From Selaginella tamariscina (taxonomy: Eukaryota; Streptophyta; Lycopodiopsida; Selaginellales; Selaginellaceae): a DNA stretch of 64,000 nt. The translations under genes were made by a program, and so were the position numbers. Positions 1-64,000 of this stretch are shown here, one piece after another (the stretch's first letter is position 1; each line of letters begins with the position of its first letter). The stretch lies in assembly GCA_003024785.1 (NCBI GenBank), contig PUQB01000191.1:1-64000 (forward strand). Direction: 5' to 3'. The notes beneath the pieces are model-generated. The model saw only the letters and a list, made by a program, of their open reading frames with translations, was not told where the DNA came from and searched no databases.

Positions 1-29
1 TTGTGCATGTGTGCGCATGCGTGCGTGCC

Positions 30-690
30 TGTGTGATGATACCCATGAGATATCAGAGATTTCAGTGGGGCACAGGGAAACCGGACTACTTCAGCCTCTC
101 TGAACCCAAGGCCAAGCTTGCTCTTCCTGCCCTCAACAATCGAGTCTTGCCTCATGTAGTTTATGATGCCCTGGATTCTTTTCTCGGGGAGGCGGCTACT
201 ACAGCTCCAACTCATGTCGCCGACTCGGATGCTCTTGAGTTTTAGGAGGAGTGTGAGGATCCCACCGAGGGGGAGGATCCTCCAGGAGATGCTGGAAAGG
301 TGACGGGGAGCTCAGGGAAGAGGAAGAGAGCCTCCAAGAAGCCCGAGAAGAGCATCACCGTTCTCCTAGGTGAAGGGAACGTGTTGTCGGCTGCTCGCAA
401 CGAGCAAAACCTCGCATGGCAGCAGGAGAACTGGTTTGTCAGTGGGAGATTTGCGGGACAGAGAAGGAGAAGGCCATCGCCATCACCAGCCTAGCGGGAG
501 CCATCGTCAACCTCTCTACCTCCATTTGTAGCTTCCTCAATGGCCCAAGCGTAGCCCCGAGTTCTTCTACTCCAGCCCCGAGTTCTTCTATTCCAGCCCC
601 GAGTTCAACCCAATCGGATACCCGAGTTCAGCCCCGAGCTCTTCTTCAGACCCGGATCTTTAGGGTTGTTAGGGTTGGCGAGTTTTAGAA
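30..690 (+). pseudogene. Harbinger ORF1-like remnant
   Basis: Open segments in two frames encode a basic patch (GKRKRASKKPEKS, near 312-350), then a helical stretch containing QWEICGTEKEKAIAITS (about 440-490) and a Ser/Pro-rich tail with a repeated APSSS unit (about 550-620). This arrangement, just upstream of a Harbinger-type nuclease on the same strand, resembles the C-terminus of the Myb/SANT-like DNA-binding partner that PIF/Harbinger elements carry. The frame changes near 416 and there is a stop at 243-245. No Myb repeat is visible, and the 5' part would lie outside the window. The assignment rests mostly on context. Confidence 0.35.
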
Positions 691-879
691 GTGTTTAAGT
701 GTTTTGTTTGCGGAGTTTAAACTTAATTTAATTTTTCTATTTTATTTTTTTAGGTGCAAAACCTGCATACTCTAGCCTCTCTTTCCCGCCCAACCCGGGA
801 TGCTTTGATGAGCAACAAGATCATCATAGTTCTCTTCCAGGTTTTATTGCTTGTTGTTGAAAGCCTTTAGGCTGATTTT

Positions 880-2178
880 GAGGATAAGATCCCGGTGTTG
901 GAGACTCTTCCCGAGGATGAGGAGGATGATGAGGAGTTTCAGCGAGTCATGATGGTGAAGAGGTTTTGTATAGGGCTGTGGTGGGTACACAACAACTTGG
1001 ACCAAGTTCTTCCTCAAGTTCTATGATCCGGGGCGGTGGAAGAGGAAGCTTCGGATGGAGAAGAAGACGTTCCTTGCGCTCTGCGGCATGCTGGACCGGG
1101 AGATTCGCAAGCAAGATACCAAGTGGAGGAGAGCGGTGCCAGTGGATGTTCGTCTTGGCATGACCTTGTACAAGCTCTTCAAGAACAACGACTACTCGGA
1201 TCTTGCTGACAAGTTTGGCATCAGGGAATCTATAGCACACGAGATTGTCCTGGAGACTACAACTGCAATCATGAAGTGCCTCGGGTACAAGATCTGGTTC
1301 CCGTCAACAACGGAGGACGTTCGAGCAGTAGCATCTAGCTTTCAACAACACACCAAGACCCGGCTTTCGAATGTTGTTGGGGCAATCGACTGCACTCATT
1401 TCGAGATTGTTCACCCGGCTGGCACTGATGGTGATCAGTACTTTGATCGCAAGCAGTGATATTCGGTAATCTTGCAGGGGTTTGTGATGCTCAAAAGAGA
1501 TTTTTGAGTGTGTACGCAGGCTGGCCAGGTAATTCTTGTTTATTTGTTTTTTTCCATCAGTTCTCACGTTTTCTTGTGCAGGAAGTGTTCACGACATGAG
1601 AGTTTTTTGAAACTCGACCCTAAGACAGAAGATCGATGCCAGAGAGCTTTTGACAGCACCCGTGGAGCTTGGCTTTGACACTTGGATCCAGCCGTATTTG
1701 GTGGGAGACAAGGGTACCAACTTCAATAGCATCTGATGACACCCTACCCAAGTAAGTAATAGTTTTTCATTTTTCCATTTTTTGAATTCGACTAGGTCCT
1801 CGACTTATGGCGGGGGAGGCGGAGTACAATCTCCAACACCACCTTGCTCGGATTGTTATTGAGCAAGCATTTGGACTTTTGAAAATGAAGTTCAGATGCT
1901 TGGATCAAAAACAAAAGGTGCAGCCGAGTTATCTCTCGAACATCATTATGAGTTGCTGCATCTTGCACAACTTTTTGATTGATGTTGGGGAAACCGACAT
2001 CAAAGCTGAGATCCAAGCATGGGAGCAGGAGGTTGATAGGCTGAAGGAGCTACAGATCTATGAGGAATACGGCGATCCTGTGGTGGCGGAGGAGGAGCCT
2101 TGGGAGTACTTGGATGTTGTAGGGGATGCTCAGGAGATTCGGGAGGACCTCACCATCAAGCTTTGCCCACCGTCGTAG
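880..2178 (+). pseudogene. PIF/Harbinger (HARBI1-like) transposase nuclease, disrupted
   Basis: This is a DDE_Tnp_4-type nuclease relic that would cut and join transposon ends. It runs from an acidic leader (EDEEDDEEFQ, about 910-940) through a helical N-terminal domain from 1055. All three catalytic positions can be found: D in GAIDCTH (about 1378-1398), D in VGDKGY (about 1700-1720) and E in VIEQAFGLLK (about 1855-1880). The GWPGSVHDMRVF signature spans an apparent intron around 1528-1580. The sequence has an in-frame TGA after FDRKQ and at least two frame changes. It ends at TAG 2176-2178. The family assignment is firm; the copy is probably inactive, although some breaks could be sequencing errors. 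Confidence 0.8.
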
Positions 2179-3323
2179 AACGATTTGATTCATTCTAATC
2201 GTTGATTTTAGTTATATGGTTTGTTTAAGTTTTCAAACTTTGTGGGAATGTTGAATTTAAAAATTTGAATTTTAAGTAAAATTTAAAGGTGAAAACATAT
2301 TCGGAGATGAAAACATTAAAAAATTTAAGTGTTTTATGTACGAAGAGACACGCATTTAAGGTTAAAATTTGAGAACAAATTCGCTATCATGTGCGAACAC
2401 AACAAGTCTTAAAATATGTAATTAAATTGCAAAAATCACTTTAAAATTTCTATGTGCGAATATACAAACCGTTAACTTTTTAACTGCTAGCACTTCAAAT
2501 TTTTAAGTATAAGTGCAGGTGCGAATCGACCCTATATGGTACAAATTTGTTAATTCTAAATATATGATTAACACAACAAAATTTAATGAGGTTTTTGAAC
2601 CATGTAAGCACCTTTTATTTATTTTTATTGGCATTATAGATTACCAAGGGATGGTATTTACAATTTTCAATGCTTATGTGAATATACTAATTGGAAAAAA
2701 AAATTAAATAACAAATTTTATTTTTTTAAATATAATATACCAAATATTCTTCATATTATGTTGGAATATGTTGAGTGTGTGCTTTTGCAACTTAAAAGAA
2801 GAACACACCATAGGACAAAGGACTTCTCAAGGAGGGGTGATTCCATAAAAGAATGGAGATACATTATTAACACAAAAGAAAATGTAGCACTAACATTACT
2901 AAAACGTGATAAGATTATTACAACATTATTAACATGATAACGTGTTAATCCACGTTGGTGTGTGGATTCCACGTTGGCACATGGATTGCATTCAAAATGT
3001 TAACCTAGGATTAACAAGTTACCCTAGGATTGACTATTGCTTGAGAGCAAATAAAAAGGTGAATTCATAAATATTTTTAAGTGACCATGTTAATTTAATG
3101 TTATACTCAATCATCTATACACTTCATTTTTTATTGAATTAGTAATTTAAATCATATTGACATTGAAAATGGTAATCTAAATCAATTGTGTGTGAGTTGT
3201 GGGTCTATGTTTTCCTTAATCCATATTGATATTCAAAATAGTGATCAAATTAATTGTGAGTGTGTATTTTAATGATTGATTTTGTTACCCGGATTAAATT
3301 GGTTGATATTGAATGTGCTTGGT
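2179..3323. other. AT-rich flank, no gene seen
   Basis: This AT-rich sequence lies between the Harbinger nuclease and the inverted LTR. I see no conserved reading frame or RNA gene. It may include the 3' end of the Harbinger element, but I could not identify terminal inverted repeats because the 5' end of the element is outside the window. Confidence 0.5.
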
Positions 3324-4035
3324 TGTCGAGGACTCCACAAGTCAAATGTGAGGTGACTTATGTAGCCTCGAACAGATATGCATGAATCATCTCATGTTCG
3401 GTGGTCGCCAGGGCGTTGTTGCCAATGCCCAGTCCTAGGGGTCCACATCGGCTAATCGGGCTTTACCTCAAAAGGTGATGGAAGGTGCGGTGATGGCCTC
3501 TAATTGGACGCCACAAGGGTTCGTGTCAAATGAGTAGGGGTTCCCTTAGGGTAGAGCTACTGCCTCCCTAGAACAATATAGCCGATACGAGGAAGGGGGA
3601 GAGAAGAAGACGATCTTGCAGGAGATGTGGTAGACAGAGAAGAGATCTAGATATATATTGCCTAATGAGATACAAGAGGGCCCCTTTCCCAAGAGACGTT
3701 GGAGCAAGACACAAAGTAGAAGATGGATAAGAAGGACCCTAACCCACTACTTACCTTCCTGCTTATATAGTGGGTCAACTGGTGCTAAACCCTAGGTTTA
3801 GGTGGTGCTCCCTTACGGGTTTGCCACCATGTGACTAAGTCCTGTCCTATGGCATTCATGTGCCTCCTTTGCACATGTTGTCCCACGTATCGTGGTAATT
3901 GATCTAGACGATTGGATCTAGCCTGCTAACAGTGCCACCTGACAACCATCGCTATTGGTCAGTACTTGATGTACCCTTTTGGCTCGGCCATTTGGCCCCG
4001 CCTCTCAACCACACTAACTGGTCGAATAAGATAAT
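3324..4035 (-). repeat. Inverted solo LTR of the outer retroelement family
   Basis: Read on the minus strand, this stretch aligns along its length with the two LTRs at about 4444-5137 and 17161-17836. Shared landmarks, in the same order, are a GGCGGGGCC/GACGGGGCCGAG block, CTAGATCCAATCGTCTAGATCA versus CTAGATCCGATCATCTGG, CCCACTATATAAGCAGGAAGGT (TATA region), a CTCCTACTCA-like block and a terminal GGAGTCCTCGACA. No internal domain is attached, so it is best read as a solo LTR inserted in the opposite direction. The ends are approximate and I found no convincing target-site duplication. Confidence 0.7.
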
Positions 4036-4443
4036 TTAGATTGAAAAAAACCTATTGACTATCATCTTGTTTTCAACCACATAATCTTTTTCTATATAAA
4101 GAAAATATAAACGAGTATATATATACATTCATATTCTTTTTAGTATTCAAATAATAAAACTCAGACAATAAGCTCAGCAATTTATATTTTAAATATATAC
4201 TAAATGTATTACTTATGCATCTTATTAACCAAGTTTCATCTTTAACTGCAAAGTATTCAATGGTGCAAAAACCAGGGCCAAAGCCAAGACCTAGAAATGT
4301 ACACATTCTTGGCCATATATAGTTGAGAACCATCTAGAGCATCATTGGCCTGCACATGAATTGCCTAATGGAGTATATATGTGTCCCAAATGTGGCTCAA
4401 GAGACACCACATTCAATTGTTACAATAATAAGAAGGATACCTA

Positions 4444-5137
4444 GTTGACGGTGATTTGACCACTATCAAATTGCTAACTGGTGCAAATGAGTGACGGGGC
4501 CGAGTGGCCAAGCGGGAAAGGTATAATAGGTACTTACTGACAATGACAGTTGTCAAGCGGCTCTTAACAAGGGCCTAGATCCGATCATCTGGATCAGCTA
4601 CCAAGATACTCGGGACAGCACACATGAAGGAGGCGCATAAATACTACAGGCAAGACTCCGTCATAGGGCGGTAGACCAATAGGGGAGTGCCACATGGACC
4701 TAGGGTCTAGCACTGGCCAACCCACTATATAAGCAGGAAGGTTAGTAGTGGGCCAGGGTCCTTCTAGTCTGTCTTCTTCTTTGTATCTTGCTCCACCTTC
4801 TCTAGGGCCACATTGTATCCAAACATGCAATATATATATATATAGAGAGAGAGAGATTCTTTTTGTCCACCACATCTTTCGATTACTCTCCTCTTGCCCC
4901 GCTTCTGGTCCAACAGTATACCGCCAAGGAGGCAATAGCACTTTGCATAGGGGAACTCCTACTCACTTATACATGGGCCCTTGCGGTGTTCAAGTAGAGG
5001 CCATCATAGCACCTTCCAGTGCTCTCGAGGTAAGGGCCGACTCACCAGTGCAGACCCCCAAGACTGGGCATTGGCAACAACGTTCTAGCGACCAATAAGG
5101 TTTTATAAGTCACCCCACATCTAGCATGCGGAGTCCA
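4444..5137 (+). repeat. 5' LTR of the outer element
   Basis: This is a direct repeat of 17161-17836. It contains CCCACTATATAAGCAGGAAGG (TATA box near 4722-4730), and homology is lost after GGAGTCC near 5137. Compared with the 3' copy it has many substitutions and a different AT/GA microsatellite near 4832-4858, so the insertion is old. The true 3' end could extend further: the solo LTR and the 3' LTR share a few more bases beyond GTCC. Confidence 0.7.
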
Positions 5138-5299
5138 CGTGGATGGAGTTCATTGTAGCAAGCAGAGTGGCATCCCGAAGGAGAGACCAAAAGAGTCGGG
5201 ATTAACTCATTTGAACAATTGGAGATCAACGAGTATCAGTTGACCAAGAGGATGTGTTGGGCTGGCCAAGAGAGGCAAATGAAGGGCAAAGAGGTGCTT

Positions 5300-5911
5300 T
5301 AGATGCCACAGTCGACTCTTGCCTCGCCTGTCCGAGAGAACGGTGCAAACACTACATGGCCAAACCTCCGAGAAGCAAAGCACCATCAAAGTCAGTCACA
5401 AGCCGCAAACAACAAAGAGAGGTATGAAGAACCCTTAGCATATCCAAATAAAATTTTAGGTGTAGGAGCATGCAGGAATGAGGAACACCTAGACATGCGA
5501 CCTCACCTGGCAATAACCTATGATGCAAAGTGAGATGGATGGTAGGACGATGGAAGCCCTCCACCCCCTCTTGACGTAGGTGAAAGTGATGGCTACAACG
5601 AGCCCCACACTGGAGAGCCAAAGCTATGTTTGACGAATACCCCAAGGGAGAAGGCCCACATAGAAGAACCCCACGAGAGGGAAGGCCTACTTTGCAAGCA
5701 GGAACCCCGAGGAGATGACATCAGCATGGGTAGCGATAAGGGACAAGAGCCGGAGGTCCTGCTTGGCCAACACTACAAGGAACACAAGGTAGAAAACCAA
5801 GGGCCGCCATCACCCACCAAGATAAGCCGGGTGGACTGTGGATGCCGAAAAGAGGGGAGGAAGAGCCTCATTCAGAAGGCCCCTATAGAGAGGGGCACCG
5901 ACCACCCATAA
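5300..5911 (+). pseudogene. Outer element, N-terminal hydrophilic (gag-side) relic
   Basis: Two overlapping open stretches (about 5303-5533 and 5630-5911) encode very hydrophilic, Glu/Lys/Pro-rich sequence without a recognisable domain. Their position right after the 5' LTR and before the gag core suggests the N-terminal part of the element polyprotein. Stops separate the pieces. No function can be assigned from motifs. Confidence 0.35.
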
Positions 5912-6649
5912 AGCAACCTCTGCACCAGGATTTCAGCAGATTGAACAATGCAGCAGGCCGGGTGAGTACTAGGGTGAGGGCTCGAGAAGGTCAGGCTACA
6001 CATAGGACGACCACCCACGTGAAGGTGACTAAACATCAACGAGTTGATAGATTGAGAAGAGGTACTAGTAAGGGGGCCACATAGTTGTCACTCTAGGCAA
6101 GGGAAATTCCATCCTAGGGCGAGGAAAATTCACACGAGCGAGTGAGACCGTATCGACCACACGAGGGGATTGCACAAGGGTGCATGGCAGAGCTACAACC
6201 ATCACGATACAAGGAGATACTGTCTCAAGGCAAGGAGAATCTGCCTCGACAACCATGACCGTTTGACACTGCGAGGGGATTTTGTAGAGTCGCACATCTT
6301 GTTGAGCCACCCGTTGGACAAGGGATACCGTCTAGCCGAGGTATGCCACGCCACCAACCATCAGGTTTGTCCCACAAAGTGGGCCCCCAAGGGATAGCCG
6401 AAAGAAGCTTGTCCTTGTCACCAACCCTCAATCGGAGGGTGGGGGTGCGAGGGAGGTAAAACGTACCTACATGATACCGAGACGTGGACTACAGCGCGTC
6501 TGAAGTGGAGGGCCCAGATTAGAGCACCTCTCAAGCTCAATGTGATGAAATGGGAGCCAATCCAGCAACCTCACTAGCCCGCGCACTCAATTGGATGCAA
6601 GAGAGCACAATGATAGTACCCTTACCTGCATTTTGAGGAATGATGGGTG

Positions 6650-7560
6650 ATGATGCCAACCAACATATACACAAGTTTGAGCATGTGTGCAAGTTAAAAA
6701 GCGTAAACGAGAACCACAAGAAGCTGAGTGCATTTGCATGCACTTTGGACAAAAAGGCACATGTTTGGTGGGTGCAATTTCACGAGGCAAACAAGAGAGC
6801 TTGCTGGTAAACCACACGAAGGGCATTTATGGATACTTTTCATGAGGAAAAGAGTGAGGAAGAGGTAATCCATAAGCTAACTAGCTTAAAACATAAAGTG
6901 GGAGAGTCGGTCGATGAATACATAAGTCACATGCTGGGGTACATTGCTCGGCTAAAGGATGTCCTAGTCGACCTGACCAAGAAAATGTGATACCAAAAGG
7001 GATTGTGGCCAGAGATTCACAAGTGGATTGGGCTAGACGATGATCAAATGTTCGACAAGTAACTCCGGTATGCCAAGAAGGCGGAGAAGTGGGAAGCCGA
7101 GAAAAGAAGACGCAAGACAAATCAGATGCCAAAGAGGCGAATGACACCACCACAGACAAGGAGAACCTCTCAGACGTCCCAAAGCTTGCCAAAAAGGAGA
7201 GACAATCGGGAGCCAAAGAGCACATACATCCATAGTGAGGGGAAACCCATAGAGCGGCAACAAAAGGAAGACGGGTCCCACAACATGGACAGTTGCTATC
7301 GACTGCCAAGTAGCTGCATTAGCGATGGAATGAAAGGCAGAGGGAGACGTAGAGAGACGGAGGATCTATGGGCATAGATCAAAAGGGAACAACTAGCCTC
7401 GCAAGAGGTCATGGTCAAGAGATCGCAATCGTAGGTCCCGTTCCTAGGAGCGGCAACCCTACCGATCAAGGTACGATGACAGGGATAGGCGGCCAAAACA
7501 TTGAGAGATGACTTGTGTGCTATGCGATGGCCAGCACCTGCTCTACCGATGCTCTTGGGT
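6650..7560 (+). pseudogene. Outer element gag (Retrotrans_gag-like) with zinc knuckle, decayed
   Basis: The reading shows the Retrotrans_gag pattern: KKAHVWWVQFHEA, then a helix ending KVGESVDEYISHM and a GLWPEIHKWIGLD block, followed by a basic region and a CCHC-type knuckle CVLCDGQHLLYRC (about 7511-7550; spacing C-x2-C-x3-H-x4-C, one residue short of the usual x4). In-frame stops interrupt it, for example TGA after LTKKM and TAG after MFDK. Gag would form the virus-like particle and bind the element RNA. The nested element begins about 290 bp downstream, between this gag and the protease. Confidence 0.65.
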
Positions 7561-7850
7561 ATCATTGATCAAACCCATGCTAGAAGCACAAGCACCTGAC
7601 ACCACGAGGGTGGCAAATGGATAGACCCCCGCTAGCCCGACACCAATCCTCACACCGCAGGCCAACTAGGTAATGGTGGTACTACCATGATGGGATGGCG
7701 AGACGAACATGACATCGCAGGCTCCACTAACAGAAGAAACAAGGCGACCACATGCGCATAGAATCAGGGGCCAACCGCTCCAGGACCGGCAGAGCCCAAC
7801 CAAAGCCAAGGATCAAGGGGAACCACGAGGAGGCAGGAACACCCCGTCAT

Positions 7851-8411
7851 TGTCACAACCCGATACAGGATACATGATTCCGGATATAGGATACAGGATG
7901 CAGCATTTCGAATACAGGATATAAGATATGCATGCAGGATATTCCTACAGGATATACCTATAGGATATTCCTATAGGATATGCCATATAGGATATGCTAC
8001 AGGATATGCCTAGAGGATAAGGGACACTATTCTTAGCTCATGACTAGATTAGCTCATGACTAGATTAGACTCATGACCAGATTAGCTTGGAGTTGTGAGC
8101 ATAAAAGCTCCGACCTAATTGTTGTACAATCAGTTACTATCAACACCAGTCTTACTACGATCAATTCTTGTCTTGTCTTGTCTTGTCTTGTTTCCTGTCC
8201 TGCCTGTCTGCTCCTGGATCCTGTCCTGCTCCTGTCTTGTTCTGGATCCTGTCCTGTTCTGTTTGCTCCCGGATCCTATCCTGATCCTGTCTTGCTCCTG
8301 GATCCGTCTGTTCCTATTCCTAGTTCCTGTCCTGTCTCGGTCCTGTTCCTGAGTCAAGCCTTCCTGTTCTTGGAATCCTCTCTTTCCTGGTTCCTGGATC
8401 GTGGCTTGACA
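7851..8411 (+). repeat. 5' LTR of the chromodomain element
   Basis: It begins TGTCACAACCC and ends GGCTTGACA. The first 130 bases are a mosaic of ATACAGGAT and TATAGGATAT units. ATAAAA at 8101-8106 is a likely TATA box. The 3' third is built of CTTGT and TCCTG(T) pyrimidine repeats. The repeat matches 13430-13985 throughout. Confidence 0.9.
8101..8143 (+). promoter_or_regulatory. LTR core promoter and predicted RNA start
   Basis: ATAAAA at 8101-8106 is followed 30 bases later by CAGTTACTATCAA (8131-8143). These 13 bases are perfectly complementary to the primer-binding site just after the LTR. In Tf1-type self-priming the primer is the first bases of the element RNA, so the start of transcription is predicted at or very near 8131. 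The same arrangement is in the 3' LTR (13700-13712). Confidence 0.6.
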
Positions 8412-8413
8412 GT

Positions 8414-8426
8414 TTGATAGTAACTG
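8414..8426 (+). promoter_or_regulatory. Primer-binding site, self-priming type
   Basis: TTGATAGTAACTG lies 2 bases after the 5' LTR. It does not begin with TGG, which a site for a tRNA 3' CCA end would. It is the exact reverse complement of LTR bases 8131-8143. This fits priming by the folded-back 5' end of the element's own RNA, known from Tf1 and related sushi-type elements. Confidence 0.65.
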
Positions 8427-8504
8427 CTTCATAGCTCTCGTTTCCTAGTTACTTTTTTTTTCCTTGTTTTTTCCTTCGTTTTTCTTTTTTTTCTTTCATA
8501 GATC

Positions 8505-9549
8505 ATGGCTGATTTTGAGCACTTTCAACGCGAGCACCAAATGTTGCTTCATGAGCTGGCCACTTTGCGCCAAGTGGTCACGATCTGCAAGGTTCCACCA
8601 TGCGGCACATGCAGCTGATGCATCCTCCAAGGCTGCTGCGCAGGCTCTCTCTCAGGCATCGGTGGTTCCTCTCATCGAACTTTTCTTCGGAGCCGAAGAT
8701 CAGCATGCCAAAAGTTCAGTGGCAATCGCCGATTTCCAAGGTTTCCTGAATCAGATCCGGCTCTTGATCCGCATGCAACCACCGCTACTCGACTGATGCA
8801 CAAAAGGTTGGCCTTTTGGCATCCTTACTAAGTGGATCTCCACGGCTTGGGTTGCCCTTGCTGGAGCGTGACGACCCATTGATGGAAGACTTTGAAGGTT
8901 TCGTGGCTGCCTTTGAAGCCTGCTTTGGAGATCCTGATAAGTACCGTTCTGCATGCACAAAGTTACAAGGCTCACACAAGGATCCAGACCAGCTTCCGTT
9001 TATGCATCCGAATTTCAGCAATTGTGCACGAACATTCCATGGGACGAGACTGCATTGATCGAACACTTCCGTTTTGGGCTGAGGGATGACGTGAAGGACC
9101 TTCTCCTTACGTTACCGGATGCTCAAACGTTAGCGGAGATCATGCAACAGGCCGTTCGCTGCGACAACCGTTTGTTCGAGCGCCGTCAAAAAATCCGTCA
9201 GCAGTTCCTGCCAGCCAATCCTGTAGCCGTAGCACATGTTCCTACGACACCTTCTGGAGCAGTTCCTATGGAGGTTAACAAATCCAAGCGTGGCCCACTT
9301 TCAACTGCTGAGAAGCAACGTCGGGGTGAGAACCTATGCTTGTATTGTGGTGAAGCAGGACACAAGGTGGCGGAATGTCCTAATAAAGCCAGAAGTTCAA
9401 GACGCGTGAAGCCGAAGCTGAAGTTCAGTCGGAAAACTTCAATGTCCACTTCGTCTAGGAGCCGCGAAGTTGGACGTAGGTGCAGGCTCCATTGGTGCTG
9501 CTCATACCATTCCATCACTCAAGTTTCCTGTACACATTCGCCTCAATAA
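8505..9549 (+). pseudogene. Chromodomain element gag with CCHC knuckle
   Basis: Gag begins at ATG 8505 (MADFEHFQREHQ), 94 bases after the LTR. A broken N-terminal part is followed by the gag core: FGLRDDVKDLLLTLPDAQT (about 9073-9130), a basic linker, and a canonical zinc knuckle CLYCGEAGHKVAEC (about 9337-9380; C-x2-C-x4-H-x4-C). It would assemble the particle and package RNA. Frames change at least three times before 8953, then stay open to the TAA at 9547-9549. Confidence 0.75.
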
Positions 9550-9780
9550 TCGAGAGCTCAAGGAGTTTGCCTGTTAGACACTGGTGCAAATGCATGTTTC
9601 ATGGATGACACTTTTGCAGCTCAGCATGGCATTCCGGTGGTGAAGTTGAAGCGTGCAGTTCCTGTAGAGGTGGCCGATGGTCGTTTGATTGCTTCTGGCG
9701 CAGTTACCCACGCTACCACACCTCTCTTTGCAGTCATGGCGCATTCAACTGTTCGATTTCCTTCAACTTGATCAAGACTC
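9550..9780 (+). pseudogene. Chromodomain element aspartic protease
   Basis: The active-site signature LLDTGANACF is at about 9568-9600, followed by QHGIPVVK and VEVADGRLIASGAV, the usual spacing of a retropepsin. The NIIFGMPWF-like end (IIFGMPWFV, about 9790-9815) closes the domain. The part between is frame-shifted. Downstream, 9850-10500 is a Ser/Pro/Val-rich spacer packed with CCTGTA/TACAGG motifs. Confidence 0.7.
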
Positions 9781-10529
9781 GGTCGACTCCCATCATTTTT
9801 GGCATGCCATGGTTCGTTGTTGCAAATCCGCAGATCGACTGGAGGTCTAGGACGCTCACGTTTTCCTCTCCAGCAGCCAGGATCAATCCTGTACCTTCCT
9901 GCGTGCAGGATACATCCTTGGTGTCTGAGGCAGTACAAGCTACAGGATTGACCGTGCCTGTTCCTGTACCAGTGTTGAAGACTCCTCCTCGACAGGATTC
10001 ACCTCATGTCAGTTCCTCAGCACATCCGCAGGCTCTCCACTCCTGTAAGTTTGCGGATTCCTGTACAGGGTTCTTCCAATCCTGTATCAGTGTCGAAGGT
10101 TCCTCCTCAACAGGATCCACCTCCTGTTGGTTCGTCAGCACACTCACAGGCTCCTCACTCCTGTGCAACCACGGACTTCTGTACAGGATTCTTCCAATCC
10201 TGTACACTTGTCAACATCCACATCTGTTTCTCCAATCCTGCCTCTTTTGTTACTCTTTCTGTTCCACCCCCCAAGATCCTTCCTCTTTTTCAGTCACAGC
10301 TCCCTCCTTCTCCTCTCCGAGTTCTTACCACTACCATGCATGAACTTGCCACTGATCCTGCTCCTTTCCACCTTTTTGCCTTTCAAGTAACTCCTACGTC
10401 CTCTTCTACCTTTCCTGTGTCTGACTCTCCTTTTTTCAATCTCCTTCTCCTCTCCTTTCCTTCTCCTCCTTCTTCCCTACCATCCAAGTATCACTCCTTA
10501 AGGACGTTTTTGACAAGCACAAGGCTGCA

Positions 10530-11866
10530 GTTCTTCCTGTTCACAGGTCCTACGACTGTCCTATTGATCTTGCGGAAGGAAAGACTCCACCGTTCGGACC
10601 GATTTATGCATTGTCACCCACAGAGTTGGAGGTTCTTCGTCAGTACATCGAGGACAACTTGGCATCCGGCTTCATTCGTCACTCAAAGTCCCCTGCAGGA
10701 GCGCCTATCTTCTTTGTCAAGAAGAAGGATGGGAGTTTACGTTTGGTTGTGGACTACAGGGGTTTGAATCAAGTCACCATTCGGAATCGGTACCCGTTGC
10801 CATTGATCCCGGAACTTCTCGATCGGCTGCGAGGAGCAAAGGTGTTCACGAAGATCGACTTACGAGGGGCCTACAACCTTGTACGGATTCGTCCGGCGAT
10901 GAGTGGAAGACTGCCTTTCGTACAAGGTATGGACACTTCGAGTACACGGTGATGCCTTTCGGCCTTACCAATGCCCCAGCCGTGTTCCAACACATGGTGA
11001 ACGACATCTTTCGTGACTTCTTGGACCAGTTTGTGGTGATCTACCTCGACGACATTTTGATTTTCTCCAAGGACCAGGCGGCACATGACAAGCATGTACG
11101 ATTGGTTCTACAGCGGCTTCGCGAGCATGGCCTGTATGCGAAGTTGGAGAAGTGTTTTTTCGATAGGGATTCTGTGGAGTTCTTGGGCTACATCGTCTCT
11201 CCTGCTGGCGTTTCCATGGACATGCACAAGGTGAAGACCATCGTGGAGTGGGAGAGGCCCAAGTCTGTACGAGATGTACAATGTTTCCTTGGCTTTGCAA
11301 ACTTCTACAGGCGGTTCATACAGGACTTCTCCAAGCGTGTACTTCCACTCACGGAACTCACCAAGCGCACAGAGGTTTTCTCTTGGTCCGACAAGGCGGA
11401 ACATGCATTCACAACACTCAAGGACACCTTCACGACAGCTCCGATTTTAGCACATCCTGATCCTTCTCGTCCTTTCTTCGTTGAAGCAGATGCCTCGGAT
11501 TTTGCAGTAGGATCCGTCCTATCAAGTTGGAGAAGACAAGTTGCTTCATCCTGTAGCTTTTCACTCTCGTAAGTTCCTTCGGCGGAGATCAATTACGAGA
11601 TTCATGACAAGGAACTCAAGGCCATTGTGGATTCGAGGAGTGGCGGCATTTCCTGGAAGGTGCTGCACATCCTGTACAAGTTCTTACGGATCACAAGAAC
11701 CTGGAGTATTTTCAAACGGCTCGAGTTCTCAGTCGACAGGCTAGGTGGGCGGAGTTCCTATCACGTTTTGATTTCGTCATCGTCTACAGGCCCGGTTTTC
11801 GGAATGGCAAGGCGGACGCATTGTCTAGGCGCTCTTACCTTGCACCACCCGGGCGATCCTGCATGA
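10530..11866 (+). pseudogene. Chromodomain element reverse transcriptase and RNase H
   Basis: RT motifs appear in order: [19 protein letters not shown] (about 10712-10770), [12 protein letters not shown] (about 10842-10875), MPFGLTNAPAVFQ (about 10950-10990), the catalytic IYLDDILIF (about 11040-11066) and GFANFYRRFI (about 11290-11325). RNase H follows, with VEADASDFAVG (about 11480-11512), [12 protein letters not shown] and the closing [16 protein letters not shown] (about 11790-11835). One-base frame changes occur near 10945, 11520 and 11640-11690. Confidence 0.88.
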
Positions 11867-12149
11867 CTGTCAAAGCAAGTGTTGTTGGGTCCTGATCGAT
11901 TCCGGCTTGCGGCACTACAGGTTCATCAGGCTCCAGCAAATTCAACACTCCTACAGGACATCCGTTCGCAGTTGGCTACAGACGACTTGGCAAGAATGTG
12001 TTCTCACACATTCATCCTGACATTGCAAGTTCCTCTTCCTCCAGTTCCCGTTCAGACTACAACTGTTCACCATACAGGATGGACTCCTGTACCGGGAAGG
12101 TCTCCTGTACGTTCCTGTTGGTGTTTGCAGGACTCGTGTGGTACAGGAT

Positions 12150-12890
12150 TGTCATGATACCCGGCTACAGGACATTTTGGTGTGGCCAAGACAGTTGAGT
12201 TGGTGACTCGCAACTATTGGTGGCCTGGGTTGCGAGGTTTTGTGGAAAGGTTTGTACGGAGTTGTGACCTGCAACAGGTCGAAGATGCCTCGTCATGCAC
12301 CCTCTGGTCTTCTTCGTCCTCTTCCTGTTCCTTCTGCTCCTTGGAGATCCATTTCTATGGATTTCCTCACAGATCTTCCTCCTTCTCGTGGATTTGATGC
12401 AGTTCTTGTGGTGGTTGACCGTTTCACCAACAGGCTCATTTCCTACCCTGCAACAAGACAGCTACAGGTCAGACAACTGCGAGTTGGTGATCCGAGTGTT
12501 CCGACATCATGGTCTTCCTGAGAGCATTGTTTCGATCGAGGTCCACAATTCATGTCCAAGTTTTGGCGAGAGCTTCTCGGAGTCTACAGGTTAAAGCGGA
12601 TCTTTCTTCAGGATATCACCCGCAAACTGATGGGCAGTCAGAACGCACAATTCAGACCTTGGAGCAATATCTTCGTTGCTTCATCAGTTACCAACAGGAT
12701 AATTGGTTGGACCTTCTTCCTATGGCGGAGTTTGCCTACAACAACTCCATTCACGCATCTACAGGCCAGACACCTTTCTTTGCTCTTACAGGCCACCATC
12801 CACGTTTTGACTTTGCTCTCCTGCTTCTCCTTCTTCCGCTCCTGCAGTACAGGATCGTCTCAGCATCTTCGTCAGGTACAGGATGATCTC
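12150..12890 (+). pseudogene. Chromodomain element integrase core
   Basis: A zinc-finger region (about 12180-12300, CDLCQ-like) is followed by the catalytic core. Landmarks are [24 protein letters not shown] (first Asp, about 12354-12425), a degraded second block with a frameshift, and SGYHPQTDGQSERT with the catalytic Glu (about 12605-12650), then AEFAYNNSIHASTGQTPF (about 12727-12780). It would insert the cDNA. The frame changes several times. Confidence 0.82.
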
Positions 12891-13194
12891 CGGGTTCATC
12901 TTCAGCAGGCACAGGAACGATACAAGCATCATGCTGATGCTCACCGTCACCGGCACCTGCATACAAGATTGGTGATCTCGTGTGGCTTCTTCGTCGACAC
13001 ATTCGCACCAACAGGCCTTCTTCTAAGTTGGATTTTCAACGATTGGGCCCTTACAGGATGTGGCGGAGGTAATCCTGTAGCTTTCCGACTCGAGTTACCA
13101 TCTACGGTGAAACTTCATCCTGTGTTTCACACCTCCTTGTTGGAGCCGTATCATCCTTCTTCTCTTCCTGGTCGTGCTTCTTCTCCTCCCCCTC

Positions 13195-13418
13195 CTGTGG
13201 TCATTGCTGGTGAACCTGAGTACGAAGTTGCAGCCATCCTTGATTCTCGTCTTCATCATCGCCAACTTCAATACTTGGTGGATTGGAAAGGTTATTTGCC
13301 TACCGATCGCACTTGGGAACCTGCATCCAACTTACTCCATGCTTCTTCCAAAGTTGCTGCCTTCCATCGGCATTATCCTGCTAAACCAGGTCCTAAGACT
13401 CGTGGAACTCGTCCTTAG
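13195..13418 (+). pseudogene. Integrase C-terminal chromodomain
   Basis: The polyprotein ends in a chromodomain: YEVAAILDSRLHHRQLQYLV followed by DWKGYLPTDRTWEPASNL (about 13222-13335), terminating at TAG 13416-13418. The aromatic cage positions are Y, W and W. In chromoviruses this domain steers insertion to marked chromatin. It is in frame with the preceding GPY/F-like segment (KLHPVFHTSLLEPYHP, about 13108-13155). Confidence 0.9.
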
Positions 13419-13429
13419 GGAGGAGGTGC
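13417..13429 (+). promoter_or_regulatory. Polypurine tract
   Basis: AGGGAGGAGGTGC sits immediately before the 3' LTR (TGTCACAACC from 13430) and overlaps the stop codon of the polyprotein. It is the expected plus-strand primer. Confidence 0.75.
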
Positions 13430-13985
13430 TGTCACAACCCGATACAGGATACAGGATTCCGGATACAGGATACAGGATGCAGATTTCGGATACAGGATAC
13501 GGGTATACAGGATATGCCTGCAGGATATTCCTACAGGATATACCTATAGGATATTCCTATAGGATATGCCTATAGGATATGCTACAGGATATGCCTAGAG
13601 GATAAGGGACACTATTCTTAGCTCATGACTAGATTAGACTCATGACCAGATTAGCTTGGAGTTGTGAGCATAAAAGCTCCGACCTAATTGTTGTACAATC
13701 AGTTACTATCAACACCAGTCTTCTACGATCATCTTGTCTTGTCTTGTCTTGTCTTGTTTCCTGTCCTGCTCCTGCTCACTCTTGGATCCTATCCTGCTCC
13801 TGTCTTGTTCTCCGGATCTTGTCCTGTTTCTGTTTGCTCCCGGATCCTATCCTGATCCTGTTTGCTCCTGGATCCGTCCTGTTCTTGTTCCTAGTTCCTG
13901 TCCTACTCTCGGTCCTGCTCTTGAGTCAAGCCTTCCTGTTCTTGGAATCCTGCTCTTTTCCTGGTGACTGGATTGTGGCTTGACA
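13430..13985 (+). repeat. 3' LTR of the chromodomain element
   Basis: It matches 7851-8411, beginning TGTCACAACCC and ending TTGACA. It keeps ATACAGGAT units more regularly than the 5' copy and lacks the duplicated TAGATTAGCTCATGAC unit. The target-site copy GTCAT follows at 13986-13990. Confidence 0.9.
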
Positions 13986-14199
13986 GTCATTAGCATAGGA
14001 GAGGCCAAGGCATCAATGGGACAAGGGGCACCACTCACTTCGGCTGCGCTATGCAGGGCTCGGCCACATGGATTAGTGAGGCCCCGTCCAAGAGACACTA
14101 CGACTACAATAAACTTCATGAACAACATACCATCCATTCCAGTTTGAATGGCGGCCACACAATCAGCAACGTAATTGTCAATAGTGAACATCATGTTAA

Positions 14200-14420
14200 T
14201 GAAACTCCATCATGAGCTGAGTATGCCAACCCTAGAGCCTACAACCTTCCATGTACGCATGGCAAACAAGGTAACACCCAAGGGTATCTTAAGGGAAATG
14301 GAAGTCGAGATCCAAACTGTCAAATTTTGGATAAATGTCATCATCATCAACATGCACACCAAAGAGGGATTCGACTTACTTCTTGGTCACCCCTGGATTA
14401 GGGGCACAAAGGTATAGCAT
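14200..14420 (+). pseudogene. Outer element aspartic protease relic
   Basis: The frame reads through ...TTFHVRMANK, EMEVEIQTVKFWINVIIIN and GFDLLLGHPWIRGT. The LLLGHPWI block is the C-terminal signature of gypsy-type retropepsins. The DTG active-site segment is expected upstream (before 14200) but is not intact. With the gag relic at 6650-7560, this places the nested insertion between gag and protease of the outer element. Confidence 0.55.
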
Positions 14421-15479
14421 GACTGGGAGCATTAACAAATAAGATTGCATACCAAGAGGGGACTGATATCCATATTAGCAAAGTAAGTTCAAGCACCCCC
14501 GTAGAGGTTCTGAGCACTAGAACTACGGGCTAGGCAGGCACTTAGGATTGGACAACGACAAAGCGGCGGCCTTCTACGCCCACCCGCAAGGCTCGCCCCG
14601 TGTAAGGCAGGAGGGCCCCCACCAGAGCAAGCACTACACGGCCAGACTGAGGGTCACATGGGAACGCTTGAAGCCTAAAGCAAGCTTAGGGACCGGATCA
14701 CCAACCACCTTTGCAATTCTAGAGGAGCCACCCAAATGCACCACAGCTAGACAGCAGCACCACCTAAACAGGTCCAATCCAATCCCGGTAATGGACTTAA
14801 CCAATAGCCCCATACCAGCCCCGATCTCAACAAAGAATACCCACAACCCTAGCTAATCGAAAATCATCTATGACAGCCGGGGAGGGAAGGCCTCTGGCAG
14901 GGGCATCTCCTGCTAGAAGTAGTCATGAAGTTCCAGGTGTGGGACACACAGGACTAGTGGCAGAAGGCCTCGGAGGGGAGGGAATAGTTGGAAGGCCCTA
15001 CATATAGGACTAGGGCAGGCTCTACCAAACATCATTAGGGTGGCAAGGAGCAGCAATGGCGAACAAGCATAGCGACATATAGCTGACAATGACTGTGTTG
15101 AGCCGAACATCCACTTAGACAAAGCCCTAACCGAGGCACCTTGAGGCAAAGCAACCACTACAATAGGGAACCCCCAAGGAAGCACAACAAGAAGGGCAGT
15201 GTAGCTGAGAGAAAGACCTCCAAACACACGTGTGGCTAGCTCACATGATACATGGTCCACGAGGGTGGACCGCACGCATGAGGCACGTACTACAAAGGTA
15301 ATGATGGTCGAGCAGTGCTATCATTGCAAATCAAGGGGCAAGGATAATCACGCCAGTCACCTTAGAGGACATCATGAGGACCACCACGTCGGCTATGCCC
15401 TAAGAAGGAGATGTATAGTGTAACGCCTCAACCACTGTAACGACGGAATGGACGGCGCAAACAGGCCAATGGTCATCCA

Positions 15480-17105
15480 AGAATAGCAGAACTCATAGGA
15501 CCCAGATATTCCAGGTTCAAGAAATTGATCGACCGACCCAACATTAAGCAGGTCAAGAGACAAATGCGTCTAGTTGAGTTTTTCAACCTTTCGTGGGGAG
15601 AAGTGGAGAATTCAAGATTCATCAAGAGAGCCGGGTAATTCATCCAGTCTGCACAGCTGGTAGCCAACCAGACCGAACAAACAAGGATTCAAGTTTGCTT
15701 AGGAGGTAGCACATCCTTCTACATAATGTTCGACCAGCTGGCAACAATATTCTGACTACCATAGGACAACCTCATGGTAGAGGAATTATCAGAGACTAAA
15801 CCACAAAGGTCCACCACTAGAGGGAACAAGGTGTTAAGGGAAGGGAGAGTTTATAGCAGTAGTGGCCTTCATGTTCACTGGAAGAACGGAGAGATAAATC
15901 ACCAGATGGTTGGCGGATAGCCTTTGTAGGGCTTGGGAAGGAGTCACAATGAACTGGGCAAACTGCCTTAGGCAGTACCTGGTTCTGCCACTAACTCGTA
16001 GGATCTACGAAGTTTAGACCGAAACCAAACAGAGACTTTCCACGGCCAGCCATATCTGTATCATGACCACCGATTTGATGGGCTCAACTATAGCTTCAAT
16101 ACCAGCACAGCTCTGGGCAGGAACAACATGGGACACAAGGGCAAGAGACAACCCGTCTCCTAATCATGAACCACCCATGCACCGAATGGCAGAATCCATA
16201 CGAGAGGTCCCCTAGCAATAGGACCTCCGTTACCATGGAACACCCCATCAAGGATGGTTGGATGGTCTATCGGACTAGACCAAGGGAGAACGGGAGGCGA
16301 CTCCAAGGGCCTACCAGCATTTCCATGCCAACGGCCGGTGGGCCTCATCTCAAGCTTGTAGAGGCCTTCAACCAACTAAGGGAAGCAGTGGTGGTGTACA
16401 GTGACCTCGACCTCCCGTCCATGGCTAAGGAACATGACACCATAATAGCTAAGCTTACGAAATGATGGCAGGCCACACGGAAGCATGCCAAGGAATTTAA
16501 GGAACTTCTCTTTTAGGGAGCCCTGTTGCATGAGGTAGAAGAAAGGAGGAGGAAGGATGCAATGGAAATCTAGAGCATGCTAGCAACAAATTTTGCTAGG
16601 TTACAAGGTAGGTATGATACCCTCTAGAGGCTCCTTGACCACCACAGGCACGCTCGTAGCCAAGTCATAGCAAAGAAAGAGCGGTGAACCCATGAACTCA
16701 TGACCAAGATGGAACAAAGGGGAAGGGAGCTCAGAGAACCGCACTTGCAACCAGCCAAGAAGAAACCCCCACTTGGTGGGCAAGAGGCGAGCATTGCATT
16801 GAGTGCGGCTCGCCCAAAAATTAGTAGAACCCACCACGAACCACTATTGCAGAGTTACTAGAGCATACCCAACGACAAACCCAACTACTCACAATGAGGG
16901 AATAGGAGTTACAGCACTTGCACGAGTGAGTTCAGGAGTTGAAGGCCCATTTAGAACAAACTCAGGAGCAGTGGGAGGCAGAGTTTCAAGCGGAACTACG
17001 AAAGGCTACCGAGCTACATGATGTGACGATCGCCTCCCTAAAGCTGAAGTTGGCCGCAGTAGAGAGCAAAGCTACAACCTATCACAGCCACTATGGCATG
17101 GCCTA
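15480..17105 (+). pseudogene. Outer element 3' region: hydrophilic and coiled-coil coding relic
   Basis: A broken reading frame runs up to the 3' LTR. Its first part (about 15480-15760) includes KKLIDRPNIK, QSAQLVANQTEQT and IQVCLGGSTSFYIMFDQLA, a gag-like segment. The later part (about 16345-17105) is heptad-rich coiled coil (for example LEQTQEQWEAEFQAELRKAT and IASLKLKLAAVES). Stops recur, mainly TAG. No RT or integrase motif is seen. The product cannot be named; it resembles the extra ORFs of large non-autonomous plant retroelements. Confidence 0.4.
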
Positions 17106-17160
17106 GGGCAATGTAATACATGGCCCAGGGACGAGCCAACAACTAAGTCTGGGCATTTGG

Positions 17161-17836
17161 TTGACAATGGTTTGACCACCGTTAAACTACCAGCTGATGC
17201 AAATGAGCGATGGGGCTGAGCGGCCAAGCAGGGAAGGTATAGTAGGTATTGATTGACAATAACAATTGTCAAGTGGCTCTTAACAAAAGCCTAGATCCGA
17301 TCATCCGGATCAACTACCAAGGTACTCAGAACAACACACGTGAGGGAGGCACATAAATGCTACATGTAGGACTCCGTTATAGGGCGGCAGACCAGTAGGG
17401 GAGTGCCACCTAGACGTAGGGTCTAGCACTGATTGACCCACTATATAAGCATGAAAGTTAGTAGTGGGTCAAGGTCCTTCTAATATGTCTTCTTCTTTAT
17501 ATCTTGTTACACCTTTTATGGGGCCACATTGTATCCAAACAGACAATATATATATATATTTCTTATGTCCACCACATCTCTCGATTACTCTCCTCTTCCC
17601 TGCTCTTGGTCCAATGGTATACCACCAAGGAGGCAACAACATTGCACATAAGGGAACTCCTACTCACTTGTACACGAGCCCTCAAGGCGTCTAGGTAGAG
17701 GCTATCACAACATCTTCTAGTGCTCCCGAGGTAAAGGCTAGCTCACCAGTGTGGACCCCAGAACTGGATGTTGCAACATCGTCCTAGCAACCACCGAGGC
17801 TTTATAAGTCAGCCCACATTTGGCCTATAAAGTCCT
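17161..17836 (+). repeat. 3' LTR of the outer element
   Basis: This direct repeat of 4444-5137 includes CCCACTATATAAGC and the AATATATATATAT tract at the same relative place. It starts at about TGACAATGG after a weak purine-poor segment. Homology with the 5' LTR ends near 17836, although GTCCTTGACGACTAA beyond it resembles the end of the inverted solo LTR. Confidence 0.7.
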
Positions 17837-20066
17837 TGACGACTAATACTTTAGCACCTAAATAAAGAGCATTCGGGGGAATTCAGTGTAACTACCAAGA
17901 AATACAAATTGTTTGTGAAGGATCAAGAGGAACATGGAGTTATGGAGGCAGCAATCAAGAGATTTTGAAAACTATATAGACATGGAGGAGAGCAGAGACG
18001 CTGCTACCAAGAATGACAAGGACTTTATGAATGCACAAAATACTTTTAACTTAGAATGACACAAACTATCATTATAAAAAGCGATATTAAAGATCAGGCA
18101 TCGATTTGTAACATCCATACAAAAGTTGTTGTGTGTGGGTAGATATGACCTATATATGTTCTTATGTATTTGGTTTACACTTTGTACCATTTATTAAATT
18201 GTATTATGTGTAGCAACAGAAGTGGGTAAATTGGGGCAAGTAAATGTGGAGGAGGATTCTTAAGAGAAGCATGTGCTTATGGTTGAACCACTAGAATCCT
18301 TGGCACGGCAGTGGCAGCATAGCAGCTCCGCTCTTTGGCTAAGCTCGTCTCGGGTTTACTCAGCTACCAGGGTTCATAAACAGCTGCAGCTGGGTAAATA
18401 TATATGTAGTATTCTAAATGGATATATATACATATATGCATGCACATATATTATACACATGTCATATAAATGTACAGGTCTAGTCTTAGATGTTAAGTTA
18501 CATTTATATTCCTTATTTTACAAGATGTTATAAGAACCTCGTATGTATGTATAAAAACACTGTCCAAAGTTTATATATCAGGTAGTGCAACTCGTCCTCC
18601 GGCTGTAAAAGCCAATACATAATAACTGATATTGAAGAAATAATATTTGCATAAATATAATTGATTAAGAATAATATATTTAAACTGATAATAAGAAACA
18701 AAATAGAATTAGAGTATAAACGTAATTTGATTTATATGAGATCGAGCTACAGGAGACGGGCATCAGACTACGATACCAACACATTTGTCGTGCCCGGAGT
18801 ATGTTAAAAAAGACTACTATCGAGATACCTCAGTGAAGGCTGATGGAACCTCTGGATTTGAACGAGGATGAGCACTCAAGTGATGGGTTATTAGTTTAAT
18901 GTAGCTTTTAGAATTATATAAGAGTACATTACATATGCGTGTTATGGTATTTGTACACCTGCATATATACATATGTGTGTACTATCTTTCATTCATTGCA
19001 TTCATGGGTTTGCTAAATAAATAAATTTAAATGAACAATTTATAGGTCTATGCATATATAATACATTTCCTGAAATGTCTTCCAGGACACTGATGATGAG
19101 GCTTACAAGAAGAGGCATCAACCTTTAAAGATGGAGGAGATAAATCTGCACATGCCATCGTCCAACAATGAGAAGACTGATAAACATGCTAGGTTGAACA
19201 CGAGATTAAGATTAGCACATATGATAATACTTAATACTAGTATTACTTTCTCATGTCCTTAATCAAACTAACATCAAAATTTTATATTCATAAGTTACAT
19301 CAGGATAAATGCAGGTCCAAGGAAAAGTGTAATGCTGCTTTTCCAAGGATTTCTAATGTGAGTTTATTTGATTAATAAAGGCCTATTTTCTAGTGTTAAA
19401 TTCTTGACATTAAGTTATAAACGATCATAAAGGGTTCAATATGTGTTAAATTACATATGTTCTTTCACCTGATGTTGTTGGCACAAACTAAATACTCTCC
19501 AGCTGCACTTGCAAACAAACTTGTTAAGGATGTGTTAAATCATTTGATATCGTGGTAGAATCAGTTCCATTTTTAAATATATCACATGAGTATGTGCCAT
19601 TTCTATGACATGTATGAATTTGGTATTGTTTTCCCCAGCCCTAGCCATTAGAAATCAAAGAAATTCGGGATTCACCAACAGCCGTTAGATAAGATCCTGC
19701 ATCTTCATTGTTAAGATGATTCATAGTATATTTAGACATTAATAATATTATTTATCTTTTATTGTACTTCATTTCACAATAGAATATGTATCAATTGGAT
19801 ATAAATGTTTTGAATTACCATTGATTTGCTTGCAAGCGTGAGGGTGCAAGTTTCATGAACTACCAAACCTGATGTCAAAACAGCTTCAAAGATAGCACCA
19901 CAGGCGTGAGTTAAATATATTTCATAATATTAATATAGAATATTATATTCTAAATTTTAGATCGCTCATGTCCTTGGTGCTGGCTCAGAAATTATATTTA
20001 TCAAAAGTAATTTACTCATGTCTTTGGTGCGAGATCATAGATAATTACATACAGTTTCACCTCGTC

Positions 20067-20098
<32 letters not shown>

Positions 20099-20135
20099 GC
20101 TATAGCAGTTTCACAATTTCATATTTTCATGTTAG
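17837..20135 (+). other. Mostly non-coding; possible small exons of an unrecognised gene
   Basis: This AT-rich stretch contains short segments flanked by plausible splice sites: an MLMVEPLESLARQW segment (about 18273-18353), LMEPLDLNEDEHSS (about 18838-18880), DTDDEAYKKRHQPLKMEEIN (about 19089-19150) continuing into a second short exon SKEKCNAAFPRISN (about 19317-19360), and EIKEIRDSPTAV (about 19658-19690). They are acidic and low in complexity, and I cannot name a product. They could be remnants of a gene broken by the neighbouring retroelements, or chance. Confidence 0.25.
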
Positions 20136-20724
20136 ATGGAGCTACATTTCTTGTTGAAGATAGTATTCCTCAATCTCTTTATTTTCTTAGCTGCATGTAT
20201 GCGTACTGTGCAAAACCGTGGTAGTCCTTCTCGATCAACACCAGAATGTGAATCCCTTGCGTACTTCAGGTTTGCACTCATTCACAAATACGCCTGTGTG
20301 TATCCGCGCGCGATATAAATATAAATATGTCTATATCAGGTCTGCATTTGATGATCCCTCTGGGGTCCTAAGATCTTGGAGCTATAATCCTGGAGCTAGC
20401 TGTTGTTCATGGCCTGGTATCACTTGCAACAGGTATTTATTCATTGTTTCTGCATTTACAACTTAACACACATGCCCACGCACGCTCAAAATATGTATAT
20501 ACACATACATATGATTTTACCGCAGGAATGGGCATATTATTGAGGTTGGGCTCGACATACAAAATGCCAATTTGAGTGTGAGGGACAACTCTGGCTTCAT
20601 CCACCTTGAGAATATACCGAATCTCATTGCACTTAACCTTTCAAATGTGAACTTGCGAGGCTCCGTTCCACATTCAGTATTTAACCTCACCAGGTAGAAT
20701 TGATTAATTACATATGTGATCAAT

Positions 20725-20756
<32 letters not shown>

Positions 20757-20760
20757 ACAC

Positions 20761-20792
<32 letters not shown>

Positions 20793-23700
20793 TGTTCATA
20801 TAGGTTGGAGTTGCTTTCTCTGTATAAGTGCAACCTGACTGGAAAGGTTCCAAAATTTACAAAATTCGCAAATTTACGGTACCTGGACATTGCTTTCAAC
20901 AACATGCTTGATTCTTGGACTTTGCAGGACATGGATATTTGCAGCTTACACCAGCTTCGGTCCTTCTCAGGTGTGTGTGTGTGTGTGTGTGTGTTGTGTG
21001 AGAGAGAGAGAGAGAGAGTGAGTGTGTATTTTGTGTATAGCTGAAAATAATTAAGCTAACTTTAATTTTGACGTTTTGAATATTTGTTCCAGCAACTGGA
21101 GAGGACTCAGAATCAGGAGAGGACTCAGAATCTTATCTAAAAGGACAAATTCCAGCGTGTATGGAACAGCTTCGCAATTTGACACATCTCGACCTTGCCA
21201 ATAACCAGGTCTCGGGTTCCATTCCATCCGAGTTCAGTTTACTCCGCAACCTAACTCATCTCGATCTTGGTCGTAATATGCTTACTGGTCCCATTTCTCC
21301 ATTATGCCACCTTCCTTATCTCAGGTATTCATATATTAATAATTTAAACCATATTGTTAATTATATCTTAATACATTACGTTCATAAAATATTTATATTG
21401 AGCTAATTGAACTCGTAACCTTCGCATATTCGAATGTATATCATGTTGTTCATAAATATATTTGTATTAAGCTTCCAACGAGGTTTGAACTCGTGACCTT
21501 TCGCTTATGAGACGAGCGCACTACCGACTGTGCTATGGAAGCCGCCATGTCAAACCCTAGCATGCACTTTAGCAACTTTTGTTCAAGTCTTTCCTTCGTT
21601 ATTACACATGTATTAATAATGTTTATGTTGTTCTTGTATTATTGATGATTTGATTTGTTGTTTTAAGGTATCTTGACTTGATGTTTTGGAACCAGCTTAA
21701 CGAAAACTGGTATATTCAAGGAATCCCAGACTGTATAGGGAACCTCACTAACCTTGTTTACTTAGAGATAGGGGAAAGTGGTTTCGTCGGTCAAATACCG
21801 TCATCCATCGGTCAACTATCGAAACTAGAGCATATTTCCTTGATGGAAATCTGTTTAGTGGTGCATTCCCTGATTCTTTTGGTAATCTTACCTCTCTTAA
21901 GACACTAAGCTTCGACAACTCCGGGTTTATCACCAGTTACCCAAATGCTGCACTTAATGGATCGATTCCGACACACTATCACGTCTCAAGGTAGTGTATG
22001 CAAACGCACACATATACGTGTGTATGCTGTGTGTGTTATATATATATGTCTTTTGTGTTCTTTTGTAAGGAATTGACAATGCTCCTGTTCAACAATCTGG
22101 GACTGTCGGGTCCAATCCCGGCATCTCTGGGCAAATTAAGAAGACTCCAGTCCTAGCGATTTCCAACATGCCTGGGATTAATGGATTTCCCGCAAGTATG
22201 GGAATGCTTTCAACCTACATACCTTGGAATATACTCCACGAATATCTCGGCAAGTATATCTCCCGAGCTTGGGAACCTTTCCTCTTTGCAGACACTGGAA
22301 TTGACGAATAACTCCCTTTCAGGTATATCGGTACACATGTGCATACACACTCATATGTATGTATGTATACACATTTAAATGCAGATGTAATTTACTCGTA
22401 CGTGTACAATGTATATCAGGTAGTATACCGGCAAGTTTCTCCAATCTCCGGAATATTGTTGGGATACTCCTGGGCAGTAATAGACTCTCTGGTAACTTAG
22501 AGATCAATTTTGATGATTTAAACAAGCTGGCTACACTCGATCTTTCAGCAAATTTTCTTAGCGGGAGTCTACCGGAAAATATCGGAAATACACCGTTAAC
22601 GAGCTGGACATATTCGGTAATAAGTTCACCGGAAGATTCCCGGTTTCACTGTACGGAGTGAATTTCATAGCTGCATCGCACAACTTGTTTAGCGACTTAA
22701 ACTCGGAATATCCACCGAAGTTTACAGATCGACTGACTATTTAGACCTCTCTAACAACAGGATTTCTGGGAGGCATTCCCGACTGGTTCTCACATCTTAG
22801 TAGTATCGGAGTGCTTGATCTTTCCAGCAATCAACTTACTGGTCCCTTGCCTACGTGGCTTCTTTCTGACTCTCCGATCAGCAGATCTCTGAGCCTTCTC
22901 TTCCCTCTCGGACAATCAATTTGTCATCCAGGTTGGTTCGTATACACATTTATTACCATATACGTGAGTGTGTGTAAATGTACTTTAAGAATGTAGATAA
23001 AAATACATATACATATCGAATGTATATTCGATATGTATGTCCTACTAGTCTTTACTTTTGTTCTCTATTAAGAAAACAAGCACTTAATAGGTTGGAGAGT
23101 TGCCACCAGTAGCCAGCCTTGACCTCTCCGCACAAACTTAACGGGGACAGTCCGTTTAAGCAGTGTGCACCAGACCGTGGACCTGACTCAGAACGGCTTC
23201 TCAAACATAACGTTGGACTCCATCTCGGATGCCCTCTCATTCTTGTCCCTCTCAACAAATGACTTCACTGGCCCTATACCGCCTGTATTCTTCGAAGGAA
23301 GGTTGTGCGTGCGTGTGCGTGTGCGTGTGCGTGTGCGTGTGATAAGCATATAACTAATTCTTGTACATGAACAGGAATTCAATGATCTCACTACTTGATT
23401 TCTCAAACAATCGCTTTTCCGGACACCTTCCCCGTGCACTACAGTCGGCATTTAGTTACTACTTTTCAAATAATAAGCTCAGTGGACGACTGCCTTCAGA
23501 GTATAACCTGGAAATCACCAGCCTAGATTTCAGCCATAATCGTTTTACTGGTTAAGTATACACTCACACACACACACACACACGCACACGCACACGCACA
23601 CACACACACACACACAACTCATGCGGTGTACTCTGTGTTGCGTAGGTCGTATACCAGCTTCAATTGGAGTATAGAGTATTTAGAAGTCTTGGATCTGTCA

Positions 23701-23881
23701 GAGAATGAGCTCACTGGATAATTCCTCGAGAACTGCAGAACCTTACCGTGCTTACTGTTTTCAACGTGTCGAGTAACCGTCTATCCGGGCAGATCCCGCA
23801 GGGGGATGCTTAGGAAAGTTTGGGTCTTCCGCATTTGGGAATAATTCTGGTCTTTGTGGGTACCCATTACCTGCCTGTTAA
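20136..23881 (+). CDS. Extracellular leucine-rich-repeat protein (RLP-like, no kinase)
   Basis: The start ATG 20136 opens a signal peptide (LLKIVFLNLFIFLAA). An LRR N-cap follows: CESLAYF, then FDDPSGVLRSW and SCCSWPGITCN across an intron. About 15-20 plant-type repeats (LxxLxLxxNxLxGxIP) follow, for example LTHLDLANNQVSGSIPSEF and LDLSENELTG. It ends in FGNNSGLCGYPLPAC and TAA 23879-23881. No transmembrane segment or kinase domain follows, so a secreted or truncated receptor-like protein is likely, of the kind used in peptide or pathogen sensing. The gene is cut into at least ten short exons, with introns often placed between repeats and rich in GT/CA or CT microsatellites. Several one-base frame breaks occur (about 21840, 22600, 22760, 23680, 23720). 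It may be a gene read with errors or a young pseudogene. Confidence 0.75.
21470..21543 (-). tRNA. tRNA-Met (CAT), in an LRR-gene intron, antisense
   Basis: On the minus strand 74 bases fold as a cloverleaf: acceptor GGCTTCC/GGAAGCT (one G-T pair), D stem GCAC/GTGC, anticodon loop CTCATAA (anticodon CAT) and T stem ACGAG/CTCGT around loop TTCAAAC. The internal promoter A box TAGCACAGTCGG is a perfect match to the consensus. The anticodon stem has one C-A mismatch. It lies inside an intron of the LRR gene and opposes it. The anticodon could be elongator Met or a modified Ile-CAT, and a transferred organellar copy cannot be excluded. Confidence 0.75.
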
Positions 23882-24097
23882 ACACGCACTAATTTAATCA
23901 TGACTTAACAGTTAAACATGTCTGAGATTATATTCTGAGCAAGTATATTCTAAAAGAAACATTTAATTATGCTGATGACAGCAAGTGTAGGGGCATTTTA
24001 ATTTTGTGCAGATCGCGACCGTCATCTAGATCTACGGCAGCAGGGAGATGACCGTTGAAGAGGTCGAGTTAGGGTATGCATTGCTAGGGTCGAAGGA

Positions 24098-25863
24098 ATG
24101 TCGGAAAACGGCAACGGCACACCGCTCAAAGCGATCCAGGTAAAGTTTTTTGCATTCGATTCTGCGAGCAATCTCTGTGAACGATCTGTGTTATTTGAGG
24201 AGAATCTGTCCTTCTTAAATGATTCTATTCCATGAACATGTTTCATGATTCTAGAGATGAATTTGTCAAATTCTGTGATTTCAGGAAAGCGCCATGGAGA
24301 TCTACAGAAATCTCATGCCGGCATTGCGTCGGTGTTCATCTTTCAGGCACTATCGTAGTGGTAATGTTTCCGAGAGGCGCGCGAGCCACCAACAAGCCGA
24401 TAATCTCAGTGGCAACAGGACATGTTTCTCCGTCTTGTCAATATGAACGGTTTGTGCGGGAAGGCCTTGTGAGCGAATCCGATGTTGCCACGTTAGGCAG
24501 AAAATCCTTGATCACGTTGTTGTCTGCTACGACGGAGGTGAATACCCACAAGTCACCAGGGACAAATTGCTATTCCTACAGGTAAACACATTATTTATGT
24601 TGGTTCAATCACCCACACCTACAAATGAATGAATGATCTGTCATCTCAAGATAAATCTCTTGTAATAAGCTGCTTTTTCTAGGAGCTGCTGTACTCTAGA
24701 TGTATATCCGAGGACCAGTACCACAGCGTCAAGAACTCTCTTCTCTACAGATTAGCGGCTCAAGGAGCCGAGATAAACTCGAGCGACATAGTTCTAACAT
24801 GCTCATCTACAGCACCTCCCGAGCGTTTGGTAAGTATGTGTGTGTGTCTCATACTGTTATGATAAATTAATCTGGTATGATTATTAGTATCATTTCATCA
24901 TTATATTCAATGAACAGGGACAGGCCACGGCCAACAACGACACTGTCAATCCAAAGGTCGAGAAGGACCCATTGGTGAGCCCGAAGGACGAGACGAGCGA
25001 CATTAATTCCCGGTCAAGCATCTGTTGTCCCGTCTAATGCACAATGGCAAAGTTCACAACGAATCTACGTAAGGATTGGAATACACATTCATGAATACAC
25101 ACACACACCACATGCATGTATATATTGATCTATCTTTCTTGCAGAAGACCGTCAAGAGTTCCTCATTCAGTGGACTTCCTCAAGCCAGACAGTGGTGTAG
25201 AGACCTTCCCGAGTTCGATCAATGTGGCTCACCTCTGTTTCACTCTCCTTGCGGCTCTGTTTCTTCCATGGAGAGCTCCTCGAACCAAGGAGCAACTTCT
25301 ACTAAAGAAAGATCGCAGAAAGAAGTATGTATATCTTTATATAACCACATAGATTATTACCTTATTATGTATTCTGCATGTGTGCTTGTGTATTTTACAC
25401 AGCGCAAACAGTCGTCGATACAAACAATATCATGACCATTTCTCTTGCCATAGATAACAGCGACTTCTACACCACCAAAGAAGGCATGGAGATTAGACAT
25501 GCTGAGGCCGCCCACACTCGTTCATACCAAGAGCCCGGTCAAAGAAGAAAAGACGGATGCTAACGAGCCCGCTGTTCTATCGCCCATTACAACTCCAACA
25601 GGGCTAAATTGAAAAAGAAGTCCCAGAAAGGTGCTTCGTCTGACTTCTACATTGACAAGGTACGAGCTGTATCCATGAATAAGTGTCTGTGTGCTTATAA
25701 TCTCTCTTCGGAGACAGGATCTGGTTCATCAGCAATCTTATAATATACAAGTAAACATTTTATAGAAAACCCATTACAACTTATAAACACAAATGTATAC
25801 ATAGCAATGTAATATGTTATGTATAGCATATATTGTACAATGATTCATCGTTGACACAGGATG

Positions 25864-25930
<67 letters not shown>

Positions 25931-27038
25931 ACAAATAAAAACAAGGAGAGACGGTTAAATGCAGGTCCTGGGTGAGAATATCAAGAAGGAGTTGGAGCAT
26001 ATCAGGAGTGAGATGAGCAAGACAAACACAAGTCAGACTTTTACGTAAGTCTCTAATAGCTTCAACATTATGTTTGAGATTCAACAAAACGATTGGCTGG
26101 TTGCCTGGTTCTGTCTGTTCTCGCTTGCACTAGGCATGCCTGTGTATGTGCGTGTGAAGCCCGGAGTGTACCTCTATAGTTTATATGATGTTTTGGTGCG
26201 TTACAGGAATGATCAGATAGATGCCATTGCAACACGTCTCCCTACAGACAAGACCGAGTTAATGCGTTTCTTTCCAAAGTAAGTCAGCCATGAATAGATG
26301 GAGTCACGTGTGCCTGTGTGTGTTTATATCAAATAGTTTTTGTATCTAATGTTCATGCGGTATATGTGATATGATGCACATACCTCCCTGTCATATATAT
26401 ACAATTCTGTTGTCATAATGTGCACATAAACGTGTGCGTACTTGTATGTTAACGCTATATTACCAGGGCGTGGTGCGACAGATATGGAGACGGCGTGTTA
26501 GACGTGGTGGACAAGAATTTAAAGGCCACATCAAAGACATGCAAACACCCAAGAAGACTGCAAAGGAAAACCCATCCAAGCCGTCACCGGTACATCAACC
26601 AACAGGTAATATAAATGATATATATAGAGCCATTTACTTATATAGTAAATATAAGTCATTACTACGAAAATGCGAGCATAAAGGTGTAGTTGATACTCTC
26701 TCTGTCTCTGTGCACGCACGCGCACAACTAATTGAGAGTTTACTTTTGTTAATCAGGAACAAGTCTACAAACAGGTGCATCTTTATGACTTCAGATGAAA
26801 ATTCATCGCCACGCCGAGCTGTCACAACACCACGTAAAGTCACGTCGTTTAACTCGAGCAGTGAGAGACTTGAAAAGGTACATAAACACACACACACACA
26901 CACACAGCTGCACACAAACATGAGAGAGACAGAGATGTATGTACCTAAGTATATGCACAAATTTAACAGGAGCTGGACGGGAAGCTCTGTGCGGAGATTG
27001 AGAAGCTGCCTCATAGGAAAACACCCATTCGTGTCTAA
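24098..27038 (+). CDS. Conserved plant protein of unknown function, C-terminal HRDC-like motif
   Basis: About eleven exons are visible. Exon 1 is MSENGNGTPLKAIQ (ATG 24098, donor after 24139). Exon 2 (24285-24581) reads MEIYRNLMPALRR, FLRLVNMNGLCGKAL, GLVSESDVATL, then LDHVVVCYDGGEYPQVTRDK. Exon 3 (24683-24829) reads ELLYSRCISEDQYHSVKNSL and LAAQGAEINSSDIVL. Later exons are Ser/Lys-rich. Exons at about 25965-26044, 26207-26280 and 26466-26605 encode GENIKKELEHIRSEMSK and DQIDAIATRLPTDKTEL, MRFFPKAWCDRYGDGVLDVV. The last segment resembles the HRDC helix pattern of RecQ-type proteins, but no helicase domain is present. The stop is TAA 27036-27038. I recognise the N-terminal block as a plant-conserved family without a known role. 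Single-base losses break exon 2 twice and exons 4-6. Confidence 0.6.
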
Positions 27039-27429
27039 CAACCTGGTTAGTTTTTTTAATAATGTATGCTATCACCTAAGCAGTCATGCATTGTTAATAA
27101 GTTTTTGTGTTACCTACCAGTATAAAATTGATGAATATAGTTTCTGTTCTGTATATTAGTTCTACGCTGTGTAGAATTCGCAGGAAAATGATTTACCAGA
27201 CAGTGTGCAGTAATAAGCATGTTCAACCGGTTATGTTAAACATATTACCATATAAATTTAATATCTACTTACACATCGCGGTATACTCTTTATGTTCAAT
27301 TAACGACGCTGATATCACTGTCGTGCATAACAGGCAGTTATCATATACGAAATATAAAAACTTAAGATTTTTATTACTAAGGCGAAAGCAAGGAAGTGAT
27401 TATGGGCATTTAGGCCCAATTTGTTTGTA

Positions 27430-27606
27430 ACAGCTGCAGTTGTAATGCCCTTTGTGCCATTTGCGGTGGTGACTCAAAGGAACACAGTTGCAATCTCTGC
27501 AGCAAACAGTGCAGTTTTTTATGCAATGCTTGCGATTTTTGAAGATTTGCACCGGTTGCTGCAAGGTGGTCCACAATCTGCATTCAAAACCATATATAAC
27601 TTTGCC
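27430..27606 (+). other. Possible cysteine-rich (zinc-binding) exon
   Basis: After a plausible acceptor (TTTGTTTGTAACAG at about 27420-27433) one frame reads a dense Cys pattern: C-S-C, C-x2-C-G-G-D, H-S-C-x2-C-x3-C-x3-C-x2-C, then after a one-base shift ICTGCCKVVHNLH. Ten cysteines fall within about 40 codons, spaced in CxxC pairs as in zinc-binding domains. No neighbouring exon could be joined with confidence, and the other frames are also open, so this may be chance. Confidence 0.3.
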
Positions 27607-28229
27607 ATACACATGTACATATACATATGCATATGTATGTTGGTGTGTGTGTATACTTACTTATCAGCTTTCCCAAGAGCTGTCGACCATGATGGCTTTT
27701 CTCCTTTGTAAACAAAAGAAACAAAGCAAGTTCAGAACACACAACCACTTGGAGCTATTAGATTGATATATGTGCTTATGCAGAATATGTACCTGATCAA
27801 TACCAAATCCAGATGCGGCCTGTAAATGGTATAAACAATGCTAAATAACATGGTTTCTTATAGAACAAAGAAGACAATGCAGATGTTAAGTAGATAAATG
27901 TTATGTTTTCTTTATGCAGATATGTTTCTTTTCTTACCTGGAGGAACTGGAATGAGAATAGCAAGAAGACAATGACACCCACAATGTGCCTGCTTGCCAT
28001 TGAACTAGGTATGACCAGGTATGGAGAGCATCTGTATCTCTATATGTGTGTGCACATGTGGTACTATGATTATATCGCATGTGTTAAAGGTTGGATTCAT
28101 AATAACAGTGCATACACAACATATACACACAGGGGAGCGTGGTGGGCATGCATACATATACACATTATATGTGTGAGATGTCACCAGCACGCCGGTTTGA
28201 TTTCCAATGCAATGTTTCATTAATTAAGG

Positions 28230-30170
28230 AATCATGTCAGAGAGTGTTTAATACTGCATGAAGTTTACCTCAGAGAACGTTAATATCATAAAAGATACAA
28301 ACAAAACACGTTATTTTATGCAAAAGACAACGGGGCAGCGACATTAATGAAAATTATTATACAATAAAAAATATTACTCATTTATATTAATTTCAAATTT
28401 TAAAAATTCTTAATCATATAGCATTTTAAAATATTCTAGGAAGAAGAAAAAATATAACTTAAATTATAATAAATAAATATATATAGGAGAATTAAAAATT
28501 ATTACATTTTAATTAAAATATAGTTTAAGCACTCATATTTATAATAATGATTTTACTTACATTTACGCATTGCATTTTTATTTTAAAGTAAGTTTTGTAA
28601 CATATTAATATATAATCATTATTTTATGATAATAATAAAGTTTACAAATTTTAAGATTTAAATAAAAACTTAAAGATCATGCACAAAAATATAATGATTA
28701 AATATATACTCAATATTATTAAATTATTTACATTATCAAATCGGTTAATTGTGTAAAATTTTGTCATGAGCTTGTGATCAATACAATGTTTATTTAAAAT
28801 TAAAATTTTATATAGTTATTTTATTAATTTAATTTGATTTAAGATCCTTTTGGTAAGTATTAAAATTCAAATGTTTATGTCATTTCATAGATATCTTTCA
28901 ACGGTAACATAAAGTGTTATAATATTTTAATCGAAATAGATTAGATATTAATATATTATAAAACAATCATATTAAATATACTTTTATTCAATATTTATTT
29001 AAAAATCGCTATCATAGATGTGATGTAACAAGTACATCTTAAACTTTATCTTTTTATGTATTTGATACTAATATTTTATTATTGTGATAATAATTAAATG
29101 TTTGTGACATGCAAACTCAAGCTTATTAATTAATTTAAATATTTATTTATATTATTTAACATTAAAAACAACATAAATAAGATATGGAATTCCTGAGTTC
29201 ATAACTGAGGTCTTTCACACCACCCTTAACTTAACTTAGCACGTATAAGCTAAGTAAGAGTTAAAGGTGTATTTAATTCGCACTAACTCTCTCTTAAGAA
29301 AAAAGTTAAAGGTTTTAGATTTATATTAACTCTTAATTTAAATTAAGAAATTATATTAAAGATAACTGATTTGCACTCGTTAACTCTTAACTTTTTAACT
29401 TAAATTAAAAGATTATGTTAAGGCAATGGATTTACATAGATACTTATGTAAGGTAACCTACATATTTTACTTTACACTTACAATTAAAATATTAAGGGTA
29501 ATGAATTTGAATATTATTATTAATATAATATATTTTTATATTTACATTTAAGTTAAAATTATTAACTTAATTATTTTGAATGAACTTAACATATCTACAT
29601 TTAATTTAACATTCTTATGTCAAGTTATAATAAATAGTTTAAATAATTTTTAATTTATAATAAATATTTTTAACCACTTTAAAATATTTTACAGTATCCA
29701 TGATCTAAATAATAAGTGCATTCTTAATTTTTTATTAACATTTAAAATAATTTTAGTTATTATAAAAAATATAAAATATGGTGAGATAAAATTATATATT
29801 TGTATATAATATTGTATATGGGTACATTCTATAGATAATTAAATTTTATATATTTTAAATATGTTTAAACAAGTAAAAACTTCATAAAAATATTAATACA
29901 TATGCATGTGTGTTAACGTCACAATCCTAAACCTCACATACACGGACAGAAATTAATGCAGAACGAGAATATACTAAGAATATATTGAGAATAATGAAAA
30001 TACTTAAAAAAATTCATCTGTATTATTTTTTAATGTTTCTCTCTCTCTCACATACAACACAAAATTAAACACTGTATCTTCACACAAACACAGCACCAAA
30101 CACAGAGAGTGTAGTTGGTCAACACCTGTGCATAGTTACTCTCACTGGTGACCACAGGAACACGTAGATT
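28230..30170. other. AT-rich intergenic region
   Basis: This is very AT-rich sequence with short A/T homopolymers and stop codons in all frames. I see no gene, RNA or repeat structure in it. Confidence 0.6.
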
Positions 30171-30177
30171 AAGTAAT

Positions 30178-30184
30178 CACGTGG
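30178..30184 (+). promoter_or_regulatory. G-box/ABRE-like CACGTGG upstream of the dioxygenase
   Basis: CACGTGG lies 86 bases before the ATG at 30270. ACGT-core boxes of this form are bound by bZIP factors and often confer ABA or stress response. A similar box precedes the LEA gene on the other side of this gene pair. Confidence 0.4.
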
Positions 30185-30269
30185 ACCTCCATGAAACACA
30201 TCGATTGGGCAACGTATTATACAGTGTATAAAGAGAAGGCACATGCATACACCCTCTTGAAGTCTTACA

Positions 30270-31516
30270 ATGGGCCAAGCTGTTCCTCAAGTAGTAGCAG
30301 TTCAAGACTTTTTGAGTCGGGTGAGAAGCTCTCGCAGGTACCGAAGAACTACGTGGCGCCGGTGGACGACACGCCAGTGGTACCGCTCGAGCCCGGTAAG
30401 TCAATTCCCGTAGTGGATCTCAAGAATTTCAACCTCAGCAAGGAGGAGCGCGACAATGTCATCCATGAGATTGCGAATGCAAAGCAGTGAGTGGGGTTTC
30501 CAGGTCATCAACCACGGAATCAACGTGGAATTACTGGCCCTGGCACAGGATGTCTCCCGAACCTTCTTCAACCTCCCCAAGGAAGAGAAGATGAAGTACG
30601 TCGCAAGAAGTACGGATTTCAGGAGGACGGGTACGGTAGCAGGATCTTCACCTCTGAAGATGCGGTTCAGCTGTGGAGGGATTTCATTCTCCTGTGCATG
30701 CACCCGACAAAGAACCCCCAAACTGGCCTGCTCAAACCACAATACAGGTATATGCGTGTGCGTGTGTGTGTGAGAGAGAGAACACATGATCTCACACACA
30801 CACACATACACATACCAATGCTTGCGTGTGTTCCAGAGAGACGATGGCAAAGCAGTGACGAGTTCCTGGTACTGGCAAAGAGACTGCTGGGTTATCTCTC
30901 AGAAGGCGTGGGGCTACCGAGTACATACTTCGAGGAGAAGTTCGGGCAGCCGACACAGTCTATACTCACCAACTACTATCCGGCTTGCCCAGAGCCGGAC
31001 AAAGTCCTCGGCTTCATGCCGCACTCGGATTTCGGTGGTCTCACTCTGTTACTGCAGACTCCACACCGGGACTTCAGGTTCTCAAGGACAATGCGTGGGT
31101 CACCGTTGAGCCCATCCGGGGGCCATTACTATCAACATCAGTGACTTTCTCGAGGTATGCACACATTCACGCACGCACGCACATGCACACAACTGTGAAT
31201 CAGCAACTGAATGAGCAATGGAAGGTACAAGAGTGTGATACACAGGGTGAGAGTGAGCGAGAAGAGCCCACGCATGTCAATTGCAAGCAACTACAGTTGC
31301 CTCTTCGACGCAAGTGCTGCACCGGCCCCAGAACTGATGATGAAGAGCACCCACAGTTGTACAAGGCCTGTTGTGTTTGGGGACTATGTGAATGTTGTTA
31401 AGGAGAGAGGACCGATTGGAAAGGCGTACATGATGGTTCAGCATGGAGACAAACTGAGTATATGCTCCTTCAGCACAAGGATTCGTAAGTATCGTGATGT
31501 ACTATATTCTTGCTAA
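30270..31516 (+). CDS. 2-oxoglutarate/Fe(II)-dependent dioxygenase
   Basis: This soluble enzyme belongs to the plant 2OGD superfamily (DIOX_N plus 2OG-FeII_Oxy); the substrate is unknown. From ATG 30270 (MGQAVPQVVAVQDF) the N-terminal domain includes SIPVVDLKNF and WGFQVINHGI; FTSEDAVQLWRD follows. After an intron (about 30750-30836) the core has PACPEPDKVLGFMPHSDFGG, containing the Fe ligands H and D of HxD. Next come LQVLKDNAWVTVEPI, then TINISDFLE before a second intron, and SNGRYKSVIHRV (third ligand H) with RMSIAS (2OG-binding RxS). All catalytic residues are present. The frame breaks about six times. The first break is repaired by one T in a T5 run at 30309-30313, so errors are likelier than decay. 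The C-terminal end is uncertain. Confidence 0.8.
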
Positions 31517-31805
31517 ATAATATGTACTGTATATCACACTGTATACTTTAAAGTGTTGTCTCTTGTCCATCAAAATGGAAAATGACAACGTAACTCAGAC
31601 ATAGACGTAAGCACGTCATAGAACATGTGCGTGTGTAAATGCAAAAATATTGTTACAATGTTACCTCACAATGTCAAACTGTGATGCCAAGTGAAAAGGA
31701 CACTTTCTGATAATCGTGCTTCATCTGCCATCAATTTCAACACATCAGAAATGATGTGCGTGTGTGTGTGTGTGTGTGTGTATTTGCAGACCAGAAACTT
31801 ACCAA

Positions 31806-34107
31806 CTACTCTGCATCATGATTGGACTTTGCAGCCTTCTCAGCTTCTACAACACGATGCGTCATCTCCTCCGTCAATTGCTGCTTCTTATCCACAACCC
31901 AATCTGTGACTGCTTGAAGAACCCCTTTGTGTTCATCGGTACTATTGATACCTTCACTAGTCTGCATATACACATAAATGTTCGTGGGCATGTGTATACA
32001 CGCACACACACACTTACATGTGGCTTAGTAGACTCAGCAGCAGCCCGGGCCTCTAGCAGCGGCTTCTTCGGCAGCCTCTAGCTCCCTTTGTTGCTTGATG
32101 ATCCGCTCAGTCTCCTCTCTGGCTGCATCATTTGTCTTAATAATGTTGGCTTCTCTGAAACTCTGGACATGGAAGCTGCCAGTGCCCTCTGTGCATCCAC
32201 ATCCTTTCTTGAGATAGACTGAATATGTCCTGTTTGCAATAGCATTACATCCTTCAGCTCAGAGGCAACCTCCCCTATTGTATCCATCAACCCTGTAAAG
32301 AAAAGTCATACATATATACATATACAAGAGTATACACACATACATACCTTTCCCGCGTTCTGTTGCATCCTCAATCCTTTCCCTTGCTTTCTGCTTTGCC
32401 TTGTCTGCATTAACTCTGGCTCTGTTCTTTGCTTCTTCATAGTTAAACCGTGGTCACGTTCAATCTGCTCAGATCCATGTTCACGTGTCTCGTCTGGGGT
32501 GATACCACATTCTTTAGGTGATCCATAAGGAATGTCCCCTTCTCGGATGCTCTGGGCATGTGACATATTAGTATGTGTGTATACACACAGAGGAATAATG
32601 TATACTTACTTGTCCTCAGCTTTTCTTTTAGTGTCGTCAGCTACCCCAGCAGCTCTACTTGTTGCATCCTTGGCCATGTTCTTCACGTCCTCCCCTTTCT
32701 GCCTCACATTGCCGATTGTGGCCCTTTACCCTTTGGGACACATTATCCAGTGCAGTCTTCCCTCGCTCGGAGGCCTCGTCTTTGGTCTCGTAAGCCTTAT
32801 GCTTTGTCTCATCGTATGTGCTTTTTGCCCTTTCTGAAACCTCCTTGCCCTTATGCGAAGCCTCATCCTTTGTATCTTGAATGGAGCTCTCAACCTTCTG
32901 CCCTTAAGATCATTTGTCTCATCCCTCTAGTCCCGGTCATTGTGTTTCTTAACCATGTCACCCAAAGTTGCAAACAAACCCTTCTCAGAGGTCTCATCTC
33001 TCGTCTCGTAAGCTTCCTCTTAGTCTCGTCAATGGTACCCTTTACCCTTTCCGACGCCTCATCCTTGGTCTCGTAAGCCTTCCTCTTGGTATCATCAAGT
33101 GTGCCCTTCGCCCTTTCAGAAACCTCCTTGCCCTTGTTCTTTCTCATCCACTGTGCTTCTCGCCTTGTCAGAGGCCTCGTGTGTTCTTCTCCCTGACTGT
33201 ACCCTTGAGTCGTCAATGTCTCTGGTCTTCAACGTGCTCATGGCCCTGTTGACATCCGTTTCTGACCCTCAGTTTCCTCTGTAGTCCCGGCAACTGCATT
33301 TCTCACCATTTCACCTAAAGCTCCCAACAAGCCCTTTCCATGGTCTGAAGCCTCCTCTGCCCTTCTCTTTGTGTCATCAATATTGGTCCTTACCCTTTCC
33401 GAGCCTCGTCTTTAGTCTCGTAAGCTTCCTCTTGGATCATCTGCTGCACCCTGCCCCTTTCCGAGGCCTCGTCTTTAGTCTCGTAAGCCTTCCTCTTGGT
33501 GTCATCTGCTGCACCCTTTGCCCTTTCAGAGGCTTCGTTCCCTCTTCTTTTCGTTTCATCCACCCATTCTGAAGCCTGCTCTTTTGTTTCATAAGCCTTC
33601 TGCTTGGTCGCATTCCAAGTGCTCTTTGCTCTGTCTGAAGCCTCATCCACAGTGCCCTTCACCCTTTCGGAAGCCTGGTCTCTTGTTTCGTACGCCTTAT
33701 GCTTGACATCATCCCAAGTGCCCTTCGCCCTTTCTGAAGCCTGGTGGCCTTATGCTTGGTCTCGTCCCATGTGCCCTTGGCTCTGTCTGTAACTTCATCT
33801 GTTGTTTGGTATGCATTCTCCTTAGTCTGGTTAAGCGTGCCCTTTGCCCTATCTGAAACCTCTTGTTCCTTGTCCTTTATATGATCAGAGGTGCTCTCAG
33901 GAATGCGTCTGCCCTGAAGACCTTTTGTGGCTTCGACATGGTCACGAGCCCCGCTGGACATCTCCTCCTCCTGTATGAACATACTACAATTACAGACGTG
34001 TGTGTGCGTGCGTGTATATAGCGTGCGGACTTGAGACAAATACACAAAATATACTGAAATACGTATTACATAAGTACTGTGGTCGATTATCTATATATAC
34101 ATGTATA

Positions 34108-34154
<47 letters not shown>

Positions 34155-34553
34155 ACATTCTAAAGAGATAATGTGTAATACCTGACGTTCCTTGGTCCCA
34201 GCCACAGCATTCTTGACCATCTCTCCTAGGGCTCCAAACAGACCCTTGCCTTGATCCGCAGCCTCGCCAGCCCTGTTCTTGGACTCGTCCATCTTCTCGC
34301 GAGCCCTAGCAGCGTGATCCTGGTTCGCCTGCTGTAGCGACCTGTCTGGAGATCTAGATCTGCTGCGTTCTTCCTCATCGATCAGAAACCCCGGCTTGAA
34401 CCATTCCGATCTGCCCTGCCCCTGAGTGATGCGCTCCTGGGGACCTGGACTCTGGTCCATACCCATCACATCCTTTGCACTCTCCTTGGCATTATCAATG
34501 CTCTCAGATACGCTCTCCGCACCTTTCTTTGCAGCTCGCTTTGTGTCCTCCAT
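31806..34553 (-). CDS. LEA group 3 (LEA_4-type) protein with tandem 11-mer repeats
   Basis: This is a desiccation-protection protein, expected to be disordered in water and helical when dry. Exon 1 (34553-34182) starts MEDTKRAAKKGAESVSESID and includes GLFGALGEMVKNAVAGTKER. Exon 2 (33970-32610) encodes many copies of a repeat of the form ERAKGT-DETKRKAYETKDEA. Exon 3 (32551-32348), exon 4 (about 32292-32018) and exon 5 (31961-31806) follow; the last ends QQLTEEMTHRVVEAEKAAKS before TAG. Donors and acceptors fit (for example CGTCAG|GTATTAC and ATACAG|GAGGAG). Exon 2 has several frame changes within the repeats. An ACGT box lies just upstream. The gene faces the dioxygenase, ends about 290 bases apart. 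Confidence 0.82.
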
Positions 34554-34614
34554 CGCCCTCCTTTGTTCTTTCAAAACCTAAATTCAAATTTGCCAAACGG
34601 CGCGAACACGAACG

Positions 34615-34622
34615 CCACGTGG
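34615..34622 (-). promoter_or_regulatory. Palindromic ABRE/G-box (CCACGTGG) with TATA-like TATTTAT before LEA gene
   Basis: CCACGTGG lies about 62 bases upstream of the LEA ATG (34553). On the minus strand TATTTATC directly precedes it. An ABRE with ACGTGG core fits ABA or drought induction of LEA genes. The distance is close for a promoter element, so it may lie in the leader. Confidence 0.5.
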
Positions 34623-34918
34623 ATAAATACAGTTTCATAAAATAAAATAAATATACCCTATTAGAAATCGGACATATGTTTTTTGAAATTTCAAAAATTA
34701 TACATATTCAACACACACGCACACACTTACAACACACATTTGCACATACATGTATGATGAGTATATCTAGATAAAAAATGAGTTAACGCAATGGTGTTAC
34801 CAAGAGACGATGTTAATTGAGTTCTCTTTATACTAAAGTTCACTGAACAGTTATATTATATAGGAAAAGAGAGATGAGATTAATTCTATTATACATAATC
34901 ATCACACTCTCTGTGTTT

Positions 34919-35105
34919 ACCTCACTGCTCCTCTACTGGGAGCATGTATAAGTAGACAAAGGCAGAAGTCTGAGTTGAATTCAGATGTACCATCCAATGG
35001 TGGTGCCTGGGGAAATACACAATGAGCATCAGGGTATCCCTGGAGATACTGCACAATTAATTATGTACATGTGTGTAGAAATGTGTGTTATATATATACA
35101 TATCC
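34919..35105 (-). pseudogene. Duplicated fragment of a Rab3GAP2 exon and intron
   Basis: This matches the exon of the neighbouring Rab3GAP2 gene at about 37800-37960 and continues into its intron. Shared blocks are GACAAAGGCAGAAGTC, AGATGTACCATCCAA, ACAATGAGCATCA and GGTATCCCTG, plus AATTAATTATGTA in the intron. Read on the minus strand it still encodes SDFCLCLLIHAPSRGAV-like sequence, but it lacks the lysine-rich insert. Nothing else of the gene is seen around it, so it is an isolated partial copy. Confidence 0.7.
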
Positions 35106-37435
35106 AAAAATGGTGTGTGTGTGTGTTTTGAACGTGCACGTGCTTACATCATAATCGAATGTTTAAGGTCCCTATGACATGAGCGAAGTTTCTGTTAGAG
35201 TGTGTTTTTACAAGAATAAGTCAAACTAAGGGATATCAACATATTTTCAACGTGTGTCAGCGTATTTCGTGTCCGGTTTACATTAAAGTCAAAATAAATA
35301 AATTTGATAATTCATACATACCTAACTTACGTGAGCACTCATCAAACCAAGAATATTAAAAATAATATATAATAATAAACATTAGAATGTTAGTTGGTCA
35401 ATACCGGTGAATTATACGTATGACACGCAACATATACACATAACTCTTATACAAACCCGCTCAGGTGTTAAAATTTTATATTATACTGAAATTAAGTTTG
35501 TATATGTTATACAATTGCTTAAACGGACGTAATAACATGCTAAATCCCGCATGTGATTAACGTTAAGAGGGTTTTTCTAGTTATGCTAAACTTAATATTA
35601 GCAATTTCAAACACTATTCAACTCTTTTCCCTACTATACACAATTATTTAAATGGACATGTAATGTGTAAAGTCTTTAGTAAAAGTAAATTGTATTTTTA
35701 TTGTTAATCAGACTTATTATGAATATATTAACTCAAAATCAAATTCATAACTTAATTGTTAATGTCTTCAGATATTATAATACAATAAAAAATGTAGAGT
35801 ATATGTTCTTAATATATATTGCAATCTTTATAAAATATTTGTAACGTATTCTATGTGTTTCTAAGATTATAATCTAAATTTTTACAAGACATAAGTGTAG
35901 TTTAAAATTAAACACTTTGTAATAATTATTAAGAAGATTAAATTATAATAATAAGGATTTAATGTAAGGTATGTTGTTTACATTTCATTTTATTTTTAAA
36001 ATGTAGTTAAGAAATGATCATTTGTTTTCGCGGTTGCGTTCAGACGATTTAACATATTTATAACCATTAAAAATAAATATATTATAAAATTTATATTTTA
36101 AGTTTAAATATGGACGATCTAATATACCTAAGAATATGCTTTAGTTGAATAAAGAATTTATATTAAATTTCAATTAATATAAATGATGATTTTAATTTGT
36201 TAACCTTAAATTTAATTTCTAAAGTAATAACCTTTGAAATCTCTATGTTTACATATATACTTCTTTAAGTTTTAAATTTACATATTTACTCACTAAACTT
36301 TAATTTATATTTCTTCTATCTAGTTTATATGAAATTTGAAATGAAGTAAATTGATATCTATTTAATGAGCATCAATAAACTAATGTTAGTAAATGCCAAT
36401 TTTTTAAATAATCAATAAATATATTTGTTTGCAAATCAATTATAATGTTTATTGATTTTTTTAAATATATTAACTTTCAATTTTGAAGTTTTAAATTACA
36501 AGATTAAAAAGGTAAATAAGTGAGACAAACTTTGTAACTATATTAAATATTACTTACGGTTCAGTATATTTATATACTTAGATATGTAAAATGGAATGCA
36601 AGATTTTCATAAATAAATTCTGTATATTACACAAATATATATATTCATATTAGGGTTACATTTATTTTAATACACACATATGCTATATTTAAAACCGTTA
36701 TACACATACATATAAAGTTTGAACATTATTTAATTGAACATATACACATATCGTTATTTATGCTTTTGCCTTTATACACCAAAATGTAAGATATTATTAA
36801 TGTATTTCAGTTTTATTTATGATTTTTCAAATGAAGATTAAGGCTCAAATGAATAATTTGGATGATTTAAACTAATAATCATTAAAATATTAAAAATATA
36901 TTAAAATAAATTAGAATTAATAAAATGTAAAATAGAGAAGTGGAGACAATCTTGCTTCTTTCTAATTATTAAATTTAATTTAAAAATTTGAATATATATA
37001 TATGATCTTTTGTTCCTATGAGATTATTTTTATAAATATGTATAATTAATATACTCTCATCTCATATGATTATTATTTTTTGATTGTATTTTATATACAC
37101 AATTTATTTGAAACACACATGTATATTCATATTAAATTTCTAAATAACAACTACATAAATTACACACATGCATATACATTGCTCTCACAAGAAATAATTT
37201 TAATACATCATTTACATAAATACACAAACATATAATATTATGAAGATTATTCTAAAAAAATTTAAGAATGAAATAGAATATATGCTATTCAATTAAGACA
37301 TATGCTTAAGATATATTGTAAAAAATAAACATTATAAACATTCTAATACATAAAGGACACCACAAAGGTATGTTGTGTGGGTGTTTTGTATAATAATATT
37401 AAAAAGAAGAAAACAAAATCTAGTATACCATTTGG
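35106..37435. other. AT-rich intergenic region
   Basis: It is very AT-rich, with stop codons in every frame and only short TA and CA tracts. No gene or structured repeat is recognised. It separates the LEA gene and the Rab3GAP2 fragment from the full Rab3GAP2 gene. Confidence 0.6.
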
Positions 37436-39987
37436 TTATGCAGAAGGTAAGAAAGGATTCAACAGTGACAACAAGCCAGAGTCTCCGTTGAATGTGAATA
37501 CCAACATTGGTGAATAACTCTGTGAATCCTGATCATTATATCCAGCGGTTGTAAACTTGCCACTTGGCTGCAACAATCTGCAACTCTCCGCACTTTTATT
37601 ACTGATAATCGTGGCCCATTCCTCAATTGCCATATCTACCATATAAAAACCATTTATATATACTGTGTGTGTGCGTGAGAGAGAGAGAGAGATTATTTCT
37701 AGTAGTAAATAGTCATGCATTTTAAAACACACTATATACACTTTCAAGGTGTGTGTGTGTAGGACTTGTACAGCACTCTAAAGACGTGTGTGTATTCATA
37801 CCTCAACTGCTGCTCTACGGGGAGCAAATATAGCTAGACAAAGGCAGAAGTCCTCTTTAACACAACAGCGTCTGTTTTTTTTATGCATTTGCAATCCAGA
37901 TGTACCATCCAACGGTGCCTCGAGAAATTTACAATGAGCATCACGGTATCCCTGTAGATATACATAAATTAATTATGTATGTAGACAATGTGTTATATAC
38001 ATATCAAACATTGCGTGTGCGTGCGTGTGTAAAGAGAGAGAGAGAGAGCACAAGTGCGTGCAGATACCTTCCATAGTCGAACAACAACAAGAGCATGGAC
38101 ATCAACTAGTAAAACTCTCCCAAGCGAATCTGTAACCGCAGCTAATGAACAAGTTGGTGACAATGATAAACTCAGGCCTTTCCTTGGAGGGTCTTTCAAA
38201 GCAGTGATTAACGATGCTGAAACATATAGAATTAATTAAATATTTATGTAATCGTATTTATGCATATATACAGCCTGTGCAAATACATGTTAGAGGGTAA
38301 GTTCCATAATCATCCCCCATACACACCCACACACAAAAAGAACAGAAAAGAAAAGAAAAACAAAGAATTAAAAAATTACCTCGAGAAAACTCTTGAGGCT
38401 TCACATCAGTGGGCCTTGCTTCTTGCACAAAGTCCCTGTGTCCACGAAAGCCTTGGCAAAGGAATATACTTTAGAAACAGTCGCTGGTACAACCTTGTTG
38501 AAGAGAAGGTCCGTTAAAGACTTCCTACGGTCTTCTGAAAGTCTATACAAAATAAAAAATTAGTAAAACATCACTTATTATAAGTTTTAAACTTAAGTAA
38601 TAATGATAGGTAATAATTAACAACCTGAATGTTGCTAATGTGCTATCGGATCCAATAGCTATGGCACAAAAATAACGCTCTCTCGACTGCAAGACATAAA
38701 CTGCTTTTTTAAAACCAAGTATCAGTCATAAATAACGTATAAAATATATAAATGCATAGATATACATATCTAGCATATGTACATACGCCTAGAAAAAAAA
38801 AACGCTCATGCGCACAAACTCCAAATACAAATAGTCATTGTACATATATGTGTAAATATATGCTTCATGTAATTATCACGCACGCACACGCACACGCACA
38901 CACACACACACACCTGTTGTTCAAAGAGAGAAGGGGGTAAGATGCCCGCGATTGCAGCATCTGTGCAAACAGTGTTTCCAGACGATTTAATACTCCACAT
39001 TTGATATGGAAGTTTTGTTGATTCTGCTTGAGCTAATTGTCTTGCAGGATCCGACGCTCTAGATCCTCCGGATTCCAACAATCTCCTACGTAGCTGTGAC
39101 TGAAAAATTAATTAAAATCAGTACATGCTTTTTTACAAACATCTTGCATGAAAACTTTGCAAATATAAGCATAGTATATATATTTTGACGTGTAATGTAG
39201 TACATTACATATTGAAGCACGCAATATAATATGCGTTAATATATAGCTGCATATCTTTACCTATCCGAGTGTATACACACACACACATACACGCACACAT
39301 ACAGGTATATATATCAACTTATCAACAATTTTTTTGAAAGATGCATGCATATACAAATGTATAAAAACACGTATACATACATAAATATATAAAAATCGAC
39401 AAATAAATATAAAAGAGTATGTACCTGAAGGTCGAGTGCATCTATACGCACTATAAAAGTCTTAAGAGCAATAGAGAGTTCCTCAGCGGATGGATTGCAC
39501 CTCACATGCATTTGAATAATAGGTCCCAAAGTAATGCTCTAAAGCAAAAGCTTAAACATAAGAAAAATACACACACTTATAAAATTATACACAGATGATA
39601 TACATATGCGTTTGGTAAGTACCACACACACACCTGTTTGATGAGTAGATCACCAAGCTCGGAGTAAAAGCAGAGTACCCCTGAAGAACTGCCAACAACA
39701 AGAACAGACCATCCCTCCCACATAAGCCATGCTAATGAAGTGATCCGCTGGGAGGACGCATTATCACCTACCCCGATCGGCACAGACTCGATTGTGAACC
39801 CAGACGAAGCATCATTCGCACCGCTCCACGGAGACACCACAATTGTCCGATTCCTCGCAAATGCAACAACATCTCTCCCCATTGAAATTACAAGTGTGGG
39901 ATCGCCGATCCATCCCGGCTTCCCTGCTCTGATAGCGCCTAGCTCGGACACGATGCATCCCCATGACAGCTGATTCTGCCTCGCCAT
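37436..39987 (-). CDS. Rab3 GTPase-activating protein non-catalytic subunit (RAB3GAP2 N-terminal type)
   Basis: ATG 39987 begins MARQNQLSWGCIVSELGAI, then TLVISMGRDVVAFARNRTI and ITSLAWLMWEGWSVLVVGSS, the start of the plant RAB3GAP2_N family. Exons on the minus strand are about 39987-39634, 39539-39425, 39099-38914, 38686-38625, about 38545-38375, about 38220-38066, about 37955-37800 and about 37645-37436. Later landmarks are KDPPRKGLSLSLSPTCSLAA followed by VTDSLGRVLLVDVHALVVVR, then DFCLCLAIFAPRRAAVE and VFTFNGDSGLLSLLNPF. Stop TAA is at 37436-37438. In animals this subunit works with RAB3GAP1 on Rab18-type GTPases at the ER; the plant role is less clear. Frame slips occur in the exons near 38400 and 37600. 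Two introns begin with (GT)n. Confidence 0.82.
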
Positions 39988-44905
<4,918 letters not shown>

Positions 44906-45664
44906 TAGTGCTTTTGTAATATTCCATGGTTTTGAACAAAATGTCAAAACTCATAATGTACAAGTTCAGATGTGTCTGTGTGTGATAGAGGCATACAACC
45001 ATACAGAAAGAGAGGTCATATAACACATACATTCGATTAATTACATAAAAAAGTTATGTAGAACCAACATACTGTGAGTTTGTTTTATTTAAGTAAACTT
45101 TTAACACTTCGTACCTTAGTTACGGTCACTTTATAGGCGTTGATAATTATTTATATATAGAATAATTATAATTGTTTATTATGGTGTGTGTGTGTGTGTG
45201 TTGTATCTATCTGGTTGTTTAACATTCGAAACACATATAAACAATTATAGGTGACTATCAACAGTTATAAAAATTTAATTTTGAACCGTCCAAAATATAT
45301 ATATATATATATATTGATAAACTTAAATCTCTAAAATCTAAGCTAATTTCAGATTTAAATTTAAATAGAAAGAAATCTTATATTACACACACACACACAC
45401 ACACAGATATATATATATATATTTATATATATATACAATGAATAAAATGTTAAAACAATTAGATGTATAATTATATATTAAACTGTGCTAGTGTAAATGT
45501 ATAAATATATATAACTAAGTTAAGTTATATGTAATATTAATTCTAAACTATCCTAAAAACTGAAATTTACTGAACTACTTATATATATTTATTGTTTTAT
45601 AATGTACTTGCTCATATATGTAAATCCCCACAATGAAATCCCAGAGAATCCCCACGAATCCCGT
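44906..45664. other. Intergenic, microsatellite-rich
   Basis: This is AT-rich sequence with GT (45184-45200), TA (45296-45314, 45411-45436) and CA (45387-45405) tracts. It separates the convergent ends of CDC5 and the uL18-like gene. Four AATCCC motifs cluster at 45622-45662 next to the uL18-like stop codon. Confidence 0.55.
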
Positions 45665-46033
45665 CTAGCCATACCCAGCAATTCGCAGTCCGTTCCGCTG
45701 GAGAACATCAGCAACAGCGAGTATGTTGGGATGGTGCTGCTCGCGCTTCTTCAAGAATTCATACTTGACATCCAGGTGAAGCTTTGGTATATTACATCTA
45801 TGCTCCTTGATTTCATCTGCAAGCATCTGGGCGAGTCTCTCTGTGCTCTCTATACACAACCCGTCTGGGAATTCCTCCCTTATACACCTGCTGTCCACCG
45901 AGATTATGGGCTTGTTCAGAATCCCCTTCTCCACACGCAAGTACACCCATTTCTGTGTGAACTTCATGCGTACATAGTATGGCACTGGGATTCTCAGTGG
46001 AGGCATTTTAACCCTACCAGATAATCCCCACAA
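45665..46033 (-). CDS. uL18 (L18/L5e) family ribosomal-like protein, probably mitochondrial
   Basis: The ORF is single-exon, 122 codons from ATG 46033, or more likely from the internal ATG giving MPPLRIPVPYYVRMKFTQKW. The pattern of a strand pair (YVRMKFTQKWVYLRVEKG), a Ser/Arg segment, a helix (STERLAQMLADEIKEH), a strand (PKLHLDV) and a terminal helix (HHPNILAVADVLQRNGLRIA) matches the short plant L18p/L5e family linked to mitochondrial ribosomes, which bind 5S rRNA. It lies only 112 bases after the AAA gene's stop on the same strand. The identification is by fold pattern and partial similarity, not by a strict motif. Confidence 0.5.
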   Translation of the reverse strand: MWGLSGRVKMPPLRIPVPYYVRMKFTQKWVYLRVEKGILNKPIISVDSRCIREEFPDGLCIESTERLAQMLADEIKEHRCNIPKLHLDVKYEFLKKREQHHPNILAVADVLQRNGLRIAGYG

Positions 46034-46145
46034 ATCCCTTACTAATGTGGTATTTAATAGCTTTAGAAAACGTATGCTTTTCTTTTCTACAAACTGTATG
46101 CATGAGTTTTACATGGTGTGTATGTACAAGAATCAAAACGCTACC

Positions 46146-51902
<5,757 letters not shown>

Positions 51903-52012
51903 CTAACAGAAGCATCATTAAGTTGATCATTACTCGTCATAAAATTAAATTTGGTACATGTCATAAACAATATGTTGTATGATTAATATCTAATACACGA
52001 TATAACACTTAC

Positions 52013-54236
52013 CAATCCACCAGAGGCATAACGACCATCTTGTAAGCGCAGAACATTCTTTGGACGCTTCTTATCAACTTTTGCAAGCTCCACCAGCTTC
52101 CGTTGCCAATCCACACTTCGCTCCTTCTCAACCTCTTTAAGAAGTTCTCCATATCCTTCTACAAAGAGAAAAATTATATATGTGTGTCTGTGTGTGTGCA
52201 TGTGAATAAGACACAATATACATGCATGTGTGTCAGAGCGTGACACATACATATATACAAACACGAAAACACGTGCATGTGTGTGTGCGCCTGTGAAGTA
52301 CCACAAACAGCAGAATTCCGCTTTCTTTTGTTCGTCCTGCTCATCCTCTTTAATCTCGGACTACTCGAAAACCCGCCATCTTGATAATCTGCTCAAACAC
52401 GTGTCACGATGTGTTCATGCTCAATATGTCAATCAACACATGCATCAAGCATATGCCTATATCGAAAAGTGTGTATCTGAATGGATTTGCTACCTTCAAC
52501 CTTAGTATAGCTTTTATATGCGTGCCTCAGTACATAGAGAGAGGAAGGGAGAGAGAGGGAGAGGGAGGGAGGGAGGGAAGAGAGACGCATACATATTACT
52601 TGCCTGAGTTCTCATTTGGTGAATTATCGATACCATGTTCAGTAACTCCTTCGAGAAGAAGTGTGTGAGGAGGTCTTGCAAGTGCCTGTGGCGAAGTCGA
52701 ATGCAAATTTCCCATCTCACGTGCGCCAGGAATGTTGAAGATTAAATCCCCACCGTTGTCCAAAACCACCACGTCATCTTCATCACTTCCTTGTTGTTCA
52801 CATACAAAAAGTAATAAGTGTATATGCGTAGATATATATATGAATAGATCTATGTTTATATAAACACATGTATTAGTGTGTACCTTCTGTATCATCGCCT
52901 GCATTATCTCCTACTGCAGGTTGTCCAGAAACAGGAGAAGCTCCGGTAGTAGACAACTTGGTCGTGTTCCCAAAGAGCTTGTTCATAACTCCGTAAAACT
53001 CCCCTAGTAATTACAACGTATACATTATATATATACGTCTGGATATACTTACATGGAGAAGTATGCCCAGTCGGGGCATATTTCATCCTCTCGCGTTTGT
53101 AGCGTTTCTTGAGATTGTCCACCTTTGTTCTGCATTGCTGCTCGTTCATGTTTATTCCTTAAACAACAGCACGAGAAGACGAGTTATATATCGTGCCTCA
53201 ACATTACAGAAAACTAATGATATAGTATATATATATTATAATAAAAGAAGCCATCCACAACCAACTATGTTAATCACGCACACCACACACACACAACACA
53301 ATACAACACAACATTAAGAATACCGCAGGCTTCATTAACTTTGTTGGAGACTTCAGTCCACTGTGCCATAGTGAGGTTTCCCATGTTGCTCTTTGTCCAG
53401 ATATCCTTGAAACACTCTAGCAACATAATAGCGTGCATAAATGGCCAGGAGTCGCGATTAGCCTTACGTTTCCTCTGTTGTTGTTGGCTGACTTCTGGGC
53501 TCCCATTGCTCATACCTGCAATGCACTTAGTCAATAGCAGGAAAGTATGTATATATCTTCAAACAAAAATGTCGATAAAGCTAATGAGAATGTAATATAC
53601 ACAAACACACATGCACACAAGATGTGTGTGTGTATGTGTATGGTTTCTCATGGTGTAACTTTTCAATGAGAACAATATAAAGAGAAAGTAAGAATATATT
53701 TATAATAACATATTATAAGAATATAGCTACGTGTCTAAAATAGTAAGTGCAATATTTTATACGACCACGTGTGTGTGTTTTCCTGCCTATTGCCTTTCTT
53801 AAATCGTACTGAGACATCCTTTAGTATCAATTAATAATGATAACAACAATGAACTTTCAAATTTTCATTTAAATTTATGCAGTATAAGAGTATGTGTATC
53901 TGCCTCGTCATATATGAAACCCTTCTATATTTTTTTCAACATGAATTACATTAGTACATTTATATATAGTTCTTTTTATATATATATTATGCGTTCTATC
54001 GTTTATACCGAAGTATTTATATCTAAATTATAGACAAATTAACTAATTCATACCAAATTAACATCTGCATTTTCCTTTTCTGGAAATAATTGAATGAAAT
54101 TCTCAATAAATCATACACAACATACACACGCATTTGGCAAGGTGTATACACGCATTTTTAATTCTAATATCATACCTCCAATTGCCGCTTCAGATTTCCT
54201 CGCCCTCGCGGCATCCAGGCTCACGTTCAGATCCAT
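52013..54236 (-). CDS. Trihelix (Myb/SANT-like) transcription factor
   Basis: ATG 54236 begins MDLNVSLDAARARKSEAAIG; donor at 54175. Exon 2 (53517-53324) gives a basic start QRKRKANRDSWPFMHAIMLL and then LTMAQWTEVSNKVNEACG. Exon 3 (53158-about 53054) gives QCRTKVDNLKKRYKRERMKY. Tryptophan spacing and the QCRxK..LKKRYK helix are those of trihelix/Myb-SANT-like domains that bind GT-type DNA sites. Exon 4 (about 53003-52883) and exon 5 (about 52793-52604, acidic DEDDVVVLDNGGD) follow; exon 5 ends at a GC donor. Candidate later exons are 52380-52303 (KRMSRTNKRKRN, NLS-like) and 52158-52013 (GYGELLKEVEKERSVDWQRK, a coiled coil typical of the C-terminus). The last one splices in phase into the AAA gene's first exon, so the boundary between the two genes is uncertain. 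Confidence 0.7.
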
Positions 54237-54381
54237 GCCCTGAAGAAACCTAAGGAATATACAGAGGCCGTACAGTTTTATACATTCCGTACCGTTAAAA
54301 TCCACATAGACCGTACATATATATGAAAGATATAACTTAGGGTTAGGTTTTTAGTCTATATAGAAATTAGGGCAAATTCTG
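54237..54381. promoter_or_regulatory. 145-bp shared promoter of the trihelix gene and TAF13
   Basis: The two start codons diverge across 145 bases. A telo-box-like CTTAGGGTTAGGTTTTT lies at about 54337-54353. Such a short gap implies a bidirectional promoter serving two transcription-factor genes. Confidence 0.55.
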
Positions 54382-55091
54382 ATGGCTTCGAAGGGGAAGG
54401 CTCATGAAGGCGGCAAGCGCAAGCGTGGCAATTCAACAAAGACTGTAAGCTTATATGAATCCCTTATGAATCCCTTAGAATCCCAGAGTTTCCAATAAAA
54501 GCCCATGCTATGGATTCTTAATTTATATATAAACAATATAATGTATACAATGAGAGTACTTAATATAAAAATACAAGTTAAAAAACGTATATAAATAATT
54601 TGATTCATGACAGTGAGGCTCATGATGTATGGCTTCGGTGATGATATCGACGTAAGTATACATTATACAGCATACATACATAATACATATGTATATGTTT
54701 TCGATTTTGCAGCCGCTACAGGAATCGGTCGCAGTCATGGAGGATATGGTAGTCGATTACATCACTGATGTGGTACGTGTGTATGTTCGTGCCTGTGCTT
54801 GTATATGGATTAAATTCAATAACTACAAGGTGCATAAGGCCCAAGAGGTGGCATCTAGACGAGGAAAGCTCAAAACTGAAGATGTATTGTTTCTGCTACG
54901 CAAGGTATGCATATAGAAATAAAAGATAAGCTGTATATAGTGATTGTATATGAACAATCATCTTTTGACAGGATATACGCAAGTATGCCCGTGTGAAAGA
55001 GCTGCTTTCTATGAACGAAGAGCTCAAGAAGGCACGGAAAGTCTACGATATGGACGACCAGAAGCTGGCTTCTTTGGAAGCTGACACGTAG
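54382..55091 (+). CDS. TAF13: TFIID subunit TAF13
   Basis: A small histone-fold protein of TFIID that pairs with TAF11. ATG 54382 (MASKGKAHEGGKRKRGNSTK) is followed by four more exons: about 54616-54652 (RLMMYGFGDDID), 54714-about 54771 (PLQESVAVMEDMVVDYITDV), about 54830-54903 (HKAQEVASRRGKLKTEDVLF) and about 54972-55091 (DIRKYARVKELLSMNEELKK and a short tail), TAG 55089-55091. The MMYGFGDD, VEDxVFLxRK and MNEELKxARK signatures and the size of about 115-120 codons match TAF13. The exon 1/exon 2 junction needs one extra base to stay in frame. Confidence 0.9.
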
Positions 55092-55736
55092 GTATTTAGT
55101 TTCCAGTCCCTTACTTTTCATTTTCTGTAAACTTTTTTTAATGCACAACTCTCTCTCTCTCTCCCTCTCTCTATGCGTATACATATATATGGCGTATATA
55201 TATATGTCTATGTATAGAGAGAGAGAGTGAGAGATAGAAATTGCATTCCCTCTATGTACTTCTCTTTCATATGACCTCCCTCCCTCTCTACGTATGCACA
55301 TGTACATTATATGTACATGTTTGTGTGTAGAGAATGAGCGAGAGAAAGGGAGAGACACATTGTCTCTTAACTTCTACCATTTGTATATGAAATTTTGTAT
55401 TATATGTGTATGTATAGAACATACAAGTAGATGCATAGTTGGCCACTGGACACGAAGACACGATGTACATGTATATACAGGTACTGATACATATATTTAT
55501 ATTATTGTCACTAACTGTTCTTATAGATAAGCATATAAATATATTATATTATCGTTTACCGACTGTTTATGCAGATAACCTCATTCGCACTATCGTGGGG
55601 CATATGCTGTTGTTGCGGAAGACGACAAGGCGAATATGTCCAACATGAGTATCCCATGTGTATTGACCAGAGCTCTCCGTGTAACACTATATAGTGCATT
55701 GGCTGCTGCGAACTAAGGATCTGCAACAAGTAAGTC

Positions 55737-56186
55737 ATGTTTCGAAGTCCTCCTTGTGTAGATTTATACTCTCTATGTGAAGTATCACATAGAGGGATGT
55801 TTATGTTACATGGGAGGCCTATAGATGTTTTCTCCAGCAATCCCTCGTATAGAAGCTGTTTGCATAGACAAGTTAGGAGGATTTGTTTAGCAAGCAAGTT
55901 GAATGAAGGTTTGCTGTCGCAATATGAGGATGAGACAGCATACTCTCATGAGAAACAGGTACTAGAGCTTATAAACTCTGCGAATTCTTCGAAGGCTTGG
56001 TGGAGTCCGCTATTTGGTCTCTCTGGAGAAGAGGTGCGTGAGGAGAGTTTAGTGAATGTTTCTTTGGAGCCCAGTGAGAAATTCAAGATATTGAGGAGGC
56101 AATTGCGGGATTTTGAGGCTTGGCATGATACTATGTATCATTCTCCCATTGCTTCTCGCCTTGCTACGGACGATCCCATTAATTGA
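55737..56186 (+). CDS. Unrecognised protein (C-terminal exon or small gene)
   Basis: An open frame of 149 codons from ATG 55737 to TGA 56184-56186. It has a Cys/Arg-rich start (PPCVDLYSLCEV, RRICLASKLNEG), a Trp motif SSKAWWSPLFGLSGEEVREE and a C-terminal helix EKFKILRRQLRDFEAWHDTM. Codon use looks like a real gene. An upstream exon may start near 55575 (acceptor ATGCAG), where a frame reads YAVVAEDDKANMSNMSIPCV. I know no family with these features. It lies between TAF13 and RRP15 on the same strand. A perfect 10-bp hairpin lies inside it (55771-55794). Confidence 0.5.
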   Translation: MFRSPPCVDLYSLCEVSHRGMFMLHGRPIDVFSSNPSYRSCLHRQVRRICLASKLNEGLLSQYEDETAYSHEKQVLELINSANSSKAWWSPLFGLSGEEVREESLVNVSLEPSEKFKILRRQLRDFEAWHDTMYHSPIASRLATDDPIN

Positions 56187-56316
56187 CATATTTAATTAAC
56201 AATCTTTTGTATAGTTATAAGGAATTAATTTAAATATGTATAACCGAATTTATGAATTTTTATATATGTACTTGTTCTTATTACATATCTCCCTCTCTGT
56301 GTATGTGAAGATATAA

Positions 56317-56357
<41 letters not shown>

Positions 56358-56373
56358 GTCAATATTCATAATG

Positions 56374-56413
56374 AAACCCTTAATATGAATTAGGGTTTGA
56401 TTAGGGTTTTAGG
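56374..56413 (+). promoter_or_regulatory. Telo-box cluster at the RRP15 start
   Basis: AAACCCTTA (about 56374), TTAGGGTTTG (about 56390) and TTAGGGTTTTAGGG (56401-56414) crowd within 40 bases just before ATG 56417. Telo-boxes are typical of plant ribosome-biogenesis gene promoters, which fits the downstream RRP15. Three bases separate the last box from the start codon, so part of the cluster is probably transcribed. Confidence 0.65.
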
Positions 56414-56416
56414 GCT

Positions 56417-57705
56417 ATGGCGGTAGTGGGCAAGAGGAAGACGCAGGATTGGGGTGAGGGAGAGGAGGGATATGTAGGAGATGAGGAGGATGTAGAGGAT
56501 TCCTACAGCCGCGCATTCAAGAAGATTATCACTTCTGCTCATTCCACGGTTAGCCATATGATATATTTCAATGAGCTATAATTTACTTAATCGATGTTGT
56601 GTATGTAAATGTACTATCTTGTAGTTACTAAAATTAACAGGTGCATATGTATATAAACACACAGATACACGCCCGCGCACGCACAAACAGAGAATCTTAA
56701 GTTAAACTCTTACATGTACATATATATGTGTATGCATATAAAAAACCTATTTAATTTCTTTTCAAGAACCATTTAGCCGCCGGGAACTCGGTTAATAATA
56801 AGATACGCAAATTCTCTATGTAGACGTGTATACTATACTTAAATGATACGCTAATGGAATTATAAATTTGTTTATGACAACTGCTGCATATATCTATTAC
56901 AAAGTTATATATAGACATATATGTGTACACACATACAACTTAAGGAAATTGTTTTGTTTATTTGTAGGAACCGGTTCTGGCTGCTCGGAAAGAAATTTTT
57001 AAGAAGAAGCTGAAAGAGCAGGCAAATGAAGAAGGAAAGAACAAATCCAGTAAAAAACAAGATAACGAACATGTATGTCTGTCTGTCTGTCTCTCTTCCC
57101 CCCTCTGTGTGTGTGTGTAATCCCATCATATTATTCAGGGGCATGTTTTGCCGCAACTGCATGTGGATGCCAAGGAGATCGCACTGATCAAGCTGGCGAC
57201 CAAAGGAGGTAGAGTTTCGTATCTTATATATAATTCTCGTGGAATACCTGTATCGTTTATTAGTTCACACATATATAGATATATAAAAGGAGAGATACAC
57301 AAGTTATGTCGCATCTCACTCTTGATATTTAGTTGTAACGCTCTTTAATGCGGTGAACAAGGCACAGAAGGTGCAAGCTGGCTCTGAGTCGCTCAAGCCA
57401 CGCGATGCGAAAGGTTAGTGATATTCTTGTGTGTGTTTGTGTGATCACATCTGCGGGTACAATATTAATACGTATAAGTTTTACTGAAACATAAATAATT
57501 GATAACATTATACGTAAAAGAAAACAAAACATCAATATTTGAATTTATTTTATGCATGTTTTAACATATATACGCTTCAATGCTTACAGCTATAGTCAAG
57601 CAAAGTAAGGCGGCTTTTCTATCAGAACTCAAGAGCCAATCTGGAACCACTCAAGATAATCAGCTGGAGGCACGTATAGATATTAGCTTTAGTTTATTAT
57701 TGGCA

Positions 57706-57742
<37 letters not shown>

Positions 57743-58150
57743 GTGATTCATTTCTGGCCTATATCAAGTTTATTATATAATATGACACACGTATAAACCT
57801 AATTCACCTAGACACACACACACGCACACACGCACATGTATATATTGAATTGCTATCAATATATCAAACATAAGCTGTAATAACAGGATTGTTCTCTGTG
57901 ATCTTTTTAAGGTCGATGAACCGCAGCAAAAACCAGGATGGTCTGTTTTGCAAGACGACTTCATGCTGGGAAAGCCCAAACTCAAAGATTGGGACAAGAA
58001 AGGGGTATGCGTGTGTGTGCGTGGAGAGAGATGTAGCTATGTATGTATGTATATACGCATAGTTATGATTCTTTCTATCATTACATATCTCTCTTTCAGG
58101 ATGCTAGCAGTGATGAGGACGATAGTGACATTAACGATGAGGACATGTAA
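56417..58150 (+). CDS. RRP15: RRP15-like ribosomal RNA processing protein
   Basis: A nucleolar factor for 60S subunit maturation. Exons: 56417-56548 (MAVVGKRKTQDWGEGEEG, DVEDSYSRAFKKIITSAHS), 56968-57072 (EPVLAARKEIFKKKLKEQAN), 57139-57208 (GHVLPQLHVDAKEIALIKLA), 57332-57413 (VTLFNAVNKAQKVQ), 57590-57668 (IVKQSKAAFLSELKSQ), 57913-58003 (PGWSVLQDDFMLGKPKLKDW) and 58100-58150 (acidic SSDEDDSDINDEDM, TAA). The FxxAFxKI start, the LATKGVVxLFNAV block and the GWxVLxDDxM..LKDWDKK end are the Rrp15p family signature. Intron 5 appears to use a GC donor (CTGGAG|GCACGT). The splice after KLATKG needs a small adjustment (V expected). The gene appears intact. Confidence 0.9.
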
Positions 58151-58283
58151 TTTCTTGTTTTCTAAAAAGTACTTAATGTGCTTGATTAAGAGCAAACATC
58201 AGAATTATATACATCCAAAGCGTACACGTGTGTGTATGTATATATATCCAGTTAGTGTAGATATCAGTTACGGTTATTGTTGA

Positions 58284-58345
58284 GCATCTTTAGCTCAGTG
58301 TCTGTTTCCGGAGCAGAGAGTCACAGGTTTGACCCTCGCTGATGC
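58284..58345 (+). tRNA. Degenerate tRNA-Arg(CCG)-like sequence
   Basis: GCATC and GATGC ends pair, TAGCTCAGTG resembles an A box, a 5-bp anticodon stem TCTGT/GCAGA encloses TTCCGGA (anticodon CCG), and GGTTTGACCC resembles a B box. The 3' half of the D stem is missing (62 bases in total) and the T stem pairs poorly. It is probably a tRNA pseudogene or tRNA-derived repeat, in the gap between RRP15 and the kinase. Confidence 0.35.
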
Positions 58346-58429
58346 AAAACTTTTATATACATAGCTCTCTTATCGATACAGGATAATCTAGAGTTTAAAT
58401 CAAGTTAAAAGCTAAGAATATACAGTTAA

Positions 58430-59296
58430 TTATACATCATTTTGCAACCATGGATGCTCCAGAATTTGAGAAGCAGTGAGCCGCAGGTCGGGCTGCATAT
58501 GGAGCATTCCCCTTACAAGCTGCTTAGCATCCTGTGATATGTGAGGCCACGGTGCACGCTCGAAATCCAAGTTCCCAAACAGCACTTTGTGCTTGACATC
58601 GGAGTAAAGTGTACCTTCAAATGGTAAGAATCCACACAACATAAAGTAGAGTGTAACACCTGCACTCCATATATCTGCCTCAGGTCCGTAGTTTCCATCG
58701 AAGATCTCAGGTGCAAGGTAGCACAGAGTCCCAACGCGCTCGGTGAACCTCTGGCCCGGTTTGAAAAACACTGCGAAACCAAAGTCTGTGAGCTTGAGAT
58801 TTCCCTCCTTTGTGATCAAGAAGTTCTCGGGCTTTATGTCCCTGTGAATGATCTTGTGTCCATGACAAGCTTTCACTGCTTCAATAACCATTGGAAAGAT
58901 CTTCACAACCTGCAGGTATGTACTGTTTCACATATAATCACAATCTAATATATATATAATGACCTCTTGCTCGGGGACAACATAACGACTGATGAGATCA
59001 AAGAGGTCTCCTCCCTCGCATAGCTCCATAACGATCTGGATCGAGTTCTCGCTCTCGTATGCTTCCTTGAGCGAGACGATGCTTGGTTGCAGTGACAGAC
59101 GGTGCATAGTTCTTACTTCTTGCTTTACGTCGTCAAGTTGCTGCTCAGTCCACTGGGCATCCTTGAGTATTGTTTTGCAAGCGAACATCTCTTGTGTTCC
59201 TCTGTCTATGCAGCGATGTACTGTGCCGAAATTTCCTTTCCAACTTGAACACCTAGATGTACTTATCATGTATTGAAGTTTTCTTGAGACACCCAT
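58430..59296 (-). CDS. Short CDPK-group Ser/Thr kinase (PEPC-kinase-like, no EF hands)
   Basis: Two exons: 59296-58964 and 58909-58430, TAA 58430-58432. Motifs: Gly loop KGNFGTVHRC, catalytic Lys in FACKTILK, Glu in the C helix, hinge VMELCEGGDLFDLISRYVVP, catalytic HRDIKPENFL, DFGFAVF, a GTLCYLAPEIF activation segment and the terminal RLTASQILEHPWLQ. The protein stops right after the kinase domain (about 270 residues), without the autoinhibitory junction or EF hands of CDPKs. That is the build of PEPC kinases, which phosphorylate phosphoenolpyruvate carboxylase and are controlled by synthesis; another CDPK-related kinase is possible. One G/C base is missing near 59235-59236 at the Gly loop, fixing the frame if restored; the true N-terminus is uncertain. 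Confidence 0.82.
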
Positions 59297-60579
59297 CCTC
59301 GTACTCGCTTGGGTTGCTTTGCTGTTTGAAAGGAATATAATTAAATCTCGACCACTTCCTAAAGCAATTACCCATGTGTCCTAGATCAAACAATAGGTTT
59401 ATTACTACATATGCGTAAGAATATTCTTTCCATATTGAGAAGAGTAATGACGGCCGATGGATCGCATTATGTAAAACACGTAGTAAAGGTAAAACATAAT
59501 AAATTTATTATGTGTACGTGTATATGATACATTATTATTACGGTTATATAATATGATTTTACATATTAATATGTACATATAATAATGCAGCTACAATATA
59601 ATATTGGTGCATGTGTGTAGGAGGTCACTCTGAAATGACGCACTATTTAAACATGCACAATTAAGAAATAATACCAGTATATTACGATATTATAGTTACT
59701 TTTATAGGTAATTTTATATTTAGAAAGAAAGAGATTGTATTTTTTTTTTAAAATTTTTAAAACCATATGTTACATAGTTTAATTTAAAATATTATATTAA
59801 ATACATTACATTTTGATTAAAAATTATAAATTACAACATTTTTAATTTTAAAATTAACAGTGAGATTTTCATGTTTAAAATAAATTTCACTAATTAAAAT
59901 TAGAAAAATAATGTTAATGTAAAGTTGTAGATTAAGTGTTATTTTTAACTTATTTATTGGTTGTAATTTATTCGATTTCACCTTGATTTAATCTCTTTTT
60001 ATTGATATGGTATTTTGTTTATAAAACACTAAAGCATATTTATATTGAAAAGAATATAAATGTTAAAAGGCTAAAAATGCACTTAAATAACATTAATAAT
60101 TCGATAAACACTGATGAATACATAATTCTTAAACAAATACCCACGCGCCAGAGTAATGACGATCAAGTTTGAAGAATGTTGCACAAACACATAATACTGT
60201 TATGGATCCTACCATAACAACATAGCACACAATATTGTTTATAAGAATGTGAATTAAAACATTTATATTGATAACATAATAATAACAACATACAATAGTA
60301 AACACAAAATATTCTTTTTTATGACTTTTTTCCATTATTATAACCAATCCTATATAAAATATTCCTATAATGAAAAACATTCTATCTAACATCCCAAGAC
60401 TTGAAATAAGTATTGTCCTCAATGTAATTACTACTCCATATGACTTGACAATCCACCGTCTTTAACATTAAGAATGTTAATTAACTTAGCATTACAATTC
60501 TTGAGTTGTTTATTTACTAGTCTATCTCTTGACATTGGCCTGGAACCTGTTAAGATGTTATGTGTAAGGATCATGGGTT
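59297..60579. other. AT-rich intergenic region
   Basis: It is AT-rich with long A/T runs (for example around 59742). No gene, RNA or clear repeat is recognised. The minus-strand frame at 60129-60422 is low-complexity hydrophobic sequence and was not accepted. Confidence 0.55.
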
Positions 60580-61070
60580 ATTTTTTGAATTGCTTCAAGG
60601 TGATATGCGAGACTCGAAGTGGAGGAGGAACTGAAACAGGATCGGAATCAAAGAGTGTGGAGTTGAAACAGTTGGGAAACTGTTCATGAAACGTTCTCTC
60701 CAACCAGGATCCACCAACTCGATCCATGGCAAACCAAGGATAATCGTAGAGTCTGGAATAAAAACAATACTGAAGGAGATGTTGCACACAGCACCGCAAG
60801 CAACGACCTCAACGAACTCCGTGTTATTTATTACCGCTCCAGATTTAATATCTCATCCATCAATAACCCTCACAAAACCAGGAATCTTCAAAGGATGTAG
60901 ACAAATTCCATGCCTGATAGTAAAATTCTTGTTGATGAAATTTGCGTTCGCTCCGCTATATACCAAAGCTCTACCAAAGAGCTCCACCTCTGGTGTCTTC
61001 AGCTACACCGGAACATGGAATGGCTTGCACACCTTCGTGGATAGTGCACGGGGAGTGCACTTAGTGTAAT
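60580..61070 (-). pseudogene. Retroelement aspartic protease fragment
   Basis: On the minus strand an open stretch reads LFGRALVYSGANANFINKNF, IRHGICLHPLKIPGFVRVID, SGAVINNTEFVEVVACGAV and STIILGLPWIELVDPGW. This is the gypsy retropepsin fold from active site to the ILGLPW block. The catalytic Asp of DSG reads Tyr (YSG), so it could not cleave. No LTR, RT or integrase lies nearby. It is not close in sequence to either protease in the retroelements at 4-18 kb, so it comes from a third family. Confidence 0.7.
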
Positions 61071-61227
61071 TTATCCTGGACACGTACGTTCATGGGGTGT
61101 AGCTTTTAGCCCTAAGTATACCATAAAAGTTCTACTTTAAACCCTTAGTATACCAGAAAATTACACAAGACAAATCTTACTCCTAAGGGTGAAAATACCC
61201 AAATAAATAAGGGAAATACATAACCCT

Positions 61228-64000
61228 TTAAGTAGATCCACCTCTACTTCTCCCACGTCCGCGGCGTCCTATTCCTCTGCCTTTGCCTCTACCTTGAGCT
61301 CTCCCAGCAGTTGAATTGGTAGCAACTTGTGGAACTATACAAGTTAAAGTTACATGTCAAATGTACATGGGCCAAGAAGCTTACCAGTTAATCTCTTGTC
61401 ATCAATAAAGTTTCTGCTAATCAACTTGTTGTGCATCATCATGGTTCAAAGTGTATTTTCCAGTTTGTGGTTGAAACGTCAAGTTGACAATTGATATGAC
61501 ATTGTCAAGTAAAACAGTTGCATGATCTACTAAGTCATATGTCCACTCTCCAGATTGTTCATCCTTTTGATACCATCGAAGATTGAGACGGATTGGATAT
61601 GATGGCCTATCACTCAAATCCACAAGCTCTCTAGTCTCCCTCCAAGAGTTCCCAGCTTTCCTAGACATCTTTAAAATCCTCCCAATATACCAGTTCCTAC
61701 CCTCGTAAAACACTGCAATATCTGTACCATATGAAACTGAAGTTTGTGTTTTAATCCTCTCCATTTGGCCACTATCGTACACACTTGCTTTCACTTTTGT
61801 CAACCTATCTTTTGAAAAGAAAGGACTGCCGTTGAGGTGAGAAACAAGAGTGCTCTTAGCAATTTTCTTTGAATCAAGTTCAACGTATTGTGTAGCCTTT
61901 TGAACTTGTCCTGTTTCCTCTTCTTGATCTAGCATCATATCAAACGTATGCCTTAACTCCAATGTCGATGCTAAAGTCTCATCCTCGTCTTGATTTGTTA
62001 TAACTGGCTCACTTTCCATCTCAGGATCATCCGCTTCATCACCAATAAAAGTTTGTAAACTAGTTGTAAAGTCAGTCTTGTAAAAGTCTTCAAAGGCCCA
62101 TGGACATTCCCACCAGTCTTTATCAGTTGACACTCCAACTATTGCAAGCATTTTTTGTGCCTCTGCCAATCCATCTTTGAGAACTGCTACTAGCTGATCA
62201 TCTGTTTCTAGACCTTGGAAATTTGCTAAATCCACAACAACATTACTATCTTTTGTCTCTAAATGTGACCAAATAGCTTCCTGTTTCTTATGTGCAATAG
62301 GAAAGTTTAACGTACCAGAACTTTTGATCTCACTCAACCGGTTCATACATCCAGCTGTGTCAAGTAAATCAACACCATCATACGCACGCTCATTTCGCAC
62401 CATGCCTCCTACTTTGCTGAAGAAATTTTCACAGCAATCTGATCCTGATAGCCAAAGAGGTACTGGAACTCCTGGAAGTTTTTCCCTGAAAAGCTTGATC
62501 AAGAGAACAACGTAATGACAAGAGATCTCGATATCCAAAAAGGCCTCATTACTTATGAAGTTTTCCTTCAACTGAAGGTTGGTAGAGTGAACAATCCAAA
62601 GGCGCCAAAGTCTAACTAAAAGAGTTAAAATTATAAAGAAAAAAATTATGAACTTTAAAAGTACCTGAAAAAGAAACTGACTGTGCTTGCAGCTTTTACT
62701 CGCTCTGCTAAACTTTTTGTTGGAGAAAGAAAAATGTCAAAGTAAAGAGATGCTGCAGAGAGATACACTTCTGTGCCTTGTGTGGCTTCTCGCTTACAAT
62801 CTTCACGTTCTCGAGCTGCTCGCAAACAACATTGAACTTTACGTGAGCATAAACGTTGTGCTGCAGCCCAATTTTGTCTATCCTTTCTCTCTACATCACC
62901 CTTTTGCAGTTCATGTTCTTGTCGAGGGAAAACTTCATGCACCAGCCATATGTGGTTCAACGTCACTAAGAAATCTCCATGACCAATCTCTTAGCAGCAG
63001 AATCCAAAGGGTTGACTAATTTCTTTCCATTATGTGGAAAATCTTGGTCATGCAAGCCTTCTACCCAACCATCTGCTCTCCGCGTCGCTGTAAAAACCCA
63101 GCCACTCCAATCAACCTTGAATGGATTAGCTTTCACCTTACTATAGTCCTCCAACATGATTTTTTACGTCGACCATCTCCGTCAGAGGCATGTCCAACCA
63201 CTGGTCCAAGAGCACCTTCCAATCTTGTTTTCCACATGTCTTCTAGCATTTGCCATTGTTGTCGAACCTCTCTATGTGTAAACCGGTTGCATGTCAACTG
63301 AATCATCAAAGTTAAGCGAGGCACATTTTCCACCAGTGGATTAATCATGAGAACTCTTGCATAGCTTGCCATCTGACATGTCTCAAAAGCCTACACATAA
63401 ATATGTAAATTTATTACATAAACTATATTAAACCAAAAATAACAACTTACATGTGTAATAGTGTTGAAGCCTTCTTCACCACTGCCTACCACCACTTTAA
63501 AATCTGGTTGGCAAACATGATTTTCAAGCTTGCCACAAAAACCGACCAATGCATCTTGATGTGGAATCCAGCGGACACATCTTTTAATTTGAGTTTCATC
63601 TTCAGATATCTGAACAGGAACTCCTCCCATAAGATGAATCTTTTTTGTGTAGACCCTGTAAATATCGGCAAGCTGGCTAAAAAGCTCCTCACTAAAACCA
63701 ACAACATATCGCAATGTCTTACGCATGGATCTCTTTGTTGTATCCATGGATAGACTGCCAAAGTTCAAAGCTAAAAAGTTGTGCATCCGAGCACCTCCAA
63801 AAATCCTCACAGCCTCAAACATATCCTTAGTCTCTACACTCCAACGTTTACCACTGTTTGGACGCCTAATATTCTGAGCAATATCTGTCAAGAAAGCCCA
63901 TAGAGCTGGAAGACCTTCAAATTTTCCATGATCATGTGCCTCTACTATATCCCTACAAAACTTGCGAACATCACCTCTACACAAGTTCTCTCCCAAAGCA
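61228..64000 (-). CDS. Large transposase-like protein of an uncommon type, with reader-like and RG-rich C-terminus (5' end outside window)
   Basis: Exon chain on the minus strand: beyond 64000-63451, 63390-about 62665, 62571-about 61400 and about 61336-61228. Candidate acidic triad: D in ISEDETQIKRCVRW (followed by ALVGFCG), D in VGHASDGDGRRKK, and E in LSGSDCCENFFSKVGGMVRN. Between them are LHDQDFPHNGKKLVNPLD, WLVHEVFPRQEHELQKGD, RKDRQNWAAAQRLC and YLSAASLYFDIFLSPTKSLA. The last 180 residues contain GTDIAVFYEGRNWYIGRILK, a BAH/Tudor-like barrel pattern, and the terminal exon reads GRGKGRGIGRRGRGRRSRGG, an AT-hook/RG-type tail. I recall similar long proteins in corals and other invertebrates, without a settled superfamily name. 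One A is missing from an A6 run at 63160-63165; a second slip is near 62975. Confidence 0.6.

Follow-up and report, generated by a model that had tools for sequence, protein, structure and literature searches.

A chromodomain Ty3/gypsy retroelement family of Selaginella tamariscina very probably uses its own RNA as the primer of minus-strand DNA synthesis, as judged from sequence. The copy described here, itself broken, lies in the window, i.e., the analyzed stretch of 64,000 nt (contig PUQB01000191.1, positions 1 to 64,000). Five kinds of sequence-derived evidence were used: complementarity between the long terminal repeat (LTR) and the primer binding site (PBS), the position of this complementarity, its co-variation between families, a predicted RNA fold, and variability at the edge of the PBS.

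The order of parts between the LTRs of the window element was that of a Ty3/gypsy chromovirus: gag, protease, reverse transcriptase (RT), RNase H, integrase, and chromodomain (Table 1). RT, RNase H, and chromodomain scored over the Pfam cut-off, gag scored just under it, and protease and integrase were placed by tblastn only. An SH3_Tf2-1 Pfam match near the end of the integrase region was just below the cut-off. The coding frames are broken. Between the two LTRs there are 13 gaps, and 24 of the 539 aligned positions differ (20 by transition); thus the element is not a fresh insertion. It is probably nested in another repeat, as it is flanked by direct repeats with 81% identity (4444–5120 and 17160–17819, spanning 4444–17819) and an RVP_2 protease match lies inside 14175–14414.

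Table 1. Features of the chromodomain retroelement in the window.
Feature	Position	Strand	Remark
Target site duplication GTCAT, left	7846..7850	+	Beside 5' LTR
5' LTR, TG...CA, 561 bases	7851..8411	+	
TATA-like ATAAAA	8101..8106	+	First base 31 bases 5' of A8132
Self-primer AGTTACTATCAA, presumed RNA bases 1–12	8132..8143	+	Complementarity reaches C8131
PBS TTGATAGTAACT	8414..8425	+	2 bases past LTR; variable edge base: G8426
T-rich leader, PBS to gag	8427..8504	+	48 T/78
gag-like region, zinc knuckle, broken frames	8734..9387	+	tblastn with L001 gag; two Pfam matches just under cut-off
Protease-position segment	9574..9878	+	Place in L001 pol frame (tblastn); no Pfam match
Reverse transcriptase RVT_1, two frames, switch near 10.9 kb	10716..11197	+	Pfam over cut-off
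RNase H, RT_RNaseH_2	11384..11536	+	Pfam over cut-off
Integrase region, fragmented	12066..13220	+	Place in L001 pol frame (tblastn); no core Pfam match
Chromodomain, Y/W/Y at presumed cage positions	13221..13373	+	Pfam over cut-off
Polypurine tract AGGGAGGAGG	13417..13426	+	
3' LTR, TG...CA, 556 bases	13430..13985	+	Holds primer sequence at 13700–13712
Target site duplication GTCAT, right	13986..13990	+	Beside 3' LTR

Several other features of the window were recorded. The words TACAGG, ACAGGA, AGGATA, and TCCTGT were strongly over-represented across 7851–13985, the internal region included; AGGAT/ATCCT occurred 74 times in 6134 element bases versus eight times in 4016 flank bases, and TCCTG/CAGGA 107 versus six times in the same bases. 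Six copies of an 88-base unit, 67–82% like the reference copy, occupy 32762–33868 and may, as we guess, belong to a LEA-like repeat gene. Positions 30491–31141 contain part of a 2OG-Fe(II) oxygenase gene.

The initial annotation had proposed self-priming from a 13/13 reverse complement between LTR bases 8131–8143 and TTGATAGTAACTG (8414–8426). This match proved exact, as did the copy of the LTR 13-mer in the 3' LTR, and the ATAAAA reported upstream of the 13-mer was confirmed. The proposed extent of 13 bases held for the complementarity itself and probably not for the primer, which would comprise 12 bases starting at A8132, with the pair 8131/8426 outside it. As the 5' LTR ends at 8411, the PBS starts two bases beyond the LTR; it lacks the TGG start, just as had been claimed, and the first TGG after the LTR end does not come before 8506. 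No TGG-type (tRNA) PBS was detected between the LTR end and 8506 in the window element. With at most one mismatch, the 13-mer occurred at three places in the 64 kb, versus a mean of 0.08 in dinucleotide shuffles. When the site was fixed 0–5 bases past the LTR end, shuffling the 40-base leader 20000 times gave a 13-base match once.

We compared the primer and PBS of the window family with those of three others. One of these, the second family, resides in the same genome and has the primer AGAATCATTCAA and the PBS TTGAATGATTCT. The other two are represented by one contig each, of uncertain origin, obtained by a scan of prokaryote genome contigs in which two of 32 candidate stretches were confirmed: L001 (5265 bases, from a Trichormus bin) and L002 (3847 bases, from a Synechococcales bin). 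Both look like eukaryotic contigs inside cyanobacterial bins. Each is 66% identical to the window element in a 164-residue RT segment, which makes them the nearest relatives found outside the genome, and each contains an LTR end and a leader. L001 is a chromovirus contig (1–5265) with long open frames and overlapping ends. A scan of IMG/VR with the RT and the RT alignment yielded no relatives; a scan of PLSDB yielded three distant RT matches.

The four families have four different primers, each fitting its own PBS over 11–12 bases. The window-family primer AGTTACTATCAA matches its own PBS; in L001 the primer is ACTCTTGATCAA (206–217, pairing with 346–357) and in L002 it is AGTCTCGACAA (128–139, pairing with 282–293). 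When primers and PBSs were crossed among the window family, L001, and L002 (the second family was outside this test), only 4–8 of 13 bases matched. The observed 12 matching bases were reached in one of 20000 leader shuffles for L001 and in none of 20000 for L002. TGACA closes the LTR in each of the four families, two bases come next, and the PBS then opens with TTG; the first primer base is A, 31–33 bases after the first TATA-like base (a spacing counted by eye in L001 and L002). The base before this A is C in the window element, L001, L002, and 13 of 15 second-family occurrences, as well as in 73 of 74 window-family occurrences, with some overlap among the loci counted. In folds predicted for RNA beginning at the start A, the mean pairing probability between primer and PBS was 0.93–0.97 in all four cases. 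Priming with the element's own RNA instead of a tRNA, as the initial annotation had it, is thus supported by co-variation between families together with the lack of a TGG-type site nearby. Within families, the co-variation check gave no clear compensatory change inside the 12 bases and a few uncompensated ones.

The copies behind the within-family comparison came from the window's own assembly (300.7 Mb). Among 150 listed RT loci, 20 were hand-picked for diversity and the region upstream was fetched. A pair of the shared architecture with at most one mismatch in 12 was present at 15 of them (13 of the second family and two of the window family), and a 16th locus, also of the second family, revealed its pair in a longer stretch. 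At the remaining four, stretches of 9.9 kb still revealed no pair of this kind; two of these loci (L091, L094) lacked a long direct repeat, and the other two (L092, L095) contained repeats in overlapping arrays. Stretches set aside for having no pair of the right architecture were L071/L091, L072/L092, L083/L094, L086/L095, and L097. L096 belongs to the window family. Lone pairs with one mismatch also occur elsewhere by chance (L075, L080, L091, L095).

A 105-base LTR query led to 858 candidates, of which 40 were scored, 38 of them outside the window (L003–L040). A PBS-like site followed the LTR in 10 of the 38 (six at 13/13, three at 12/13, and one at 8/13), in three the LTR end could not be recognised, and 25 had no PBS after the LTR; the latter are presumably 3' or solo LTRs, and some of their ends are doubtful. 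With a query that included the PBS (L041–L070), which biases PBS conservation in this set, 27 of 30 junctions were at 13/13, the window's own counted. Of the others, L058 differed by one base from 13/13 pairing, and for L050 and L070 the stretch that was searched yielded no primer. The PBS junction pattern of the window family matched exactly at 799 places in the genome (control: 0).

Uncompensated changes inside the 12 bases took three forms. One PBS base was changed and the primer unchanged in L035 and L087, one primer base was changed and the PBS unchanged in L088, and the same primer base was changed in both L076 and L089, the PBS being unchanged in each. A double matching change in L077 was rejected as compensation: it lies only at position 13, which is variable anyway. 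Decay after insertion can explain the single changes. The change shared by L076 and L089 reflects either two events or inheritance without re-copying and, as the PBS did not follow, counts against strict re-copying.

The variability at position 13 was assessed further in both families of the genome. Among 100 listed of 239 second-family matches, the 1–4 bases between PBS base 12 and TAGTGACAA took 19 forms of four lengths, and base 13 was G in 61, A in 24, C in 11, and T in four. Since the junction pattern used here fixes its own flanks, we checked copies chosen without it, by RT. Base 13 differed from the commonest letter in six of 14 such copies, whereas the 92 neighbouring columns had a mean of 3% differing and never more than three of 14; the excess is significant at about 2e-4 after correction if the copies are independent, which is not assured. 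A further copy with a second-family PBS, met by chance in L063, was left out of the 14 as it was not RT-chosen. A control gap seven bases further on, covered for GGG-junction copies only, was identical in 36 of 38, with one substitution in each of the other two and no change in length. Among 100 listed matches of the window family, shorter forms included, PBS base 12 was followed by G in 72, C in 23, T in three, and A in two. The base that precedes the primer in the LTR hardly varies, so the variation at the edge does not mirror variation in the LTR. In both families, the variable stretch begins directly beyond the pairing partner of the start A. An edge that starts to vary right behind PBS base 12 would be expected of a PBS copied from an RNA with A8132 as its first base. 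It points to transcription starting at this A and, in the simplest reading, suggests a PBS made anew from the RNA primer in every cycle, with imprecise addition at the cap.

How the edge itself arises was weighed between two readings. The edge may be a scar, left when the capped primer is copied to its first base and 0–3 mis-templated or non-templated bases are added opposite or past the cap and then fixed by strand transfer directly behind PBS base 12, a reading that we put forward tentatively and at slightly below an even chance. Reportedly, going by a study title on Tf1, the self primer is not removed there, which would be compatible with a primer that serves as template. Alternatively, the hypervariability may have nothing to do with priming and reflect no more than subfamily structure or ordinary mutation, for which we see a chance that likewise falls a little short of one in two. 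The frequent forms GAGG, GGG, AGG, and GG may be lineages, as may CCTTT in the window family, and the PBSs of L076 and L089 no longer copy their own primers; against this alternative stand the excess of differences at base 13 over every neighbouring column of the RT-chosen copies and the near identity and constant length of the control gap. Subfamily history could be the source of part or all of the edge variation. No obvious description of PBS-edge hypervariability was found among the titles and abstract beginnings listed, a search outside of which most subscription papers lay.

A second alternative is that the pairing is real and selected for another role, such as RNA circularisation, packaging, or translation control, with priming achieved otherwise. 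Pairing by itself is no proof of priming, and the predicted fold is stable; yet in four families the pairing falls at the PBS position with the same two-base spacing, no other TGG-type PBS lies near it in the window element, and the variability clusters at the very edge at which the copy of a primer would stop. We consider this alternative very unlikely.

Possible priming by tRNA was traced in the same genome through CANNTGGTATCAGAGC, which we take to be of tRNA-Met type and which had 314 genome matches as candidate PBS sites (control: 0). Common flanks on both sides were shared by eight of 14 fetched copies. In these eight, one family by eye, the seven bases after TGGTATCAGAGC were invariant and without length change, and substitutions started beyond them; the sixth of the seven would be the last base of an 18-base tRNA PBS, so that this small control reaches just one base beyond its edge. 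The window itself contains a tRNA-Met (CAT) gene (21469–21543, minus strand), and a tRNA was the only Rfam match in the window at gathering scores. Another very unlikely explanation is that a tRNA or half-tRNA primes and the LTR complementarity is coincidence or relic: tRNA-complementary PBSs occur in most plant LTR elements (PMC6317226, in its accessible part) and tRNA-Met-type sites are abundant in this genome, but the PBS lacks TGG, four families have four exact matches to their own LTRs at the same place, and no single tRNA could, we reason, fit four PBS sequences. With abundant tRNA-Met-type sites beside self-primed families, self-priming looks like a property of the family and not of the host.

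In the preferred reading, self-priming, transcription would begin at A8132 and RNA bases 1–12 would fold back onto the PBS at 8414–8425. The RNA would be cut after base 12 (8143), like the RNase H cut in Tf1, and the freed 3' end of the primer would be extended into the LTR. The plus strand would later copy the 12 primer RNA bases, remaking the PBS. Here we infer the RNA start, cleavage, primer use, and re-copying, with the RNA 5' end placed from two things only, TATA spacing and edge variability.

The window element shares features with known self-primed elements. The Y, W, and Y of its chromodomain, which we take to be the aromatic cage positions, align with CDY/CDYL chromodomains in PDB. 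This cage chromodomain and the T-rich leader make it probably an element of the Tcn1 type. The host genome has a CP24/Lhcb6 gene, a mark of land plants. According to the accessible text of Neumann et al. 2019 (PMC6317226), most elements of the plant Tcn1 clade (mosses, club-mosses) are predicted to be self-primed, and 95% of the clade have an aromatic-cage chromodomain; the clade thus resembles the window element in chromodomain, self-primer complementarity, and lack of a tRNA PBS. The same text agrees with the earlier statement that plant gypsy elements are generally tRNA-primed. The suggested uncommon lineage, probably the plant Tcn1 clade, is already described there, and self-priming in plants is not new, having been predicted for that clade.

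SM-Tcn1 of Selaginella, as described in the part of Novikova et al. 2010 available (PMC2864245), has TG..CA LTRs, a 5-bp duplication, and a conserved T-rich stretch between LTR and gag, all of which are matched by the window element. Unlike in the window element, neither kind of priming site was found in SM-Tcn1, as far as that part of the source goes. In the Tf1/sushi group, including Tf1 and Tj1 of fission yeasts, the PBS can pair with the 5' end of the mRNA of the element itself, cleavage and extension have been proposed, and self-priming of Tf1 is described as demonstrated (PMC4600332, accessible part). The window element is alike in that its PBS is complementary to its own presumed RNA start. 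The primer sequences of Tf1 and the window element differ, and self-priming is demonstrated for the former and deduced for the latter. The Tf1 primer has 11 bases, versus a presumed 12 in the window element.

In the cited literature, self-priming of plant chromoviruses has the status of a prediction from sequence. With two multi-copy families in one land-plant genome and two outside relatives, it can now be tested by co-variation between families, a test that the prediction passed. If L001 came from the fern Azolla, which is a guess, such elements would reach ferns. If the scar reading of the PBS edge is true, the primer RNA itself acts as template, each insertion of a self-primed family records the RNA 5' end and the end-addition habit of its RT, and RNA start site and primer use would be readable from DNA alone.
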